From Chitinophagaceae bacterium (GTDB lineage: Bacteria > Bacteroidota > Bacteroidia > Chitinophagales > Chitinophagaceae), in NCBI GenBank assembly GCA_947457465.1, contig CANGWB010000011.1:1-61533 (forward strand): a stretch of 61,533 bases of DNA, read 5' to 3'. The position numbers and the translations under genes were made by a program. Of the stretch, positions 1 through 61,533 are shown in pieces (positions within the stretch are counted from its first letter, which is position 1; the number at the start of each line of letters is the position of its first letter). Below the pieces are notes generated by a model. It did no database searches, was not told the origin of the DNA, and was given only the letters and a program-made list of their open reading frames with translations.

Positions 1-1079
1 AGACGGCCAGATTCCAGTCACAGTTAGAGAGAGCAAAAGCACAGGCTCGCGATCAAGTGGAGAACCAATTACGGCTGCAACTCCAAAATGATTACGAGCT
101 GCAGTTACAATCCCTCACGGCGGCCAACATACAGAATGAAGAAAAACTAAAAGCCGCTCGTGAACAGCAACTGAAATATCTGCAAAAGGAACAAGAACTA
201 AAAGCTAAAGAAGAAGAACTCGAGATCACCTTACAACAAAGATTACTGGCCGAGCGTGAATCATTGTCCGCCGAAATCCGAAAGCAGGAAGATCAACGGA
301 TCTCTACGCTGGAAACAGAATTCCAACTGAAACTAAAGGAGATGAAAGAACAGTTGGAAACACAACGGAAGCTGGCTGAAGAGATGAAACGGAAAGCCGA
401 ACAGGGAAGCATGCAATCACAAGGTGAGGCACAAGAATTACTACTCGAGGAAATGCTTAGAACTGCATTCCCCTTCGATCAGATCGATGAAGTGGGCAAA
501 GGCATTCGCGGGGCCGATTGTATACAGACTGTTCGGAATCCATTTGGGCAGGACTGCGGCAAGATCATATTCGAAAGCAAGCGCACCAAAGACTTTTCCT
601 TGGAATGGATCGAAAAGATAAAAAGTGATATGCGCAGCCAGGGCGCAGAGGTAGCCGTGATCGTCACCCAAGCGCTTCCCAAAGACATGAACAGCTTCGG
701 TCAAAAAGAAGGTGTCTGGATCTGCACCTTCCAGGATGTAAAGGCCGTAGTACAATTGCTACGTGAGGCAGTGATCCGTATTTACAATGCAACCAAAAGC
801 CAGGAGAATAAAGGCGACAAAATGCATTTGTTGTACGACTACCTGAACAGTCGCGAATTCGCCGAGCAGTGGCAGGCCATCCGGGAGGGATTTTTATCCA
901 TGCGACTCTCGATACAAAAAGAACGAGACGCCATGGAAAAACTCTGGAAACAACGCGAAAAACAATTGGAAAAAGTCCTGCTAAATGCCGCCCATATCCG
1001 TGGATCCATCGAAGGCATATCCGGCAGCGATGTTGATCTGAATTTATTGGGAGACGGGGAAGATTTAGTTGAGGGATGA
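1..1079 (+). CDS. DUF2130 domain-containing protein, 5' end cut by window edge
   Basis: The reading frame is open from base 3, so the gene starts upstream of the window and the GTG at 57 is probably internal. The first ~130 visible residues are a charged, Gln/Glu/Lys-rich coiled coil with almost no prolines. A globular part follows (residues ~130-300 counted from base 57) that matches the DUF2130 family. It holds a GADCIQ segment and, ~25 residues on, IIFESKRT; an acidic residue followed by ExK is what PD-(D/E)XK nuclease folds show, so a nuclease-like core is plausible but not proven. The tail is again helical and charged. No signal peptide or membrane segment is visible. The cellular role is unknown. 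The next gene is convergent, 44 bases away. Confidence 0.8.
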   Translation, partial: TARFQSQLERAKAQARDQVENQLRLQLQNDYELQLQSLTAANIQNEEKLKAAREQQLKYLQKEQELKAKEEELEITLQQRLLAERESLSAEIRKQEDQRISTLETEFQLKLKEMKEQLETQRKLAEEMKRKAEQGSMQSQGEAQELLLEEMLRTAFPFDQIDEVGKGIRGADCIQTVRNPFGQDCGKIIFESKRTKDFSLEWIEKIKSDMRSQGAEVAVIVTQALPKDMNSFGQKEGVWICTFQDVKAVVQLLREAVIRIYNATKSQENKGDKMHLLYDYLNSREFAEQWQAIREGFLSMRLSIQKERDAMEKLWKQREKQLEKVLLNAAHIRGSIEGISGSDVDLNLLGDGEDLVEG

Positions 1080-1122
1080 GAGTTGAGGGATGAGACGATT
1101 TAAACTTTTTACCTTCTACATT

Positions 1123-1761
1123 CTACTCCTTAACCGCCCAGCATAGACAGATATTTCCTATAAACTTTGCCGCCACATTCATACCCATGCCCTTCCCTCC
1201 TATTTTTATTGACCAGCCGCCCGCTACGACATCGATCTGTTGGATGGGCAGGTCCCGAATAAAATCCACCCCCGATTGATGGAGTGCCTTGAAGGCTGTT
1301 TCCTTGGCAGACCAGGCAAGGGTATACGCATGATTACCACCACCCTCATTGAGGGGCCGCGAAAATGTTTTTAAAACCTCTTCCTCTTCAGAGGTGAGAA
1401 ATTTTTTCCGAACACGATGCGCTCGTTCAGTTATTTGTTCGACATCAACTCCCACTTTATTGTATGGATGGAGCATCGCCGCGATATAGGTTCCGGCATG
1501 AGAAATAGAAAATTGAGCGCTTGAATCAGCCAGATAAGGTCTGCCCCCGGTCGCTATTCGGAGCTGATCATACGGAAAGTGTGGATCCAACTGTTGAAGT
1601 AAAAATCGGCCCGACAGGTATTGCTTTCTCTTCTCTTCATGTGTGGGCATGGAATCCAGAACACTGGGGGGCAAGGCTTCCCTAAAAAAAGACTCGTCTT
1701 CCACAGCCTCCCAAAGGATCAGCGGGGTATTTGATTCCTGATGTTGAAAAAAAACGGGCAT
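1123..1761 (-). CDS. 4'-phosphopantetheinyl transferase superfamily protein
   Basis: Sfp/AcpT-type enzyme that would move the phosphopantetheine arm from CoA to a carrier-protein serine in the cytoplasm. The motifs are in the usual order: SISHAG around residue 90, VGVDVE around 110 and WSAKETAFKALHQ around 160 (magnesium and CoA binding). With ~212 residues it has the length of the compact Sfp-like class. I take the ATG at 1761 (MPVFFQHQ) over a TTG four codons upstream. It is divergent from dcd, whose start lies 63 bases away. No polyketide or peptide synthetase is nearby, so the target may be the fatty-acid acyl carrier protein; that is inference. Confidence 0.85.
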   Translation of the reverse strand: MPVFFQHQESNTPLILWEAVEDESFFREALPPSVLDSMPTHEEKRKQYLSGRFLLQQLDPHFPYDQLRIATGGRPYLADSSAQFSISHAGTYIAAMLHPYNKVGVDVEQITERAHRVRKKFLTSEEEEVLKTFSRPLNEGGGNHAYTLAWSAKETAFKALHQSGVDFIRDLPIQQIDVVAGGWSIKIGGKGMGMNVAAKFIGNICLCWAVKE

Positions 1762-1824
1762 GTTTCTGTCCAAATCCTTTTTCCGGTCGGATATTCGACA
1801 CCACGAATTAACGGAAACTCCCCC

Positions 1825-2361
1825 ATGATATTATCAGATTCCCGCATCCTCCAAGAAATTGAAAAAGGCACGATCCTGATCCGCCCTTATCGCCCCCAAT
1901 GCCTGGGTTCGAATTCATATGATGTTCACCTCGGTAAAACCTTGGCCACCTATGTGGATGCTGAGCTGGATGCGAAAAAACACAATACCATTGAGTATTT
2001 TGAGATACCCGACGAAGGGTATGTTCTCCAACCGGAGGTGTTCTATTTAGGTGTCACAGAAGAATACACCGAGACACACGCGCATGTTCCTTTTTTGGAA
2101 GGAAAATCATCTACCGGACGTCTGGGCATCGACATACATGCTACCGCGGGTAAAGGAGATGTAGGATTTTGTGGCAACTGGACGCTGGAAATATCCGTAA
2201 AGCAACCCGTTCGGATTTACAAAGGCATGCCGATCGGCCAACTCATCTATTTTCCGGTAGAAGGCGAGATTCTCACTGCCTATCAGAATAAGAATAATGC
2301 TAAATACAGCAACCAGCCCGACCGACCCGTTGAATCCATGATGTGGAAGAATAAATTCTGA
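1825..2361 (+). CDS. dcd: dCTP deaminase
   Basis: Converts dCTP to dUTP, the precursor for thymidylate synthesis; thyA and folA lie elsewhere in this window. At 178 residues it has the usual length. MILSDSRIL, LGSNSYDVHLG, the EGKSSTGRLGIDIHATAGKGD block (the conserved trimer active site with Glu) and PIGQLIYF are all recognisable. The open frame extends to 1741, but homologues begin at MILSD, so the ATG at 1825 is chosen; the upstream extension would overlap the divergent transferase. tspO is convergent, with its stop codon directly abutting this one at 2362. Confidence 0.95.
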   Translation: MILSDSRILQEIEKGTILIRPYRPQCLGSNSYDVHLGKTLATYVDAELDAKKHNTIEYFEIPDEGYVLQPEVFYLGVTEEYTETHAHVPFLEGKSSTGRLGIDIHATAGKGDVGFCGNWTLEISVKQPVRIYKGMPIGQLIYFPVEGEILTAYQNKNNAKYSNQPDRPVESMMWKNKF

Positions 2362-2838
2362 TCAGTTCAACCACCAGATCGTACCGTTCAGGATCGTGGC
2401 GAAGGTTACCCATACGATGTAGGGCAGCAGTAACCAGGCGGCGGGCTTATAGACCCGGTCATACGCGAACATGGTCTGCACGATCACGACCCAAAGAATA
2501 ATGATTTCGATCAACGCCCACCCGATGGCATGAAGATTGAAAAAGATCAGCGACCAGAAAAAGTTTAGGATCAGTTGCGCCGCATTGGGGTACAACGCTC
2601 GCTGACGCTGTTCAGTGCGGGGTTGCGTCCAGATCAAATACATCGCGATGCCCATCAGTACATAGAGGGTTGTCCACACCGGACCGAAAACCCAGTTCGG
2701 CGGATTCCACGAAGGCTTTTGAATGGTCTGATACCAACCGGGAATGGCCGATACCGTAAATAATCCGCTGATGCCACCCACGGCCAAGGGAATGATCAAC
2801 GATAACAGGAATGCTCCGATCTTTTGAGGGGTCGTCAT
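2362..2838 (-). CDS. tspO: TspO/MBR family tryptophan-rich sensory protein
   Basis: Five-helix membrane protein of 158 residues, the normal size. The family signature WNPPNWVFGPVWTTLYVLMG is present at residues ~45-64, and further aromatic residues lie in helices 3-5 (NFFWSLIFF, the WWLN end). Bacterial TspO proteins bind porphyrins and related ligands and are linked to stress or tetrapyrrole handling; the physiological role here is unknown. Its start codon overlaps the stop of the upstream DUF3810 gene (ATGA at 2838-2835), so the two are probably translationally coupled. Confidence 0.92.
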   Translation of the reverse strand: MTTPQKIGAFLLSLIIPLAVGGISGLFTVSAIPGWYQTIQKPSWNPPNWVFGPVWTTLYVLMGIAMYLIWTQPRTEQRQRALYPNAAQLILNFFWSLIFFNLHAIGWALIEIIILWVVIVQTMFAYDRVYKPAAWLLLPYIVWVTFATILNGTIWWLN

Positions 2839-3950
2839 ATCAACGAAGTTCTCCCGAATGTACGTCGATACGCGATCACCCAGGAAACAACCTCGTTGTA
2901 AGTGAATTTGCCATTGGGCTGATTATTGGCACGCAAAAACTCACCATAAAGCCACATAATGCCACGCTCGATCGGATTTCGGTGCTGTCGGATGAATTTT
3001 CCATAAGCGGCGATATCATCCTGTACCTGTTGGGGGGCCTGCTGTTTGTATCGCTTGGCCCGAGCGGTATCTTGGATAGCGATCTCACCCAACGTGTATA
3101 GGAACAGATCGAGATACATGGAATAACGAAAAGCAGGCTCGGCTGACTGATCACATACCAGAACTGCAATAAAATTGGCCTCCTGTTCCCTTGCGTATCC
3201 AAGCTGGTGAGCGATCTCATGCGCCGTCACAAAGGGCTCTAAAAAACGAGGAATCGTAGTATTGACTTGCGCCTCCCCACTAAAGGGGTTGTAATATCCT
3301 TGAAAGCCCAGGTAATTACCCGGATAGCTGTAAAGCGAGGGCTTGATGGATGAGCGAGTGTAAGAAATATGGATTTTGCCTCCCTTGTAGTTACTGTACC
3401 CATCTGCCGCCGTCTGAAACAAACGCTTTTTACGATTGAATGAGTCGCGTTGAGCGGGTGTTGAAAGCGGAGCATACTCCTCCAAACGAGCGAGTAAATC
3501 TACCGCCAGCGTATCTAGGTCAGCCGCTTGTGGGGTTTGGATGGTCAATCCCATTTTTGCAGCAAGTGAGGGACGGCTGTAATTCAATCCCCAACAAATA
3601 TTAAATCCGACATAGGCTAACAAAAGCAGGAATATGATCCGTTGCGACAACTCAGCGAGAACTTTTCGAGTAGCTCTTTTACGAATCAATCCGTATATCA
3701 ACTGAGCGACTTGATAGAACAAGGCCAAAAGCAAAAAAGCATACAGGAGATCTCCGACACTGATGGGCAACCAACCAAAGAGGAATCGCTGAACAGCTGA
3801 AAAAGCCGGGAAGAAACGAGAGCTGTAATAGACCTCCACCTGATCCGGGAAATACACGAGTACCCGGATAAAAAGCGCCAGCGGGATCAACACCCACCAG
3901 CTCCATTGCTTCATCAGGTGAGCATAGAAACGGGACAGCCAGGTCTTCAT
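2835..3950 (-). CDS. DUF3810 domain-containing putative membrane metalloprotease
   Basis: Bacteroidota-specific family protein of ~371 residues. The N-terminus has a membrane segment (WWVLIPLALFIRVLVYF), followed by two more hydrophobic segments near residues 60-90 and 105-125. The C-terminal half carries HEIAHQLG at residues ~244-251 with REQEANF just behind. This HExxH plus downstream Glu arrangement is typical of zinc peptidases of the gluzincin type, so a membrane-anchored protease is a reasonable inference. The frame stays open to 4169, but that extension would overlap the divergent DUF177 gene; the ATG at 3950 (MKTWLSRF) is more likely. It is co-transcribed with tspO. Confidence 0.85.
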   Translation of the reverse strand: MKTWLSRFYAHLMKQWSWWVLIPLALFIRVLVYFPDQVEVYYSSRFFPAFSAVQRFLFGWLPISVGDLLYAFLLLALFYQVAQLIYGLIRKRATRKVLAELSQRIIFLLLLAYVGFNICWGLNYSRPSLAAKMGLTIQTPQAADLDTLAVDLLARLEEYAPLSTPAQRDSFNRKKRLFQTAADGYSNYKGGKIHISYTRSSIKPSLYSYPGNYLGFQGYYNPFSGEAQVNTTIPRFLEPFVTAHEIAHQLGYAREQEANFIAVLVCDQSAEPAFRYSMYLDLFLYTLGEIAIQDTARAKRYKQQAPQQVQDDIAAYGKFIRQHRNPIERGIMWLYGEFLRANNQPNGKFTYNEVVSWVIAYRRTFGRTSLI

Positions 3951-4040
3951 CAACAAAAAGTATTCATTATCAACAAGATACAGAATGGTTTGTTGCCAAA
4001 AATAACCGAAAAGACTAGCGATTCTTTTGAAACTATTCAC

Positions 4041-4048
4041 TACCTTTG
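4041..4048 (+). promoter_or_regulatory. -7 promoter element for the DUF177-rpmF genes
   Basis: TACCTTTG matches the Bacteroidota -7 consensus TAnnTTTG and ends 19 bases before the DUF177 ATG. No convincing -33 TTTG is seen at the expected spacing. Confidence 0.6.
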
Positions 4049-4067
4049 CACACTCATTTGAAGAGTC

Positions 4068-4622
4068 ATGAGCCGAAGGAGAGATTTCCAGATCGCATTT
4101 GTGGGTCTGAAACCCGGAGTTCATGTATTTGAATTTGAGATAGACGACTCGTTCTTTGAAGCATTCCAAACACCGGATTTTCGAAAATGCCGGTCCAAGG
4201 TCAAGCTTTCGCTCGACAAGCAGAATGGTTTTCTCCGACTCAACTTTGAGATCGGGGGCCAGCTCGAAGTCACCTGCGATCGGTGCAACAGCAACCTACC
4301 ACTCGAATTATGGGATGAATTTCCCATAACCGTGAAAATGGTTGAGGAGCCTGAGGTCATGAATCAACAGGAAGAGGATCCGGATGTGTATTACATCAGC
4401 CGCACGGAAAGTCACATCGATGTCAGTGCCTGGATCTACGAATTCATCAACTTGAGTCTGCCGATTCAAAAATCTTGCGGATTAGAGGAGATGGATGGTC
4501 CTTATTGCAATCCGCAGGCTCGTGAGTGGTTGAACCGCGAGGAAACACCCCCACCCGCGCCTGCTGAAAATCCCATCTGGAAAGGTTTGGAACGTTTTAA
4601 AGAAAAAGGTCTGGACGACTGA
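4068..4622 (+). CDS. DUF177 (YceD-like) domain protein
   Basis: Protein of 184 residues in the DUF177 family, which almost always sits directly before rpmF and plsX, as here. Members are linked to 23S rRNA or ribosome processing. A CDRC motif near residue 73 and later cysteines at ~138 and ~147 could bind a metal. The C-terminus is proline-rich and then charged. The start ATG at 4068 lies 19 bases after a good -7 box. It probably forms one transcript with rpmF, 26 bases downstream. Confidence 0.88.
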   Translation: MSRRRDFQIAFVGLKPGVHVFEFEIDDSFFEAFQTPDFRKCRSKVKLSLDKQNGFLRLNFEIGGQLEVTCDRCNSNLPLELWDEFPITVKMVEEPEVMNQQEEDPDVYYISRTESHIDVSAWIYEFINLSLPIQKSCGLEEMDGPYCNPQAREWLNREETPPPAPAENPIWKGLERFKEKGLDD

Positions 4623-4648
4623 TTATAAAAATTTGAAATACCCATTGT

Positions 4649-4846
4649 ATGCCTAATCCTAAACGACGCCACAGTCAGCAACGCAGTGCCAAGCGCCGCA
4701 CGCATTATAAAGCCAGCGAGGTTACCCTGAGCACAGACGGCACAACCGGTGAAACACACCGTCGCCACCGTGCACACGTAAATGAGGGTAAACTTTATTA
4801 CAAAGGCAAGCTGGTGGCTGAGAAAGCTCCGCTGCGCGCACTCTGA
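4649..4846 (+). CDS. rpmF: 50S ribosomal protein L32
   Basis: Small basic ribosomal protein of 65 residues, starting MPNPKRRHSQQRSAKRR, the classic L32 N-terminus. The zinc-ribbon cysteines of many L32 proteins are absent (TGETHRRHRAHV stands in their place), so this is the zinc-free form usual in Bacteroidota. It lies between DUF177 and plsX, the conserved order. Confidence 0.97.
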   Translation: MPNPKRRHSQQRSAKRRTHYKASEVTLSTDGTTGETHRRHRAHVNEGKLYYKGKLVAEKAPLRAL

Positions 4847-4863
4847 TTCCAACAAACCACTTG

Positions 4864-4901
4864 AATCCCGCGAACGGCTTTCGGCTGCAACGGGATTTTT
4901 G
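4864..4901 (+). terminator. Possible hairpin terminator or attenuator between rpmF and plsX
   Basis: AATCCCG (4864-4870) pairs with CGGGATT (4891-4897) around a 20-base loop, and a T run follows. The T run also forms part of a -7-like GATTTTTG (4894-4901) five bases before the plsX ATG. The stem is short (7 bp) and the loop long, so partial termination with re-initiation is an inference. Confidence 0.4.
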
Positions 4902-4906
4902 CATTT

Positions 4907-5854
4907 ATGCCCTTGCGTATTGGAATTGACCTGATGGGGGGCGATAAAGCCCCTGCCGAAGTGATCGCCGGGATCCGTCTTTACCTCGACCAGACCGAAG
5001 ATCCTTCCCTGTTGCATCTGTTTGGCAACAGCGATGTTGTTGAACCCTTACTAGAGCAACAGAACATCCCCTCCGAACGAATACAACTTCATGCCACCAC
5101 CGAGGTGATCGGCATGCACGAGCATCCAACACGTGCGCTCAAGGAGAAACCCAATTCCTCTATTGCCATCGGCTTTCGTTCGTTAGCGGCAGGCGATATT
5201 GATGCCTTCCTGAGTGCCGGTAATACCGGTGCGATGCTGGTCGGATCCCTTTTCAGCATCCAACCGTTGGAAGGTGTGATCCGCCCCACTATGGGTACTA
5301 TCATGCCAAAGTTGAGCGGTGGCACGGGACTTATTTTAGATGTAGGACTGAATGCCGATTGCAAACCTGAGCACCTCAACCAATTTGCTGTAATGGGCTC
5401 TGTCTATGCCCGACACATATTAGGGATCGAGCATCCAAAAGTCGGCCTTTTGAACGTGGGTGAAGAGGAAGGAAAGGGCAATTTGCTTGCGCAAGCTACT
5501 TATCCGTTGCTACGCGATAACAAGTCCATTCATTTCATCGGAAATATTGAAGGCCGTGACCTGATGAGCGATAAAGCAGATGTTATGGTTTGTGAGGGAT
5601 TCACCGGAAACATCATACTTAAAATGGCCGAGTCACTGTACGACATGGCGCAGCACCAAGACATACAACATCCGTTTCTCAATCGATTCCATTTCGAAAA
5701 TTATGGAGGTACGCCCGTGCTGGGCGTTCGTAAACCCGTGATCGTGGGTCATGGCATTTCTGGATCACTTGCCTTTTGCAACATGATCCGACTGGCCGAT
5801 CAGATGCTGCAGACTGATATTCTTGGGAAAATGGCGACTGAACTGTCCCGATAA
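4907..5854 (+). CDS. plsX: Phosphate acyltransferase PlsX
   Basis: Makes acyl-phosphate from acyl-ACP, the first committed substrate for phospholipid synthesis, as a peripheral membrane enzyme. At 315 residues it is full length. The opening GIDLMGGDKAP, the SAGNTGAML segment near residue 105 and GNIEGRD / EGFTGNIILK are PlsX hallmarks. The ATG at 4907 follows a -7-like GATTTTTG by five bases. A strong hairpin terminator lies 26 bases after the stop codon. Confidence 0.96.
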   Translation: MPLRIGIDLMGGDKAPAEVIAGIRLYLDQTEDPSLLHLFGNSDVVEPLLEQQNIPSERIQLHATTEVIGMHEHPTRALKEKPNSSIAIGFRSLAAGDIDAFLSAGNTGAMLVGSLFSIQPLEGVIRPTMGTIMPKLSGGTGLILDVGLNADCKPEHLNQFAVMGSVYARHILGIEHPKVGLLNVGEEEGKGNLLAQATYPLLRDNKSIHFIGNIEGRDLMSDKADVMVCEGFTGNIILKMAESLYDMAQHQDIQHPFLNRFHFENYGGTPVLGVRKPVIVGHGISGSLAFCNMIRLADQMLQTDILGKMATELSR

Positions 5855-5878
5855 GATTAAGAAAGTCCACCAATAAGA

Positions 5879-5903
5879 AAGCCCCTCGATTGAGGGGCTT
5901 TTG
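5879..5903 (+). terminator. Bidirectional hairpin terminator (plsX / tRNA-Lys)
   Basis: AGCCCCTC and GAGGGGCT form an 8-bp stem around GATT, with a T run on the plus side and TTTCTT when read on the minus strand. It can end plsX from the left and tRNA-Lys from the right. Confidence 0.85.
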
Positions 5904-5907
5904 GTTG

Positions 5908-5980
5908 TGATCCCGCTGGGACTCGAACCCAGGGCCCATACATTAAAAGTGTATTGCTCTACCAACTGAGCTACGAGATC
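5908..5980 (-). tRNA. tRNA-Lys (anticodon TTT)
   Basis: Seventy-three bases on the minus strand fold into a full cloverleaf: acceptor GATCTCG/CGGGATC with one T-G wobble, D arm GCTC/GAGC, anticodon stem ATACA/TGTAT with loop CTTTTAA, and T loop TTCGAGT. The discriminator base is A. CCA is not encoded. Confidence 0.97.
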
Positions 5981-6001
5981 GACCGTTTTCGTTAGGGAGT
6001 G

Positions 6002-6033
6002 CAAAAATAATGTCCCCTGTCGTATGTCCCAAA
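6002..6033 (-). promoter_or_regulatory. Promoter of tRNA-Lys with -33 and -7 boxes
   Basis: On the minus strand a TTTG (6033-6030) is followed after 20 bases by TATTTTTG (6009-6002), a full match to the Bacteroidota housekeeping promoter. The -7 box ends 21 bases before the mature tRNA 5' end. Confidence 0.8.
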
Positions 6034-6087
6034 AGTTTTTGTCAGACTTCTAAAAGAAATCGAATGAATCCCCTGCATAATTTGAGG

Positions 6088-6095
6088 TAGGTTTG
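6088..6095 (+). promoter_or_regulatory. -7 promoter element before the SDR gene
   Basis: TAGGTTTG matches TAnnTTTG. It would start transcription near 6100, 13 bases before an ATG at 6109 and 49 before the ATG at 6145. No -33 TTTG is found at 20-21 bases. Confidence 0.5.
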
Positions 6096-6144
6096 TAAAA
6101 AATCATCAATGTTTCTGCCTTCGTTCAGCAACCTCTTGCGCTCT

Positions 6145-6954
6145 ATGCCTCCGACCGATTGGAAAGATAAAGTGATCGTCGTCACCGGCGGAACAGATGG
6201 CATCGGAAAAGCCCTGGTAGAACAATTCCTGCAACTGGGTGCCCGGGTTGCCACCTGCGGGCGAAATGCTGATAAACTGTATCAATTTCAAATACAACAC
6301 CCGGATGCATCACTCCTGACGCTAACGGCTGATGTCAGTAAAGAAAATGATTGCCGTCTGTTCATCGAACGAACCATCTCCTCATTCGGCCGAATCGATG
6401 CACTGATAAACAACGCAGGTATTTCCATGCGGGCCATGTTTGAAGATGTTGACCTGGATGTGATCCGACAAGTGATGGACATCAACTTCTATGGCAGCGT
6501 GTATTGCACTAAATACGCCCTCCCATCACTTTTAAAAACAAAAGGGACGGTAGTGGGTATTTCCTCCATTGCAGGGTATAGAGGACTTCCCGGAAGAAGC
6601 GGATATTCTGCCAGCAAATTCGCTTTGCAGGGATGGATGGAGGCCTTGCGAACAGAGTTGCTCGACAACGTGCATGTAATGTGGGTCTGCCCGGGTTTTA
6701 CAGCTTCCAATATTCGTCAGGTTGCTTTGAATAAAGAAGGTCAGCAACAGGGGGAAACGCCAATGGACGAATCCAAAATGATGTCGGCCGATACCTGTGC
6801 TCAGCATATCATTCAGTCGATGGGGCAGAAAAAACGCACCCTGGTACTTACCTTCACCGGTAAACGGGCCGTGTTCATGAATAAATTCTTTCCAGCCTGG
6901 ACAGATCGTCTCACACACCGATTTTTCTTCAAAAACGGTGAACTGATCAAATAA
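6145..6954 (+). CDS. SDR family NAD(P)-dependent oxidoreductase
   Basis: Classical short-chain dehydrogenase of ~269 residues. The nucleotide-binding VTGGTDGIG is at residues ~12-20, NNAG near 93, the catalytic Ser in GISSIAG near 142, and YSASK near 156. The C-terminal tail (FFPAWTDRLTHRFFF) resembles the membrane-associating tails of DHRS7-like members. The substrate cannot be told. MPPTDWKDK at 6145 fits the family start; an in-frame ATG at 6109 would add 12 residues. The next gene starts six bases after this stop, so the two are probably co-transcribed. Confidence 0.88.
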   Translation: MPPTDWKDKVIVVTGGTDGIGKALVEQFLQLGARVATCGRNADKLYQFQIQHPDASLLTLTADVSKENDCRLFIERTISSFGRIDALINNAGISMRAMFEDVDLDVIRQVMDINFYGSVYCTKYALPSLLKTKGTVVGISSIAGYRGLPGRSGYSASKFALQGWMEALRTELLDNVHVMWVCPGFTASNIRQVALNKEGQQQGETPMDESKMMSADTCAQHIIQSMGQKKRTLVLTFTGKRAVFMNKFFPAWTDRLTHRFFFKNGELIK

Positions 6955-6960
6955 ACCCAG

Positions 6961-7776
6961 ATGCGCGCGCCACTGATCACACTTAGCTCAGATATTGGCC
7001 AGCCCGACTACCTGGTGGGTGCCATCAAGGCGACGCTGCTGAAGATCAATCCCGATTTTCAGCTCATAGACATTACCCATCAGATACCTCCCTTCAACTA
7101 CACACAGGCCGCCTACGTTTGCGGTACCGCTACCCAACATTTCCCTGAATTCAGTTTTCACCTGCTGCTGGTCAATCTCTATGAGCAACGATTAAAACAA
7201 TTGCTCCTCGCCTATCACCAGCAGCAATATTATCTATGTTCCGATAACGGGTTACTGACGATGATGCTGGGCGAACGGCCGGAGATTGTTATAGGCTTAC
7301 CCATAGCCGAAGGAATAACTCCCAATACGATCGAAATCGCCGCCATGATGGGAAAAGCCGTGCAGCAGCTGGTTGATGGAAACCCCATTCTGTCGATCGG
7401 CCAACCCGACGTGAACTACCTGGAGAAACATCCCCTTCGACCGAGTATACACGCTGATTACATTGAAGGGCAGATCATTTTCATCGATAGCTTTGAGAAT
7501 ATCGTGGTCAACATCCGAAAAGAACTTTTTGAAGAGCAACGCAACGGCCGGTCGTTTCGAATCCATTTCAGAAGAGATGAAACCATCGACCGGATCAGTA
7601 ATAGCTATGCAGATGTGGCACAAGCAAGCAAACTGGCGCTTTTCAACAGTGCAGGCTACCTGGAGATCGCCATCAACAAGGGTAATGCTGCCGGATTATT
7701 CGGACTAAAAGGCTATGTTGAAAATAGCCAACAAAGCCAATTGGCCTACCAAACCGTGCGGATCGTTTTTGGGTAA
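6961..7776 (+). CDS. SAM hydroxide adenosyltransferase-like (DUF62) protein with altered active-site motifs
   Basis: Protein of 271 residues that follows the DUF62 layout: an N-terminal LSSDIGQPDYLVG containing the ribose-binding Asp, an ITHQIPPFNYTQAA segment, and a C-terminal IDSFENIVVNI plus GYLEIAINKGNAA. Family enzymes split S-adenosylmethionine to adenosine and methionine. The usual VVDPGVG stretch (catalytic Asp, then Arg) reads LLVNLYEQR here, and the FHGRD stretch reads NTIEIAAMMG. It may thus have lost SAM hydrolysis or work differently. The start six bases after the SDR stop suggests one operon. Confidence 0.78.
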   Translation: MRAPLITLSSDIGQPDYLVGAIKATLLKINPDFQLIDITHQIPPFNYTQAAYVCGTATQHFPEFSFHLLLVNLYEQRLKQLLLAYHQQQYYLCSDNGLLTMMLGERPEIVIGLPIAEGITPNTIEIAAMMGKAVQQLVDGNPILSIGQPDVNYLEKHPLRPSIHADYIEGQIIFIDSFENIVVNIRKELFEEQRNGRSFRIHFRRDETIDRISNSYADVAQASKLALFNSAGYLEIAINKGNAAGLFGLKGYVENSQQSQLAYQTVRIVFG

Positions 7777-7828
7777 ATTCCCCGCCGGATTGCCTTTTTT
7801 TAACAGAGAAGTTCTCACCCAAGCCCGT

Positions 7829-7836
7829 TATTTTTG
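7829..7836 (+). promoter_or_regulatory. -7 promoter element for the DUF2723 gene
   Basis: TATTTTTG in the 110-base gap before the DUF2723 gene, 50 bases upstream of its ATG. No clear -33 box. Confidence 0.45.
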
Positions 7837-7886
7837 TGAACCTGTCTACGGCCTAGGCCGATATATAATTCTAACCCATACAGTGT

Positions 7887-10800
7887 ATGACATTCAAAAA
7901 AGCGAATAACCTCACCGGCTGGATCGTATTTTCCATCGCCCTGATAACATACTACCTGACCCGTGAGGCCAGAGGCAGTCTGTGGGACTGTGGTGAGTTT
8001 GTATCCTGTGCTGCGAAACTTGAACTCCCCCACCCGCCGGGCGCCCCGCTATTCACCTTGCTGGGTCGTTTCTTTATCATCCTCTTCGGCGATCGTCCGG
8101 AAACCATTGCCAGCGCCGTCAACTTCATGAGTGCATTGGCTAGTGCCGGTACCATCCTTTTCCTTTTTTGGACCATCACGCACTTCGCAGGGAGATTGGT
8201 GCGCAATCAACAATATGAGATCGAGGCCGGTCATTGGTGGACTGTTCTCGGAGCCGGTGCCGTTGGTGCACTCGCCTACACGTTCAGCGATTCTTTCTGG
8301 TACAGTGCCGTAGAAGGTGAAGTATATGCGCTGTCCTCTTTCTTTACAGCTCTCGTGTTTTGGGCCATCCTGAAATGGGAACAGGCGGATGAACGCGCTG
8401 GCAACGACGCGCAAGCACGTATGCAGAGCGATCGTTGGATCGTGTTACTTTTCTTCATGATGGGACTTTCCATCGGTGTTCACCTGCTGAACCTGCTTAC
8501 CATCCCCGCTATCGTGATGGTATATTACTATCGTCGCTTCCCTTTCACTATGAAAGGTGCGATTTATGCATTCCTGATCGGTTGTGCGATCACCGGACTG
8601 GTGCAAGTAGGCGTGATCCAGTATTCCATGAAGGCAGCCGGATTATTCGATGTTTTCTTTGTCAACGACCTGAGCATGCCTTTCTTCAGTGGCTTTGCTG
8701 TTTACTTCCTCTTATTGGCCGCTCTCATCGTTTGGGCGCTGGGCTTTCAAGCAAGTTCCTTCACCCGCAATAAAATGATCGGTTGGTTCATCGCTTTTCT
8801 CTTCCTCACACTCCTCCCATTTATCATCGCGCCGGGAGAAGGATGGAATTTTCTGTCCCTAATCGTTGTCATCGCCCTTGCCGTATTTATCGGCATGAGA
8901 ATCCGTTCAAGTGCATTGGCCTCACTCAAATTGGGACTCTGGTGCTTCGCGTTCATGATGCTGGGTTATTTCATGTATTTCACGACCCTGATCCGATCGA
9001 ATGCTAATCCGCCGATCGACATGAACAATGTCGATAACCCGATCAGCCTCGTAGAATACCTCGGTCGTGAACAATACGGCAGCGCTCCCTTGATCTATGG
9101 CCCGCATTTCGCCGTTACACAAGAGGATATCGATGAAAACGATCCATACACTAAAAATCCGATGCGCTACACGCGTCAAGGAGATAAATACATCCAATAC
9201 GACGGCGGTGTTGAATACAACTATAAGTCGGAAGCTAAAATGTTATTCCCTCGTATGTGGGATAGCAACAACGATCAAGGACATGCCGATTTCTATGCCA
9301 GCTGGCTTGGACTCGGCCAAGATCAACGTACACAAAAATTTGAAGCCCCCTCTTTCGGTGATAACCTCAACTGGTTTTTCAGCTACCAAATGAGTTTCAT
9401 GTACATGCGTTATTTCCTCTGGAATTTCAGTGGTAAGCAAAACGACGTACAAGGACTGGGTAACTACCGCGATGGTAACTGGATCACCGGTATCAAATTC
9501 GCAGACGATAAGCGTTTGGGCGATCAAACACAATTACCACAAAGCCTGCAAAAGAATCAAGCCAACAACAAACTCTATCTCCTCCCCTTCGTGTTGGGCA
9601 TATTGGGTTGCATTTACCAGTATCTCAACAACAAAAAGGATTGGATCGTTAGCTTCTTGTTGTTCTTCTTCACCGGCGTAGCCATCGTTCTGTATCTGAA
9701 CCAGCCTGGCAACCAGCCGCGTGAACGTGACTATGCATATGTAGGATCTTTCTATGCCTTCGCGATCTGGATCGGTCTGTCGATCGTAGCGCTGGTACAG
9801 ATAGCACGCAGCCAACAAATTCAGCAATCACTCAAACCAGTACTGGTTAACGGGGCAACCTTGAGTTTCCTCGTGATTTTCATGAGTTGTTTCCCGGGCC
9901 CGGGTAAAACCGCCTTGTTGATGGGTGCTATCGGCGCTGCCATTTTCGTAGCCGCTACCACGGCCGGTGTTTTCCTGAGTAGACTCGTATCCGCCAACGG
10001 AACAAAGCTGGTGCCCGCAGCCGCTTTTGCAACCGTATTGGGACTCTGCGTGCCAACCCTAATGGCACAACAGGAATGGGATGACCATGACCGTAGCAAA
10101 AAAACAACCGCACCAGACTTGGGAAGAGACTATCTCGAAAGCTGTCCACCCAACACCATTCTTTTCACCTTTGGTGACAATGACACCTATTCACTTTGGT
10201 ATGCCCAAGAGGTCGAAGGTATTCGACCTGATATACGTGTGATCAACACCAGCCTTCTACAGAGCGATTATTACATCAATCAGCTTCGTTACAAGGCAAA
10301 TGATTCGGATTCGATTGATGTGATCTACCGACCCGATCAACTCGCTGGACTGAATCTGTATATGGTCGACTATGCACCACGTCCGGAAATTTCTAATTCC
10401 CAGTATTATTTCCTGGAAGACATCCTGCGACTTTATGTAGCTACAGACGATCCCGGAAAAATGGATAACAGCCGAGGCGTACCCCAACCCGTTATGCCAA
10501 CCCGTAATCTATCCATTCCGGTAGATAAAGAGTTAGTACGTAAGTCCGGATGGGTAAATCCAGAAGACAGCATCCTTAGCGAAGTCAAATTCACCTTACC
10601 CGGCGAACGCGTAGCCCTCAGCCGAAGCGACCTCACCATCCTGAGTACAGTTGCTACAACCAAATGGAAACGTCCGATCTGCTTCACTTCTCCTTATGGC
10701 AAATTCGGATGGGGTCCTTATTTCCGTAAAAACGGATTGGTTTATCAATTGACTCCGGTCGATAACCGATTCAACTACAGCGCCTGGGAATTGGAGAACA

Positions 10801-11366
10801 GCATGCGTGCCGGACGTCTGTGGGGAAGTGGCATCGGCAATATGAATCTCCCCTTCACATACGAAGCGCTGACTAAACGCTATCGCTTGGCAGGAGCGGA
10901 AACACCGGGGGTATACTTTGATGAAGAAAACCGTCGCCATTTGCTGCACATCCGATCTACCTATGCAGAAACAGCCGGTAATTTGGCTGATGCCGGCAAA
11001 ATGGAAGAGGCTGGCAAACTTCTCGACATGATCGATCAGGGCATGAAAGATATAAATATGCCGTATGCCATGACGAGTCGCGAAAACCAACACAATCAAA
11101 CCGGCTTGTTGATGCTGGAGGCCGCATTCAAAGCGAATAAGACAGCATTAGCGGATCGGATCGGAAAAGCATTGCGTGCCGATCTGGAACAACAGAAACG
11201 ATATAACAGTTACAATCAGGAATTCACTGGTGTTATGGTTGAATTCGACCGTGACGGAATCATCAACGAAGTGATGCTGATGGCACTGAACAACATCGAG
11301 GCTAAATACAAAAAAACAACACCTCCAACACCCGGTACGCCACCGGCCGAAACAAATCCTAAATGA
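7887..11366 (+). CDS. DUF2723 family large membrane protein (GT-C-like)
   Basis: Protein of 1159 residues. The first ~380 residues hold many hydrophobic helices; two to four more hydrophobic segments lie between ~560 and 720; the rest is soluble. Just after helix 1 the first loop reads SLWDCGEF and PHPPGAP (Asp34, Glu37, HPPG 49-52). Such an acidic loop is where GT-C glycosyltransferases of the protein O-mannosyltransferase type carry their catalytic acid, and DUF2723 is placed near that group. A role in transferring sugar to exported proteins or lipids is therefore an inference. It appears monocistronic, with a strong terminator after the stop. Confidence 0.88.
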   Translation: MTFKKANNLTGWIVFSIALITYYLTREARGSLWDCGEFVSCAAKLELPHPPGAPLFTLLGRFFIILFGDRPETIASAVNFMSALASAGTILFLFWTITHFAGRLVRNQQYEIEAGHWWTVLGAGAVGALAYTFSDSFWYSAVEGEVYALSSFFTALVFWAILKWEQADERAGNDAQARMQSDRWIVLLFFMMGLSIGVHLLNLLTIPAIVMVYYYRRFPFTMKGAIYAFLIGCAITGLVQVGVIQYSMKAAGLFDVFFVNDLSMPFFSGFAVYFLLLAALIVWALGFQASSFTRNKMIGWFIAFLFLTLLPFIIAPGEGWNFLSLIVVIALAVFIGMRIRSSALASLKLGLWCFAFMMLGYFMYFTTLIRSNANPPIDMNNVDNPISLVEYLGREQYGSAPLIYGPHFAVTQEDIDENDPYTKNPMRYTRQGDKYIQYDGGVEYNYKSEAKMLFPRMWDSNNDQGHADFYASWLGLGQDQRTQKFEAPSFGDNLNWFFSYQMSFMYMRYFLWNFSGKQNDVQGLGNYRDGNWITGIKFADDKRLGDQTQLPQSLQKNQANNKLYLLPFVLGILGCIYQYLNNKKDWIVSFLLFFFTGVAIVLYLNQPGNQPRERDYAYVGSFYAFAIWIGLSIVALVQIARSQQIQQSLKPVLVNGATLSFLVIFMSCFPGPGKTALLMGAIGAAIFVAATTAGVFLSRLVSANGTKLVPAAAFATVLGLCVPTLMAQQEWDDHDRSKKTTAPDLGRDYLESCPPNTILFTFGDNDTYSLWYAQEVEGIRPDIRVINTSLLQSDYYINQLRYKANDSDSIDVIYRPDQLAGLNLYMVDYAPRPEISNSQYYFLEDILRLYVATDDPGKMDNSRGVPQPVMPTRNLSIPVDKELVRKSGWVNPEDSILSEVKFTLPGERVALSRSDLTILSTVATTKWKRPICFTSPYGKFGWGPYFRKNGLVYQLTPVDNRFNYSAWELENSMRAGRLWGSGIGNMNLPFTYEALTKRYRLAGAETPGVYFDEENRRHLLHIRSTYAETAGNLADAGKMEEAGKLLDMIDQGMKDINMPYAMTSRENQHNQTGLLMLEAAFKANKTALADRIGKALRADLEQQKRYNSYNQEFTGVMVEFDRDGIINEVMLMALNNIEAKYKKTTPPTPGTPPAETNPK

Positions 11367-11373
11367 CTCACAA

Positions 11374-11401
11374 ACCCGGAATGATCTTCCGGGTTTTTTT
11401 A
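11374..11401 (+). terminator. Hairpin terminator shared by DUF2723 gene and priA
   Basis: AACCCGGAA pairs with TTCCGGGTT around TGATC and is followed by a T run. The run overlaps the priA stop codon on the other strand. Confidence 0.88.
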
Positions 11402-13897
11402 GCTGACAGGATCGACATCCAGTATAACATCCACCCGGGCGATGGCTTTTATCTGCCGGATTTGATCGACCGCCTGTTGGATCTGTAGCTTAGCTTTATT
11501 CCAGCCGGTGGAGGCTCTTGGTAAACGCAACCAAACTTCCATTCGATACTGATCCCGCACCCGTGCGATCAGCGGTTCTGCAGGCCCCATGAGATAGGGT
11601 CGCCAGCTAGGCCCCATGGCCTGCATCCAGGCTTGTGCGGCTTGCTCGGTAGTTGAAGCGTGTTTATGTCGGAAAAGGATTCGGATCATTCTAAAATGAG
11701 GCGGATAGCCAAAATCGGCCCGCTTCTTTAATTCAGATGTATAGAAGCCGATGTAATCGTGCCGCTCCACCCATTGCAAAACCGGGTGGGTTGGATCGGA
11801 TGTTTGTACGATAACAATTCCACCTGCCTCTTTTCGACCGGCTCTGCCGCTCACCTGTTCCATTAACTGAAAGGCGCGTTCATTGGCTCTGAAATCAGCA
11901 AAGTGCAATAAGCCATCCGCATCGAGTATGCCGACCAGATCCACCCGCTCAAAATCCAAGCCCTTCACCACCATCTGGGTCCCGATCAAGATATCGATCG
12001 ATCCATCTTCGAATTGACGGATGAGTTTATCGTGCGCTTCTTTACCCCTGACCGTATCGACATCCATGCGGGCCACACGGGATCCCGGAAATTGTTCCCG
12101 GATCTGCTCCTCGATGCGTTCTGTACCGAAACTGCGTTGACCGAACCGAGGATTTCCACAAGAATGACAGCGGGGAACTGGCGGGTATTGAGTTCCGCAA
12201 TAGTGACATCGAAGCTGATGATTTTTTTTGTGATAAGTCAACGATACATCACAATGTTCACAGCGGGGGATCCATCCACAAACCGTACAAATCTGATAAG
12301 GAGAATAGCCTCTTCTGTTTTGAAAAAGTATGATCTGTCTTTTACGCGACAGTACCTCTTTGATTTTCTTGATCAACAAGGGCGTAAGCGAAATGCGTGT
12401 TTTATCCTCTTTCAACACAGCCCGCGTGTCGATGAATCGCAACGTGGGTAATTCGCCGGTACCAAATCGTTCAGTCAGTTCAACATAACCATATTTACCC
12501 GTGTTTGCCAAGTAAAAAGACTCCAGGGAAGGTGTCGCACTGCCCAGCAATACGTTGGCTCCATGCTGCTTGGCCAAATAGATCGCTGCATCGCGGGCAT
12601 GATAACGGGGTGCGGGATCCTGTTGCTTATAAGAGGCATCATGCTCTTCATCGCAGATGATCAGTCCGAGTGATTGAAACGGCAAAAACAACGCAGAGCG
12701 GGCGCCTAATAGCACTCGGATCTTACCGGCTAACACTTCTTTCCAGATCTCCACCCGTTCGTTTCCGGAAAAGCGGGAATGATAGACGCCGACGGCGCCC
12801 CCGAAATGTTTCTGTAAACGTCGAATGATCTGACTCGTTAGCGCAATCTCCGGCAGCAAGTAAAGAACCTGTTGATTTTTTTGGATCGCGTCTGCGATCA
12901 ATTGAATATACAGATGGGTCTTCCCACTACCGGTCACGCCACGGATCAAACAAACCTCCTTGTCATGCCATTGATAACGAATCGCCTCGAGAGCCTGCTG
13001 TTGCTGTGCACTCAATGAAAAATCAACTTTACAGAATGAGTCCATTCGTGCGATCCGATCGATTTTCTTTCTCACCGATGTCAGTATCCCTTTTTCGATC
13101 AGTGCATTCAATATGGATGCGGTGAAACCGGTTCTTTTGAGATATAAGGATCTTGTAATCGGCTCATCTCCGGTTCGTAAATCTAAAAAGGCAAGTAATC
13201 CTTCCAGTTGCTTGGGGGCTCTCCACTTTTCATTCAGCAAGGCGGACAATGCCTCCTCCGAATGATAACGTGGATCCAGATCGATGAAGGTTTCCTGTTT
13301 ACTCGTGTATTTCTCCTGGAGGGAATCGACCAGCTCAGCAACACCCAGATCCGTCAACCGTTCGATGGCACCGTATACATTACGTTGCTGGATGATCTGT
13401 TGAACCTCAGACAAGCGAAGCTGTTTTTTGATCTCCAGCGCTTCCGCCAGTAGATACGATGCATCATCCAGTGTAGAGAGGTCAGCATCATGCTCTTCCA
13501 GATACCGAAGCCAGGTTTCGCTCGATAATTTGAAATGGGTAGGTACTGCTGCAGCCATCACCTCTCCTTCTGTGCACAGATAATACTGCGCCACCCATGA
13601 CCAAAAGTTCAATTGTTGTGCAGTGACGATCGGTTCCGAGTCCAACACTTGCAAGATGGACTTTGGCTGAAACCCGGTAGGAGTCTCCTGGTGTAGTCGC
13701 TTCACGATTCCTGCATAGCGTCGTCGGGTGCCCAGGTTCACTTCTACCCGCTTACCGATGGCAACCTGATCTCGCAAGTCAATCGGAACCGACCAGGTAT
13801 AGTTTTGCGGAACTGCAATCGGCAGGATCACCTCTGCGTACAAGCGATCATGATTGTTCGTTGAAGAAAACAGGTCTTGTCTGGCTGCGGGCGACAT
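11399..13897 (-). CDS. priA: Primosomal protein N' (replication restart helicase PriA)
   Basis: Superfamily 2 DNA helicase that reloads the replisome at stalled forks; 832 residues. Walker A GVTGSGKTH lies at ~320, the DEEH box CDEEHDASY near 415, and a zinc-binding block with paired CxxC motifs (CTVCGW, CEHC, CHYC, CHSC) at ~535-580. Motif VI (QVSGRAGR) is also visible. The ATG at 13897 is chosen because a perfect -7 box (13911-13904) covers the alternative TTG at 13906. It is convergent with the DUF2723 gene. Confidence 0.96.
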   Translation of the reverse strand: MSPAARQDLFSSTNNHDRLYAEVILPIAVPQNYTWSVPIDLRDQVAIGKRVEVNLGTRRRYAGIVKRLHQETPTGFQPKSILQVLDSEPIVTAQQLNFWSWVAQYYLCTEGEVMAAAVPTHFKLSSETWLRYLEEHDADLSTLDDASYLLAEALEIKKQLRLSEVQQIIQQRNVYGAIERLTDLGVAELVDSLQEKYTSKQETFIDLDPRYHSEEALSALLNEKWRAPKQLEGLLAFLDLRTGDEPITRSLYLKRTGFTASILNALIEKGILTSVRKKIDRIARMDSFCKVDFSLSAQQQQALEAIRYQWHDKEVCLIRGVTGSGKTHLYIQLIADAIQKNQQVLYLLPEIALTSQIIRRLQKHFGGAVGVYHSRFSGNERVEIWKEVLAGKIRVLLGARSALFLPFQSLGLIICDEEHDASYKQQDPAPRYHARDAAIYLAKQHGANVLLGSATPSLESFYLANTGKYGYVELTERFGTGELPTLRFIDTRAVLKEDKTRISLTPLLIKKIKEVLSRKRQIILFQNRRGYSPYQICTVCGWIPRCEHCDVSLTYHKKNHQLRCHYCGTQYPPVPRCHSCGNPRFGQRSFGTERIEEQIREQFPGSRVARMDVDTVRGKEAHDKLIRQFEDGSIDILIGTQMVVKGLDFERVDLVGILDADGLLHFADFRANERAFQLMEQVSGRAGRKEAGGIVIVQTSDPTHPVLQWVERHDYIGFYTSELKKRADFGYPPHFRMIRILFRHKHASTTEQAAQAWMQAMGPSWRPYLMGPAEPLIARVRDQYRMEVWLRLPRASTGWNKAKLQIQQAVDQIRQIKAIARVDVILDVDPVS

Positions 13898-13903
13898 GGA
13901 CAG

Positions 13904-13911
13904 CAAATCTA
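13904..13911 (-). promoter_or_regulatory. -7 promoter element of priA
   Basis: On the minus strand TAGATTTG ends six bases before the priA ATG. The expected transcript begins at or next to the start codon. Confidence 0.6.
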
Positions 13912-13934
13912 ATCATCGTCCGCTACCTATGGAA

Positions 13935-14696
13935 CTAAGGTCGAACCCATGGAACCTGTCGGGCCAACAATTCTTTTTCCATCTGCGCATAAACCTGATT
14001 TTTCAAGGACTCCAGGTCATCAAGGGTTAACCCCTCCACCGAGATTTCCTCCAAATAAAAAGCCCGACTTTTCCCCGGATTGACAGAAAAAATAGAATCA
14101 TAGTGCATGCGGTCGTATGCATCCAAAAACAGCAGCGGTTTGATGGGCGTCTGTGTTTCGATCGCCAAGCGGAACGCTCCATTATAGAATTCGGAAAGGG
14201 GTGTTGTTCCCATGTTGAACGTGCCCTCTGGGTAGATCAGTACAGAAATGCCCTTACCCAGAAACTGACGTAGGGCCTCTACACTTCTAGCTCGACTTTC
14301 CGGGTCTTTTCGGTGCACACAGATCACGACCAATTGATAGACATACCCGAATATCGGGTAGCGACCGTATTCAGCTGCACCCAAGGCTCGAAAGGGCTGG
14401 CGTACACTGGTGATGATCAACGCGGCGTCGATGTAGGAGATGTGATTGCCGACAAAAATGTAGGATCGGTTGGGGTCGGGACGGTTCGATGGATCGACCC
14501 GGTGCCGCACGCCTGTAAAAAAAAGCCAGCAATCGCCCCAGAAACGGCAAAGGGCCATGATGGCGTTGCCGCCCTTGACCTTACCCCCGAGTGCTGCGAT
14601 CATAAACAGCGGGAATAATAAAAACAATAGGCCTAAGAAAATAACAAAGGCATAAAGGGAAAAGAAAAACCGAAAAATAGTTCGTGCAGATTTCAC
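13935..14696 (-). CDS. Lysophospholipid (1-acylglycerol-3-phosphate) acyltransferase
   Basis: PlsC-family membrane enzyme of 253 residues that adds the second acyl chain to lysophosphatidic acid or a similar lipid. An N-terminal membrane segment (~residues 8-37) is followed by the catalytic NHISYID at 84-90 and the substrate-binding YPEGTF at 155-160. It probably starts with GTG at 14696; a near-consensus -7 box (CAATTTTG, 14708-14701) sits four bases upstream, as at other genes here. A second PlsC fragment is at the right edge of the window. Confidence 0.88.
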   Translation of the reverse strand: MKSARTIFRFFFSLYAFVIFLGLLFLLFPLFMIAALGGKVKGGNAIMALCRFWGDCWLFFTGVRHRVDPSNRPDPNRSYIFVGNHISYIDAALIITSVRQPFRALGAAEYGRYPIFGYVYQLVVICVHRKDPESRARSVEALRQFLGKGISVLIYPEGTFNMGTTPLSEFYNGAFRLAIETQTPIKPLLFLDAYDRMHYDSIFSVNPGKSRAFYLEEISVEGLTLDDLESLKNQVYAQMEKELLARQVPWVRP

Positions 14697-14770
14697 CCGG
14701 CAAAATTGAGGTATAAAGGCCGAAGTTTTGGTTTCGTGTAAACAAATGTTATTCGCTGTGCTGTCCTCAG

Positions 14771-14778
14771 TATTTTTG
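14771..14778 (+). promoter_or_regulatory. -7 promoter element of mtaB
   Basis: TATTTTTG ends four bases before the mtaB ATG, predicting a leaderless or nearly leaderless mRNA. Confidence 0.6.
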
Positions 14779-14782
14779 CGGG

Positions 14783-16072
14783 ATGCTTGAAACCCCTACC
14801 AAGTCGGTCGCTTTCCATACGCTGGGATGCAAGCTGAATTTTTCGGAGACGTCCACCTTATCCCGCATGCTGGAATCGGAGGGATTCGCCAAGAAGGAAT
14901 TCGACGAGCAGGCCGATGTATATGTGATCAATACTTGTTCTGTCACCGAAAATGCCGACAAGGAATGCCGTCAGCTGGTTCGTCGGATCCAACGGAGGGC
15001 CCCGGAAAGTCTGGTGGTGATCACGGGGTGCTATGCTCAATTAAAACCAAAAGACATTGCGGAGATACCTGGCGTAGATCTGGTCCTGGGGGCTGCTGAA
15101 AAATTCAATCTCGCTACCCATCTGCGGGAGTTAAGCAAGGGCGACTCAGCCCGGATATCGAGTTGTGACATCGAGGAGGTTGATCGTTTCCATGCTTCTT
15201 GGTCGATGAACGACCGGACTCGTACTTTTTTGAAGGTTCAGGACGGATGTGATTACAGTTGCTCATTCTGTACCATTCCGATGGCACGTGGGAAAAGCAG
15301 AAGTGATACCATTCGAAACGTGGTGGCCAATGCCACTGAACTTGGTCGTGCGGGTGTGAAAGAGATCGTGCTTACCGGAGTAAATCTGGGGGATTTCGGT
15401 ATTTCTGAGGTTGATCCGGAAGGCAAGTCTATTCGAAAAGAAACATTTTACGAATTGGTTCAGGCGCTGGATGACACCCCGGGGGTAGAGCGTTTTCGGA
15501 TCTCTTCCATCGAACCGAATCTGCTGACCAATGATATCATTGACTGGGTTGCAGAAAGCAAGCATTTTATGCCGCATTTCCACGTCCCCCTGCAAAGTGG
15601 CAGCGATCGGGTGCTGGGATTGATGCGTAGGCGGTACCGACGTGACCTGTACGCTGAGAGAGTCACTCGCATTAAAGAACGCATGCCACATGCCTGCATC
15701 GGCGTGGATGTGATCGTGGGTTCACCCGGTGAAACGGAGGCTGATTTTCGGGATACGATCGAATTTCTGACGGAGCTGGATATCTCCTATTTGCATGTGT
15801 TCACCTACAGTGAGCGGGCACATACACATGCACTTACGATAAAGCCTGTGGTACCGGTGCCGGTTCGTCAAGAACGGAATAAAATTTTACGACAACTCTC
15901 TTATCAGAAGATGCAGCATTTCTCAAGGGGGTTTGAGGGTACGATCCGACCTGTTCTATTCGAGAAGGCAGAAAAAGGGGAAATGATGGAGGGCTATACA
16001 GACAACTACATTCGCGTAACCACTCCTTACCAGGCTGGATGGGTGAATCAGCTCGTAGATTGGAATCTTTAA
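14783..16072 (+). CDS. mtaB: tRNA t6A37 methylthiotransferase MtaB
   Basis: Radical-SAM enzyme that turns t6A at tRNA position 37 into ms2t6A. Its 429 residues show the methylthiotransferase layout: an N-terminal domain with three cluster cysteines (C16, C52, C83), the radical-SAM CDYSCSFC motif with C156/C160/C163, and a short C-terminal TRAM-like region. TLGCKLNFSE and TGCYAQ point to MtaB rather than MiaB or RimO. Single gene with its own promoter; a hairpin terminator follows the stop. Confidence 0.93.
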   Translation: MLETPTKSVAFHTLGCKLNFSETSTLSRMLESEGFAKKEFDEQADVYVINTCSVTENADKECRQLVRRIQRRAPESLVVITGCYAQLKPKDIAEIPGVDLVLGAAEKFNLATHLRELSKGDSARISSCDIEEVDRFHASWSMNDRTRTFLKVQDGCDYSCSFCTIPMARGKSRSDTIRNVVANATELGRAGVKEIVLTGVNLGDFGISEVDPEGKSIRKETFYELVQALDDTPGVERFRISSIEPNLLTNDIIDWVAESKHFMPHFHVPLQSGSDRVLGLMRRRYRRDLYAERVTRIKERMPHACIGVDVIVGSPGETEADFRDTIEFLTELDISYLHVFTYSERAHTHALTIKPVVPVPVRQERNKILRQLSYQKMQHFSRGFEGTIRPVLFEKAEKGEMMEGYTDNYIRVTTPYQAGWVNQLVDWNL

Positions 16073-16082
16073 ACCTTAAACA

Positions 16083-16107
16083 AAAACGGCACTTTCGTGC
16101 CGTTTTC
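16083..16107 (+). terminator. Bidirectional hairpin terminator (mtaB / tRNA-Val)
   Basis: AAAACGGCAC pairs with GTGCCGTTTT around TTTC. The T-rich arms on both strands suit termination of mtaB and of the convergent tRNA-Val. Confidence 0.85.
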
Positions 16108-16110
16108 AAG

Positions 16111-16185
16111 TGGAACGTACTGGACTCGAACCAGTGACCCTCACGTTGTCGACGTGATGCTCTAAACCAACTGAGCTAACGTTCC
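16111..16185 (-). tRNA. tRNA-Val (anticodon GAC) with C at position 33
   Basis: Seventy-five bases on the minus strand. The acceptor GGAACGT/ACGTTCC is perfect, the D arm is GCTC/GAGC, the anticodon stem TCACG/CGTGA and the T arm ACTGG-TTCGAGT-CCAGT; the discriminator is A. The anticodon loop reads TCGACAA, so the base before the GAC anticodon is C where nearly all tRNAs have U33. CCA is not encoded. Confidence 0.93.
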
Positions 16186-16194
16186 AGAGGAGGG

Positions 16195-16202
16195 CAAAAA
16201 TA
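16195..16202 (-). promoter_or_regulatory. -7 promoter element of tRNA-Val(GAC)
   Basis: TATTTTTG on the minus strand, nine bases before the tRNA 5' end. A TTTG lies 15 bases upstream, closer than the usual 20. Confidence 0.6.
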
Positions 16203-16285
16203 CGTGTTTTTGACAGCCAAAAAGATGGGGATATTTTATAGCGAGTTCGTTTTCCACAATTAAGCTCTGAATTTTAGGGGACGTT

Positions 16286-16293
16286 TATATTTG
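16286..16293 (+). promoter_or_regulatory. -7 promoter element of the 96-residue gene
   Basis: TATATTTG ends nine bases before the ATG at 16303. It overlaps the in-frame upstream TTG at 16291, which supports the later start. Confidence 0.55.
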
Positions 16294-16302
16294 TCCCGAA
16301 CC

Positions 16303-16593
16303 ATGAAATCGTTTCAGGCCACGATAAAATTTGAGATGAGTGAGGAATTCATGCAGCGAGTTCCGCCACATCGCACCTATATCAATTTCTTGATCAAAAA
16401 AGGAGTAGTGGAACATTATGCTGTGAGCATGGAAACACAGCGGGCCTGGATCACCTTGAATGCAGAGGACCGGGATGCTGCTCGAAAAGTCCTGGCCCAA
16501 TCCCCACTCTTCCCTTTCTGGATCCTGGAGATCGATGAGCTTTTTGTGCTGGATGGCCAGCAGTACCGATTACCGGAGGTGCATCCGAACTGA
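16303..16593 (+). CDS. Small protein resembling YCII / muconolactone-isomerase-type ferredoxin-like folds
   Basis: Ninety-six residues, no signal peptide. The pattern of strand, helix with PPHRTYINFLIKKGVVEHY, strand AVSMETQRAWITLNA, helix DAARKVLAQSP and a final strand suits a dimeric alpha+beta barrel. I do not recognise a specific enzyme; YCII-like or muconolactone-isomerase-like proteins share the shape but the resemblance is weak. The promoter immediately upstream makes it a real single gene. It is convergent with the dikinase-like gene, 10 bases away. Confidence 0.7.
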   Translation: MKSFQATIKFEMSEEFMQRVPPHRTYINFLIKKGVVEHYAVSMETQRAWITLNAEDRDAARKVLAQSPLFPFWILEIDELFVLDGQQYRLPEVHPN

Positions 16594-16602
16594 GCATAGA
16601 CA

Positions 16603-18504
16603 TCAGTCGTTATACGGTCTGACTTGCTTGATATACAGCTGTCTCTTGTCTCCAACGAGCTTGAATTCCAGGTCAATAGCATAATCGGCGTATGTTTTCG
16701 ATCGGGGGTTCCGTCGATAGAAATACGACTTGATCCGTTCCGTCTCTTTGGCCAGGAGTTGAATCTCTTTTTCGGAGAGAATGAGACGGTTTTGATTGAG
16801 GTTGGAGAATGCAATAATATCGACTTTATTCATGGAGGGATTGACCTCTCCATCGATGGGCGGATAGCAAATAAACTGATCGGTAACCTGACCAGGTTTG
16901 GGTCGTACGACCGGCTCGTCGCCCAACTGTGCATTTACTACGAACCCGTAATAATTTTCCCGGTACAGATTTTTACTGATCACCACTCCATTCGCTATTT
17001 CATCAGGAAAAGACCTGTGCACCAGAACCCCCATGAATACCGCTCGTTGATCGATCCCAAAGTAGCGGCGCTCCAAAAAAGCGTCGTAGGACCAGAGGCT
17101 GGCCCATACTTCCTTTATGGCCCGTTCGATCGGACGCTTGGGATTTCCATGCTCTCCGGTTTCTGATGTATATACACCCGCACCGGAAAATCCATTGGCA
17201 TCCTCGGCGTTGGTAGAAGAACGAAAGCGCATCCGTCGATAAGGACCCAAGGCAAGGATCCGAGACTCCACCTTTTTCAATAACATCGAATCCAATGGAG
17301 TGGCTAGGATGAGTTTCCGAATCTTTGCCAGTTTCTTCCGAAGTATGCTATCAGGTAAAGATCCAGCAGAGAATTGAACCAGACTATCGATCCGTTCATA
17401 TACACCGCATCTCTTGAAGTGCTGGTCCGAAAAATAAAAAGGGATAACAAAAGCCGATTCAGGGATTTTAAATGCGGCCCGTTTGCTCAATTGGAATAAG
17501 GTGGCGAAATTGGCCGCCTTGTTTCCGGCATAATAGCTGACATTCTTTCCCAAACGCTCTATGTTGATCAACGAATCAACCCGGAGATCAGACTTAAGTT
17601 GAATATTGGCTAATGAGGCCTTTTTCTGACCGGGCTGTGTACTCTCCTTAATCTTGAAACCCGACTGCGTCACTTCATATGAAACCCATTTCCCATTCAA
17701 TTTTTTCAGATTCACATCGGCAAATGCCTGTTTATTTGCACAAACCGGAATACGCCGATTTTGTCCCAAAATGCTCAAATGACTCAAAGGTGTTTGAAAG
17801 GCTTCCACCATTATGCCAGCGACCGGAGGTAAGAGTAAAGGCGCCTCCTTGATCACTAGAATCTCCTGATCAGAGAATTGGGTCTTACTTAGATCGGATT
17901 CATCCACAAATCGCAACCGGCCATATGCTTTTTGCTTACTGATCGCCTGATAGGATAAATTCCCATAGACCTCGAAAGGCTCAATAACCGGCACATACAG
18001 AGCGATGAGCTTTTTCTCTTGCTGCAAACGAAGACTACCTAAGAGAAATCGAACCTTTTGTCCAGCAAAACAGCTGCGACTTACCGCCTCGTACAGCAAC
18101 TTAATCTGCTTCAGACTCATCAGGTCGACGGCTGATATTTCAAGTACATACCAACCCAAGGACTCGAAATAATTCAAATTGGCCAGCAGAAAAGAACGTT
18201 GCTTGTCTCCGGAATAATTGATCTGATTGAATGTGTAGAGGTCGGAATCGTAGCGAAGCACTTCCTGACAAAAATTGTAATGCAATACAAATTGCTGACC
18301 ATTGGTGTAATAGATCTTACCATCACGTGTATCATAGACCAGCTTCACGGAAGTGACGCCGCCATACTTATCGACCAACGGCGCACCCTCCAGTCGCTTA
18401 AAGTCATTCGCAGACTTGAGGCTGGATAAATACGGCTGTGAGTGGAGAGATGTGAAAACAAATAGCAAACAGAATAGCCCGTAGAAACCAAGTTGCCGAA
18501 ACAT
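16603..18504 (-). CDS. Exported PEP/pyruvate-dikinase-like protein (phosphohistidine domain followed by ATP-binding domain)
   Basis: Protein of 633 residues starting with a signal-peptide-like segment (hydrophobic residues 7-20, then HSQP). After an N-terminal region of unknown type (~23-215) comes a swivelling phosphohistidine-like domain (AFQTPLSHLSILGQ, His242) and then a PPDK_N-type ATP-binding domain from ~320 to the end (GNKAANFATL at 327, RFRSSTNAED at 426-435, FVVNAQLGDE near 560). PEP synthase has the reverse order; His-then-ATP domain order is that of glucan water dikinases. Substrate and true location are unknown, and ATP is not normally available outside the cytoplasm, so the export signal needs confirmation. 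Confidence 0.8.
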   Translation of the reverse strand: MFRQLGFYGLFCLLFVFTSLHSQPYLSSLKSANDFKRLEGAPLVDKYGGVTSVKLVYDTRDGKIYYTNGQQFVLHYNFCQEVLRYDSDLYTFNQINYSGDKQRSFLLANLNYFESLGWYVLEISAVDLMSLKQIKLLYEAVSRSCFAGQKVRFLLGSLRLQQEKKLIALYVPVIEPFEVYGNLSYQAISKQKAYGRLRFVDESDLSKTQFSDQEILVIKEAPLLLPPVAGIMVEAFQTPLSHLSILGQNRRIPVCANKQAFADVNLKKLNGKWVSYEVTQSGFKIKESTQPGQKKASLANIQLKSDLRVDSLINIERLGKNVSYYAGNKAANFATLFQLSKRAAFKIPESAFVIPFYFSDQHFKRCGVYERIDSLVQFSAGSLPDSILRKKLAKIRKLILATPLDSMLLKKVESRILALGPYRRMRFRSSTNAEDANGFSGAGVYTSETGEHGNPKRPIERAIKEVWASLWSYDAFLERRYFGIDQRAVFMGVLVHRSFPDEIANGVVISKNLYRENYYGFVVNAQLGDEPVVRPKPGQVTDQFICYPPIDGEVNPSMNKVDIIAFSNLNQNRLILSEKEIQLLAKETERIKSYFYRRNPRSKTYADYAIDLEFKLVGDKRQLYIKQVRPYND

Positions 18505-18644
18505 ACCTAAAGGTAAATCGCAACGAGCTTTTGATTCTTAGATTCATGTCTTTCGTTGAATTTCAACAAAAGATGGAAAGCATGATTTTCAATGCTACCC
18601 CAGTTTGAAGCGCTACATGTTTTTCTTTGCGCTACCCCAAAAGA

Positions 18645-18672
18645 GAAAACCCAGGCAGTTGCCTGGGTTTTG
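18645..18672 (-). terminator. Hairpin terminator of tRNA-Val(TAC)
   Basis: AAAACCCAGGC pairs with GCCTGGGTTTT (11 bp) around AGTT, 13 bases beyond the tRNA 3' end. The T tract is on the minus strand. Confidence 0.85.
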
Positions 18673-18684
18673 CTGATTGATTTG

Positions 18685-18759
18685 TGGGAGCTGACGGGTT
18701 CGAACCGCCGACCCTCTGCTTGTAAGGCAGATGCTCTGAACCAGCTGAGCTAAGCTCCC
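18685..18759 (-). tRNA. tRNA-Val (anticodon TAC)
   Basis: Seventy-five bases on the minus strand with acceptor GGGAGCT/AGCTCCC, D arm GCTC/GAGC, anticodon stem TCTGC/GCAGA with loop CTTACAA (normal U33), and T arm GGCGG/CCGTC with one wobble. Discriminator A, no encoded CCA. Confidence 0.97.
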
Positions 18760-18771
18760 GTTTGGGGAGTG

Positions 18772-18803
18772 CAAATATAGGGGCGGGATCTTTCTTTTGC
18801 AAA
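18772..18803 (-). promoter_or_regulatory. Promoter of tRNA-Val(TAC) with -33 and -7 boxes
   Basis: On the minus strand TTTG (18803-18800), 20 bases, then TATATTTG (18779-18772), ending 12 bases before the tRNA 5' end. Its -33 box lies back to back with that of clpS. Confidence 0.8.
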
Positions 18804-18828
18804 TTTTCAGGTTGGAAAGGTAATTTTG
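18796..18828 (+). promoter_or_regulatory. Promoter of clpS with -33 and -7 boxes
   Basis: TTTG (18796-18799), 21 bases, then TAATTTTG (18821-18828), ending five bases before the clpS ATG. The TTTGCAAA at 18796-18803 serves both this promoter and the divergent tRNA-Val promoter. Confidence 0.78.
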
Positions 18829-18833
18829 TACCT

Positions 18834-19127
18834 ATGAAACCCTGGTACGACCCCAGCATACAGGAACAATTCGAGGTGGTGACCGAGGTGATGGAGCAAC
18901 CGCCCTGCCAACTCATCGTTTGGAACGATGAAGTAAACACGTTCGATTGGGTCATTCAAACGCTGATAAAGATATGCGGCCATACGCCGGAACAGGCCGA
19001 GCAATGTGCCTATCTGATCCATTTTGGAGGTAAACATGCCGTAAAAAAAGGGCCATACGAAGACCTGAAACCAGCTTGCGAAGCCATTCTCGATCGCGGC
19101 ATTCAGGCCACTATTGAAGTTTCTTAA
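18834..19127 (+). CDS. clpS: ATP-dependent Clp protease adaptor ClpS
   Basis: N-end-rule adaptor of 97 residues that hands substrates with destabilising N-termini to ClpAP. LIVWNDEVNTFDWVI (residues ~23-37) is the conserved start of the fold, with the Asn-Asp pair that reads the substrate N-terminus, and CAYLIHFGGKHAVKKGP carries the ClpA-contact and pocket residues. The frame is open upstream to 18762, but the promoter -7 box ends at 18828, so the ATG at 18834 is right. Confidence 0.93.
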   Translation: MKPWYDPSIQEQFEVVTEVMEQPPCQLIVWNDEVNTFDWVIQTLIKICGHTPEQAEQCAYLIHFGGKHAVKKGPYEDLKPACEAILDRGIQATIEVS

Positions 19128-19139
19128 AACAACGCCGCT

Positions 19140-19871
19140 CTAAAAACGGGTCGACAAATACTGGGGCAACATATTTCGCCAGGTATTCCAGTCGTGGGGC
19201 CACTCCTGCCCCCAGAGGTCCAGTTCATACTGAATCCCCTTGTCATACAGCAAACGAGCGAATCGTCCCGATGCACCCGGATCCTCATAGGCCCCTCGCC
19301 CACTCAAAATATGGATGTGCCGGCTTTTTCGGATCTGCTCCAGGATCGAATGATCGGTCAGATTGGCCATGTAATGAATGGGACTGTTGAAGTACACATC
19401 ATCATCAAAATAGCCTTTCGTATACTCGGTCAGATCGTAGACCCCACTCATAGCGATCACCCCCTGTATCAGATCGGGACGCTTCAAAAACAAATTCATG
19501 CTGTGCAAAGCCCCAAATGAAGCACCGCAGACAAAGATGGGCGTATCGGAACTGGTATGCGTGCGAATAAAAGGGACCACTTCGTGAAAAACATAATCGT
19601 TCCATTGCTGATGGCGGATTGACTTATGCCGCGGATCCATGTGATCGTTCATCCAACTCTCCCGATTGATGCTGTCGATCGAAAAAACCTTCAGTTGACC
19701 GGAATCGATATGAGGCTGAAGCGCATCGATCAATTGAAAACGTTCATACTCGAGGTAATCAGCAGCGGCTGTCGGCACCAACAATAATGCGAAACCATAA
19801 TGCCCATACATGGCTATGGGCATCTCCTTGTGCAAGGAAGGACTATACCAGGAGGACAGTACTCTTTCCAT
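19140..19871 (-). CDS. Putative esterase, alpha/beta-hydrolase fold (esterase D-like)
   Basis: Protein of 243 residues without a signal peptide, matching the PF00756-type putative esterases. The nucleophile elbow is CGASFGAL with Ser118; the oxyanion region lies near YGFALLLVPTA; the catalytic His is probably in WPHDWNTW near residue 226, with an acid in GRGAYEDPG. Natural substrate unknown. Convergent with clpS (12-base gap) and divergent from valS (39 bases). Confidence 0.82.
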   Translation of the reverse strand: MERVLSSWYSPSLHKEMPIAMYGHYGFALLLVPTAAADYLEYERFQLIDALQPHIDSGQLKVFSIDSINRESWMNDHMDPRHKSIRHQQWNDYVFHEVVPFIRTHTSSDTPIFVCGASFGALHSMNLFLKRPDLIQGVIAMSGVYDLTEYTKGYFDDDVYFNSPIHYMANLTDHSILEQIRKSRHIHILSGRGAYEDPGASGRFARLLYDKGIQYELDLWGQEWPHDWNTWRNMLPQYLSTRF

Positions 19872-19895
19872 TCAGCCGTTTGAACGAAAATAAGG

Positions 19896-19903
19896 TAAAT
19901 TTG
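19896..19903 (+). promoter_or_regulatory. -7 promoter element of valS
   Basis: TAAATTTG ends seven bases before the valS ATG. No -33 TTTG at the standard distance. Confidence 0.55.
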
Positions 19904-19910
19904 CAGCCTT

Positions 19911-22520
19911 ATGGAGCCCGGCAAACACTTCGACCATCAAGCAGCTGAAACCCATTGGTATCCCCATTGGCTTGATCGCAAATATTTTGAAAGTACTCCC
20001 GACGAACGGGAGCCTTATACCATTGTCATGCCCCCACCCAATGTGACCGGGGTATTGCACATGGGACATTGCCTGAACAACACCATTCAGGATGTACTGA
20101 TCCGACGTGCCCGCCTCCAAGGATACAATGCCTGCTGGGTACCAGGTACCGACCATGCTTCCATTGCCACAGAAGCCAAAGTGGTGCAAATGCTTCGTGA
20201 AAGAGGCATTCAAAAATCATCCCTCTCCCGTGAGGAATTTCTGCAATATGCGTGGGAATGGAAAGAAAAATATGGCGGTATCATTTTGCAGCAATTAAAA
20301 AAACTGGGCTGCAGTTTGGATTGGTCGCGGACTCATTTTACCATGGATCCGGATTACTACCGTTCCGTGATCGGCGTATTCAACGACCTCTATGAAAAAG
20401 GATGTATCTACCGAGGCAAACGAATGATTCACTGGGATCCGAGAGCAAAAACCGCACTCAGTGACGAAGAGGTGATTCGCAAACAGACGAATCAAAAGCT
20501 CTATCACATCCGGTATAAACTCGATCTTCCGGGTGATGAGTACATCACGGTCGCCACCGTTCGTCCGGAAACCATCATGGGTGATTCAGCGATCTGTGTG
20601 AACCCTAACGACGAACGCTACAAACACCTGCACGGCAAGCATGCTTTCGTTCCGCTAATCGGCAGACGGATCCCCATCATCGCGGATGAATATGTGGAAA
20701 TGGAATTCGGTACCGGCTGTCTCAAAGTGACACCCGCACATGATCCGAACGATTACCAACTCGGACAAAAACATGCATTAGAAGTCGTTGATGTATTCAA
20801 TGACGATGGCACACTGAGCGAAGCGGCACAGATCCATATCGGCATGGAACGCTTTGAGGCTCGAAAAGTGATCGCTAGCGAGCTGGAAGAAAAAGGACAT
20901 ATTGTAAAAACAGAGGATTATACCAGTGAAGTCGGATACAGTGAACGCACCGATGCGGTGGTAGAACCACGACTGTCGTTGCAATGGTGGGTAGATATGA
21001 AGAAGATCTCTGACCCGGCCCTACGTGCTGTGATGGAGGAGCAGATCCAATTCTATCCGCCTAAATTCAGAAACCTGTACCGCCATTGGATGGAAAACAT
21101 CAAGGACTGGTGCATTTCCCGACAATTGTGGTGGGGCCATCGCATCCCAGCCTGGTATGATACCGATGGAAATTTCATTGTAGCTCAGGACGAAACGCAA
21201 GCACATCAAAAATATCAGCAACAATTTGGTAAATCGGCCGAGCTAAAACAGGATGAAGATTGTCTCGACACCTGGTTCTCCAGCTGGCTCTGGCCAATTG
21301 AAGTATTTAAAGGTTATAGCAATCCAGGGAACGCGGAGATCAACTATTACTACCCAACACAAACGCTGGTCACGGCACCGGAGATCATCTTCTTCTGGGT
21401 GGCTCGAATGATCATGGCCGGGTTTGAGTATCAAAAGACGATCCCTTTCCAACAAGTTTACTTTACGGGGATTGTTCGGGATAAGCAAGGCCGTAAAATG
21501 AGTAAGAGTCTGGGGAATTCTCCGGATCTGTTGGCGCTGATCGATCAATACGGTGCAGATGCCGTACGATTTGGCATACTCATCTCCTCTCCCGCCGGAA
21601 ACGATCTGCTTTGGGATGAATCGACCAACGAGCAAGGCGCGCATTTCAACAATAAGATCTGGAATGCCATGCGTCTGGTGAAAATGTGGGAAGCTCGCGT
21701 CAAAGCAGGCGAAGGCGATGAATCTACATTTGCTCGCGACTGGTTCCGCAACCGCTTACTCGAAGTGCGAGCGGAACTGGAAATACAGTTCAAGGAATTT
21801 CGACTCAGTGAGGCCCTCAAAACCATTTACTCTCTTATCTGGGATGATTTCTGTAGCTGGTATCTCGAGTGGGTAAAACCAGGCTTTGAGCAACCGATGC
21901 ATCAGGCCGTTTACGAAGACACGGTTGGCTTTTTTGATGAATTGCTTCAACTGCTTCACCCCTTCATGCCCTTTATCACGGAGGAGATCTATCACCAACT
22001 CAAAGATCGCAGCAGCGATCTGACCAATAGCCAATTCCCGCATGTGAAGTCTGCCGATCAAGATCTATTGAACTCAGGCGCCCGCATGAAAGCAGCCATC
22101 ACTGCCATTCGTGATGCACGTACGCGAAACCAACTCAAGCCCAAAGATCCCGTTCAGCTTTTCATTCAATCCGCGCAACCGAAAGCCTACCAGGCAGCGC
22201 TCCCCCTTTTGCAAAAACAGGTGAACGCATCTTCTGTAGAATTTTGTCAAGCACCTGTGGCTAAGTCGATCAATCTGGTTGTGGACCAAGATCGATTCTA
22301 TTTGGTTTCTCAAAATTCCGCACACACCGAAACGCAAAAAGTGCAACTGCTGAAGGATCTGGAATACCTGCGAGGTTTTCTCATAACCGTAGAGAAAAAA
22401 CTGAGCAATGACCGCTTTGTGCAAAACGCTAAACCAGAGGTTATCGAAGCGGAACGAAAAAAGAAAGCGGATGCTGAATCGAAGATCCAGGTGATCGAAG
22501 AAGCACTAAACAGCTTGTGA
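19911..22520 (+). CDS. valS: Valine--tRNA ligase
   Basis: Class I aminoacyl-tRNA synthetase of 869 residues charging tRNA-Val; two tRNA-Val genes are a few kb upstream. PPPNVTGVLHMGH carries the HIGH motif (HMGH at 50-53), and KMSKS is at ~529. In between lie the editing domain and the GHRIPAWYD stretch. The C-terminal ~70 residues form the coiled-coil tRNA-binding arm. The stop overlaps the GTG start of the PAP2 gene (GTGA at 22517-22520), so the two are coupled. Confidence 0.97.
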   Translation: MEPGKHFDHQAAETHWYPHWLDRKYFESTPDEREPYTIVMPPPNVTGVLHMGHCLNNTIQDVLIRRARLQGYNACWVPGTDHASIATEAKVVQMLRERGIQKSSLSREEFLQYAWEWKEKYGGIILQQLKKLGCSLDWSRTHFTMDPDYYRSVIGVFNDLYEKGCIYRGKRMIHWDPRAKTALSDEEVIRKQTNQKLYHIRYKLDLPGDEYITVATVRPETIMGDSAICVNPNDERYKHLHGKHAFVPLIGRRIPIIADEYVEMEFGTGCLKVTPAHDPNDYQLGQKHALEVVDVFNDDGTLSEAAQIHIGMERFEARKVIASELEEKGHIVKTEDYTSEVGYSERTDAVVEPRLSLQWWVDMKKISDPALRAVMEEQIQFYPPKFRNLYRHWMENIKDWCISRQLWWGHRIPAWYDTDGNFIVAQDETQAHQKYQQQFGKSAELKQDEDCLDTWFSSWLWPIEVFKGYSNPGNAEINYYYPTQTLVTAPEIIFFWVARMIMAGFEYQKTIPFQQVYFTGIVRDKQGRKMSKSLGNSPDLLALIDQYGADAVRFGILISSPAGNDLLWDESTNEQGAHFNNKIWNAMRLVKMWEARVKAGEGDESTFARDWFRNRLLEVRAELEIQFKEFRLSEALKTIYSLIWDDFCSWYLEWVKPGFEQPMHQAVYEDTVGFFDELLQLLHPFMPFITEEIYHQLKDRSSDLTNSQFPHVKSADQDLLNSGARMKAAITAIRDARTRNQLKPKDPVQLFIQSAQPKAYQAALPLLQKQVNASSVEFCQAPVAKSINLVVDQDRFYLVSQNSAHTETQKVQLLKDLEYLRGFLITVEKKLSNDRFVQNAKPEVIEAERKKKADAESKIQVIEEALNSL

Positions 22521-23179
22521 ATTTGAAACACCCGATATTTTCAATATTGACGTACCGATTTCGGGTCATTTTTTTATTGATATTGACTTCCATTCAGGTT
22601 GCCGCGCAGGCCGGATGGGAAAAAAAATGGCTGCATCGTCTGGCAGATGGTCGGACTACCGGAAAAAACAATTTTTACGGCACCGTATCTGATATGAATG
22701 CTCCGATCACCTTGGCCCTGCCTATGGGATGGATCGCTATCGGACTTATCGATAAAAACAGCACACGAACTGAAGAGGGGCTGAAATGGTTGGCAGCACA
22801 GTTGGTGAATGGCGGAGTCACTTTTATGATCAAAGCGGCTGTAAACAGACCTCGTCCGGCCGTAGCCGACCCAACCCTGATCGCACTAGAGGATGCACGC
22901 ATCCATTCGTTTCCATCCGGACATACCTCTTCCGCTTTTGCGCTGGCCACATCTGTCAGTCTGGACCATCCTAAGTGGTATGTGATCGCACCGGCCTATT
23001 TGTACGCATCCTTGGTCGCCTATTCCAGGTGCTACCTGGGCGTACATTATCCCAGTGATGTATTGGCAGGGGCTGCATTGGGCACTGCCAGTGCGTGGAT
23101 TACCCATCGTGGAGTTGACTGGATCCGTAATGCGAGTCATAAAAAAAAGAACCAACTCAAATTGGCACACGTATACTAA
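22517..23179 (+). CDS. PAP2 family phosphatase, exported or membrane-anchored
   Basis: Protein of 220 residues with an N-terminal hydrophobic signal/anchor (residues ~14-31). All three acid-phosphatase motifs are present: KAAVNRPRP (residues ~107-115), PSGHTSSAF (~133) and SRCYLGVHYPSD (~173-184). Such enzymes dephosphorylate lipid or prenyl pyrophosphates at the periplasmic face, for example undecaprenyl pyrophosphate or lipid A; which one cannot be told. It starts with GTG overlapping the valS stop. The next gene begins 10 bases after the stop. Confidence 0.9.
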   Translation: MNLKHPIFSILTYRFRVIFLLILTSIQVAAQAGWEKKWLHRLADGRTTGKNNFYGTVSDMNAPITLALPMGWIAIGLIDKNSTRTEEGLKWLAAQLVNGGVTFMIKAAVNRPRPAVADPTLIALEDARIHSFPSGHTSSAFALATSVSLDHPKWYVIAPAYLYASLVAYSRCYLGVHYPSDVLAGAALGTASAWITHRGVDWIRNASHKKKNQLKLAHVY

Positions 23180-23189
23180 TTTTTGAATC

Positions 23190-23678
23190 ATGGCAGAAGA
23201 CCTTCATATAGCAACAGGCAGTAAAGAGGATCAATACAGATCGCTGTTGCCTCAGATACAAGGCTTATTGAGCGGAGAATCGGATCCGATCGCCAATCAG
23301 GCGAATGTATGTGCAGCGCTTAAGGAACAATTCGGCTGGCTCTGGGTGGGTTTCTACCTGATCAAGAAAAAGGATGATCAAACCGAGGAGCTTGTACTCG
23401 GACCGTTTCAGGGGCCCGTTGCCTGCACCCGTATCCGCTTTGGGAAAGGGGTTTGCGGTAGTGCTTGGGAAAAAGGCAAAACACTGATCGTGCCGGATGT
23501 TGAGCAATTCCCCGGCCACATCGCCTGCAGCTCGCTTTCCAGATCCGAGATCGTGATCCCTCTAATAAAAAATAACAAGATCTGGGGTGTGTTAGATGTA
23601 GACAGCGTTGATCTGGCTTCATTCGATCAGATCGATCAACGATACTTAGAGGAGATCGTTAGCTGGCTCAATCCCTAA
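23190..23678 (+). CDS. msrC: Free methionine-(R)-sulfoxide reductase (GAF-domain fRMsr)
   Basis: One GAF domain of 162 residues that reduces free Met-R-sulfoxide using thioredoxin. The family cysteines are at C79 (VACTRI), C89 (GKGVCGSAW) and C113 (HIACSS), and the motifs GPFQGP, VPDVEQFPGH and SRSEIVIP are intact. It probably follows PAP2 in one transcript. Its 3' end overlaps the end of the convergent threonine dehydrogenase gene by 11 bases. Confidence 0.92.
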   Translation: MAEDLHIATGSKEDQYRSLLPQIQGLLSGESDPIANQANVCAALKEQFGWLWVGFYLIKKKDDQTEELVLGPFQGPVACTRIRFGKGVCGSAWEKGKTLIVPDVEQFPGHIACSSLSRSEIVIPLIKNNKIWGVLDVDSVDLASFDQIDQRYLEEIVSWLNP

Positions 23679-24612
23679 GGTGCTCGAGCATGTCTGCAGT
23701 CATTGACTTCAGATCGAATTCCTCCTTCCATCCCCAATCAGCTCTTGCCGAAGCATCATCGATGCTTTGCGGCCAACTGTCCGCAATTGCTTGTCGGAAG
23801 TCCGGCTGGTAGTCGATCCTAAAGTCTGGTATATGCAGCCTTATCGATTCAGCTATTTGTGTTGGCGAAAAACTCATGGCGGAAAGGTTGTAGGAAGTGC
23901 GAATCTTGATCAATTCTGCAGGTGCCTCCATGAGTTCTATGGTGGCCCGTATGGCATCGGGCATGTACATCATGGGTAAAAAAGTATCTGCCGATAAAAA
24001 GCAGGTATAGTTTCCGGTCTTCAATGCCTGATGGTAAATGTCTACGGCATAGTCGGTGGTACCCCCACCCGGCGGGGTTTTGTAGGAGATCAGCCCTGGG
24101 TACCGAATGCTTCGGACATCCACCCCGAATATTTGATGATAGTACTGACACCAGAACTCACCGGCATGTTTGCTGATGCCGTAAACCGTGACCGGTTCAA
24201 TGATGGTTTGTTGTGGACATTTGACTTTGGGTGAAGTAGGTCCGAAAATGGCAATGGAAGAAGGCCAGAATACTTTGTTCAGGGAATGATCACGAGCTAT
24301 CTCCAACACATTCAGGAGTCCCTGCATGTTCAGGTTCCAAGCAGCGATGGGATTTTTCTCACCGGTTGCGGAGAGCATGGCGGCCAACAAGTAGATCTGT
24401 GTGATACCATGTTCGAGGACCAACTTTGTCAACTGACTTTTGTCCATCACATCCAGTTGCACATAAGGACCAGTACCCTCCAGCAGGGGATTCATCTCGC
24501 GGAGGTCGGATGCATACACAGCATCATTCCCATACTTGGCGCGCAAGGCCAGCGTCAGCTCCACGCCTATTTGACCGGAGGCGCCGATGACCAATATTCT
24601 TTCTGTAGGCAT
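23668..24612 (-). CDS. tdh: SDR-type L-threonine 3-dehydrogenase (epimerase family)
   Basis: Extended-SDR enzyme of ~314 residues that would oxidise L-threonine to 2-amino-3-ketobutyrate with NAD+. GASGQIG opens the Rossmann fold; the catalytic Ser lies in WPSSIAIFG and Tyr/Lys in VYGISKHAGE; RYPGLISYKTPPGGGTTDYAV is characteristic of the threonine dehydrogenases and sets them apart from UDP-galactose epimerases. I use the ATG at 24612 (MPTERILV), not the upstream codon at 24633. It is divergent from kdsA. A CATCTTTG -7-like box lies 18 bases upstream. Confidence 0.87.
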   Translation of the reverse strand: MPTERILVIGASGQIGVELTLALRAKYGNDAVYASDLREMNPLLEGTGPYVQLDVMDKSQLTKLVLEHGITQIYLLAAMLSATGEKNPIAAWNLNMQGLLNVLEIARDHSLNKVFWPSSIAIFGPTSPKVKCPQQTIIEPVTVYGISKHAGEFWCQYYHQIFGVDVRSIRYPGLISYKTPPGGGTTDYAVDIYHQALKTGNYTCFLSADTFLPMMYMPDAIRATIELMEAPAELIKIRTSYNLSAMSFSPTQIAESIRLHIPDFRIDYQPDFRQAIADSWPQSIDDASARADWGWKEEFDLKSMTADMLEHLRD

Positions 24613-24662
24613 GCAAACGTTTATTCGTTGCAAAGATGTGACATGAGGGGGAATTTCGGGCT

Positions 24663-24670
24663 ATTTTTGG
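24663..24670 (+). promoter_or_regulatory. -7 promoter element of kdsA
   Basis: TATTTTTG ends three bases before the kdsA ATG, the tightest spacing in the window. Confidence 0.58.
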
Positions 24671-24673
24671 GCC

Positions 24674-25498
24674 ATGAATCCCTTTTTGAAACCACTCTTC
24701 ACCGGTAATACATACGATCCCTCCTCTTTTTTCCTGTTGGCAGGCCCCTGCGTGGTGGAGAGCCGCGAATGTGTGCATGAGGTGGCACAAACATTGAAAA
24801 GCAGTTGTGAAGCATTGGGTATACCCCTCGTATTCAAATCGTCTTACCGGAAAGCCAACAGAAGCAGCAGCCGTTCGTTCACCGGACTGGGCGACATGGC
24901 AGCCGGTGAGATCCTTCAATCTGTTCGAACAGAATTAAACCTGTCGGTGGTCACCGATATACACACACCGGAAGAAGCTTCCATGGCTGCAGAATTTGCT
25001 GACATATTGCAGATACCTGCTTTTTTGTGCCGGCAAACGGATCTGTTAGTGGCTGCCGGACAGACAGGAAAGATCATCAATATCAAGAAGGGACAATTCC
25101 TAAGCGGCCCCGCCATGGAATTCGCCGTTCAAAAAGTAAAAGAAACAGGGAATGAAAAAGTGATGCTGACCGAACGCGGTACTACATTCGGATATCAGGA
25201 TCTGGTAGTGGACATTCGGAATATTCCCTGGATGAAAAAAATAGGCGTACCGGTTATCATGGACGTAACCCATGCCCTACAACAACCCAATCAATCCAGC
25301 GGTGTTACCGGCGGTCAACCTGAAATGATCGAGACGATTGCCTTAGCTGCCATTGCTGCCGGAGCGGATGGCCTTTTTATTGAAACCCATCCCGATCCTG
25401 CCAAAGCCAAAAGCGACGGGGCCAATATGCTTCCTCTCGTAAAAATGCACGACCTACTGAAAAAAGCAGTGGCTGTCAGAAGAGCCATTCAGCCTTAA
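24674..25498 (+). CDS. kdsA: 3-deoxy-8-phosphooctulonate synthase
   Basis: Condenses arabinose-5-phosphate and phosphoenolpyruvate to KDO-8-phosphate for LPS core. Its 274 residues match the family. AGPCVVES, FKSSYRKANRSS, DIHTPEEA, LCRQTDLL, ERGTTFGYQDLVVD and DVTHALQQP are all present. No kdsB or lpx genes are adjacent. Convergent with lolA, 32 bases apart. Confidence 0.97.
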   Translation: MNPFLKPLFTGNTYDPSSFFLLAGPCVVESRECVHEVAQTLKSSCEALGIPLVFKSSYRKANRSSSRSFTGLGDMAAGEILQSVRTELNLSVVTDIHTPEEASMAAEFADILQIPAFLCRQTDLLVAAGQTGKIINIKKGQFLSGPAMEFAVQKVKETGNEKVMLTERGTTFGYQDLVVDIRNIPWMKKIGVPVIMDVTHALQQPNQSSGVTGGQPEMIETIALAAIAAGADGLFIETHPDPAKAKSDGANMLPLVKMHDLLKKAVAVRRAIQP

Positions 25499-25530
25499 GT
25501 TTGAAATGGAGATGAATAAGGTGGTAGATC

Positions 25531-26190
25531 TTAACGCAGATCTTCTACCGCCACACCCGGATATTTCTTGGGATCGAAAACGAACATCGCATCTGTAGCA
25601 GGAATGTTTGTCTTCATGGCACTGACCGTATAAGAATAATGGTTGCCGTTTTTCTCCATGACCTTTGTACTATAAATGGATTGCGCGGCCTTATCGATCA
25701 GCAATACAACTGAATGAAAGGTCTTTGATTTATCGACCGGAGTCATTTGGATCTCCTGAACTGTTTTACCCGCAACTTTACTCTCCCCTTTCAGCAATGA
25801 ATAAAAATCTTTGTCGTAAAAGTTGGAGAAAAGTTTTTGTGGTGTGATCCCGCTTCCGGACACATCCAGGTTATTGACGGTTACTTCTTTCGCTGCTTTG
25901 TCGTAGCTCCAAACAGTTGTGCCATTACAGAAAACTTCCAGTCCGTTGAATATGATCTTGTAGCTGGTACCTTTCATGAGGATCGTACCGGTTTTAGTGG
26001 ACATCACCTTTCCGGTCGCATTTTCAACCTTGTAGGCAAATGCTGCCTGAACTGTCTTGTAGGTTTTGAATTTAGCACTTACCCCATCCAGTACCTTGAT
26101 GGCCGCCGGATCATTGGTGGTTGATTTTCCTTGAGAGAAGGCGGATAAAGAAAGGATCAGGACCAACGAGAGCAGGAGGTGATTTTTCAT
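25531..26190 (-). CDS. lolA: Outer-membrane lipoprotein carrier protein LolA
   Basis: Periplasmic chaperone of 219 residues that carries lipoproteins from the inner to the outer membrane. A clean signal peptide (KNHLLLSLVLILSLSAFSQG) comes first; the rest fits the open beta-barrel LolA fold with alternating short strands and late hydrophobic residues. Sequence identity within this family is low, so the call rests on pattern and length. It has its own -7 box four bases before the ATG and follows ftsK on the same strand. Confidence 0.85.
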   Translation of the reverse strand: MKNHLLLSLVLILSLSAFSQGKSTTNDPAAIKVLDGVSAKFKTYKTVQAAFAYKVENATGKVMSTKTGTILMKGTSYKIIFNGLEVFCNGTTVWSYDKAAKEVTVNNLDVSGSGITPQKLFSNFYDKDFYSLLKGESKVAGKTVQEIQMTPVDKSKTFHSVVLLIDKAAQSIYSTKVMEKNGNHYSYTVSAMKTNIPATDAMFVFDPKKYPGVAVEDLR

Positions 26191-26194
26191 GGCG

Positions 26195-26202
26195 CAAAGA
26201 TA
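26195..26202 (-). promoter_or_regulatory. -7 promoter element of lolA
   Basis: On the minus strand TATCTTTG ends four bases before the lolA ATG. Confidence 0.58.
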
Positions 26203-26276
26203 TGCCGTACAGCTTTAAGACGGGAAAAGACGACTGAAAGCTTAGCCCAAGAAAGGTAATTAACAAGCCTCTAACG

Positions 26277-28874
26277 TTATCCCATGGCATCCAGGTGCTG
26301 CTGAAGATCCATCTCCGTCTTGATGAGCACATCCCGGGCCTTGCTGCCTAAACTTGGACCAACAATACCTGCCGCCTCCAGCTGGTCCATTAAACGTCCC
26401 GCCCGGTTATAACCCAGCTTCATGCGTCGCTGCAACAAGGATGTCGATCCCATTTGATTCTGTACGATCATACGGGCTGCATCCTCGAACAAAGGGTCTT
26501 TTTGAGAAGAATCGAAATCCCTCCCTTCTGCCTCTTTCTCATCAACGTATTCGGGTAATAAAAAGGCTTGCGGATAACCTCGCTGATCACCGATGAATTC
26601 AACTACCTGTTCCACTTCCGGCGTATCTACAAAAGCACATTGCAGACGGGTGAGTTCTCCATTGTAGGAGATCAACATATCCCCTTTACCGATCAATTGC
26701 TCCGCCCCACCAGTATCCAGGATCGTACGTGAGTCGATCTTGCTGGAAACTTTGAATGCGATACGAGCTGGAAAATTCGCTTTGATCGTACCCGTGATGA
26801 TATTCACAGAAGGGCGCTGCGTGGCAATGATCAAGTGAATACCAATGGCACGGGCCAACTGAGCCAAGCGAGCAATAGGCATTTCAACTTCCTTGCCGGC
26901 CGTCATGATCAAGTCAGCAAACTCATCCACCACCAATACGATGAAAGGAAGATACTGATGTCCTTTTTCCGGATTCAGTTTGCGCTTGGTGAATTTTTCG
27001 TTGTACTCCTTGATGTTACGGGCACCAGCCTCTTTGAGCAGGTCGTATCGGTTATCCATCTCGATGCAGAGCGCATTCAACGTATAGATAACCTTTTTTG
27101 TGTCAGTTATGATGGCATCCTCCTCCCCTGGAAGTTTAGCAAGGAAGTGGCGCTCGATATGTCTGTAAATGCTCAATTCGACCTTTTTGGGATCGATGAG
27201 AACAAACTTCAGTTGAGATGGGTGCTTTTTATAAAGCAGAGAAACCAGTATGGCATTCAGTCCGACTGATTTACCCTGACCGGTAGCACCCGCCATCAAC
27301 AAGTGTGGCATGGCAGCAAGATCCACGATGAAATTTTCATTGTCGATCCGCTTACCGATCGCGATCGGCAAACTATGGCTGCTGTTCTGAAAACGCTCAC
27401 TGCTGAGTAAGGTCTTCATGCTAACCACGGTCTTTTTCACATTAGGCACCTCGATACCGATAGTACCCTTTCCGGGTATGGGTGCAATGATCCGGATGCC
27501 CAAAGCCGCCAAGCTCAGGGCGATATCATCTTCCAGGTTCTTGATCTTGGAGATACGCACCCCTGCGGCAGGTACGATTTCGTACAGCGTAACGGTCGGG
27601 CCAACGGTAGCACTGATCTTCTGAATTTCGATCGAATAGTTGCGAAGCGTGGAAATGATCTGGTTCTTATTATTCTCCAGCTCATTATTATCCTGAATGA
27701 TCTTCTCACTGCCATGTTGCTCCAACAAGCCAAGCGAAGGATACTTGTAATCCCTAAGATCCAAAGTGGGTTCGTAGGGTTTTAATTCTTCCTTAGCGAC
27801 TTGTATGATTTCTTCTTCGACCGGATCAGGAACAGTTTTGATCTCAAGCGCCAGTTCATTCTCATCATTGTCGATTGGGTCCATATCTTCCTCGCTATCC
27901 TGACCTGTCGTTAAAATATCTTGCATCCCACTTGACATTCCGGTTGGAAGAGTAACGGACACGTGCGGATTCAATTCGATGGGTTTCGGTTCCTCGGAAA
28001 TCTCAACAGTCGCTTCGGGAACCTCCTCCTCGAATTCTTTTTCAATGAGCGTCATGTTCGTCACGGGTTCCTCTTCAACGGGGAATTGAACCACTACAGG
28101 TCCTTCCTGTTGCTGATACATTTCGTTGATGGTCATCCCGGCCGTAGTCAGCGGTACAACTACAGCAGACTCCTCCTTTTCCCTTTCTTCGCTGTCTGCC
28201 AACAGATCATCCGTTTCTGTGAGTTCGTCTACCTGTTCTTTTTCTTCCTTAACTGGCCATTTAAGCTGAGGGTTGAATTGCCAGATCAGATAGGCGATCA
28301 AGGAAACAAATAAAAGCGCCCCAGTTCCAATTTTGCCAAGCGCCTGATTCAGGCTTTGGTTGATCATCAATCCCACAGCCCCGCCCCCGAATGGTTTACT
28401 TTCCGGGAATAGAAAGGAAAGGGTAACCGAAGCCACGAGCATTCCGATGGTCACGTATTTGACGTTCCTCCAGATCGAGAACACCCGACGTCGGAACAAC
28501 AGGTTAACTCCCACCACGAAAAAGAAAGTACAAACGAGAAACGAGGCAAATCCAAAACATTGCTCGAAAAAGAAAGCAGCGGTCAATGCTCCCAAGACAC
28601 CGGCAGCATTCTGCACCTGCTGTTCACTAAACAAGGCAGAAGATCCAGAACTGACAACAGAAGCGTCATTCTGCCAATTAAAAAGATAAGAAGAAAACGA
28701 AACAAGCAAGAAAAGGGAAAAGAACACCATGACCACCCCAACGATCTTCCAGGTGCGCTCATCACGTACTATCGCTTTTAGATCGATCGACTCCTCTTTC
28801 TCCTGCTCAAATCCGGATGCAGGTTCAACTGCTTTAGATACTTTTTTTGTCTTGACTTTCGGGGATTTTGCCAT
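26277..28874 (-). CDS. ftsK: DNA translocase FtsK
   Basis: Septal DNA pump of 865 residues that clears chromosomes at division. About four membrane helices fill residues ~35-200, then a Glu-rich low-complexity linker (~210-370), the motor with Walker A GATGQGKS at ~527-534 and Walker B VLVVDEFADL near 640, and a C-terminal winged-helix gamma domain (LLQRRMKLGYNRAGRLMDQLE) that reads KOPS-like sites. Its own -7 box sits at the very end of the upstream DUF423 gene. Confidence 0.96.
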   Translation of the reverse strand: MAKSPKVKTKKVSKAVEPASGFEQEKEESIDLKAIVRDERTWKIVGVVMVFFSLFLLVSFSSYLFNWQNDASVVSSGSSALFSEQQVQNAAGVLGALTAAFFFEQCFGFASFLVCTFFFVVGVNLLFRRRVFSIWRNVKYVTIGMLVASVTLSFLFPESKPFGGGAVGLMINQSLNQALGKIGTGALLFVSLIAYLIWQFNPQLKWPVKEEKEQVDELTETDDLLADSEEREKEESAVVVPLTTAGMTINEMYQQQEGPVVVQFPVEEEPVTNMTLIEKEFEEEVPEATVEISEEPKPIELNPHVSVTLPTGMSSGMQDILTTGQDSEEDMDPIDNDENELALEIKTVPDPVEEEIIQVAKEELKPYEPTLDLRDYKYPSLGLLEQHGSEKIIQDNNELENNKNQIISTLRNYSIEIQKISATVGPTVTLYEIVPAAGVRISKIKNLEDDIALSLAALGIRIIAPIPGKGTIGIEVPNVKKTVVSMKTLLSSERFQNSSHSLPIAIGKRIDNENFIVDLAAMPHLLMAGATGQGKSVGLNAILVSLLYKKHPSQLKFVLIDPKKVELSIYRHIERHFLAKLPGEEDAIITDTKKVIYTLNALCIEMDNRYDLLKEAGARNIKEYNEKFTKRKLNPEKGHQYLPFIVLVVDEFADLIMTAGKEVEMPIARLAQLARAIGIHLIIATQRPSVNIITGTIKANFPARIAFKVSSKIDSRTILDTGGAEQLIGKGDMLISYNGELTRLQCAFVDTPEVEQVVEFIGDQRGYPQAFLLPEYVDEKEAEGRDFDSSQKDPLFEDAARMIVQNQMGSTSLLQRRMKLGYNRAGRLMDQLEAAGIVGPSLGSKARDVLIKTEMDLQQHLDAMG

Positions 28875-28879
28875 TAAAA

Positions 28880-28887
28880 CAAAGATA
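28880..28887 (-). promoter_or_regulatory. -7 promoter element of ftsK
   Basis: TATCTTTG on the minus strand, ending five bases before the ftsK ATG and directly beyond the DUF423 stop codon. Confidence 0.58.
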
Positions 28888-28888
28888 A

Positions 28889-29290
28889 TCAGTTTGACCT
28901 TTCACCCTTGAGGATGGAATAGCCTAACCAGGCCCAACCCATGATCAATAAGGTGCCTCCGATGGGCGTAATCGGACCTATCCAAGCATATGTCCAACCC
29001 ATCAACTTGAAGGCCGTTAGCAGGTATAGCGATCCGGAGAAAATGATCAGTCCGATCACCAGCAAACGAAAAGCTGTTTTTCCGAGCGAACGATCAATGA
29101 GAGAAGTCCCCCAAAGTCCCAACAATAGAAAAGCAAGTGAGTGATAAAGATGATAATCGACCCCTGTTTGAAATCCACGCAACAGATTTTCATCCGTAGA
29201 AGCTTGACGGAGGCCATGTGCCCCGAATGCACCCAAGCCGATACTGGCCATTATGGAAAAACAAGCGAAGGCGACGATACGTTTATTCAT
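28889..29290 (-). CDS. DUF423 family small membrane protein
   Basis: Protein of ~133 residues with four hydrophobic helices. The early GLGAFGAHGLR motif and SGSLYLLTAFK are typical of DUF423/YgdD proteins. No function is established. The ATG at 29290 (MNKRIVAF) overlaps the aroK stop (ATGAATAA), indicating coupled translation. Confidence 0.88.
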   Translation of the reverse strand: MNKRIVAFACFSIMASIGLGAFGAHGLRQASTDENLLRGFQTGVDYHLYHSLAFLLLGLWGTSLIDRSLGKTAFRLLVIGLIIFSGSLYLLTAFKLMGWTYAWIGPITPIGGTLLIMGWAWLGYSILKGERSN

Positions 29291-29807
29291 ACAACAGTTT
29301 TTGAACAAGATCGGATTCAGTTAACGTCGATTCTAAAACGATCCGGTGTGCTTGCTGATAATAGGGCAGCCGGTCAGTCATCTTTTGTTCCACATAGGAA
29401 TGGAGCGATGCTTCATCCAGCTGCCGAATCAACGGACGGCTGTCTTTTTCAGCAATTAACCGGGGTACAAGTTCTGCCGAAGTTGCGGCTAAACAGATCA
29501 CCAGACCAGCAGCTTTCATCAGCTGCAGATTATCAAAATAACAAGGTGCCCCGCCACCACAAGCGATCACCGATGGTTCAGACGAGTTGCAAACGGACTG
29601 CAGACCGGCAGCCTCCAGCATACGAAAACGATCTTCGCCCTGCTCTTCAAAAAGTTGATTGATGCTGTTGACACCCGCCTTTTGGATGATCTCCACATCC
29701 AGATCGATGAATTTGTACTTAAGTGCCAGGGACAACCTTTTTCCCCAGTGGGACTTTCCCACCCCCATGAAACCGATCAGAAAAATCTTTGAGGGTAGAT
29801 CGGTCAT
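29283..29807 (-). CDS. aroK: Shikimate kinase
   Basis: Phosphorylates shikimate in aromatic amino-acid synthesis. 174 residues; Walker A GFMGVGKSHWGKRL (~12-25), FIDLDVEI with substrate-binding Asp, GGGAPC near 82 and the lid KDSRPLIRQ near 118. It starts three bases after the glutaryl-CoA dehydrogenase stop, so an aromatic biosynthesis gene shares a transcript with a tryptophan breakdown gene. Confidence 0.94.
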   Translation of the reverse strand: MTDLPSKIFLIGFMGVGKSHWGKRLSLALKYKFIDLDVEIIQKAGVNSINQLFEEQGEDRFRMLEAAGLQSVCNSSEPSVIACGGGAPCYFDNLQLMKAAGLVICLAATSAELVPRLIAEKDSRPLIRQLDEASLHSYVEQKMTDRLPYYQQAHRIVLESTLTESDLVQKLLYE

Positions 29808-29810
29808 CGC

Positions 29811-30995
29811 TTATTTGAAAGCGTTGAAACCGGTGATATCCATACCGGTGATCAACAGATGAATGTCATGCGTTCCCTCATAGGTGATCACACTTTCTAA
29901 ATTCATCATATGACGCATCACTGGATATTCGCCTGTGATTCCCATACCGCCCAGCATTTGTCGGGCATCGCGGCAGATTTGGGTAGCCATTTCACAGGAG
30001 TTCCGCTTAGCCATACTCACTTGTTGCGGCGTGACCTTTCCTTCATTCATGAGTACACCGAGACGCCAATTAAGCAATTGTGCCTTGGTGATCTCGGTGA
30101 TCATCTCCGCTAATTTTTTCTGTTGCAGCTGAAACGCTCCGATCGGCTTGCCGAACTGCATACGCTCTTGAGAATAACGCAGCGCCGTATTGTAACAATC
30201 CATCGCGGCACCCACAACGCCCCAGGCAATTCCATAACGAGCTTTGGTCAGGCAACTCAACGGACCTTTCAATCCTTTTACATTCGGCAGTATATTCTCC
30301 TTTGGAACTTTCACATTATCAAAAACCAATTCACCGGTAGCTGATGCACGCAGGCTCCATTTGCCGTGTGTTGTGGGTGTAGTAAACCCTTCCATTCCGC
30401 GCTCCACGATCACCCCTCTGATATCACCTGCTTCATCTTTTGCCCAAACCACCGCCACCTTAGCAAAAGGAGCATTGCTGATCCACATTTTTGCGCCATT
30501 CAAGATGACATGATCACCGGCATCCCGGATATTGGTAAGCATGCTGCTCGGATCGGAACCATGATCCGGCTCGGTCAGTCCAAAACATCCCAACCATTCT
30601 CCGCTGGCCAGCTTGGGCAGGAATTTCTTCCGTTGTTCTTCACTACCATAAGCGTGAATGGGGAACATCACAAGTGACCCTTGCACAGAGGCTGTGGAGC
30701 GAACACCACTGTCTCCTCGTTCCAGTTCCTGCATCATCAGTCCGTAAGAGATGTAATCCAATCCACCACCGCCGTACTCAACGGGGACGGTTGGACCAAA
30801 ACATCCCAACTCACCCAATTGAGAAACGATCTGTTCCGGGAATTCCGCCCGCTGAGCATACTCTTCGATGATGGGTGAGATTTCCTTTTTAACGTAGGCG
30901 CGAACGGTTTCGCGTATCAGTTTTTGCTCCTGGGTGAAGAGCTCATCTACTGCAAAATAATCGGGACTTACAAAAAGGTCGGTGCGGGCTGCCAT
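29811..30995 (-). CDS. gcdH: Glutaryl-CoA dehydrogenase (acyl-CoA dehydrogenase family)
   Basis: FAD enzyme of 394 residues converting glutaryl-CoA to crotonyl-CoA and CO2. GCFGLTEPDHGSDPSSM binds FAD/CoA, and MLGGMGITGEYPVMRHMMN followed by YEGTHDIH (catalytic Glu, ~residue 377) is the glutaryl-CoA dehydrogenase signature rather than that of butyryl-CoA dehydrogenase. It sits downstream of the kynurenine genes and would take their end product onward; crotonyl-CoA can feed the hbd product at 40605. The ATG at 30995 is used; a -7 box covers the upstream GTG at 31013. Confidence 0.9.
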   Translation of the reverse strand: MAARTDLFVSPDYFAVDELFTQEQKLIRETVRAYVKKEISPIIEEYAQRAEFPEQIVSQLGELGCFGPTVPVEYGGGGLDYISYGLMMQELERGDSGVRSTASVQGSLVMFPIHAYGSEEQRKKFLPKLASGEWLGCFGLTEPDHGSDPSSMLTNIRDAGDHVILNGAKMWISNAPFAKVAVVWAKDEAGDIRGVIVERGMEGFTTPTTHGKWSLRASATGELVFDNVKVPKENILPNVKGLKGPLSCLTKARYGIAWGVVGAAMDCYNTALRYSQERMQFGKPIGAFQLQQKKLAEMITEITKAQLLNWRLGVLMNEGKVTPQQVSMAKRNSCEMATQICRDARQMLGGMGITGEYPVMRHMMNLESVITYEGTHDIHLLITGMDITGFNAFK

Positions 30996-31012
30996 GCAAT
31001 CGGTTTGAGCCA

Positions 31013-31020
31013 CAAAAGTA
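31013..31020 (-). promoter_or_regulatory. -7 promoter element of gcdH
   Basis: TACTTTTG on the minus strand, 17 bases before the gcdH ATG, inside the pyrF-gcdH gap. Confidence 0.55.
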
Positions 31021-31035
31021 CAAGATATCGGGCAG

Positions 31036-31845
31036 TCAGAATGACCCCATCAAAGCATTCATTTCCTGCTGATAGGTCATGGCTACTCCCCTTGCTTGTT
31101 CAACAAAATCAGCCCCGGCAGAAGCATAGATCACTGCCCGGCTGACATTGACCAGCAATCCAATGTCACTGTTCTTGCCGTATCGATAAACGTCCGAAAG
31201 ACTCCCTCCTTGCGCGCCCACACCAGGCACGAGCAAAAAATGATCGGGAACGATTTTTCGAACATCCACAAACGAGTCGGCTCGGGTGGCACCTACAACA
31301 AACATCATATTCTCAGGTGTTCCCCAGGTTGACGAGGTGCGGAGTACTCGCTCATACAGACGCTCATCACCGGAAGGTTGCAATTCAAAATCGGCGGCCC
31401 CCTCATTAGAGGTTAACCCCAACACGATCGCCCATTTATCCTGCCATTTCAAGAAGGGTTTGACGCTGTCAGAACCCATGTAAGGCGCAATGGTGATCGC
31501 ATGAAAAGACATTTTTTCGAAAAAAGCCCGGGCATATTGATCAGATGTATTTCCAATATCACCTCGTTTTGCATCGGCGATCACAAGATGGTCTGACCCG
31601 ATGTACTCGAGTGTTTTTTGCATGGTAACCCACCCGGAAGCTCCCTCCGCTTCATAAAAGGCCGTGTTCAATTTATACGAAACGCAAAGATCTCGCGTCG
31701 CATCGATGATCGCTTGGTTAAAGGCCAGTACGGGATCAGCCTCCATCAATAAATGTTCAGGGATTTTGGTTCGATCCGAATCAAGTCCGATGCAAAGAAA
31801 AGATCGCTTGGATCGGATCTGATCGATCAGTTGCGTGCGATTCAT
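31036..31845 (-). CDS. pyrF: Orotidine-5'-phosphate decarboxylase, type 2
   Basis: Last step of UMP synthesis. 269 residues, the longer subfamily 2. CIGLDSD opens the barrel, DAKRGDIGNTSDQYA (~residue 90) carries the catalytic Lys-Asp set, and LVPGVGAQGG binds phosphate. It lies between kmo and gcdH with a nine-base gap after kmo, so it is embedded in the tryptophan catabolic operon; no other pyr gene is near. A TAATTTCG -7-like box ends four bases before the ATG and might allow separate expression. Confidence 0.94.
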   Translation of the reverse strand: MNRTQLIDQIRSKRSFLCIGLDSDRTKIPEHLLMEADPVLAFNQAIIDATRDLCVSYKLNTAFYEAEGASGWVTMQKTLEYIGSDHLVIADAKRGDIGNTSDQYARAFFEKMSFHAITIAPYMGSDSVKPFLKWQDKWAIVLGLTSNEGAADFELQPSGDERLYERVLRTSSTWGTPENMMFVVGATRADSFVDVRKIVPDHFLLVPGVGAQGGSLSDVYRYGKNSDIGLLVNVSRAVIYASAGADFVEQARGVAMTYQQEMNALMGSF

Positions 31846-31854
31846 GGAGCGAAA

Positions 31855-33201
31855 TTACCGTTTGTGTAGCTTTTCCAGGATCCAGTTTTCAATTTCAGGA
31901 CTATCCCAGGACGTTTCGATATCAGGCCTTGCCATCAGCTGCTGCATAATGGCTTCCTGTCGCATGGAATTCACCAGCGCCTCGGAGTATCTGATATGCG
32001 GACTGAACGTGACTTGCGAATAAGCAGGAACCCATTGATCCGGATAACGTGCATGGATCTTTGATTCGATCTTTTTTTGTAATAGGAATTTAGGATCGGC
32101 CACCCGATCGCGCATTTCCAAAAAATTATTCAGCGCCAACTCTGCGATGGCATCCCCATCGGGTTTGCGAAGCTGCTGGTATTCCTGCAATAGAGCAGTC
32201 CAGTCTTCCCCATGCTTATCCATCAAACTATTCAGCACAAAGCAATCTTCAAAACCACAGTTCATGCCCTGCCCAAAAAATGGAACGATGGCATGTGCCG
32301 AATCACCGATCAGGGCAAAACTGTCCTTTTTAACCCAGGGATAACACTTGACGGTCACCAAGGAAGAGGTCGGATTGGTTTTGTATTGCGTAACAATATC
32401 CGGCATCAGGCCGGCTGCATCGGTAAAATGGGTATCAAAGAATGTCCGGATCTGTTCATCCGTTTGAAGACTTTCAAAAGAAGGATCGCCCTCGAAGGGA
32501 AAGAACAGCGTGCAGGTGAAGGTCCCGTCCGGGTTAGGCAAGGCGATCAGCATATAATTTTTCCTGGGCCAGATGTGAAGCGCATTAGGCTCCATTTGAA
32601 AACCACCATCCGCTCCGGCCGGAATGGTCAGTTCCTTGTATCCAAAATCGATGTAGGACTGCTGATACTGAAATCGATCGTGATGCAACTGATATTGCAG
32701 GCGTGTGGCAGAAAAAGCGCCATCGGCCGCAAAAATCAGGTCGGCATCGGTTGAAATCATTTTATCACCCTCCATTTCAAAATGAATTCGGTTGGCAGAC
32801 CAATCAATAGACACACAACGATGCTGAAAATGAAAATGAGCCCCCTCTTCCTCTCCGAGGTCCATCAGCGTTTTATTCAACTCACCCCGGGAAACCGAGT
32901 TGATGAACTGACCACTCATGCCATACGGTTGATACACCTCCTTGCCATCTGCCTGGTGGATCTGTCGACCATGCATCGGAATGGCGATCGGCCGGATCCG
33001 CTCCATCAATCCCAATTCCTCCAAGGCCCTGATACCTCTGTCACTAAGCGCCAGGTTGATCGACCGGCCAGCGGTGTATTGCTGTAACCGCATATCGCCT
33101 CGACGCTCGTACACGTCTACCTGATACCCTCTGCGACGCATATAAACGGATAACAACGACCCTACCAGTCCGGCTCCAACGATAACCACACGCTTTGACA
33201 T
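31855..33201 (-). CDS. kmo: Kynurenine 3-monooxygenase
   Basis: FAD and NADPH-dependent hydroxylase making 3-hydroxykynurenine; 448 residues. The N-terminal GAGLVGSL...VDVYERR binds ADP of FAD, GRSINLALSDRG is the kmo-specific stretch, and GDSAHAIVPFFGQGMNCGFED is the second FAD motif. The C-terminal ~70 residues are the family-specific helical end. Nine bases separate it from kynU upstream, so both belong to one transcript. It acts before kynureninase in the pathway. Confidence 0.95.
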   Translation of the reverse strand: MSKRVVIVGAGLVGSLLSVYMRRRGYQVDVYERRGDMRLQQYTAGRSINLALSDRGIRALEELGLMERIRPIAIPMHGRQIHQADGKEVYQPYGMSGQFINSVSRGELNKTLMDLGEEEGAHFHFQHRCVSIDWSANRIHFEMEGDKMISTDADLIFAADGAFSATRLQYQLHHDRFQYQQSYIDFGYKELTIPAGADGGFQMEPNALHIWPRKNYMLIALPNPDGTFTCTLFFPFEGDPSFESLQTDEQIRTFFDTHFTDAAGLMPDIVTQYKTNPTSSLVTVKCYPWVKKDSFALIGDSAHAIVPFFGQGMNCGFEDCFVLNSLMDKHGEDWTALLQEYQQLRKPDGDAIAELALNNFLEMRDRVADPKFLLQKKIESKIHARYPDQWVPAYSQVTFSPHIRYSEALVNSMRQEAIMQQLMARPDIETSWDSPEIENWILEKLHKR

Positions 33202-33210
33202 AGAAATAAA

Positions 33211-34482
33211 TTAGGATGATAAAATGCTGTCGAGCTGGGTAACCAGATCCGCAACCTCCTTAAATCGATTATATAAAGGCACCGGTGCCACGCGAACAAC
33301 TCCCGGTTCTCTCCAATCCGTAATGAATCCGGCCTGTTCCAGTTCATTGAAAACACTTCGGCCCCCAGACGAGAAATAAATGGACGTCTGACAGCCCCGC
33401 TCCTGCGTCGAATCAGGAGTAAACACTTCGAATTTCCCAGGGTGCAAACGTTTCAGTTCAGTTAGCCCATCGATCATCAAATACGTCATTTGCTCTCGTT
33501 TAGCATGCAAACGTTCCATACCGGCACGCTGAAATACGTCAAGTGAGGCATGATGTGCAGCCATACTGAGTACCGGTGCATTGCTTAACTGCCAGGCCTC
33601 TGCGGTTTCGATCGGGATAAATCCCTTTCCCATCTGAAAACGATCTTCTTTCCGGTAACCCCACCAGCCATTGAAACGAGGCAAGTCGGATAGGTGATGT
33701 TTTTTGTGAATGAAGACCCCACTGACCCCACCCGGACCACTATTCAGATACTTATAGGAGCACCAAGTGGCAAAGTCAACTTCCCAATCATGTAATTCTA
33801 AAGGCACATTACCCGCAGCATGCGCAAGATCAAAACCCACGAGAGCTCCCACTTCATGTCCTACCCGTGTGATCTCCTGCATATCAAACAGCTGTCCGGT
33901 ATAAAAATTCACACCCCCCAGCAGCACCAAAGCCAACGTATCGCCCTGCTGACGAATCGACTCTAACAGATCCTCTTTTCGGATCACCGACTCTCCTTCC
34001 CGGGGAAATACCTCGACGATCGCTTTTTCCGGATCGAATCCATGAAAACGCACCTGCGACTCCATTGCATACTGATCCGAAGAAAACGCTCTTCCTTCGC
34101 AAAGGATCTTGAATCGTTTGGCGGTGGGTCGATAAAAACTCACCATCATAAGATGCAGGTTGACGGTTAGCTGGTTCATCACAACGGTCTCCGACTCCAA
34201 AGAACCCAGCAAGGGAGCTAAAAGCGGCGGAAATATTTCGTGATAAGACAACCAGGGATGTTTGGCATAAAAATGACCTTCCACACCCAACCGAGCCCAG
34301 TCATTCGTCACCTCCATTAAGTAATCAGGTGTAGTCTTAGGCATCAGTCCCAACGAATTGCCGGTATAGTACCGCACTTCTTTACCATTGATAACCGGTA
34401 TGTGGAATTGTTCCCTGAAATCAGCCAGCGGATCAAATTCATCCAACTGAATTGCCTGTTCTTGTAAAGCAGTCAGATTCAT
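33211..34482 (-). CDS. kynU: Kynureninase
   Basis: PLP enzyme that splits 3-hydroxykynurenine into 3-hydroxyanthranilate and alanine. 423 residues. GNSLGLMPK near residue 41, DLAHAAGN, WCSYKYLNSGPGG with the PLP lysine, and GWWGYRKEDRF are all family hallmarks. It overlaps neither neighbour, but only one base separates it from the deaminase stop, so translation is tightly linked. Confidence 0.95.
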   Translation of the reverse strand: MNLTALQEQAIQLDEFDPLADFREQFHIPVINGKEVRYYTGNSLGLMPKTTPDYLMEVTNDWARLGVEGHFYAKHPWLSYHEIFPPLLAPLLGSLESETVVMNQLTVNLHLMMVSFYRPTAKRFKILCEGRAFSSDQYAMESQVRFHGFDPEKAIVEVFPREGESVIRKEDLLESIRQQGDTLALVLLGGVNFYTGQLFDMQEITRVGHEVGALVGFDLAHAAGNVPLELHDWEVDFATWCSYKYLNSGPGGVSGVFIHKKHHLSDLPRFNGWWGYRKEDRFQMGKGFIPIETAEAWQLSNAPVLSMAAHHASLDVFQRAGMERLHAKREQMTYLMIDGLTELKRLHPGKFEVFTPDSTQERGCQTSIYFSSGGRSVFNELEQAGFITDWREPGVVRVAPVPLYNRFKEVADLVTQLDSILSS

Positions 34483-34483
34483 A

Positions 34484-34903
34484 TCAGGGTATTATGGCGA
34501 TGACCTTTAATTCTACTGCGATCGGCGTGGGTAAACTCTTTACTTCCACCGTAGTACGACAAGCCTGCACGGAAGAAAAATATTCAGCATACACCCGATT
34601 ATAGATCGGAAAATCAGTTTTCATATTGGTCAGAAAAACTGTCACATCAACAATGTTATCCCAAGACGAACCACTAGCCTCCAACACCGCTTTCACGTTA
34701 GCAAATGTGGCCCTGCACTCTGCCTCGATATCATACTGACGGATCGTGCCGTCATCGTTGAGAATAAGTCCGGGAATACTGTTATCGGATGCGCTACGCG
34801 GACCGATGCCGGACAAGAATAACAGATTTCCAACTCGACGCGCATGCGGATATGCGCCCAAAGGTTTTGCTGCCTGACTGGTATGTATGATAGGATCTGA
34901 CAT
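34484..34903 (-). CDS. nbaF: RidA-family 2-aminomuconate deaminase
   Basis: 139-residue member of the YjgF/RidA fold. Compared with ordinary RidA (about 125-130 residues) it has the insert typical of 2-aminomuconate deaminases (ASDNSIPGLILNDDG) and the RTTVEV substrate arginine segment. Expected reaction: 2-aminomuconate to 4-oxalocrotonate plus ammonia. Specific function is inferred from the insert and from its place between the semialdehyde dehydrogenase and kynU. Confidence 0.86.
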   Translation of the reverse strand: MSDPIIHTSQAAKPLGAYPHARRVGNLLFLSGIGPRSASDNSIPGLILNDDGTIRQYDIEAECRATFANVKAVLEASGSSWDNIVDVTVFLTNMKTDFPIYNRVYAEYFSSVQACRTTVEVKSLPTPIAVELKVIAIIP

Positions 34904-34906
34904 AAA

Positions 34907-36364
34907 TCAAAAACGAATGGAGATGTTTTTCGGTTCAGTGAAAAATCGCATTGCTTCCCAGCCACCTTCCCGACCGATGCCACTATTTTTCACGCCCCCG
35001 AATGGCGTACGGAGATCCCGGTACAGCCAGCTGTTTACCCAAACGATACCCGTTTGTAAGGCCGTAGCCACGCGATGTGCTTTTTTCAATTCGCTGGTCC
35101 ACACAGTAGCCGCCAGTCCATAACCGGAAGCATTGGCCAGTTCGATCGCCTCCTTTTCATCTTTAAACCTTTGTAGGGTGACAACCGGACCGAAAATCTC
35201 TTCCTGATTGGTTCGAGTATCCGGACCAAGTCCTTCAATGACCGTAGGCTTATAAAAAAATCCACCAGAGCAATTGCCTGTGGCCGTAAATCGTTCACCA
35301 CCGATCAACATCCTTCCGCCCTCCTCAACAGCCAGTTCAACGCATTGGCTGACTTTTTCAAAATGGGTTTGACTGACCAGCGCGCCTTGTTTGGATTTTT
35401 CATCCAGCGGGTCTCCTATCGTAAGTTGTTTCACTTTCTCTAGGAAAGCATCGCGAAACCGGTCATAGATCGAATCCTCGATCAATAAACGAGAAGTACA
35501 AAGACATATCTCACCCTGATTCGTAAAAGAAGAACGAACGGTTTCAGTAATCATGGCATCGAACTCAGCATCTGCAAAAATCACGGCTGCATTCTTTCCT
35601 CCCAGCTCAAGTGAATATTTTTTTAGCCCGGGGGCTAGCAAGGAGGCGATGCGTTGACCTGCCCGCGTGCTGCCCGTAAAAGAAATAGCCTTGATCTCTG
35701 GATGGGTGACGATGGATTCACCTGTAGTTGGACCATCCCCCTGTATGATATTCAGCACGCCGGGAGGAAATCCTATGCGTTTCATCAACTCACCCAACAA
35801 ATACGCGGTGGTCGGTGTTACCTCGCTGGGTTTTGCCACCACCGTGTTGCCGGCAGCAAGCGCCGGGGCGATCTTCCAGGTGAATAAATATAATGGCAGA
35901 TTCCAAGGCGATATACACCCCACTACACCCAGTGGTTGACGAAGTGTATAGTCAATGGTATTGGGACCACTATGCGATTCGGATGCAAATTGAGTAGCCG
36001 CTGCCGCGAAGAATCTAAAATTGGAGGATGCGCGAGGAATATCCACTTTCTTGCTCAACCAAAGTGGCTTGCCGCTGTCTGTTGTTTCTGCGAGGGCCAG
36101 CGACTCCATTTCGGCATCGATCGCATCAGCTAAGCGATTGAGCCAATAAGCCCTTGTCTCAGCAGGCAACGCAGACCAACTTACAAAAGCATTTTTAGCA
36201 GCCTGTACAGCTTCATCTACAACAGCCGCGGAGGCTACCGGTATTTCTCCGACCACTACTGTTGTCGCGGGATTTATGTTTGGAATGACGACTGCATTCT
36301 TGTCTTCAACAGGTAGACCGCCGATCCAATGACTGATCCGATATGGTGATTGTAGAGTAGACAT
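34907..36364 (-). CDS. nbaE: 2-aminomuconate-6-semialdehyde dehydrogenase (aldehyde dehydrogenase family)
   Basis: NAD-dependent aldehyde dehydrogenase of 485 residues. LELGGKNAAVIF holds the general-base Glu, NQGEICLCTSRLLIE the catalytic Cys (~287), and ISPWNLPLYLFTWKIAPALAAG the NAD site. The sequence belongs with 2-amino- and 2-hydroxymuconic semialdehyde dehydrogenases. The neighbours (deaminase three bases downstream, ACMS decarboxylase divergent) favour the aminomuconate substrate. It starts three bases after the SDR stop. Confidence 0.9.
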   Translation of the reverse strand: MSTLQSPYRISHWIGGLPVEDKNAVVIPNINPATTVVVGEIPVASAAVVDEAVQAAKNAFVSWSALPAETRAYWLNRLADAIDAEMESLALAETTDSGKPLWLSKKVDIPRASSNFRFFAAAATQFASESHSGPNTIDYTLRQPLGVVGCISPWNLPLYLFTWKIAPALAAGNTVVAKPSEVTPTTAYLLGELMKRIGFPPGVLNIIQGDGPTTGESIVTHPEIKAISFTGSTRAGQRIASLLAPGLKKYSLELGGKNAAVIFADAEFDAMITETVRSSFTNQGEICLCTSRLLIEDSIYDRFRDAFLEKVKQLTIGDPLDEKSKQGALVSQTHFEKVSQCVELAVEEGGRMLIGGERFTATGNCSGGFFYKPTVIEGLGPDTRTNQEEIFGPVVTLQRFKDEKEAIELANASGYGLAATVWTSELKKAHRVATALQTGIVWVNSWLYRDLRTPFGGVKNSGIGREGGWEAMRFFTEPKNISIRF

Positions 36365-36367
36365 GTA

Positions 36368-37153
36368 TCAGATACTGCCCGTGCGACCGCCGTCGACCGG
36401 AATACTTACCCCATGAATATAGGAAGCCGCGGGGGACGCAAGAAAGGCTGCCAGTGCGGCCACTTCATCGGGTTCTGCGATCCGGCGAAGAGGCACCTCG
36501 TTTTTCCATTCTGCTTCTACCGAATCAACCGACTTATTTTCTTTTTTGGCTTTTTCTTCCATCAACAATTGCAACCGTTGTGTGCGGGTAAATCCGGGAA
36601 GAATATTATTCACCGTGATCTGATCGGGCCCCACCTCATTGGCAAGTGTTTTGGCCCAAGAAGCAACGGCCCCACGTATGGTGTTCGATACTCCGAGGTT
36701 CTTCAACGGAATGCGCACGGAGGTGGAAATGATATTGATGATCCGACCATAACCTGTAGTCCGCATGCCGGGAATCAGCAACTGGGCCAGCTGATGATTC
36801 GCCAACAGGTGTTGCTGAAAGGTTTGCAAAAAAGTTTCGGAAGAGGCCTGAAGAAGAGGTCCGGAGGCCGGCCCACCACTGTTATTGATGAGTATGTGAA
36901 TCGGTCCACTCTGTAGTTGCTCTTCAACAGCAGCACGCAGTTGTTCAGGTTGCGTTTGATCGGCGACGCAAATGCGATGTGCTTGTCCGGCTGTACGATC
37001 AAGGCTGTTAATTGCATCCGTCAGGGATTCTTTTGATCGGCCCAGTAATACACAGGTGGCCCCCAAAGCGGACAATTCTCGGGCGATGGCCAATCCGATC
37101 CCTTGTGTACTTCCGCACACAAGTGCACTTTTGCCGGCAAGCGAAAGATTCAT
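36368..37153 (-). CDS. Atypical SDR protein, head gene of the kynurenine operon, lacks YxxxK
   Basis: 261-residue short-chain dehydrogenase-like protein. The nucleotide motif reads VCGSTQGIG rather than TGxxxGIG. The usual Tyr-x-x-x-Lys site is replaced by SNTIR (in NLGVSNTIRGAV), although NNSGG, NNILPGFTRT and the C-terminal VDGG are kept. It matches a BKR-like SDR subgroup known for a degenerate catalytic tetrad. A perfect -7 box lies five bases upstream, making it the first gene of the run to gcdH. Its role in tryptophan breakdown is unknown; it could serve the reduction step for which no other gene is seen here. Confidence 0.86.
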   Translation of the reverse strand: MNLSLAGKSALVCGSTQGIGLAIARELSALGATCVLLGRSKESLTDAINSLDRTAGQAHRICVADQTQPEQLRAAVEEQLQSGPIHILINNSGGPASGPLLQASSETFLQTFQQHLLANHQLAQLLIPGMRTTGYGRIINIISTSVRIPLKNLGVSNTIRGAVASWAKTLANEVGPDQITVNNILPGFTRTQRLQLLMEEKAKKENKSVDSVEAEWKNEVPLRRIAEPDEVAALAAFLASPAASYIHGVSIPVDGGRTGSI

Positions 37154-37158
37154 GGTGT

Positions 37159-37166
37159 CAAACCTA
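37159..37166 (-). promoter_or_regulatory. -7 promoter element of the kynurenine operon
   Basis: TAGGTTTG on the minus strand ends five bases before the SDR start codon. The 66-base gap to the divergent dioxygenase gene must hold the control sites of both units. Confidence 0.6.
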
Positions 37167-37219
37167 CGCCAATTTGTTGTATTTTTTCGACCTCTAAGCC
37201 ATTCAAAAAAACGACTGCA

Positions 37220-37744
37220 ATGCCCGTAAACGCCCCTTTCAATCTTAAAAAATGGATCGACGAAAATCGTGATCTGTTAAAGCCTCCTGTTGGAAACCAA
37301 TGTGTCTATAAAGACGCGGAGGACTTCATTGTGATGGTGGTTGGCGGACCCAATGCCCGTAAAGATTATCATTACAACGAAACAGAAGAACTCTATTACC
37401 AGATCGAGGGAGAGATCACCGTTAAGATCATAGATGACGGCGTGCCAAAAGATATACATCTCAAGGAAGGTGATATGTTTTTGCTTCCGCCCCGCACACC
37501 CCATTCGCCCCAACGCGGACCGAACACGGTGGGTTTAGTGATCGAAAAGATCCGAAAAGACGAGGCGGATGGTTTTCAATGGTTCTGTGAAACATGCGGA
37601 CACCTCTTGCATGAATCCAAGCTTGTTGTCAATGATATTGTAAAGCAACTCCCTCCTGTGATGGATGCTTTTTATTCATCCGAGGAAAAAAGAACCTGTG
37701 AAAAGTGCGGATCGGTGATGCAGCCGCCCGTACGTAAAGCCTGA
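37220..37744 (+). CDS. nbaC: 3-hydroxyanthranilate 3,4-dioxygenase
   Basis: Opens the ring of 3-hydroxyanthranilate to 2-amino-3-carboxymuconate semialdehyde. 174 residues, a bacterial-type cupin. Iron ligands are His51, Glu57 and His95, with substrate Arg99. The C-terminus carries the rubredoxin-like second metal site CETC (123-126) and CEKC (160-163). The ATG at 37220 (MPVNAPFNLKKW) is the family start; the longer open frame runs back into the divergent SDR gene. The decarboxylase follows after three bases. Confidence 0.96.
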   Translation: MPVNAPFNLKKWIDENRDLLKPPVGNQCVYKDAEDFIVMVVGGPNARKDYHYNETEELYYQIEGEITVKIIDDGVPKDIHLKEGDMFLLPPRTPHSPQRGPNTVGLVIEKIRKDEADGFQWFCETCGHLLHESKLVVNDIVKQLPPVMDAFYSSEEKRTCEKCGSVMQPPVRKA

Positions 37745-37747
37745 GTT

Positions 37748-38743
37748 TTGACGATCGACATCCACACCCATATCATGCCGGAGCATATGCCCAATTGGGT
37801 TAAACGCTTCGGTTACGGCGACTTCATACACCTGGAGCACCGCAATTGCCAGGCCTGCATGATGAAAGGTGATAAACTTTTCCGCCAGGTCGATGCCAAT
37901 TGCTTCCGAGCAGAGGACAGATTTCGGGATATGGAGCGAACCGGAATCGACAAACAAGTCTTGTCGACCATTCCCGTATTATTTAACTATTGGGCCAAAG
38001 CAGCAGATGCCTTGGAAACCTCCCGCTTTTTGAATGACCATATCGCCGAAACCACCCAACAACATCCGGATCGTTTTATTGGCTTAGGAACAGTACCGCT
38101 GCAAGACCCCGATAGCGCGATCGATGAATTGCATCGATGTGTTAGGGAGCTTGGATTAGCCGGGGTGGAGATCGGTACCAACGTAAATGGCTTGAACTTA
38201 TCCGACCCTCGTTTCCGTCCATTTTTTGAAGCGGCAGAAAAACTACAGTGTGCCCTTTTCATTCACCCCTGGGAGATGATGGGAGAAGAGCAGATGCAGG
38301 ACTATTGGCTCCCTTGGCTGGTGGGGATGCCGGCAGAAACAACCCGAGCTATTTGCTCGCTGATCTTTGGGGGAATATTCGAATCCTTTCCTAGGCTTCG
38401 AATCGCTTTTGCACATGGTGGCGGATCGTTCCCCTATACGCTGGGACGGATTCAACACGGCTTTGATGTTCGGCCCGACCTGGTAGCAAAACACAATAAC
38501 ATAGCGCCTGAAAATTACCTCGGTAAATTCTGGGTAGACAGCCTGGTGCATGACCCCAAAGCACTGTCCTTTCTAATTAACTCCATTGGAGAGCATTCGA
38601 TCTGCGTGGGAAGCGATTACCCTTTCCCATTGGGTGAGGAATTTCCCGGGCATCTATTGAACCCAACGATTTACAGCCAAGAAACGATCGCCCGAATCCG
38701 ATCCGGCAATGCACAGGATTGGCTGTTCGGAAAAACAGCTTAA
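37748..38743 (+). CDS. nbaD: 2-amino-3-carboxymuconate-6-semialdehyde decarboxylase (ACMSD)
   Basis: Zinc amidohydrolase-fold decarboxylase of 331 residues that directs the pathway to 2-aminomuconate semialdehyde rather than quinolinate. DIHTHIMP gives two metal histidines (H6, H8), FIHPWE a third (~173), HGGG is near 235, and GSDYPFPLG holds the metal Asp (~290). The start is a TTG three bases after the dioxygenase stop; no ATG or GTG is available nearby. The 3' end overlaps the mrp stop by four bases. Confidence 0.93.
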   Translation: MTIDIHTHIMPEHMPNWVKRFGYGDFIHLEHRNCQACMMKGDKLFRQVDANCFRAEDRFRDMERTGIDKQVLSTIPVLFNYWAKAADALETSRFLNDHIAETTQQHPDRFIGLGTVPLQDPDSAIDELHRCVRELGLAGVEIGTNVNGLNLSDPRFRPFFEAAEKLQCALFIHPWEMMGEEQMQDYWLPWLVGMPAETTRAICSLIFGGIFESFPRLRIAFAHGGGSFPYTLGRIQHGFDVRPDLVAKHNNIAPENYLGKFWVDSLVHDPKALSFLINSIGEHSICVGSDYPFPLGEEFPGHLLNPTIYSQETIARIRSGNAQDWLFGKTA

Positions 38744-39831
38744 AGTTGTTGTGCGATCTCTTCGGATCGTAAGTTGGCATTACGCATAGCGATACTTCTC
38801 ACCACTTGCGCGGAAAATTGGGTGAATGCCTGTTGCGTGATCGAATCGTCTCCCATCATCACCGGCACGCCCTGATCACCACCTTCACGAATGGATTGAA
38901 CAATCGGGATCTCACCCAGGAACGGAAGGTCGTATTCACTTGCCAGTCGACGTCCGCCTTGTTTTCCAAATATGTAATATCTGTTGTCGGGTAGTTCAAC
39001 CGGCGTGAAATAACTCATGTTTTCTACGAGCCCGATGATGGGAACATTCAGTTGCGCCTGACCGAACATGGCAATTCCCTTTTTGGCATCCGCTAGGGCA
39101 ACATCCTGTGGTGTACTGACGATCACAGCTCCAGTAACTGGAACGGTTTGCATAAGTGTCAGGTGAATATCACCAGTACCGGGCGGCATATCGATCACCA
39201 GATAATCGAGATCTCCCCACTCCACATCGGAAACGAATTGACGGATGGCACTACTGGCCATCGGTCCGCGCCAGACCACTGCATTCTTTTCATCCACTAG
39301 TAGTCCGATACTCATCAGCCGAATGCCAAATCGCTCTATAGGTACGATCACCCCTTTCCCATTCACGTCTTTCATCAGCGGACGTTCGCCACGTACACCG
39401 AACATGATGGGTACGCTTGGGCCATAGATGTCCGCATCCATGAGTCCGACCGAGGCTCCACCCTTAGCCAATGCGATGGCCAAATTTGCCGCAACGGTAG
39501 ATTTACCTACTCCCCCTTTACCACTGACCACCGCAATGATGTTCTTGACACCGGGCAACAAACTTCCGGGATCCTGTCGCTTCGTCGTTGTATTGGCCGT
39601 AAAATGGACATTCACTTCTGCGTTCGGATTAACCAGCAAGCGTATCGCATTGACACTGGCCTGGCGCATTTGTTCCTTCATGGGACAAGCCGGGGTTGTC
39701 AGTACCAGCGTGAAAGAAACTTTATGATCATCGATCTGAATGTCCTGGATCATGTTCAGGGTAACCAGGTCTTTTCCCAGATCGGGCTCTTGTACATTAC
39801 GCAGTGCGTCTAAAACTTGTTCTCGGGTCAT
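38740..39831 (-). CDS. apbC: Mrp/NBP35 family iron-sulfur carrier ATPase
   Basis: 363-residue P-loop protein that assembles or carries Fe-S clusters. A MIP18/DUF59 domain fills residues ~1-85 (LVTLNMIQDIQID, TTPACPMKEQM); the deviant Walker A GKGGVGKST is at ~101-109, and DMPPGTGDIHLT and VENMSYF are family motifs. The frame is open to 39990, but homologues start at MTREQVLDAL, the ATG at 39831. A TAATTTTG -7 box (39868-39861) lies 29 bases upstream. Confidence 0.94.
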   Translation of the reverse strand: MTREQVLDALRNVQEPDLGKDLVTLNMIQDIQIDDHKVSFTLVLTTPACPMKEQMRQASVNAIRLLVNPNAEVNVHFTANTTTKRQDPGSLLPGVKNIIAVVSGKGGVGKSTVAANLAIALAKGGASVGLMDADIYGPSVPIMFGVRGERPLMKDVNGKGVIVPIERFGIRLMSIGLLVDEKNAVVWRGPMASSAIRQFVSDVEWGDLDYLVIDMPPGTGDIHLTLMQTVPVTGAVIVSTPQDVALADAKKGIAMFGQAQLNVPIIGLVENMSYFTPVELPDNRYYIFGKQGGRRLASEYDLPFLGEIPIVQSIREGGDQGVPVMMGDDSITQQAFTQFSAQVVRSIAMRNANLRSEEIAQQL

Positions 39832-39860
39832 GGATAAAATGTTAAAAGGCGATTCCGCCG

Positions 39861-39868
39861 CAAAATTA
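39861..39868 (-). promoter_or_regulatory. -7 promoter element of apbC/mrp
   Basis: TAATTTTG on the minus strand, 29 bases before the start codon. No -33 TTTG at standard spacing. Confidence 0.45.
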
Positions 39869-39889
39869 ACCGCTGTACGGGTCAATTTG

Positions 39890-39922
39890 TTTGATAAAAT
39901 CAGCAAGCAGCAACTAATTTTG
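39890..39922 (+). promoter_or_regulatory. Promoter with -33 and -7 boxes for the exported 213-residue gene
   Basis: TTTG (39890-39893), 21 bases, TAATTTTG (39915-39922), then four bases to the GTG start. Same layout as the clpS promoter. Confidence 0.72.
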
Positions 39923-39926
39923 GGCC

Positions 39927-40568
39927 GTGCGAAAAATTCTACTGGTATTGATCCTCTGGGGATGTCTGGGCAATGTGCGTAGCCATGCACAATTTGAAAC
40001 CACCCGCGACTCGATCGTACAGCTCTATGGGATCGTGATGACGGCGGATAGCTTAGTCGGCATACCGGCCGTCAGCATACAAGTAAAAGGACAAAACCGA
40101 GGAACGCTCACCAATAACCAGGGTGTATTCTCGATCGTCGTGCTCAAGGGCGATGAGGTGGAGTTTACACACGTCTCCTACCAGAGTAAGACCATAAAAG
40201 TGCCATTGAACCTGATCGGCAATCAACACAGCATTGTACAGTTGATGGTGGCAGATACCGTTTATCTGCCGGCAACCATCATCAAACCACGTCCTACCCC
40301 CGAACAATTTTTCAGGGATTTTATAAACAATCCCATACCGGATGACGATTACGAGATCGCTCGAAAAAATATGAGTGAAGCCAAACGCCGGGCCTGGATG
40401 CAATCCACCCCGGGTGACGGCGGAGAGGCCACTCGAATGCAGCTGAACAAGATCGCCACCCGAGCCGTTTATCAAGGGCAGATGCCCCCGATGAACATTT
40501 TCAATCCGGCTGCCTGGGGTGAATTCATACAAGCCTGGAAACGGGGCGATTTCAAGCGCAAGCGCTAA
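39927..40568 (+). CDS. Exported carboxypeptidase-regulatory-like domain protein
   Basis: 213 residues with a signal peptide (RKILLVLILWGCLGNVRSHAQ). Residues ~30-110 form one CarboxypepD_reg-like beta sandwich (LYGIVMTADSLVGIPAVSI, NNQGVFSI, VEFTHVSYQ), the domain also found at the N-termini of TonB-dependent receptors. No barrel follows; instead there is a basic, Arg/Lys-rich C-terminus of unknown role. It starts with GTG, supported by a promoter four bases upstream. Possibly a periplasmic or surface-associated binding protein. Confidence 0.85.
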   Translation: MRKILLVLILWGCLGNVRSHAQFETTRDSIVQLYGIVMTADSLVGIPAVSIQVKGQNRGTLTNNQGVFSIVVLKGDEVEFTHVSYQSKTIKVPLNLIGNQHSIVQLMVADTVYLPATIIKPRPTPEQFFRDFINNPIPDDDYEIARKNMSEAKRRAWMQSTPGDGGEATRMQLNKIATRAVYQGQMPPMNIFNPAAWGEFIQAWKRGDFKRKR

Positions 40569-40604
40569 TCTCTTTTCGGGTAACTTTACCAAAATCATAT
40601 TCGA

Positions 40605-41504
40605 ATGGACCTGAATTCGAAAGTCGCCGTGATCGGCGCCGGCACCATGGGCAATGGAATCGCACACGTTTTTGCCCAACATGGTTTTCAAGTAACCCTG
40701 ATCGATGTTTCGGCTGATGCCTTGACAAAAGCTTTACAGACCATCGGAGCAAACTTGGATCGACTTGTAAAGAAAGAGATCATCCGAAAAGAATTAAAAG
40801 ATGAAACGCTGAACCGGATCAGTACCAAAACGTCCCTCGATGCTGGAGTGGTCGGCGCCGGACTCATCGTGGAAGCCGCCACCGAGAATGTTGAGCTCAA
40901 GAAAAAGATTTTCAGCCAAATGGATGCCGCTGCCGATCCGAACGCGATCTTGGCCACCAATACCTCTTCCATCTCCATTGATCTGTTGGCTCAGTCTACA
41001 AGCCGGCCCTCGAAGGTGATCGGGATGCACTTCATGAACCCGGTACCGGTGATGAAATTGGTGGAAGTGATACAAGGGCCTAAAACCGATCCATCCGTCA
41101 CCCAAACCATCGTAACGCTTAGTACTGAACTCGGCAAAGTACCCTGTGTCGTGAATGATTTCCCCGGATTCATTTCAAATCGCATCCTGATGCCGATGAT
41201 CAATGAAGCCATTCTCAGCTTGGAAGAAGGTGTTGCTGGTGTAAGCTCGATCGACACCATCATGAAACTCGGTATGGCCCACCCAATGGGCCCATTGCAA
41301 CTCGCCGACCTGATCGGTTTGGATGTTTGTCTTTCCATCCTGCGTGTTTTAGAATCCGGATTCAACGATAAAAAATACACCCCGGCCAAACTCTTGATAG
41401 AACTTGTTTCCGAAGGGAAATTGGGCGCTAAATCCGGGGAAGGATTTTACATTCACACCCCAGGCAGCAAGGAACTGCAAGTGAATCCCCGATTCAATGC
41501 CTGA
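40605..41504 (+). CDS. hbd: 3-hydroxybutyryl-CoA dehydrogenase
   Basis: NAD(P)-dependent oxidation of 3-hydroxybutyryl-CoA, or the reverse. 299 residues: Rossmann motif VIGAGTMGNGIAHVFAQ at ~9, NTSSISI near 120, the catalytic His in GMHFMNPVPVMKLVEVI near 140, and NDFPGFISNRILMPMINEA. It could take up crotonyl-CoA formed by glutaryl-CoA dehydrogenase after hydration, linking it to the kynurenine genes 3 kb upstream. prmC starts seven bases after its stop. Confidence 0.95.
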   Translation: MDLNSKVAVIGAGTMGNGIAHVFAQHGFQVTLIDVSADALTKALQTIGANLDRLVKKEIIRKELKDETLNRISTKTSLDAGVVGAGLIVEAATENVELKKKIFSQMDAAADPNAILATNTSSISIDLLAQSTSRPSKVIGMHFMNPVPVMKLVEVIQGPKTDPSVTQTIVTLSTELGKVPCVVNDFPGFISNRILMPMINEAILSLEEGVAGVSSIDTIMKLGMAHPMGPLQLADLIGLDVCLSILRVLESGFNDKKYTPAKLLIELVSEGKLGAKSGEGFYIHTPGSKELQVNPRFNA

Positions 41505-41510
41505 TCCACT

Positions 41511-42362
41511 GTGAATACGAGCAATTTCCTGCTGTTGCTTTCATCTGATCTGAAGGACATTTATGACCCCTCTGAGATCTCCGCGACCGGAAGGGTGGTG
41601 ATCGATCATTTGCAACGAAAGAGTGCTGCTCCAATCAGCGCGGAGGAAGAGTGGTCTGATGCTACTGCTGCATTAGCTGAATCGATCCGCATCGAGCTGA
41701 AACACGGCAAACCCCTTCAATATGTGTTGAAGGAAGCTTGGTTTGATAATAGATTATTTTATGTCGATCCATCCGTTTTGATACCTAGGCCGGAAACAGA
41801 AGAATTATTCGACTGGATCAAAAAAGATCAAAACGAACATACGAGTATCAATAAAATCCTGGAGGTAGGTACAGGAAGCGGGATACTCAGTATCTCACTG
41901 AAGAAAGCCTATCCACTAGCCGAAGTGATTGCCCTTGACATCAGTGCAGCGGCACTGGAGGTTGCCCAAAAAAATTCCAATCGGCTAGGCGAATCAGTTG
42001 TTTTTAAAAAAATGGACTTTACGAATGAGTCCCTATGGATTGATCTTCCCTCTGTAGATATTCTTGTCAGCAATCCACCCTACATTTCAGAGGAGGAACG
42101 ACCACTTATTCCTTCAAATGTGATCGATCACGAGCCTGCATTGGCATTGTTTGTTCCGTCTAATGACCCGCTTCAATTTTATCGATCGATCGGCCTATTT
42201 GGGCGGGATAAATTAAATCCGGGTGGCCGTATTTATGTGGAGATACATGAATCCAGAGGTATGGAAACAGCCAACTTATTTGAATCGCTTGGTTATTCAG
42301 TTGTCATCCGGACGGATATGCAGGGAAAGCAACGAATGATCCTAGCCATGAGGAAAGACTGA
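41511..42362 (+). CDS. prmC: Peptide chain release factor N5-glutamine methyltransferase
   Basis: Methylates the GGQ glutamine of release factors 1 and 2. 283 residues; LIPRPETEELFDW is the substrate-side signature, EVGTGSGILSISL the SAM site and VSNPPYIS the NPPY catalytic motif. It starts with GTG close behind hbd. Its stop directly abuts the convergent exbD stop. Confidence 0.95.
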   Translation: MNTSNFLLLLSSDLKDIYDPSEISATGRVVIDHLQRKSAAPISAEEEWSDATAALAESIRIELKHGKPLQYVLKEAWFDNRLFYVDPSVLIPRPETEELFDWIKKDQNEHTSINKILEVGTGSGILSISLKKAYPLAEVIALDISAAALEVAQKNSNRLGESVVFKKMDFTNESLWIDLPSVDILVSNPPYISEEERPLIPSNVIDHEPALALFVPSNDPLQFYRSIGLFGRDKLNPGGRIYVEIHESRGMETANLFESLGYSVVIRTDMQGKQRMILAMRKD

Positions 42363-42764
42363 TCAATCCACACGGGCTACTACCCTAGCCTTCTCTTTTT
42401 TTGCCAGCCGCATGACCTTGAACACTTCCCCGTATTGGGCTGCTGTATCCGCATTGATCACAACGGTAGGCGTATCAACCAATGAACGGTATTTGCGAAT
42501 CTCGTCGACCAACGCCGAGTCAAATCTGCTTCCATTAATGGCTGTGGTACCCAGGTAAAATTGCTGGTTCCGGTCAATGGATACCATGATGTGCTGTTTG
42601 GCCTTAGTGTCTTTATTCCCGGCAGGGTTGTTCACACTCACCACGTTCGGATTGGCAATGGTCGATACGATCAGGAAGAACATCAATACGATGAATAAGA
42701 TGTCCACCAGCGTATCCGTGAAGACTTCAGACTCCTGCTTATGTTTTTTTCGTAGGCGGGGCAT
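42363..42764 (-). CDS. exbD: Biopolymer transporter ExbD
   Basis: 133-residue protein with one N-terminal membrane helix (VDILFIVLMFFLIVSTI, with the proton-path Asp just before it) and a periplasmic domain. It partners ExbB to power TonB or a Tol-like system. Six bases separate it from exbB. No tonB is adjacent. Confidence 0.92.
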   Translation of the reverse strand: MPRLRKKHKQESEVFTDTLVDILFIVLMFFLIVSTIANPNVVSVNNPAGNKDTKAKQHIMVSIDRNQQFYLGTTAINGSRFDSALVDEIRKYRSLVDTPTVVINADTAAQYGEVFKVMRLAKKEKARVVARVD

Positions 42765-42770
42765 GGTCTG

Positions 42771-43466
42771 TTAGCGAGTGGGTTCTTGAAGAATATCCAA
42801 AAAATCAGAAATAGCCGATTCGATGCGATTGGCGGCCTTATCGATCTGCGTATTCAGATAATTATAGGCCAGGTAAGCTGCCAAACCGATTAGCAATCCT
42901 GCGATCGATGTGATCAACTTGGTATAGATCCCCCCTGCGATCGAGGCGGGCGTGAATTCAGCAGAAGAGGTGATTCCGGAGAACAACTGCATCATACCAA
43001 CCAGTGTGCCCACGAATCCAAAAATGGGAGCAGCTTTGGAAACCACTGCCAACACCCCAAGATTTTTTTCCAAACTATACATCTCCAGTGCGGCTATGTT
43101 GTTCATGCTTTTCTCTATGCTGTCGATGGGTTTTCCGATCCGCTGCAAGCCTTTATCAATAACACGGGCCACGGGATTATCCGTGTTCTTGGCAAGATTA
43201 CGGGCAGCAGTCAAGTTGCCGGTCATGATCTGGTCCCGAATGATGTTCATGAAGTTGGCGTCTAACCGGGAAGCTTGCCGGATGGCCAAGCTTCGCTCAA
43301 AATAGAAGTAAATACCCATCAGCAGCATGATGCCCAGTGGGATCATGATCCACCCGCCCGTAAGCAAGAGCTCCCCAAAACCGATGTATCCGTCACCATT
43401 TCGATCCCCTGGGATCTGAGAGACGGTCTTGCTAAGTGAGTCGGTAAGTTGCAAGAGGTAGATCAT
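42771..43466 (-). CDS. exbB: MotA/TolQ/ExbB family proton channel protein
   Basis: 231 residues with three membrane helices: one near residue 35, and two in AAPIFGFVGTLVGMMQLF and GIYTKLITSIAGLLIGLAAYLAY, the TolQ/ExbB core. The N-terminal segment mentions DGNGDGY-like acidic residues of unknown role. The ATG at 43466 is preferred to a TTG at 43472. Operon with exbD. Confidence 0.92.
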   Translation of the reverse strand: MIYLLQLTDSLSKTVSQIPGDRNGDGYIGFGELLLTGGWIMIPLGIMLLMGIYFYFERSLAIRQASRLDANFMNIIRDQIMTGNLTAARNLAKNTDNPVARVIDKGLQRIGKPIDSIEKSMNNIAALEMYSLEKNLGVLAVVSKAAPIFGFVGTLVGMMQLFSGITSSAEFTPASIAGGIYTKLITSIAGLLIGLAAYLAYNYLNTQIDKAANRIESAISDFLDILQEPTR

Positions 43467-43545
43467 ATTCAAAACATTTGGTCATAAAAATAAGCCGAGC
43501 GGAATCTTTTTTGAAGTTCCGTTTTCAACAGACCTTAATAACGAA

Positions 43546-43582
43546 AAATCCGTTGCAGAGCGTTTACTTCAGCAACGGATTT
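43546..43582 (-). terminator. Hairpin terminator of the FKBP-pepT-SPFH operon
   Basis: AAATCCGTTGC pairs with GCAACGGATTT (11 bp) around a 15-base loop. Read on the minus strand a TTTTTCG run follows, 25 bases beyond the SPFH stop. Confidence 0.75.
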
Positions 43583-43606
43583 AAATGAATCTTAACAGCG
43601 TGGGCG

Positions 43607-44551
43607 TTATGCTTGGTTGTCTCCAGCTCGTTTCACCATCAGCGCCATAATCTGTTTCATGGTATTTTCCATTCCATCCGGGCTGCCATCCAGGAAAATG
43701 ACGTTACCCTTTCCGTATTCAGCAAAATTCTTTACCGCTTCGGTCCACATACTGAACAGGATCACATTCGTATCCAGATTCGCCTGTTTCATCTGCTCCG
43801 CCGCTTCGGTCATACCGGCGGCCACTTCCTTACGGAATAAGGCCACACCCTGACCTCGTAAGCGGGCTGCCTCACGCTCTGCTTCTGCAGCGATCTTGAT
43901 CGCATTACCATCCGCCTCAGCCCCTTTTGTTTTGGTGATCAACAGGGCTTGTCCTTCATTTTCAGCAGCAGCTTTCAGGTTATTAGAGGCAACCACCTTA
44001 CTCATAGAGTCAAGGATCACTTTATCGAATGTGATATCATTGATCTGAAGATCCTGCAGATGATATCCCCACTCTTCCAATGAATGATCTACCTCCACTT
44101 TTACATATTGAACGATCTCCCGACGAAGCCCCAGTACTTCCGCCTGTTTCTTAGTGGCCACAAAAGAACGGATATTACCCTCGATTGTCCGCACCAAGGC
44201 CTGCATGAGATCTTTATCGGTGATGAATTTGAATGCGACTTTCTTGATGGTTTCTTCTTCTGAGTTCTGCACAGAATACAGTAACATACTCTTGAAGTAA
44301 ACATTCGCCTGATCGGCCGTAACCGCCTGAAATTCCAGTTCAACCGATCGGTTTTGAATCGAAACCTTCTTGAATACCGATTCAAGGATCGGGAGTTTCA
44401 TGTTTAATCCGGGACGAGCGACGCGCCGGTATTTCCCGAACATGACAATGACAGCGATATAACCTTGATTGACCGTATAGAGAGAGCTAAAAAAAAGCAC
44501 TAACAAGATCCAGATCCACCAATTGGATAAGAGATAACTGATCATAGACAT
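43607..44551 (-). CDS. SPFH/Band 7 (stomatin-like) membrane protein
   Basis: 314 residues: an N-terminal membrane anchor (WWIWILLVLFFSSLY), the Band 7 domain (~25-200; GYIAVIVMFGKYRRVARPGLN, LQINDITFDKVI), and an Ala/Glu/Lys-rich coiled coil (~190-265). Such proteins oligomerise in the membrane and modulate proteases or lipid domains. No NfeD partner is adjacent. Last gene of an operon with pepT (12 bases) and FKBP. Confidence 0.9.
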   Translation of the reverse strand: MSMISYLLSNWWIWILLVLFFSSLYTVNQGYIAVIVMFGKYRRVARPGLNMKLPILESVFKKVSIQNRSVELEFQAVTADQANVYFKSMLLYSVQNSEEETIKKVAFKFITDKDLMQALVRTIEGNIRSFVATKKQAEVLGLRREIVQYVKVEVDHSLEEWGYHLQDLQINDITFDKVILDSMSKVVASNNLKAAAENEGQALLITKTKGAEADGNAIKIAAEAEREAARLRGQGVALFRKEVAAGMTEAAEQMKQANLDTNVILFSMWTEAVKNFAEYGKGNVIFLDGSPDGMENTMKQIMALMVKRAGDNQA

Positions 44552-44563
44552 ATTTTTTTGAAA

Positions 44564-45808
44564 TTAACGATTCTCCGCGGCAATTTGAACTAAGTGCACC
44601 AAGGTCTCAACCGCTTTATTCATATCCTGTACACAGATGTATTCCTGCTTCGAGTGAATGGCTTGTTGTCCCGCGAACAAATTAGGGCAAGGAAGTCCCA
44701 TGAATGACAATCGGCTTCCATCCGTTCCTCCCCGAATGGAGCCCGGGATCGGAGTCAGGCCGCTCCTACGGATCGCTTCCAACGCATAATCAACGATCTG
44801 TGGATGTTTGACCAGCACTTCTTTCATGTTCCGATATTGTTCATGCACGTGAAACTCATAGCGGGCAGCTGGATATGCAGCAACGACTGAATCCACGATA
44901 GACTTCAGAAGGGCCTCCTTTTCAGCTAACTTTTCGGTGATGAAATCGCGTATGATAAAATCGATGGTGCATTTTTCTGCAATCCCTTCCACATGCACAG
45001 GATGAATGAATCCTTGTTTACCGCTGGTTGTTTCGGGCGACATATCACGAGGCAATGAATCCAACACCTCTCCCGCCAGCTTGAGTGCATTGATCATTTT
45101 CCCATTGGCAGCACCCGGATGAGCACTGACCCCATGTATGGTGACCGTCACCCCATCTGCACTGAAATTTTCATCTTCCAGCATGCCCGGATCACCTCCA
45201 TCGAGTGTATATCCGAAGTCTGCACCGAGTTTTTTCAAATCGACATGGTTAACGCCCCTGCCCACTTCCTCATCGGGCGTAAAAAGTATTTTGATAGGGC
45301 CATGCTCAACCTGCGGATGGCTCATCAAAAATTGAGCCAAATCCATGATCTCGGCTACGCCAGCCTTATCATCGGAACCGAGTAAGGTTGTTCCCGAAGC
45401 AGTGATGATATCCTTGCCCAGACAGTTTTTCAGATAATAATGGTCTGCCATTCGAAGCACCTGTGAGCGATCGTCCGGCAAAATGATATCCTCACCATTG
45501 TAATTGCTGTGCAGAATGGGCTTCACGTTCTTGCCGCTGCAATCGGGCGCGGTATCGACATGCGCACAGAAACAGATGACCGGGGCCGGTCTATCGGTTG
45601 TGGCAGGAATGGTGGCGTATACATAGCCATACTCATCCAGATGCGCATCCGATATACCCATCAATAATAATTCTTCCACCAATAACCGACTCAGGTCCTT
45701 TTGCTTTTCTGTAGAAGGGAAAGTAGTCGCTTGGGGATCGCTTTGGGTATCAAACTGCACGTAGCGGCAGAAACGGTCAGCCGCACTGAAATTATACTGT
45801 TCGAACAT
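44564..45808 (-). CDS. pepT: Peptidase T (tripeptidase)
   Basis: M20B zinc aminotripeptidase of 414 residues. FCAHVDTAPDCSG (first metal His-Asp), LLGSDDKAGVAEI (bridging Asp), FTPDEEVGRG (catalytic Glu pair), YTLDGGDPG and SIRGGTDGSRLSFMGLPCPN match PepT closely. Cytosolic. It lies between FKBP and SPFH genes with short gaps. Confidence 0.95.
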   Translation of the reverse strand: MFEQYNFSAADRFCRYVQFDTQSDPQATTFPSTEKQKDLSRLLVEELLLMGISDAHLDEYGYVYATIPATTDRPAPVICFCAHVDTAPDCSGKNVKPILHSNYNGEDIILPDDRSQVLRMADHYYLKNCLGKDIITASGTTLLGSDDKAGVAEIMDLAQFLMSHPQVEHGPIKILFTPDEEVGRGVNHVDLKKLGADFGYTLDGGDPGMLEDENFSADGVTVTIHGVSAHPGAANGKMINALKLAGEVLDSLPRDMSPETTSGKQGFIHPVHVEGIAEKCTIDFIIRDFITEKLAEKEALLKSIVDSVVAAYPAARYEFHVHEQYRNMKEVLVKHPQIVDYALEAIRRSGLTPIPGSIRGGTDGSRLSFMGLPCPNLFAGQQAIHSKQEYICVQDMNKAVETLVHLVQIAAENR

Positions 45809-45817
45809 GGTGGAATG

Positions 45818-46273
45818 TCATTCGGATAAGATGATACGAGACCCACCGACGATCTCAACAAGTTCCAGATCGAAGATCAGGTCTTTACCCGCGAGCGGAT
45901 GATTGGCATCCAACGTAACGGTTAACTCCTGTATATCAGTAACAGCCACTTGTAGATTTTGTCCTTGTCCGTCCGACATCATCAAAGGCATGCCGATCTC
46001 GATCTGCATATCAGATGGGAAGCGCTCTTTGGGCATTTCAATAATCATGGATTCATTTCTTGGTCCGTAGGCCTCGAGGAAAGGGATCTCGATGGTTTTC
46101 TTCTCTCCGATGGTCATGCCGGTCACTCCATTATCGAAACCAGCGATCACCTGACCCGTGCCGAGTTCAAATTCCAGCGGATCACGCTCCGCGGAGCTGT
46201 CAAACGTTTCACCGGAAGTCAACCGGCCATGGTAGTGAACACGAACGGTATCACCTGTTTTTGCAATAGACAT
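45818..46273 (-). CDS. FKBP-type peptidyl-prolyl isomerase (SlyD-like)
   Basis: 151 residues. VRVHYHGRLTSGETFDSS opens the FKBP fold, ELGTGQVIAGFDNGVTGMTIGEKKTIEIP follows, and a middle insert-in-flap region ends with DANHPLAGKDLIFDLELVEI, as in SlyD. The His-rich metal tail of E. coli SlyD is absent. It is probably the first gene of the pepT-SPFH operon and is divergent from namZ. Confidence 0.92.
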   Translation of the reverse strand: MSIAKTGDTVRVHYHGRLTSGETFDSSAERDPLEFELGTGQVIAGFDNGVTGMTIGEKKTIEIPFLEAYGPRNESMIIEMPKERFPSDMQIEIGMPLMMSDGQGQNLQVAVTDIQELTVTLDANHPLAGKDLIFDLELVEIVGGSRIILSE

Positions 46274-46339
46274 AATTCAATTTTGCACAAGGTAGTGGAA
46301 TTAACGGAAGCCGTCTTGGGCCATACAGCCATTTTTATG

Positions 46340-46347
46340 CAATTTTG
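46340..46347 (+). promoter_or_regulatory. -7-like element of namZ
   Basis: CAATTTTG, one mismatch from TAnnTTTG, ends four bases before the ATG, the spacing seen at other genes in this window. Confidence 0.4.
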
Positions 46348-46351
46348 AAGT

Positions 46352-47707
46352 ATGAATACACCCCGTCAACTCGTTGCTGCTTGTGCAGCAGTAATACTGG
46401 CACTAACCGTAGCCACCGTTTCCGCACAGATCGTTCCCGGTGCAGAACGATTGAATAGATACTTACCCTTGTTGGAAGGAAAACGGGTGGGTGTATTCGC
46501 GAACCAGACTTCGATGGTTGGCTCCACTCATTTAGTTGATACGCTGATGGCCATCGGCGTAAAAGTGACTGTGATCTTTGGCCCCGAACATGGTTTCCGT
46601 GGAAAGGCAGATGCTGGAGAAAAAGTTGGAAATGCGATCGATGAAAAGACAGGCATCCCGGTAATTTCTTTGTATGGCGCCAAACGCGGGCCAGACGAAA
46701 AAGACCTAGCAGAAGTGGATGTTATGCTATTCGACATTCAGGATGTAGGTGTTCGATTCTATACGTTTATATCCTCATTGGAAGAATTCATCGTTTCAGC
46801 CATTGAATTTCAAAAGCCACTAATCTTGCTGGACCGACCCAACCCGAATGGTCATTACGTGGATGGCCCGGTACTGGATACCCGCTATCGCTCTTTTGTT
46901 GGCAGACAACCCGTGCCCATTGTTTACGGACTTACGATCGGAGAATATGCCGGCATGATGCTTGGCGAAAAATGGATCAACAACGGAAAAATTGCTGCTA
47001 AAGGACCAGCGCCACAAAGCCTGCAGTTATCGATGGCTACAATAGCCGACGAGCGTAATGATGCGGCACAATCAGGGAACAGTTCTCCATTCATAAGCGA
47101 CCGGGAAATGAAGGAGTTACAATTAAACGATCAAGGTTTTCAACTCCTGGTGATCACCTGCGATGGCTATGATCACCGGTCCAAGTATACTTTACCTGTT
47201 AAGCCCTCACCCAACCTTCCGAACATTCAATCCATCTATCTCTATCCTTTTACGTGCTTATTTGAAGGCACTGTATTAAGCGAGGGACGTGGCACAGATA
47301 AACCTTTTCAGGTATTCGGCCATCCGGATCTTCCCAAGACCCTTTACCCTTTCACACCCAACCCCAACGAGGGCGCGAAGAATTCCAAACACTACGGCAA
47401 GAAGTGCTACGGGTGGAATCTCAGCGGCACACCGGATCAAGTGATTGCCCGTGTGAACAACCGGGTTCAACTCAAGTGGCTGATCGATGCTTACAAAATG
47501 TTCCCAAAAAAAGACAGCTTTTTCATTTATCCAAAGAGTGGGAAAATGGAAGAATCATTTTTCACCAAACTCGCCGGAAACAACGATCTCTGGCAGCAGA
47601 TCAAAAAAGGGATGACGGAGCAGCAGATTCGAGCGTCCTGGCAACCCCAGCTCCTGGCGTACAAAGCCACTCGAAAAAAATATCTGCTGTATAAAGACTT
47701 TGAATAA
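46352..47707 (+). CDS. namZ: DUF1343 exo-beta-N-acetylmuramidase (NamZ-like)
   Basis: 451 residues with a signal peptide (VAACAAVILALTVATVSAQ). The body matches DUF1343/GH171, shown in other bacteria to release N-acetylmuramic acid from peptidoglycan fragments. GVFANQTSMVG, FGPEHGFRGKADAGEKV, FDIQDVGVRFYTFIS (acidic active-site region) and LDRPNPNGHYVDGPVLD are characteristic. Likely periplasmic, in cell-wall recycling. The fmt start follows its stop by one base. Confidence 0.9.
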   Translation: MNTPRQLVAACAAVILALTVATVSAQIVPGAERLNRYLPLLEGKRVGVFANQTSMVGSTHLVDTLMAIGVKVTVIFGPEHGFRGKADAGEKVGNAIDEKTGIPVISLYGAKRGPDEKDLAEVDVMLFDIQDVGVRFYTFISSLEEFIVSAIEFQKPLILLDRPNPNGHYVDGPVLDTRYRSFVGRQPVPIVYGLTIGEYAGMMLGEKWINNGKIAAKGPAPQSLQLSMATIADERNDAAQSGNSSPFISDREMKELQLNDQGFQLLVITCDGYDHRSKYTLPVKPSPNLPNIQSIYLYPFTCLFEGTVLSEGRGTDKPFQVFGHPDLPKTLYPFTPNPNEGAKNSKHYGKKCYGWNLSGTPDQVIARVNNRVQLKWLIDAYKMFPKKDSFFIYPKSGKMEESFFTKLAGNNDLWQQIKKGMTEQQIRASWQPQLLAYKATRKKYLLYKDFE

Positions 47708-47708
47708 G

Positions 47709-48656
47709 ATGCCTATCCCCTTTCAACAGCTACGGATCGTGTTCATGGGCACGCCGTCATTTGCCGTGGCCTCGCTGAGAGCGCTGATCGATGCCGGGGC
47801 GAATGTGGTTGGCGTGATCACGGCGCCCGATCGTCCGGCTGGCAGAGGATTGCAACTTCAACCCTCTGAAGTAAAAAAAGCTGCGATTGAGTTTGGCATC
47901 CCCATCCTCCAGCCGGAGAAACTGAAAGACCCTGAATTCCAAGAACAACTTCGTGCCTGGAAGGCAGATGTGCAAGTAGTAGTTGCTTTTCGCATGCTGC
48001 CTGAATCTGTATGGAATATGCCCCCAATGGGATCGATCAATCTACATGCCAGCCTGTTACCGAAATACAGAGGGGCTGCCCCTATCAATTGGGCCATCAT
48101 CCAAGGCGAAAAAGAAACAGGGGCAACAACATTCCGTTTGAAACACGAGATAGACACCGGCGGCATTTTGCTACAAAGAGAACTCCCCATTTCAGAAACG
48201 ATGAATGCGGGCGAGTTACATGATCAACTGATGCTGATGGGTGCTGACCTCATCGTTGAAACGATCAAAGGGATTGCTTCAGCATCATTGACCGAGCGCC
48301 CTCAACCACAAGATGAATCAGTTAAGGATCTACCGACTGCTCCCAAGATCCATACCGAAACATGTCGGATCGATTGGAATCAATCCACTGCAAGTGTAAA
48401 CAACCTGATACGCGGACTGAGTCCTTACCCAGGCGCATTCACCAATTGGAATCAGACCACGCTCAAGGTCTTCAAAGCCACACCCGAATGCTGCGAGCAT
48501 GGCCAACCTGCTGGCACCTGGCACTCGGATGGAAAAAATACATTCTCTTTCGCGACCCAAGATGGTTGGATTCATCTAAATGAAATACAATTGGCAGGAA
48601 AAAAGAGAATGGATGTTTCCTCCTGGCTACGAGGGTATAAACTTCCTGATCAGTAG
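47709..48656 (+). CDS. fmt: Methionyl-tRNA formyltransferase
   Basis: Formylates initiator Met-tRNA. 315 residues from the ATG at 47709 (an upstream TTG at 47700 is less likely). FMGTPSFAVASL, TAPDRPAGRG, NLHASLLPKYRGAAPINWA with the catalytic Asn-His and DTGGILLQ are present, followed by the C-terminal OB-like domain. The end overlaps the convergent LysM gene by seven bases. Confidence 0.96.
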   Translation: MPIPFQQLRIVFMGTPSFAVASLRALIDAGANVVGVITAPDRPAGRGLQLQPSEVKKAAIEFGIPILQPEKLKDPEFQEQLRAWKADVQVVVAFRMLPESVWNMPPMGSINLHASLLPKYRGAAPINWAIIQGEKETGATTFRLKHEIDTGGILLQRELPISETMNAGELHDQLMLMGADLIVETIKGIASASLTERPQPQDESVKDLPTAPKIHTETCRIDWNQSTASVNNLIRGLSPYPGAFTNWNQTTLKVFKATPECCEHGQPAGTWHSDGKNTFSFATQDGWIHLNEIQLAGKKRMDVSSWLRGYKLPDQ

Positions 48657-49546
48657 ATCAATTGCAGGGAAAAACGTTCGGTGCCGGTTAAACCTAATTT
48701 TTCAGCAGTAGCATCACTGATACGAATATCCAATCCTTCATTTTGTTTGATGCGAGGCATTTCTCCCAAAACTTTTGCATAAACAGCTTGTCGATTAATC
48801 GGGTTGATCAACTTAACTATGGTGCCTGGCACAAGATTATCGATCAATACGTAATGCTTTCCGTCGGACCACCCGCTGTTTGTTTTAAAGACGGATGAAA
48901 ACACTTTTAGGTCCTGGGATGTCGGCGTTTTTTGAACTTGCTCTAAAAAAGCAGTTTCAAAAAAAGAAATTGATGATGGCGAAGGTTGGACAGGCTGAGG
49001 TGGTTGTATAGGTTGAGGAGGCGGAGTTGCTTGTTGTTCGATTGGAACGGCAACCTCTTTGGGTTTGCAGGATAATTTGAGTTGCTGACCCGTCATTTCA
49101 GAGGTGATCAAAAATCCGATGATCCAGCGACTGCCTTTTTTGATCAGTGTATCCGAATACTGATTCCAACATTGCAGCAATCGAACCTCAACACCGACAA
49201 ACTTTGCCAGATCGGAAATGACATCATCGGTTACAGCAGTCAAATAAACTGGAACCCCTTCTGCATTTTTAAGATTGAAATTCGAATCATTTAGGGGTAT
49301 ACGAATGAGCTGATCGATCTGCAGGCCCTTTTTATTATCCAAATTATTGTAAGAAGCCAGGTAATTCGGATGAACGGAATAGAGTCGACCGATGGAATAA
49401 AGTCCTTGCTTATGGGATACTTTATGCTCCAAATAAAAACCCTTGGTCGATTTGAGAAGTCGTAATGGGAATTGCTGCGCCAACAGAGTACCGGATAGCA
49501 GTATCATCAAAACAATAAAAACAAGAATGGCTGGCCGGGTATTCAT
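48650..49546 (-). CDS. Exported LysM protein with a C-terminal barrel-like domain
   Basis: 298 residues: signal peptide (~1-23), a LysM peptidoglycan-binding repeat (~42-87; KQGLYSIGRLYSVHPNYLASYN), a less conserved second part, a Pro/Gln-rich linker (PPPQPIQPPQPVQPSP) and a C-terminal ~75 residues (IVKLINPINRQAVYAKVLGE) reminiscent of the double-psi barrel of RlpA-like proteins. It probably binds the cell wall in the periplasm; catalytic activity is uncertain. A CAACTTTG -7-like box ends four bases before the ATG. Confidence 0.82.
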   Translation of the reverse strand: MNTRPAILVFIVLMILLSGTLLAQQFPLRLLKSTKGFYLEHKVSHKQGLYSIGRLYSVHPNYLASYNNLDNKKGLQIDQLIRIPLNDSNFNLKNAEGVPVYLTAVTDDVISDLAKFVGVEVRLLQCWNQYSDTLIKKGSRWIIGFLITSEMTGQQLKLSCKPKEVAVPIEQQATPPPQPIQPPQPVQPSPSSISFFETAFLEQVQKTPTSQDLKVFSSVFKTNSGWSDGKHYVLIDNLVPGTIVKLINPINRQAVYAKVLGEMPRIKQNEGLDIRISDATAEKLGLTGTERFSLQLIY

Positions 49547-49566
49547 TCTTCAAAGTTGCGGGTTTT

Positions 49567-50916
49567 TTATTGATCCGGGCTGACCGACTGTTTCAATATC
49601 CTTAAATGAGAAGGATAATAATTGTTCATTCGGTTGCCAATATTTTTGAGCCATCCCATCGGCTTTCCCTGAAAGGTCGCCAACAGCCATCCTCGCTCCA
49701 GACCCGCACGATCAATAGCCCCCCGTTGCAAATAACGAACGGACTCTTCTTTATCCAACTCCAATTGAGGAAGCGTACGCTGTGCATATCGACTCAATGC
49801 CAGTGCATGGTCAGGAATCCAATCTTTTCGAGACCAGGCTCCCAAACAGGTACCCAATCGATACGGCTGACACACAGAACCAATCAGCTGAATGTCTGCC
49901 ATTCGGTCTGAAGGAAGCGCCCAACACATGTCCTTCCAGTCAATGAGTTCATGCTGATCACTCCCCCACCAATCCCCTAAGAAAGCTGTACTGGCATTCG
50001 GTTGCGACTTGATCGAAAATTTTGTACGAGTGGATAAGATATTTTCCGATGACATTTTTTGAACCGACGCGATAAAGAAACCCTCCCCCTTGATCAGATG
50101 AGGCCAACAACGATAGCCGTAATTTGTTTCAACAACACCCCATTCAGCAGGCAATTCGATCTTATTGAGAACGATGTCCCATTCTTGCTGGATCCAGGAA
50201 ACGATCTCTTCATCTTCTGCTTCCGAAAAGGAACAGGTACTATACAGCAATCGACCACCTTCTTTCAAAGAAGGCCAAATGTCTTTGAGGATCCGTCGTT
50301 GTCGGGCAGCACAATGCTCGACTGCAGATAAACTCCAATGATCCATCGCCTCTGCATCTTTTCTGAATAACCCGCTACCACTGCATGGGACATCCACGAC
50401 GATCAGATCAAAGAATCCAGTCAATTTTCCCAATACAGCCGGATCGGCCTGGGTCACCACCACATTGGCATTCCCCCATTTATCAAGGTTATCAGAGAGG
50501 ATACCCGTGCGATTTCGGATCACTTCATTGGAAACCAACAGATCATTCTCCCGGATCAGAGAAAGTAAATGGGTTGACTTTCCCCCGGGGGCGGCACAAA
50601 GGTCGAGCACACGCAACGGCTCCCCCGTTTGCATCATTGGTAAAACAAAGGCTTCCAACAATTGGCTACTCGCCTCTTGTACATAGTAAGTACCCGCGTG
50701 GAAAAGGGGGTCGAACGTAAATGATGGTCGTTTAGATAAATAAAAACCATCCCGGCTCCATGGAACGGGACTTCGATCGTACGAGAGCGAAACCGGTTTG
50801 TAGGGATTCAGTCGGATGGAAGTAGGCGGTATGGATCGATGCGCCTCTTCGAACGCAGCGATTGAGAACCCGGGTAGGCCCTCCAAGTGCTCCATGAATG
50901 AACCAGGAAATGACAC
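49567..50916 (-). CDS. RsmB/NOP-family RNA cytosine-C5 methyltransferase
   Basis: 449 residues, the RsmF-like type. LDLCAAPGGKSTHLL is the SAM site, DVPCSGSGLFRKD and YSTCSFSEAEDEE supply the two catalytic cysteines. The C-terminal ~130 residues resemble the RsmF/PUA-like RNA-binding end (RGAIDRAGLERGWLLATFQGKPMGW). Target probably 16S rRNA; the exact position is not deducible. It begins five bases after the pntB stop. Confidence 0.9.
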   Translation of the reverse strand: MSFPGSFMEHLEGLPGFSIAAFEEAHRSIPPTSIRLNPYKPVSLSYDRSPVPWSRDGFYLSKRPSFTFDPLFHAGTYYVQEASSQLLEAFVLPMMQTGEPLRVLDLCAAPGGKSTHLLSLIRENDLLVSNEVIRNRTGILSDNLDKWGNANVVVTQADPAVLGKLTGFFDLIVVDVPCSGSGLFRKDAEAMDHWSLSAVEHCAARQRRILKDIWPSLKEGGRLLYSTCSFSEAEDEEIVSWIQQEWDIVLNKIELPAEWGVVETNYGYRCWPHLIKGEGFFIASVQKMSSENILSTRTKFSIKSQPNASTAFLGDWWGSDQHELIDWKDMCWALPSDRMADIQLIGSVCQPYRLGTCLGAWSRKDWIPDHALALSRYAQRTLPQLELDKEESVRYLQRGAIDRAGLERGWLLATFQGKPMGWLKNIGNRMNNYYPSHLRILKQSVSPDQ

Positions 50917-50921
50917 GTATA

Positions 50922-52364
50922 TCAGAGGGATTTGATCTCCGCAACCAACTCTTGCAATATTTTTTTAGCATCTCCGAACAACATCGATGTCTTGGGTCGG
51001 AAGAACAGCTCATTTTCAATGCCAGCATAACCAGGCTTCATGCTGCGCTTATTGACAATGACATGTTTGGCCAACTCTACATCAAGGATCGGCATACCGT
51101 AAATCGGCGAAGCCGGATCGGACTTGGCAGCAGGATTAACCACATCATTTGCTCCCAATATCAAGACCACATCCGTCGTGCTGAATTCATCATTGGCCTG
51201 TTCCATTTCTTTCAATTTTTCATACGGCACATCAGCCTCTGCCAGCAGTACATTCATATGACCGGGCATCCTGCCGGCCACCGGATGGATCGCATAATTC
51301 ACTTCAACACCTTTGCTCTCCAGTAATTTCTCCAATTCATGACAGGTATGTTGAGCCTGTGCCACGGCCAATCCGTATCCGGGAACAATGTATACTTTGT
51401 TCGCATAGCTCATCAATACGGCCGTGTCAGACAAACTGATCTCTTTGTACGTACCACCTGTTGCAGAAGAACCCGAAGCTTTAGTATTACCACCGAAAGA
51501 CCCGATCAGCACATTGGCAAGTGAACGGTTCATCGCTTTACACATCAATATCGTAAGTAAGGTTCCGGCTGCACCCACGAGGATTCCGCCTGTCAACATC
51601 ACTTTGTTATCGTACAGAAAGCCGCCACAGGCCGCTGCCACACCGGTAAAGGAATTAAGCAGCGAGATAACCACGGGCATGTCTGCACCCCCGATGGGGA
51701 ATACAAAAAAGAGTCCGTATACCACCGAAAGCGCAAAAATGGAATAGAAATACCAGTGTGGGTTGGCAGGTAATGCAATCACCAGATAGGCCGCCAAACC
51801 AATGATGATCGTAAGCAGACCTAAATTGAATATATGTTGTCCCCGGAAGGAGAAATCCTTAATGGATCCGTTCAGCTTCCCCCAGGCGATCACGCTTCCT
51901 GCGAATGAAATAGATCCAATGATCAATCCTAACAAGATAATCAACAAAAATCCCTGCAACCCCGCCACGGCTTCTCCGCCACCCATCGCCAGGGCAAAGA
52001 GCACCATAGGGTCCATGTGCATTAAATGATCGAATTCAACCAGGCTGATCAATGCGGCACAGGCACCACCCATCCCATTGAAGAGGCTGACCATCTCCGG
52101 CATAGCTGTCATCTTGACTCGCTTGGCAGATACAGTTCCTATGATTGTTCCCACCAGAATACCGGCGAAAATCCAGCCGTAATTACCCAGCGGCTCTCCC
52201 TCCTTTTCATACAGGAAGATGGTACCCAATACGGCGATGGTCATACCTACGGCAGCCACCAGATTGCCTCTGCGGGCTGTAGCCGGATGAGACAGCATTT
52301 TCAGCCCGACGATGAAGGTCACCGATGCGAGCAAATAACCGAAGGCTAAAAGAGATGAATACAT
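50922..52364 (-). CDS. pntB: NAD(P) transhydrogenase subunit beta
   Basis: Membrane and NADP-binding subunit of the proton-pumping transhydrogenase; 480 residues. About nine membrane helices fill residues 1-265; the soluble domain III carries GYGLAVAQAQH, HPVAGRMPGHMNVLLAEA, DVVLILGANDVVNP and KRSMKPGYAGIEN, the NADP site. The ATG at 52364 (MYSSLLAFG) is chosen; the longer frame overlaps pntAB. Last of three pnt genes. Confidence 0.96.
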   Translation of the reverse strand: MYSSLLAFGYLLASVTFIVGLKMLSHPATARRGNLVAAVGMTIAVLGTIFLYEKEGEPLGNYGWIFAGILVGTIIGTVSAKRVKMTAMPEMVSLFNGMGGACAALISLVEFDHLMHMDPMVLFALAMGGGEAVAGLQGFLLIILLGLIIGSISFAGSVIAWGKLNGSIKDFSFRGQHIFNLGLLTIIIGLAAYLVIALPANPHWYFYSIFALSVVYGLFFVFPIGGADMPVVISLLNSFTGVAAACGGFLYDNKVMLTGGILVGAAGTLLTILMCKAMNRSLANVLIGSFGGNTKASGSSATGGTYKEISLSDTAVLMSYANKVYIVPGYGLAVAQAQHTCHELEKLLESKGVEVNYAIHPVAGRMPGHMNVLLAEADVPYEKLKEMEQANDEFSTTDVVLILGANDVVNPAAKSDPASPIYGMPILDVELAKHVIVNKRSMKPGYAGIENELFFRPKTSMLFGDAKKILQELVAEIKSL

Positions 52365-52371
52365 CGGATCC

Positions 52372-52680
52372 TTATTTTTTCTTTTTAAACATTTCCAACA
52401 TTCTGTCGGTGACCACAAATCCACCAACCACATTCACTGTTCCGAGTACCACGGCTAAAAAGCCTAATACAAGTGCCAGGTAATTATCGGCAGGTGCTTG
52501 CCCCATCACAATGATCGCACCAATGATCACCACACCATGAATAGCGTTGGCACCACTCATGAGCGGCGTGTGCAACACAGCCGGAACACGACCGATCACT
52601 TCAATTCCGACAAAAATCATCAGGATCACGATGTAAAGAATCGATTGATTCAATTCGATCCAGTTAAGTAAAGTTTGCAT
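52372..52680 (-). CDS. pntAB: NAD(P) transhydrogenase subunit alpha, membrane part
   Basis: 102 residues with three membrane helices (YIVILMIFVGIEVIG; HGVVIIGAIIVMG; LALVLGFLAVVLGTVNVVGGFVVTDRML). It corresponds to the C-terminal part of one-piece PntA, so this organism has the three-gene form of the enzyme. It sits between pntAA and pntB with 7-10 base gaps. Confidence 0.95.
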   Translation of the reverse strand: MQTLLNWIELNQSILYIVILMIFVGIEVIGRVPAVLHTPLMSGANAIHGVVIIGAIIVMGQAPADNYLALVLGFLAVVLGTVNVVGGFVVTDRMLEMFKKKK

Positions 52681-52690
52681 GTGTGTATAT

Positions 52691-53806
52691 TTAAGCGATC
52701 AACCGTGGATGGATCACATTCCCTTGATGGGTGATACAGGCACCACTGACCAGTTCATCGTTCCAATTAAAGTTTAAAGCACCATCGCTGCCGATGATCA
52801 ACTGTAAGAAATTCAAGATGTTTTTACCATACAGCTTCGAGGCATCCGTTGGCATGGATGCCGCCAGATTTGAATTACCGATGATCCGAACACCGTTCTT
52901 TTCGACAGTACGATCGTTCTCCGTATAGGGCGTGTTACCCCCTGTAGCAGCTGCAAGATCTACAATGATCGATCCGGCGCGCATACCAGCGATCATCTCC
53001 TCGGTGATCAACAAGGGAGCTTTTTTACCGGGTATTTGTGCCGTGGTAATGATGATATCGGATTTGATGGCAGATTCGGCGATGCGAGCACGCTGACGTT
53101 GTTTGAATTCATCCGATTGCTCCACTGCATAACCTCCGGCCTGGCTGGGATCGGCTGCTCCTTCTACTTCAATAAACTTGCCACCGAGACTCATGACTTC
53201 CTCTTTTACTGCCGGACGCGTATCAAATACCTCCACCACGGCACCCAGTCTGCGACCGGTTGCGATAGCTTGTAAACCGGCTACTCCGGCTCCCAAAATC
53301 AACATTTTAGCCGGAGCGATGCTACCGGCAGCCGTCATGAACATGGGAAAATATCGGCTATATGACTGGGCCGACAACAAGACCGCTTTATAGCCTGCAA
53401 TATTGGCCTGAGAACTGAGCACATCCATCGACTGCGCCCGGGTTGTTCTGGGCAGCATGTCAAGTGAAAAACAAGTCAATCCTTGTTTTGCCCAGTATTC
53501 TACCTGGTCGCGAACATAGAGAGGCTGATATACGCCGATCAATGCTTTTCCCGAAAGTTTACTGCTATCGATATCTGTGGGAGCCTGGATCGAAAGAAGC
53601 AGATCAGCTGATTCTACCAATTGGGACCTGGATAGAAGTTGCGCTCCGGCTTGCCGATAATCTTCATCACTTGCAAAAGCCAACAACCCTGCACCAGATT
53701 CAACAAGAACCTTCACACCCTTTTTTGAGAGTGCGACAACGGCTTCCGGAAGTAGGGATACGCGGGTCTCCGCTGCAGATTCTTTCAATACACCTAAGGT
53801 GAACAT
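52691..53806 (-). CDS. pntAA: NAD(P) transhydrogenase subunit alpha, NAD-binding part
   Basis: 371 residues, cytosolic domain I. LKESAAETRVSLLPE, AKMLILGAGVAGLQAIATGRRLGAVVEVFDTRPAVKEEV (NAD-binding Rossmann) and VDLAAATGGNTPYTE identify it against the related alanine dehydrogenase. The frame is open to 53878, but MFTLGVLKES at 53806 is the family start. It follows the methyltransferase gene by 31 bases. Confidence 0.95.
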   Translation of the reverse strand: MFTLGVLKESAAETRVSLLPEAVVALSKKGVKVLVESGAGLLAFASDEDYRQAGAQLLSRSQLVESADLLLSIQAPTDIDSSKLSGKALIGVYQPLYVRDQVEYWAKQGLTCFSLDMLPRTTRAQSMDVLSSQANIAGYKAVLLSAQSYSRYFPMFMTAAGSIAPAKMLILGAGVAGLQAIATGRRLGAVVEVFDTRPAVKEEVMSLGGKFIEVEGAADPSQAGGYAVEQSDEFKQRQRARIAESAIKSDIIITTAQIPGKKAPLLITEEMIAGMRAGSIIVDLAAATGGNTPYTENDRTVEKNGVRIIGNSNLAASMPTDASKLYGKNILNFLQLIIGSDGALNFNWNDELVSGACITHQGNVIHPRLIA

Positions 53807-53837
53807 GCGATCAGGTTTATGTTCGAAAGTTACGTAA

Positions 53838-54626
53838 TTAGTAGCGCAGCCGGATGTGGACCGGCTCATGAAAATCATTTCGAAAAAGAACTATACCCAT
53901 CCGGAACAGATCGATCGTGCAACGTACCTCCGGTCGAGACTTGACCTGCTCCCAGGCCTCCTGCATCGGCCGACTCCAATGAATATCATCCAAAACAAGT
54001 ATGCTTTGATCCCCCAAAAAGGGAATCAGACGCTCCACGTAAGCCAATGTGGGTTCTTTCCGATGGTTGCCATCCACCAAAGCGAATCCAACCTGTCCAA
54101 GCGCATCCAAGGCCTCCGGCAAACGTTCGTCGAAAGCAGTTGTCCAAACGGTAACATTCGCCAAGCCCAATTGTTGGAAATGAGTCCTGGCTCGATCCGC
54201 AATGAACGGGTCACCTTCCAATGTCAAAACGGGTTGATCAGGATCGGCCACTGCCAAATAATGTGTTGTTACACCCAGCGACGTCCCCAATTCCAAGACT
54301 GGTCCGGGTCGGTAATACCGGATCATACGAAAAAGTAACTGTGCCAAGTGAGGGGGCTGTAGGGAGATCCGGGCCGTTCGGTTAACCCGAAGCAGTTGAC
54401 CACTTCGTGCAGATGCGCCAAAGTCTACCGCGGTATATTCAGACTTATCGGATAGCAACTTCGCACGATATTGCTCTGGATCTGCATACTCAACATAATC
54501 AGTGGTATCGTTCAGCACCTGCTGAATAAAATCGAATAAAAAAGGGGAATGTACCCCGTGCCCCTTTGAGTTTGCCGCATAAAGCCGATGCCGAAGATAT
54601 TGATAGACCGGTTGAAGGGATGGCAT
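53838..54626 (-). CDS. Class I SAM-dependent methyltransferase (O-methyltransferase-like)
   Basis: 262 residues. VLELGTSLGVTTHYLAVADP is the SAM-binding loop, TLEGDPF its acidic end, and FALVDGNHRKEP plus LVLDDIHWSRPM the metal/catalytic region as in Methyltransf_24 proteins. Substrate unknown. The ATG at 54626 follows the folA stop immediately, so it is co-translated with folA and thyA; a link to folate metabolism is only suggested by position. Confidence 0.85.
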   Translation of the reverse strand: MPSLQPVYQYLRHRLYAANSKGHGVHSPFLFDFIQQVLNDTTDYVEYADPEQYRAKLLSDKSEYTAVDFGASARSGQLLRVNRTARISLQPPHLAQLLFRMIRYYRPGPVLELGTSLGVTTHYLAVADPDQPVLTLEGDPFIADRARTHFQQLGLANVTVWTTAFDERLPEALDALGQVGFALVDGNHRKEPTLAYVERLIPFLGDQSILVLDDIHWSRPMQEAWEQVKSRPEVRCTIDLFRMGIVLFRNDFHEPVHIRLRY

Positions 54627-54627
54627 G

Positions 54628-55131
54628 TCAGGAGCCTTTGATGTGTCTGTCCCATTGCTGAAAAACCAGATCAATGACATTTTTATCATCCGCCGGATGA
54701 TGTAGTTGAGTTGTCAGTGTCCACGCAGAAGCATCGATCTGTGGGAAAGATGTATCGCCTTCAAAATCGGCCTCTATCCGGGTAAAGTATATTCGATGTG
54801 CCCGTGCAAAGAATAACTGATAGATCTCTCCACCTCCGATCACGCAAACTTCATTTACACCAAACTTGCTTGCTTCAGCCAGTGCCTGTTCCGGATCGTT
54901 CACAACAATCACCCCGAGGGCTTCTAACGATGCATGACGGGTGATCACAATATTTTGTCTGCCGGGCAGCGGTCGGCCTAATGACTCGAATGTCTTTCTA
55001 CCCATGATAATGGGTAAGCCCCAGGTAACATTTTTGAAATGCTTCAAATCAGCAGGCAGATGCCAGGGCATTTTCCCCTTGAATCCGATGATTCCATTTC
55101 TTGCGGCTGCTACAACCAGGGATATTTTCAT
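54628..55131 (-). CDS. folA: Dihydrofolate reductase
   Basis: Regenerates tetrahydrofolate after ThyA. 167 residues: AAARNGIIGFKGKMPWHLPADLKHFK carries the Met20-loop and active-site Asp, IIMGRKTFESLGRPLPGRQNIVIT binds NADPH, CVIGGGEIYQLF follows. Nine bases downstream of thyA. Confidence 0.97.
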   Translation of the reverse strand: MKISLVVAAARNGIIGFKGKMPWHLPADLKHFKNVTWGLPIIMGRKTFESLGRPLPGRQNIVITRHASLEALGVIVVNDPEQALAEASKFGVNEVCVIGGGEIYQLFFARAHRIYFTRIEADFEGDTSFPQIDASAWTLTTQLHHPADDKNVIDLVFQQWDRHIKGS

Positions 55132-55140
55132 CTCAGTGAT

Positions 55141-55935
55141 TTATACAGCCACCGGCGCTTTGATGCCTGGGTGACACTGATAATTTTCCAATGTAAAATG
55201 TTCAAACCTAAAGGAGAATATGTCATTCACAGCGGGGTTCAATCGCATCGTCGGCAATGGAAAGGGCTCTCTCGATAGCTGTGTATGAACCTGTTCAAAA
55301 TGATTGCTGTAAATATGAGCATCCCCGAAGGTGTGTACAAAATCGCCGGGCTGCAAGCCGCAAACCTGTGCGATCATCAGCGTCAACAGTGCATAGGAAG
55401 CAATGTTGAACGGCACGCCTAAAAACACATCAGCACTGCGCTGATAGAGTTGACAACTCAGTTTTCCATTGGCCACATAGAATTGAAACAAGGTGTGACA
55501 GGGCATCAACGCCATCTCGGAGAGGTCGGCTACATTCCAGGCATTTACGATTAGACGTCTGCTGTCGGGCGTTTTATTCAATTGATCGATCAGGTCCTTG
55601 ATTTGGTCGACGACTTTCCCGTCCTTACCCTCCCAGCTGCGCCATTGTTTCCCGTAAACAGGTCCCAGATCCCCGGATTCATTCGCCCACTCATCCCAAA
55701 TGGAAACCCCATGCTCTTTTAGATAAGCAATATTGGTGTCCCCTTTCAGAAACCAGAGCAGTTCATGCACAATGCTTTTCAGGTGTAATTTTTTGGTGGT
55801 CACCAGCGGAAAACCGGCCTGCAGATCGAAACGCATCTGATAGCCAAATACGCTTCGTGTACCTGTACCGGTTCGATCGGATTTATCGACGCCATAGGCA
55901 AGTATATGCCGCAACAGATCATGGTAGGCTTGCAT
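55141..55935 (-). CDS. thyA: Thymidylate synthase
   Basis: Makes dTMP from dUMP using methylene-tetrahydrofolate. 264 residues, normal length. [16 protein letters not shown], the catalytic Cys in [14 protein letters not shown] (~146), [23 protein letters not shown] and the C-terminal IKAPVAV are all present. First of the thyA-folA pair; dcd at 1825 feeds the same pathway. Confidence 0.98.
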
Positions 55936-55972
55936 GCAGGCAAGTTAACCAATGTTAGGAAACTGGAGAGAT

Positions 55973-57202
55973 TCAGCGTCTGCGTCGGGCTCTTTCCTGT
56001 AAAAGCAGGCGAAGTTCCCGACCGGTCTGGCCACGTACGGAGGTATTCTCCTGGGCCCGGCGCATCAGATAGGGAATCACATCTGTCAGCGGACCAAAAG
56101 GAAGGTATTTACTGACTGAGCAACCGGCTTTTGCCAGATTGAACGTGATGTTATCACTCATTCCATACAACTGACTCCAGTGGACATGTGGGTGATCGAT
56201 AGCCTGCTTCAATTCCCTCAATAGATTTACCGCATACAAACTACTTTGCTCATTGTGTGAGGCGACCATCACGAAAATCTGATCTATATGCTCAACACAA
56301 AAAGCCAAAGCGGCATCATAATCCCTATCTGAAGCCCTTTTATCGGGTTGTATAGGCGACTCGTATCCCATTTTTTGGGCACGAGCTCGTTCTTTCTCCA
56401 TATATGCTCCCCGCACCAGTTTGGCACCGAGGAGAAAATTGCCCCGTTGACAAAACTTGTAATTATCGAACAAAAAAGAAAGGCGATCGTGCCTATATAA
56501 TTGATAGGTGTTGAATACCGTTACCCGCTCGCGGTTGTACTGCTGCATCAAAAGCAAAGCAATCGCATCGATCGGATCTTGGATCCAGGATTCCTCGGCA
56601 TCAATTAGAACACCCACACCCTCTTTTGCCCCCGCTGAAGCAATAGCACTCAAGCGAGCACATACCCGCTCCCACTCCAGCTGTTCATCCTGGGATAAAA
56701 GATTCAATGACGCCAAATAACCTCCGTGAAAATCGGTTCGATTTGACTTCATGCCTTCCTGGATCTTCTCCAAGAGCGCAAACCGAGCCATCCCCGTTAC
56801 TTTGATACTGATAAAAGGGATATTCGGGCAGGTGGCGGCGTATTGGATGACGCGTATGAATTCATCCCGGGCCTGATCGAAATTCGCCTCTCCCTCTTTT
56901 CCTTCTACGCCGTAATCCAAAATAACATCCACTCCGAATGCATGAAGATTATCCGAAACCTTTCGGGTCTCTGCCAAGGTTTCACCACCGACGAATTGAC
57001 GAAAGATCGTGTTACGCAAAAGCGGAGCGATCGGGAATCCTTTTTCCACCATCCAAGGCGTGAGGCGGGTCCCGATCTTGACCAAGACGGGCCAGGACAT
57101 CAATCTGAAAAGCAATAATGAATGACTTAGATCCTGATCAGATCGATGCGCAAAAGCAATTTCAGTGTTATCGAAAGTTATCGGCTTGGTGGGGGTAGAC
57201 AT
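55973..57202 (-). CDS. Proline dehydrogenase family protein
   Basis: FAD-dependent proline oxidation to pyrroline-5-carboxylate; 409 residues in one TIM-barrel domain, a PutA-like dehydrogenase without the aldehyde dehydrogenase half. DVILDYGVEGKEGE, ISIKVTGMARF, VLIDAEESWIQDPIDAI, KLVRGAYMEKERARAQ (FAD/substrate) and YLPFGPLTDVIPYLMRRAQEN are family motifs. The ATG at 57202 is preferred to one at 57235. Confidence 0.93.
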   Translation of the reverse strand: MSTPTKPITFDNTEIAFAHRSDQDLSHSLLLFRLMSWPVLVKIGTRLTPWMVEKGFPIAPLLRNTIFRQFVGGETLAETRKVSDNLHAFGVDVILDYGVEGKEGEANFDQARDEFIRVIQYAATCPNIPFISIKVTGMARFALLEKIQEGMKSNRTDFHGGYLASLNLLSQDEQLEWERVCARLSAIASAGAKEGVGVLIDAEESWIQDPIDAIALLLMQQYNRERVTVFNTYQLYRHDRLSFLFDNYKFCQRGNFLLGAKLVRGAYMEKERARAQKMGYESPIQPDKRASDRDYDAALAFCVEHIDQIFVMVASHNEQSSLYAVNLLRELKQAIDHPHVHWSQLYGMSDNITFNLAKAGCSVSKYLPFGPLTDVIPYLMRRAQENTSVRGQTGRELRLLLQERARRRR

Positions 57203-57250
57203 ATTCTGGCAGCTCGTTGGTGCGAAAATAATCAATGCCCGACGAACCGG

Positions 57251-57967
57251 TCAGATTGCCTGGTGATTAAACGGCTGCAAAACCATTTCACTCACTACGC
57301 CAGAGGCCGGCTGCTGGCAAAGGAACCAAATGGCTTTGGCTGCCTCCTCGCTCACGATCATCTTATCGCGCTGAACGCGCAGATCGATACCATCCCAAAA
57401 AGGTGAATCGACCCCGCCCAAATAGATCATGGTAAAGCGTATTTGCGTCCGTTTGCACTCCTCCCGTAAGCTCTGCATCATGCCAACCAGTCCGTATTTG
57501 CTGGCACTGTATGCCGCCGCCCCGGCCATGGGTACTTTTCCCAATACACCGGGTATATGAATAACTAACCCCTTACCCGCTTGCTTCATCAATGGCAAAA
57601 AGGATTTCATCAAACGAAAAGGAGCGGTCAGATTCACTTCCAGCGTTCTGTTGAAATCCTCCTCACTGAGCTGTTCCAGCGGCTTGATGATCCCGATACC
57701 GGAAGCATTGACCAACACATCGATGGTGGTGAATACAGATTGATATGACCGGAGCAGAGCCTCCACACTGGACGGATCGGTCAGATCCGTAACCGCCGTT
57801 TGTGAATTCGGTATGCTCAACTCAAGAGCTAATTCATTCAATTTGCCCGCATCGCGTCCTGAGAGAAAAAGCTCCGCCCCACTTTGACGCAACAACGCGG
57901 CCGTTTTCCTACCAATTCCTCCGGTTGCGCCCACCAACAGTACTTTTTTACCCTTAACAGACTCCAT
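57251..57967 (-). CDS. SDR family oxidoreductase next to the photolyase cassette
   Basis: 238 residues. GATGGIG at ~13-19, NASGIG near 88 and YSASKYG near 151 define the fold. Where the catalytic Ser is expected the sequence reads HIPGVLGKVP, so that residue seems to be missing. It is divergent from the photolyase-family gene with only 46 bases between start codons; SDR genes often accompany bacterial phr-type loci. Substrate unknown. The ATG at 57967 (MESVKGKKVLL) is chosen; the longer frame would cover the divergent start. Confidence 0.86.
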   Translation of the reverse strand: MESVKGKKVLLVGATGGIGRKTAALLRQSGAELFLSGRDAGKLNELALELSIPNSQTAVTDLTDPSSVEALLRSYQSVFTTIDVLVNASGIGIIKPLEQLSEEDFNRTLEVNLTAPFRLMKSFLPLMKQAGKGLVIHIPGVLGKVPMAGAAAYSASKYGLVGMMQSLREECKRTQIRFTMIYLGGVDSPFWDGIDLRVQRDKMIVSEEAAKAIWFLCQQPASGVVSEMVLQPFNHQAI

Positions 57968-58013
57968 GATGTTTTTTGATAAAACAATCCCAAGAAGCAA
58001 TTGTTCTAGAACC

Positions 58014-59492
58014 GTGTCTAAAGTCACTCTCCTATTTCCTCACCAGCTCTATCAGGAGCATCCGGCCATTCAGTGGGACGTGCCGGTCTATTTGATAGAG
58101 GAGGACCTGTATTTCACACAATATCCCTTCCATCAGGCCAAACTTGTTTTCCATCGGGCCAGTATGAGATCCTATGCAGATTCGCTGGAATCCATCGGAT
58201 ATAAGGTGCATTATGTAGCATCCGGAGCGGGATTTTCAGATGTACGGAATCTGATCAGCCATCTTGCACAGGAGGGCTTTAAGCAGTTCATTTTTTGTGA
58301 CCCTACGGATGATTGGTTGTTGCGCCGCATGAAGAGATCCATTAAAATCAATGGGCTTGAATTTGAAATGTACCCTTCCCCGAATTTTATTTGCCGCTCC
58401 GACGAAGAGGTGGCGGGCAGACGACAGCCGACCTATTTTCAAACTGATTTCTATATCCGTCAGCGGAAAAAAAAGGGCTGGTTGCTTGAAAAAGACGGGA
58501 AGCCCACAGGTGGACAATGGTCCTTCGATGCCGACAACCGAAAACCGCTGCCCAAAGGATTAGCCATTCCAAAACCTATTATCCCGAACGCAGATAAATA
58601 TCTGAATGAGGGCAAAAAATATGTGGCCGACAAGTTCCCGCTCCACTACGGCAATTGCACCGAATTTCTATTTCCGACAGACCGATCCGGCGCCCTGCAA
58701 TGGTTGGAAGATTTTCTGAAAAATCGGTTTGCCGCTTTCGGTGATTATGAAGATGCAATGCAGCCGGATGAACACTTGCTCTTTCACAGCGGTTTGACAC
58801 CCATGCTGAACGTTGGGCTTTTGTCTCCCGAAGAAGTGATCAAACGAACACTCGCCTACGCTGAAAAACACGAGATCCCGTTGGCCTCAGTAGAGGGGTT
58901 CCTCCGACAGGTAACAGGCTGGAGAGAATTCATACGTCTTGTTTATCTACAAGCCGGTCGTAAACAACGCATCACCAATTATTGGAAATTCAAGCGAAAA
59001 ATTCCTGAATCCTTCTGGGTGGGAGAAACAGGCATCATACCCGTTGATACCGTCATCAAAAAACTGCTTCGCACCGGATACTCCCATCACATCGAACGAC
59101 TGATGATCTTGGGCAACTTCATGCTTCTTTGCGAATTCGATCCGGATGAAGTATACAAGTGGTTCATGACACTTTATATCGATGCCTATGACTGGGTGAT
59201 GGTTCCGAATGTATATGGAATGACTCAATTCGCGGATGGCGGATTGATGACCACAAAACCCTACATCAGTGGCAGTAATTATCTGATGAAAATGGGCAAA
59301 TGGGAAAAAGGTGAATGGCAAGCGATCTGGGATGGTTTGTTCTGGCGATTCATGGACAAGCAACGGTCCTTTTTCACCCAGAACCCAAGATTGGGCATGC
59401 TAATTCGGAGTTGGGACAAGATGGATCCGGCAAAAAGAGAAAATCATTTGCGCACGGCAGAAAGTTTTCTCCAAAAACTTGATGCCTCGTGA
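58014..59492 (+). CDS. Cryptochrome/photolyase family protein (DPRP/PhrB type) lacking FeS cysteines
   Basis: 492 residues. An N-terminal alpha/beta antenna-type domain ([14 protein letters not shown] to ~130) precedes the helical FAD domain (~200-480): [51 protein letters not shown]. This is the layout of prokaryotic (6-4) photolyases/CryB. Those usually hold a 4Fe-4S cluster on four cysteines; here the matching stretches read TGIIPVD and GKWEKGEW with no cysteine. Blue-light DNA repair or sensing is expected; which lesion is uncertain. Start GTG at 58014. Its stop overlaps the DUF2256 start. Confidence 0.9.
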
Positions 59493-59662
59493 AAGCCATT
59501 CCAAAAAATCAGTTGCCTAGTAAGATCTGTCCGGTCTGTGATCGCCCATTTCAATGGCGTAAAAAATGGGCTAGGGATTGGGAATCAGTCATCTATTGCA
59601 GTGAGCGTTGCCGACGTCAGCCTAAACACAAGTCAACTACTACTCAACCATCCGGCCGGTAG
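59489..59662 (+). CDS. DUF2256 small zinc-finger-like protein
   Basis: 57-residue protein in the gap between the two photolyase-related genes. [15 protein letters not shown] and YCSERCRR give a CxxC...CxxxC metal site, the DUF2256 signature. The family is commonly found beside cryptochrome/photolyase genes, and its function is not known. It starts with GTG inside the GTGA overlap with the photolyase stop (59489-59492), so translation is coupled; the next gene begins 14 bases after its stop. Confidence 0.9.
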
Positions 59663-59676
59663 CTTGTTGTAATGGT

Positions 59677-60813
59677 GTGAATCAAGCCTTCCCTACCGAC
59701 ATTCCATCCATTCTCCAGCGAATCGAGGACATAGACCCCGAGTCGTATGCCCGCACGCGAAATTTCAAGAATGGTTCGGTCAGCCACCTATCCCCTTACC
59801 TCTCCAGGGGGGTGATCAGTACCAAACAAGTACTGGAATCGTTGATCAGCAAAGGAATCGAGTGGACAACTGCTCAAAAATTCGTTCAAGAACTCGCCTG
59901 GAGAGAATTCTATCAACGTCTTTGGCAAAGTTTAGAGGATGATCTTTTTGAGGACATCCTGCAGATGCGATCGGGTGTAAGCAATCGAATGATGCCGACA
60001 TCTCTTTTAAATGGATCCACCGGGATCACAGCTATCGATGAAGGTATTCGGGAATTGAAACGCAATGGTTACATGCACAACCACCTACGGATGTATGTAG
60101 CTAGTTTAGCTTGTAATCTGGCAAAATCACATTGGCCGATGCCCGCTGCCTGGATGTATTACCATTTGCTGGATGGTGACCTAGCCAGTAACACCTGCAG
60201 TTGGCAATGGGTGGCTGGTACGTTCAATGGACGTAAATATTATTGCAATCAGCAAAACATCGACCGCTACTTTCAAACCGATCAACGAGGCTCATTCCTG
60301 GATCAATCCTACGAGGCTATACCCAAGATGCCCGTGCCGGATACCTTGCGTGAATTGACCTCATTCCAAGAGGTCATCCGATTGCCGAACACACCAATTC
60401 CACAACTCGATCCCTCCAAGCCATTGTACCTGTATAACAGTTACAACCTGGATCCTAATTGGGATAAATCAATAGATGCGAATCGACTTTTATTGTTAGA
60501 GCCCTCTCATTTCAGGCGGCACCCTGTGAGTGATCAGGTCATGGATTTCATTCTTTCGCTGGCCAATAATATAGACGGCATACAAGTATATGTGGGTGAG
60601 GTTAATTCGATCCCCGAATTGCGTCGTTTTTCTCAGATCATTTCTAAAGAACATCCAGCTTTCCGCCATTATCCAGGCATCAAGCAGGAACGCGACTGGA
60701 TGTTTCCAGGTTTATCGGTGCGCCACACTTCTTTCTTCCGCTTTTGGAAACAAGCCGAACGGAAAGCCAAGAACGGATTTGCCAAGAAAGGCATCTCCAT
60801 TCCCGTTTCCTAA
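59677..60813 (+). CDS. FAD-binding photolyase-domain protein with the alpha/beta domain at the C-terminus
   Basis: 378 residues. The helical FAD domain of photolyases comes first (~35-205): SPYLSRGVIS, ELAWREFYQRL, RELKRNGYMHNHLRMYVAS and LLDGDLASNTCSWQWVAG, the FAD-contact and electron-transfer Trp region. No antenna domain precedes it. Instead the last ~135 residues look alpha/beta (LYLYNSYNL; RLLLLEPSHFRRHP; GIQVYVGEV) and recall the N-terminal domain of the neighbouring PhrB-type protein, that is, a reversed order. Start is GTG at 59677. Probably co-transcribed with the two upstream genes. Function unknown; light-dependent repair or signalling is inferred. Confidence 0.85.
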   Translation: MNQAFPTDIPSILQRIEDIDPESYARTRNFKNGSVSHLSPYLSRGVISTKQVLESLISKGIEWTTAQKFVQELAWREFYQRLWQSLEDDLFEDILQMRSGVSNRMMPTSLLNGSTGITAIDEGIRELKRNGYMHNHLRMYVASLACNLAKSHWPMPAAWMYYHLLDGDLASNTCSWQWVAGTFNGRKYYCNQQNIDRYFQTDQRGSFLDQSYEAIPKMPVPDTLRELTSFQEVIRLPNTPIPQLDPSKPLYLYNSYNLDPNWDKSIDANRLLLLEPSHFRRHPVSDQVMDFILSLANNIDGIQVYVGEVNSIPELRRFSQIISKEHPAFRHYPGIKQERDWMFPGLSVRHTSFFRFWKQAERKAKNGFAKKGISIPVS

Positions 60814-60817
60814 CGGT

Positions 60818-60825
60818 TATCTTTG
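60818..60825 (+). promoter_or_regulatory. -7 promoter element of the thioesterase gene
   Basis: TATCTTTG ends 14 bases before the ATG at 60840 and lies just past the FAD-protein stop, so the thioesterase likely has its own transcript. Confidence 0.55.
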
Positions 60826-60839
60826 CGAAAACAAATCGC

Positions 60840-61355
60840 ATGCAGTCAAAATCTCCTTCGGACAGTCTAACCATTATGACAGAGCTGGTGTTGCCAAATG
60901 ACACCAATCTATTTGGCAATCTAATGGGTGGTCGACTGATGTACTGGATGGACATCGCAGCGGCTTTATCGGCTCAAAAACACTGCAATGCACCCGTAGT
61001 AACAGCATCGGTCGATAATATTTCTTTTGAAAATCCGATCAAACTGGGAAATGTCGTGCACATGGAAGCACGCATCACCCGCGCCTTCAACACTTCTATG
61101 GAGATCCATTTAAAAGTTTGGGGGGAAGATCTGACTCAACAATACAAATACAAAAGCAACGAGGCTTATTATACGTTCGTTGCTCTGGATCCCAACCGAA
61201 AGCCACGTCCGGTAGCAAGCGTATTGCCAGAGACTGCTGAGGAGAAGAAACTATTTGATGGCGCCCTTCGTCGCCGGCAGTTACGTTTGATCTTAGGGGG
61301 TAAACTTCACCCGGATGATGCGGCTGAATTGCGCGCATTGTTTGTGAAAGATTGA
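60840..61355 (+). CDS. Acyl-CoA thioesterase (hot-dog fold)
   Basis: 171 residues of the YciA/acyl-CoA hydrolase type. NLFGNLMGGRLMYWMDIAA provides the conserved Asn/Asp and Gly-Gly active-site segment, VTASVDNISFENPIKLGNVV the second hot-dog strand. Cytosolic hydrolysis of acyl-CoA; chain length preference unknown. The frame is open upstream within the FAD gene, but the promoter box at 60818 fixes the ATG at 60840. Its stop abuts the convergent PlsC stop. Confidence 0.9.
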   Translation: MQSKSPSDSLTIMTELVLPNDTNLFGNLMGGRLMYWMDIAAALSAQKHCNAPVVTASVDNISFENPIKLGNVVHMEARITRAFNTSMEIHLKVWGEDLTQQYKYKSNEAYYTFVALDPNRKPRPVASVLPETAEEKKLFDGALRRRQLRLILGGKLHPDDAAELRALFVKD

Positions 61356-61533
61356 TCAGTGCTTATTTTTCGGATGAAAGCGGGGCGATTGTTCGATCGC
61401 ATCCATCACCAATTCCATCAATTCCTCTTGAGATGATTCAGGATCATAGTTCAGGGGATCCTTGAAGGTGACTGTTATTTTCGTGCCCCAACGTTTCATT
61501 TTCAATCCGGTCTTATTGAACGCCTTTGAGAAT
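61356..61533 (-). CDS. C-terminal end of a PlsC-type acyltransferase, cut by window edge
   Basis: The last 58 codons of a minus-strand gene: SKAFNKTGLKMKRWGTKITV, FKDPLNYDP, then EELMELVMDAIEQSP and stop. This matches the tail of 1-acylglycerol-3-phosphate acyltransferases. The catalytic NHxxxxD part lies outside the window. No start or regulation can be seen. Confidence 0.65.
   Translation of the reverse strand, partial: FSKAFNKTGLKMKRWGTKITVTFKDPLNYDPESSQEELMELVMDAIEQSPRFHPKNKH

Follow-up and report, generated by a model that had tools for sequence, protein, structure and literature searches.

The closest described relatives of the two photolyase-like proteins considered here are the PhrB, CryB and Vibrio (6-4) photolyases (FeS-BCP) on the one hand and, on the other, the NewPHL/SPL/Phr7 proteins, reportedly treated by Emmerich et al. 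in 2020. In PhrB, His366 and Tyr424 are required for (6-4) repair, and Tyr460 is absent from homologs that also lack the Fe-S cysteines, according to the available parts of PMC4619345. Fe-S-less (6-4) photolyases are also known, namely PromaPL (Phr2 of Prochlorococcus), described in portions of PMC9178010 and of section 5 of PMC9426592, and work on NewPHL/SPL/Phr7 is cited in sections of PMC9426592 and PMC13274461, the second of which lists A8LJA9 and M7YZC8 as accessions of characterized NewPHLs. The operon of Synechococcus sp. PCC 7335 resembles the present locus in having two photolyase genes, there in one UV-B-induced unit, but these are of other photolyase classes, and DUF2256 does not appear in the available portion of PMC9649867. 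DUF2256 is named among frequent small bacterial protein families without function in the accessible text of PMC11796252, and its membership of the TRASH clan is given in that of PMC4047054; as these portions do not mention photolyases, the statement in a preliminary description of the locus that DUF2256 is a known photolyase neighbor could not be confirmed from them.

The window analyzed here is the whole stretch of 61,533 nt from Chitinophagaceae bacterium (GCA_947457465.1, contig CANGWB010000011.1, positions 1-61,533, forward strand). It contains three consecutive genes, for a PhrB-type (DPRP) protein, a DUF2256 protein and a FAD-domain protein named PHL here (Table 1), which may be cotranscribed. 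Their spacing had been described exactly to the base: the stop of the PhrB-type gene and the start of DUF2256 (GTG at 59489) overlap in GTGA, and 14 bases separate the end of DUF2256 at 59662 from the GTG of PHL at 59677. The minus-strand SDR gene (57251-57967) likewise diverges from a shared region of exactly 46 bases. GTG 58014 was taken as the start of the PhrB-type gene because beginning at the ATG at 57966 would create an overlap with the start of SDR, and in 11 of 12 relatives the start lies 5-8 residues ahead of a LIFPHQL-type motif, as it does in the window protein (the script missed the motif in the twelfth, L102). Among the best 80 of 583 relatives, from which the named loci derive, SDR stands divergent ahead of DPRP in 10 loci and the thioesterase lies on the same strand in 9, the latter being a neighbor kept in some relatives that is probably not part of the cassette function.

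Table 1. Positions of the cassette genes, their domains and flanking features in the window; protein functions are predicted.
Feature	Position	Strand	Support or remark
SDR oxidoreductase	57251..57967	-	PF00106 4.1e-44; diverges from cassette
Divergent spacer, 46 bp	57968..58013		Between SDR and PhrB-type gene
Dyad AACAA-N13-TTGTT	57983..58005		Candidate for an operator or a paired promoter element
Fe-S-less prokaryotic (6-4)-type photolyase (DPRP/PhrB family), 492 aa	58014..59492	+	PF04244 2.9e-52
DUF2256 small zinc-finger-like protein, 57 aa	59489..59662	+	PF10013 4e-22
Inverted-topology photolyase, NewPHL-like (PHL), 378 aa	59677..60813	+	PF03441 3.8e-24, residues 69-209
FAD_binding_7 domain of PHL	59881..60303	+	Pfam PF03441
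PHL C-terminal domain, probable displaced alpha/beta photolyase domain	60319..60810	+	hhalign 66%, E 5.5e-5
Thioesterase (4HBT)	60840..61355	+	PF03061 7e-17; downstream of cassette

The first protein matches CryB (3zxs, 2e-86) and PhrB (4dja, 1.4e-75), and homology to CryB spans residues 17-491 of 492. It shares with the PhrB/CryB group the DPRP N-terminal domain and the equivalents of His366, Leu370, Met410, Tyr424, Tyr430, Trp342 and Trp390. Unlike that group, it lacks all four Fe-S cysteines and about 10 residues between them, both in alignments with CryB and others and in an alignment with 117 other DPRP sequences (one a partial copy of the window's own gene, and some genomes entering more than once through partial duplicates), and it has Phe in place of Tyr460. 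Of the 53 Fe-S-less DPRP sequences, 42 share this replacement, 6 have Tyr and 5 are gapped. The PF04244 match, the CryB alignment and the four missing cysteines bear out the earlier reading of an FeS-less PhrB/CryB-like protein, which was not filed as FeS-BCP because the cluster cysteines are absent. In the 101 of 132 DPRP-containing Bacteroidota genomes for which the Fe-S class was read, 40 had none of the four cysteines, 61 had all four and none was mixed. PromaPL, as described in parts of PMC9178010 and PMC9426592, similarly has a PhrB-type domain without Fe-S ligands but is cyanobacterial.

Together with its DPRP and FAD domains and near full-length homology to PhrB/CryB, the window protein keeps residues typical of the wider prokaryotic (6-4) photolyase group: H359, L363, Y417 and Y423 correspond to PhrB His366, Leu370, Tyr424 and Tyr430, with PhrB numbering mapped onto the DPRP alignment through the CryB alignment. 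The His366 and Leu370 equivalents were kept in 118/118 DPRP sequences and those of Tyr424 and Tyr430 in 115/118, the remaining three being gapped there. On sequence grounds, we assign the first protein to the Fe-S-less subtype of prokaryotic (6-4)-type photolyases, with predicted activity.

For the third gene, the preliminary description was correct in proposing a separate protein with a FAD domain, but PHL is more than this domain, as some 165 further residues form a C-terminal domain. In hhalign this domain reached 66% (E 5.5e-5, 9% identity) against the N-terminal domain of class I photolyases/cryptochromes, compared with 0.3% for a reversed control; no homology to the PhrB-type N-terminal domain was seen (0.1%). 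With a structure model of high pLDDT (91.6), PHL is read as having inverted topology, the FAD domain first and the second domain C-terminal, which is the domain order of NewPHL/SPL/Phr7. Four plasmid "FAD-binding domain-containing" proteins, three alphaproteobacterial and one from Deinococcus, served as proxies standing in for characterized NewPHLs. The PHL FAD-domain profile matches these four (3e-46), whereas the C-terminal domain had no detectable similarity to the alphaproteobacterial (0.1%) or Deinococcus (0.8%) proxies, a difference that concerns the proxies and not characterized NewPHLs themselves. In a quick tree, 17 PHL rows formed a clade of their own (support 94), and 8 proxies grouped weakly (47).

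Full-length PHL homologs were found in 18 of 395 Bacteroidota genomes, the source genome included, at a cut-off of E 4e-78 or better (the next match was 1e-33 and the rest mostly class I photolyase-like; in G150 a single open frame holds the match as two stretches). Conservation of the C-terminal domain across these 18 genomes and the best 80 of 583 loci led us to reject a truncated or lone FAD domain. Asn and Trp of the CPD type were present in 99/99 PHL sequences, and Glu and Met in 95/99. With its inverted domain order and these residues, PHL is classified as a NewPHL-like photolyase of predicted CPD-type activity. Trp314 of the Anacystis enzyme, the outermost Trp in the class I chain, is replaced by V or I at the equivalent site of 78/99 PHL sequences, and the Trp342 position is Tyr in 35/53 Fe-S-less DPRP sequences (the window protein keeps Trp), so photoreduction may differ.

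The DUF2256 protein had been described as tiny with a CxxC...CxxxC pattern, and this agrees with its score of 78.5 bits against PF10013 (cut-off 25). C14, C17, C37 and C41, together with W27 and W31, are invariant in 68 aligned sequences, out of about 100. Its structure model (pLDDT 77.3 overall, pTM 0.50) is of moderate confidence, and no significant PDB match was found. YacG and FCS-type zinc fingers of the TRASH clan are weak leads, with gyrase-bound YacG in the top Foldseek rows (E 0.48) and an FCS finger at rank 6, both non-significant, and with sub-threshold Pfam matches to YacG (0.03) and Ecl1 (0.00026), each below its own cut-off; the WRKKW core, in contrast, is peculiar to DUF2256.

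The preliminary description had named an absence of linkage in relatives as evidence against its proposal. This objection falls away because linkage is kept far beyond the source genome, in several gene orders and with close pairs on the same strand. DUF2256 and DPRP co-occurred in 112 of 395 Bacteroidota genomes, with DUF2256 alone in 13 and DPRP alone in 20 (counts uncorrected for relatedness), and 18/18 PHL genomes carry both. Within 6 kb of PHL, DUF2256 was found in 12 of these 18 genomes, DPRP in 12, and all three genes together in 10. Every pair within 6 kb in this draw was on the same strand (39/39 DUF2256-DPRP, 12/12 DUF2256-PHL, 12/12 DPRP-PHL). Among the best 80 of 583 relatives, where DPRP type was set by score and not by cysteines, the sole opposite-strand exception was L265, and of 49 named PHL loci flanked on each side by 4.8 kb or more, 38 had a same-strand DPRP or DUF2256 gene, 24 of them both (named locus L217 and draw genome G080 are probably one genome).

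The dyad AACAA-N13-TTGTT recurs in divergent spacers of relatives and was aligned in 12 hand-picked spacers (of 13, with L213 left out), trimmed by eye. In an unselected test, it occurred exactly in 13 of 80 stretches upstream of Fe-S-less-type DPRP genes, compared with a mean of 0.40 and a maximum of 2 for 20 other spacings and with 3 for the next best among 160 half-site words; the range scanned in this test does not reach sites that lie far within long open frames (L212, L214). The contrast shrinks when one mismatch is allowed (18/80 versus a mean of 5.95 and a maximum of 11). Exact copies were absent before 98 PHL, 139 DUF2256, 40 CRYP (a third cryptochrome/photolyase class, counted at E 1e-60 or better) and 62 low-scoring, Fe-S-type DPRP stretches. 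The dyad also recurs ahead of a few flavin-reductase and DUF2805 genes, and in the source genome a copy with one mismatch stops 23 bases short of the flavin reductase. A genome-wide regulon defined by the pattern alone was rejected, with 5 exact sites in this genome versus 14 for the backwards pattern. We regard the dyad as a candidate operator. Its recurrence had not been foreseen in the preliminary description.

The two flavoproteins had also been suggested to act as a sensing pair. On such a reading, one or both would be cryptochromes responding to blue light and DUF2256 a DNA-binding or output partner, controlling for example SDR. CryB, the homolog of the first protein, regulates gene expression in Rhodobacter (in parts of PMC9178010), and the shared promoter spacer holds the recurring dyad, but both proteins retain their lesion-contact residues throughout their clades, which favors repair, of (6-4) type in the first and of CPD type in the second. 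Neither flavoprotein has an output domain in Pfam, and DUF2256 is also found apart from such genes, as seen on inspection of 61 of the 86 DUF2256 loci in which DPRP is more than 6 kb away or absent; sensing is not supported so far and appears improbable, and a complex of the three proteins, also proposed earlier, is likewise not supported so far. The presence of DPRP in 112/125 DUF2256 genomes and the four invariant cysteines would suit a maturation factor loading an Fe-S cluster or other metal into PhrB-type photolyases. However, DUF2256 was present in 31/40 genomes with Fe-S-less DPRP and 55/61 with Fe-S DPRP (Fisher p 0.09), and 13 genomes have it without DPRP. Because its presence does not clearly follow the Fe-S class, DUF2256 as an Fe-S factor is disfavored, and we consider a maturation role very improbable.

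A shared niche could also account for the association, if sunlit bacteria gather photolyase genes in co-travelling islands with DUF2256 as a general zinc-finger passenger. Only 59/125 genomes have DUF2256 within 6 kb of DPRP, CRYP or PHL and 66/125 have it near none of the three, gene order varies, and DUF2256 is sometimes missing, as between both photolyase genes in 5/10 SDR-type close-relative loci among the best 80 of 583. In 8 of 13 sampled plasmid copies no photolyase gene was annotated within 3 kb, which leaves one in 5/13 genera; the sample, 13 records out of 134, took a single record for each genus from 60 listed rows with annotated ones preferred and was not random, and these misses are upper bounds because plasmid gene tables are incomplete. 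DUF2256 moreover occurs about equally with Fe-S-bearing relatives and adjoins CRYP too, and the earlier view that it is tied to this particular flavoprotein pair was not borne out. Against a mere passenger, the close pairs are without exception on one strand in the 395-genome draw and often overlap or sit within about 160 bases, the 39 close DUF2256-DPRP pairs cover 20 genera of 11 families, and co-occurrence holds in 73/112 genomes in which the two genes are not within 6 kb, many on separate contigs. We view a shared niche without further functional tie as rather unlikely.

We think it reasonably likely that the cassette is a photorepair operon combining a (6-4) photolyase, an inverted CPD photolyase and a DUF2256 accessory, with complementary lesion roles. 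The first gene would encode the Fe-S-less prokaryotic (6-4) photolyase and the third a NewPHL-type CPD photolyase. When illuminated, both enzymes would use reduced FAD to split the two principal UV lesions, which are (6-4) photoproducts and cyclobutane dimers; judging from characterized NewPHLs, dimer repair may act mostly on single-stranded DNA. DUF2256, translated between both photolyases, would serve photolyases generally as a small zinc-finger accessory that most likely binds a photolyase or its DNA and thereby aids folding, targeting or turnover. Through the dyad, a single regulator may control the cassette and SDR and, elsewhere in the genome, a flavin reductase-DUF2805 pair. A more specific proposal, which we offer tentatively and hold to be doubtful, is that DUF2256 is a dedicated photolyase accessory subunit gripping its partner in a YacG-like manner, and that the dyad serves as operator for a photorepair regulon responsive to light or UV in Chitinophagaceae-type bacteria, joining the two photolyases, SDR and a flavin reductase that supplies reduced flavin.

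The cassette joins DUF2256 to two photolyase types of predicted complementary function, in cultured Bacteroidota such as the Dyadobacter and Cellulophaga strains of loci L241 and L237, and this makes the role of DUF2256 testable. PhrB seems to need its Fe-S cluster for stability (in the available parts of PMC4619345), and a large natural DPRP clade without the cluster helps to ask what the cluster is for.

Gene coordinates, the GTGA overlap, the intergenic gap and the divergent spacer all agreed to the base with the preliminary description. The GTG start of the PhrB-type gene is in line with its relatives, of which 11 of the 12 compared also start 5-8 residues ahead of a LIFPHQL-type motif.

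Features of the photolyase cassette, its divergent spacer and a related gene pair elsewhere in the same genome
Feature	Position	Strand	Remarks
SDR	57251-57967	minus	divergent from cassette across 46 bases
Dyad AACAA-N13-TTGTT	57983-58005		within divergent SDR/photolyase spacer; recurs in relatives; candidate operator
PhrB-type gene, family DPRP	58014-59492	plus	start GTG
DUF2256	59489-59662	plus	start GTG; GTGA overlap with PhrB-type gene
Second flavoprotein (PHL), FAD_binding_7	59677-60813	plus	start GTG; 14 bases after DUF2256
DUF2805/TIGR03643 ORF and flavin reductase ORF	contig C5, ~81149-82091 (L304 4650-5018, 4948-5592)		overlapping pair

Residues 17-491 of the 492-residue PhrB-type protein align with CryB (2e-86), and the protein also matches the Vibrio (6-4) photolyase (5.1e-85) and PhrB (1.4e-75). 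All four Fe-S cysteines were absent in the alignment, confirming the Fe-S-less PhrB/CryB-like character first proposed for it. The family (DPRP) was found in 132 of 395 Bacteroidota genomes, and in 118 distinct sequences from 101 of these the cysteines were either all present (65) or all missing (53), with no partial sets (61 and 40 genomes, respectively). With the Fe-S columns removed before tree building, a single change divided the two states with support of 100, albeit by a quick method that carries a warning of long branches meeting. Equivalents of PhrB His366 and Leu370 were present in 118/118 sequences and those of Tyr424 and Tyr430 in 115/118, the other three being gapped there; His366 and Tyr424 are required for (6-4) repair, according to excerpts of PMC4619345. 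The same excerpts describe Tyr460 as absent from homologues that also lack the Fe-S cysteines, and this position is Phe in the window protein and in 42/53 Fe-S-less sequences. Fe-S-less (6-4) photolyases such as PromaPL are already known from excerpted accounts (PMC9178010; PMC9426592). The missing cysteines, the four retained residues and these precedents argue that the protein is, by sequence, an Fe-S-less subtype of prokaryotic (6-4) photolyase and no FeS-BCP proper.

In the third gene product, PHL, a conserved second domain lies C-terminal to the FAD domain match (residues 69-209), a reversed order shared with NewPHL/Phr7 and Phr6 as excerpted from PMC9426592 and PMC13274461. The 50 PDB matches listed for its structure model (pLDDT 91.6) are all photolyases or cryptochromes, with 202-262 columns aligned. 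CPD-type residues were strongly conserved (Asn and Trp 99/99, Glu and Met 95/99 each); the outer Trp of the class I chain was not retained, being V or I in 78/99. PHL sequences formed a separate clade (support 94) in a quick tree with plasmid proteins standing in for characterized NewPHLs, and no similarity was found between the C-terminal domains of PHL and of these proxies. Full-length homologues (E 4e-78 or better) occurred in 18/395 Bacteroidota genomes, the present one included, and a scan of named genomes returned at least 583 relatives, the best 80 of which carried Bacteroidota groups in all but 5 titles. Similar to cyanobacterial Phr6, two Deinococcus plasmid proteins (L294 3881-5251; L298 2357-3730) combine reversed photolyase domains, as checked for L294, with cysteines that by reading look Fe-S-like.

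The 57-residue DUF2256 protein has four Cys and two Trp invariant across 68 aligned sequences. Pfam gave weak leads below cut-off (Ecl1, 2.6e-4; YacG, 0.03), and a Foldseek search listed YacG (E 0.48) and an FCS finger, none significant; excerpts of PMC4047054 assign DUF2256 to the TRASH group of zinc fingers. Locus L093 (3498-3890) encodes a DUF2256 protein with a C-terminal extension resembling DUF3253, by reading, and on a Sphingobium plasmid (L318) the two genes adjoin. On a Pantoea plasmid (L327 1879-3168) a lumazine synthase gene lies two genes upstream of DUF2256. Lumazine synthase makes the antenna pigment of PhrB-type photolyases. In Thioclava (plasmid L316 3001-3797), DUF2256 stands immediately 5' of an SOS response-associated peptidase gene, another link to DNA damage.

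Among the 395 genomes, DUF2256 occurred in 125, DPRP in 132, both in 112 and neither in 250 (Fisher p 1.6e-61, which ignores relatedness). Of 14 named control genomes, only Caulobacter and Synechococcus elongatus had DUF2256, each with DPRP; Haloferax had DPRP without it. The two genes lay within 6 kb in 39/112 genomes (20 genera, 11 families by group codes), every pair same-strand. DUF2256 was also present in 54/57 genomes with CRYP, another cryptochrome/photolyase class (27 within 6 kb), and all 18 PHL genomes held both DUF2256 and DPRP (12 within 6 kb in each case), all three together by coordinates in 10. PHL mostly accompanied Fe-S-less DPRP (15/40 genomes versus 3/61 Fe-S-bearing). Counting against linkage, 66/125 DUF2256 genes had no DPRP, CRYP or PHL gene within 6 kb; a photolyase-like ORF was nevertheless found at 29/61 inspected DPRP-distant loci (1.5-3 kb covered around each).

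Neighbours were counted at 49 of the best 80 of at least 583 PHL loci, those with at least 4.8 kb on each side, and families were verified on one or two representatives apiece. Same-strand partners included DUF2256 (32), DPRP (30) or both (24), and other neighbours were DUF2805 (26), flavin reductase (14) and cry/photolyase (11), commonly ordered DUF2805, PHL, cry or flavin reductase, DUF2256, DPRP. The window-like divergent SDR preceded DPRP at 10 of these best 80; four had the full window order with DUF2256 and a thioesterase, one had the thioesterase reversed and five lacked DUF2256. Beta-carotene dioxygenase-like ORFs occurred at 5 of the same best 80, in one (PF15461; L247 3791-4738) immediately 5' of PHL. 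DUF2256 also matched 134 plasmid records; in 13 genera sampled (12 outside Bacteroidota), whose gene tables are incomplete, an annotated photolyase gene lay within 3 kb in five (Salinivibrio, Acinetobacter, Sphingomonas in facing orientation, Novosphingobium and Rhizobium), and none did in the other eight.

Across the best 80 of at least 583 loci, the exact dyad halves were separated by 13 bases at 15 sites, compared with 2-9 sites for each spacing of 4-12 or 14-23; 11 of the 15 were at DPRP starts, one upstream of a flavin reductase, one upstream of DUF2805-PHL and two near neither. Distinct stretches upstream of window-type DPRP held it in 13/80 (other spacings: mean 0.40, maximum 2), and the runner-up among 160 compositionally similar half-site words scored 3. 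Of the 13 carriers, four are genomes from the same family as the window, three are named Chitinophagaceae and six have no family given. The dyad also preceded 12/16 SDR genes, largely at the same sites, 4/48 flavin reductase, 2/66 DUF2805 and 1/11 class I genes, and was absent upstream of 98 PHL, 139 DUF2256, 62 other-type DPRP, 40 CRYP, 42 low-scoring photolyase and 15 thioesterase genes. Genome-wide enrichment was not seen (5 sites in the own genome versus 14 for the backwards control); the window held three exact dyads against 0.08 expected from shuffles. The further two (3972-3994, 50106-50128) are not tied to a gene start. A one-mismatch copy on contig C5 ends 23 bases 5' of the flavin reductase start. 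The dyad could serve as an operator or represent a pair of promoter elements.

Both cassette photolyases fall into kinds already known; the literature searched, which did not include the primary NewPHL papers, yielded no account of the gene combination, of the Fe-S-less partner or of the dyad. The cassette is best read as a predicted photorepair operon for two lesions that includes a photolyase-associated zinc finger. Elsewhere in the 2.06 Mb genome (46 contigs), FAD_binding_7 matched one protein, a photolyase of class I-like type encoded on contig C3. Because the DUF2805 and flavin reductase families both recur in photolyase islands of relatives, this genome seems to hold its photorepair island in pieces, which would be the cassette (C11), the flavin reductase-DUF2805 pair (C5) and the class I photolyase (C3).
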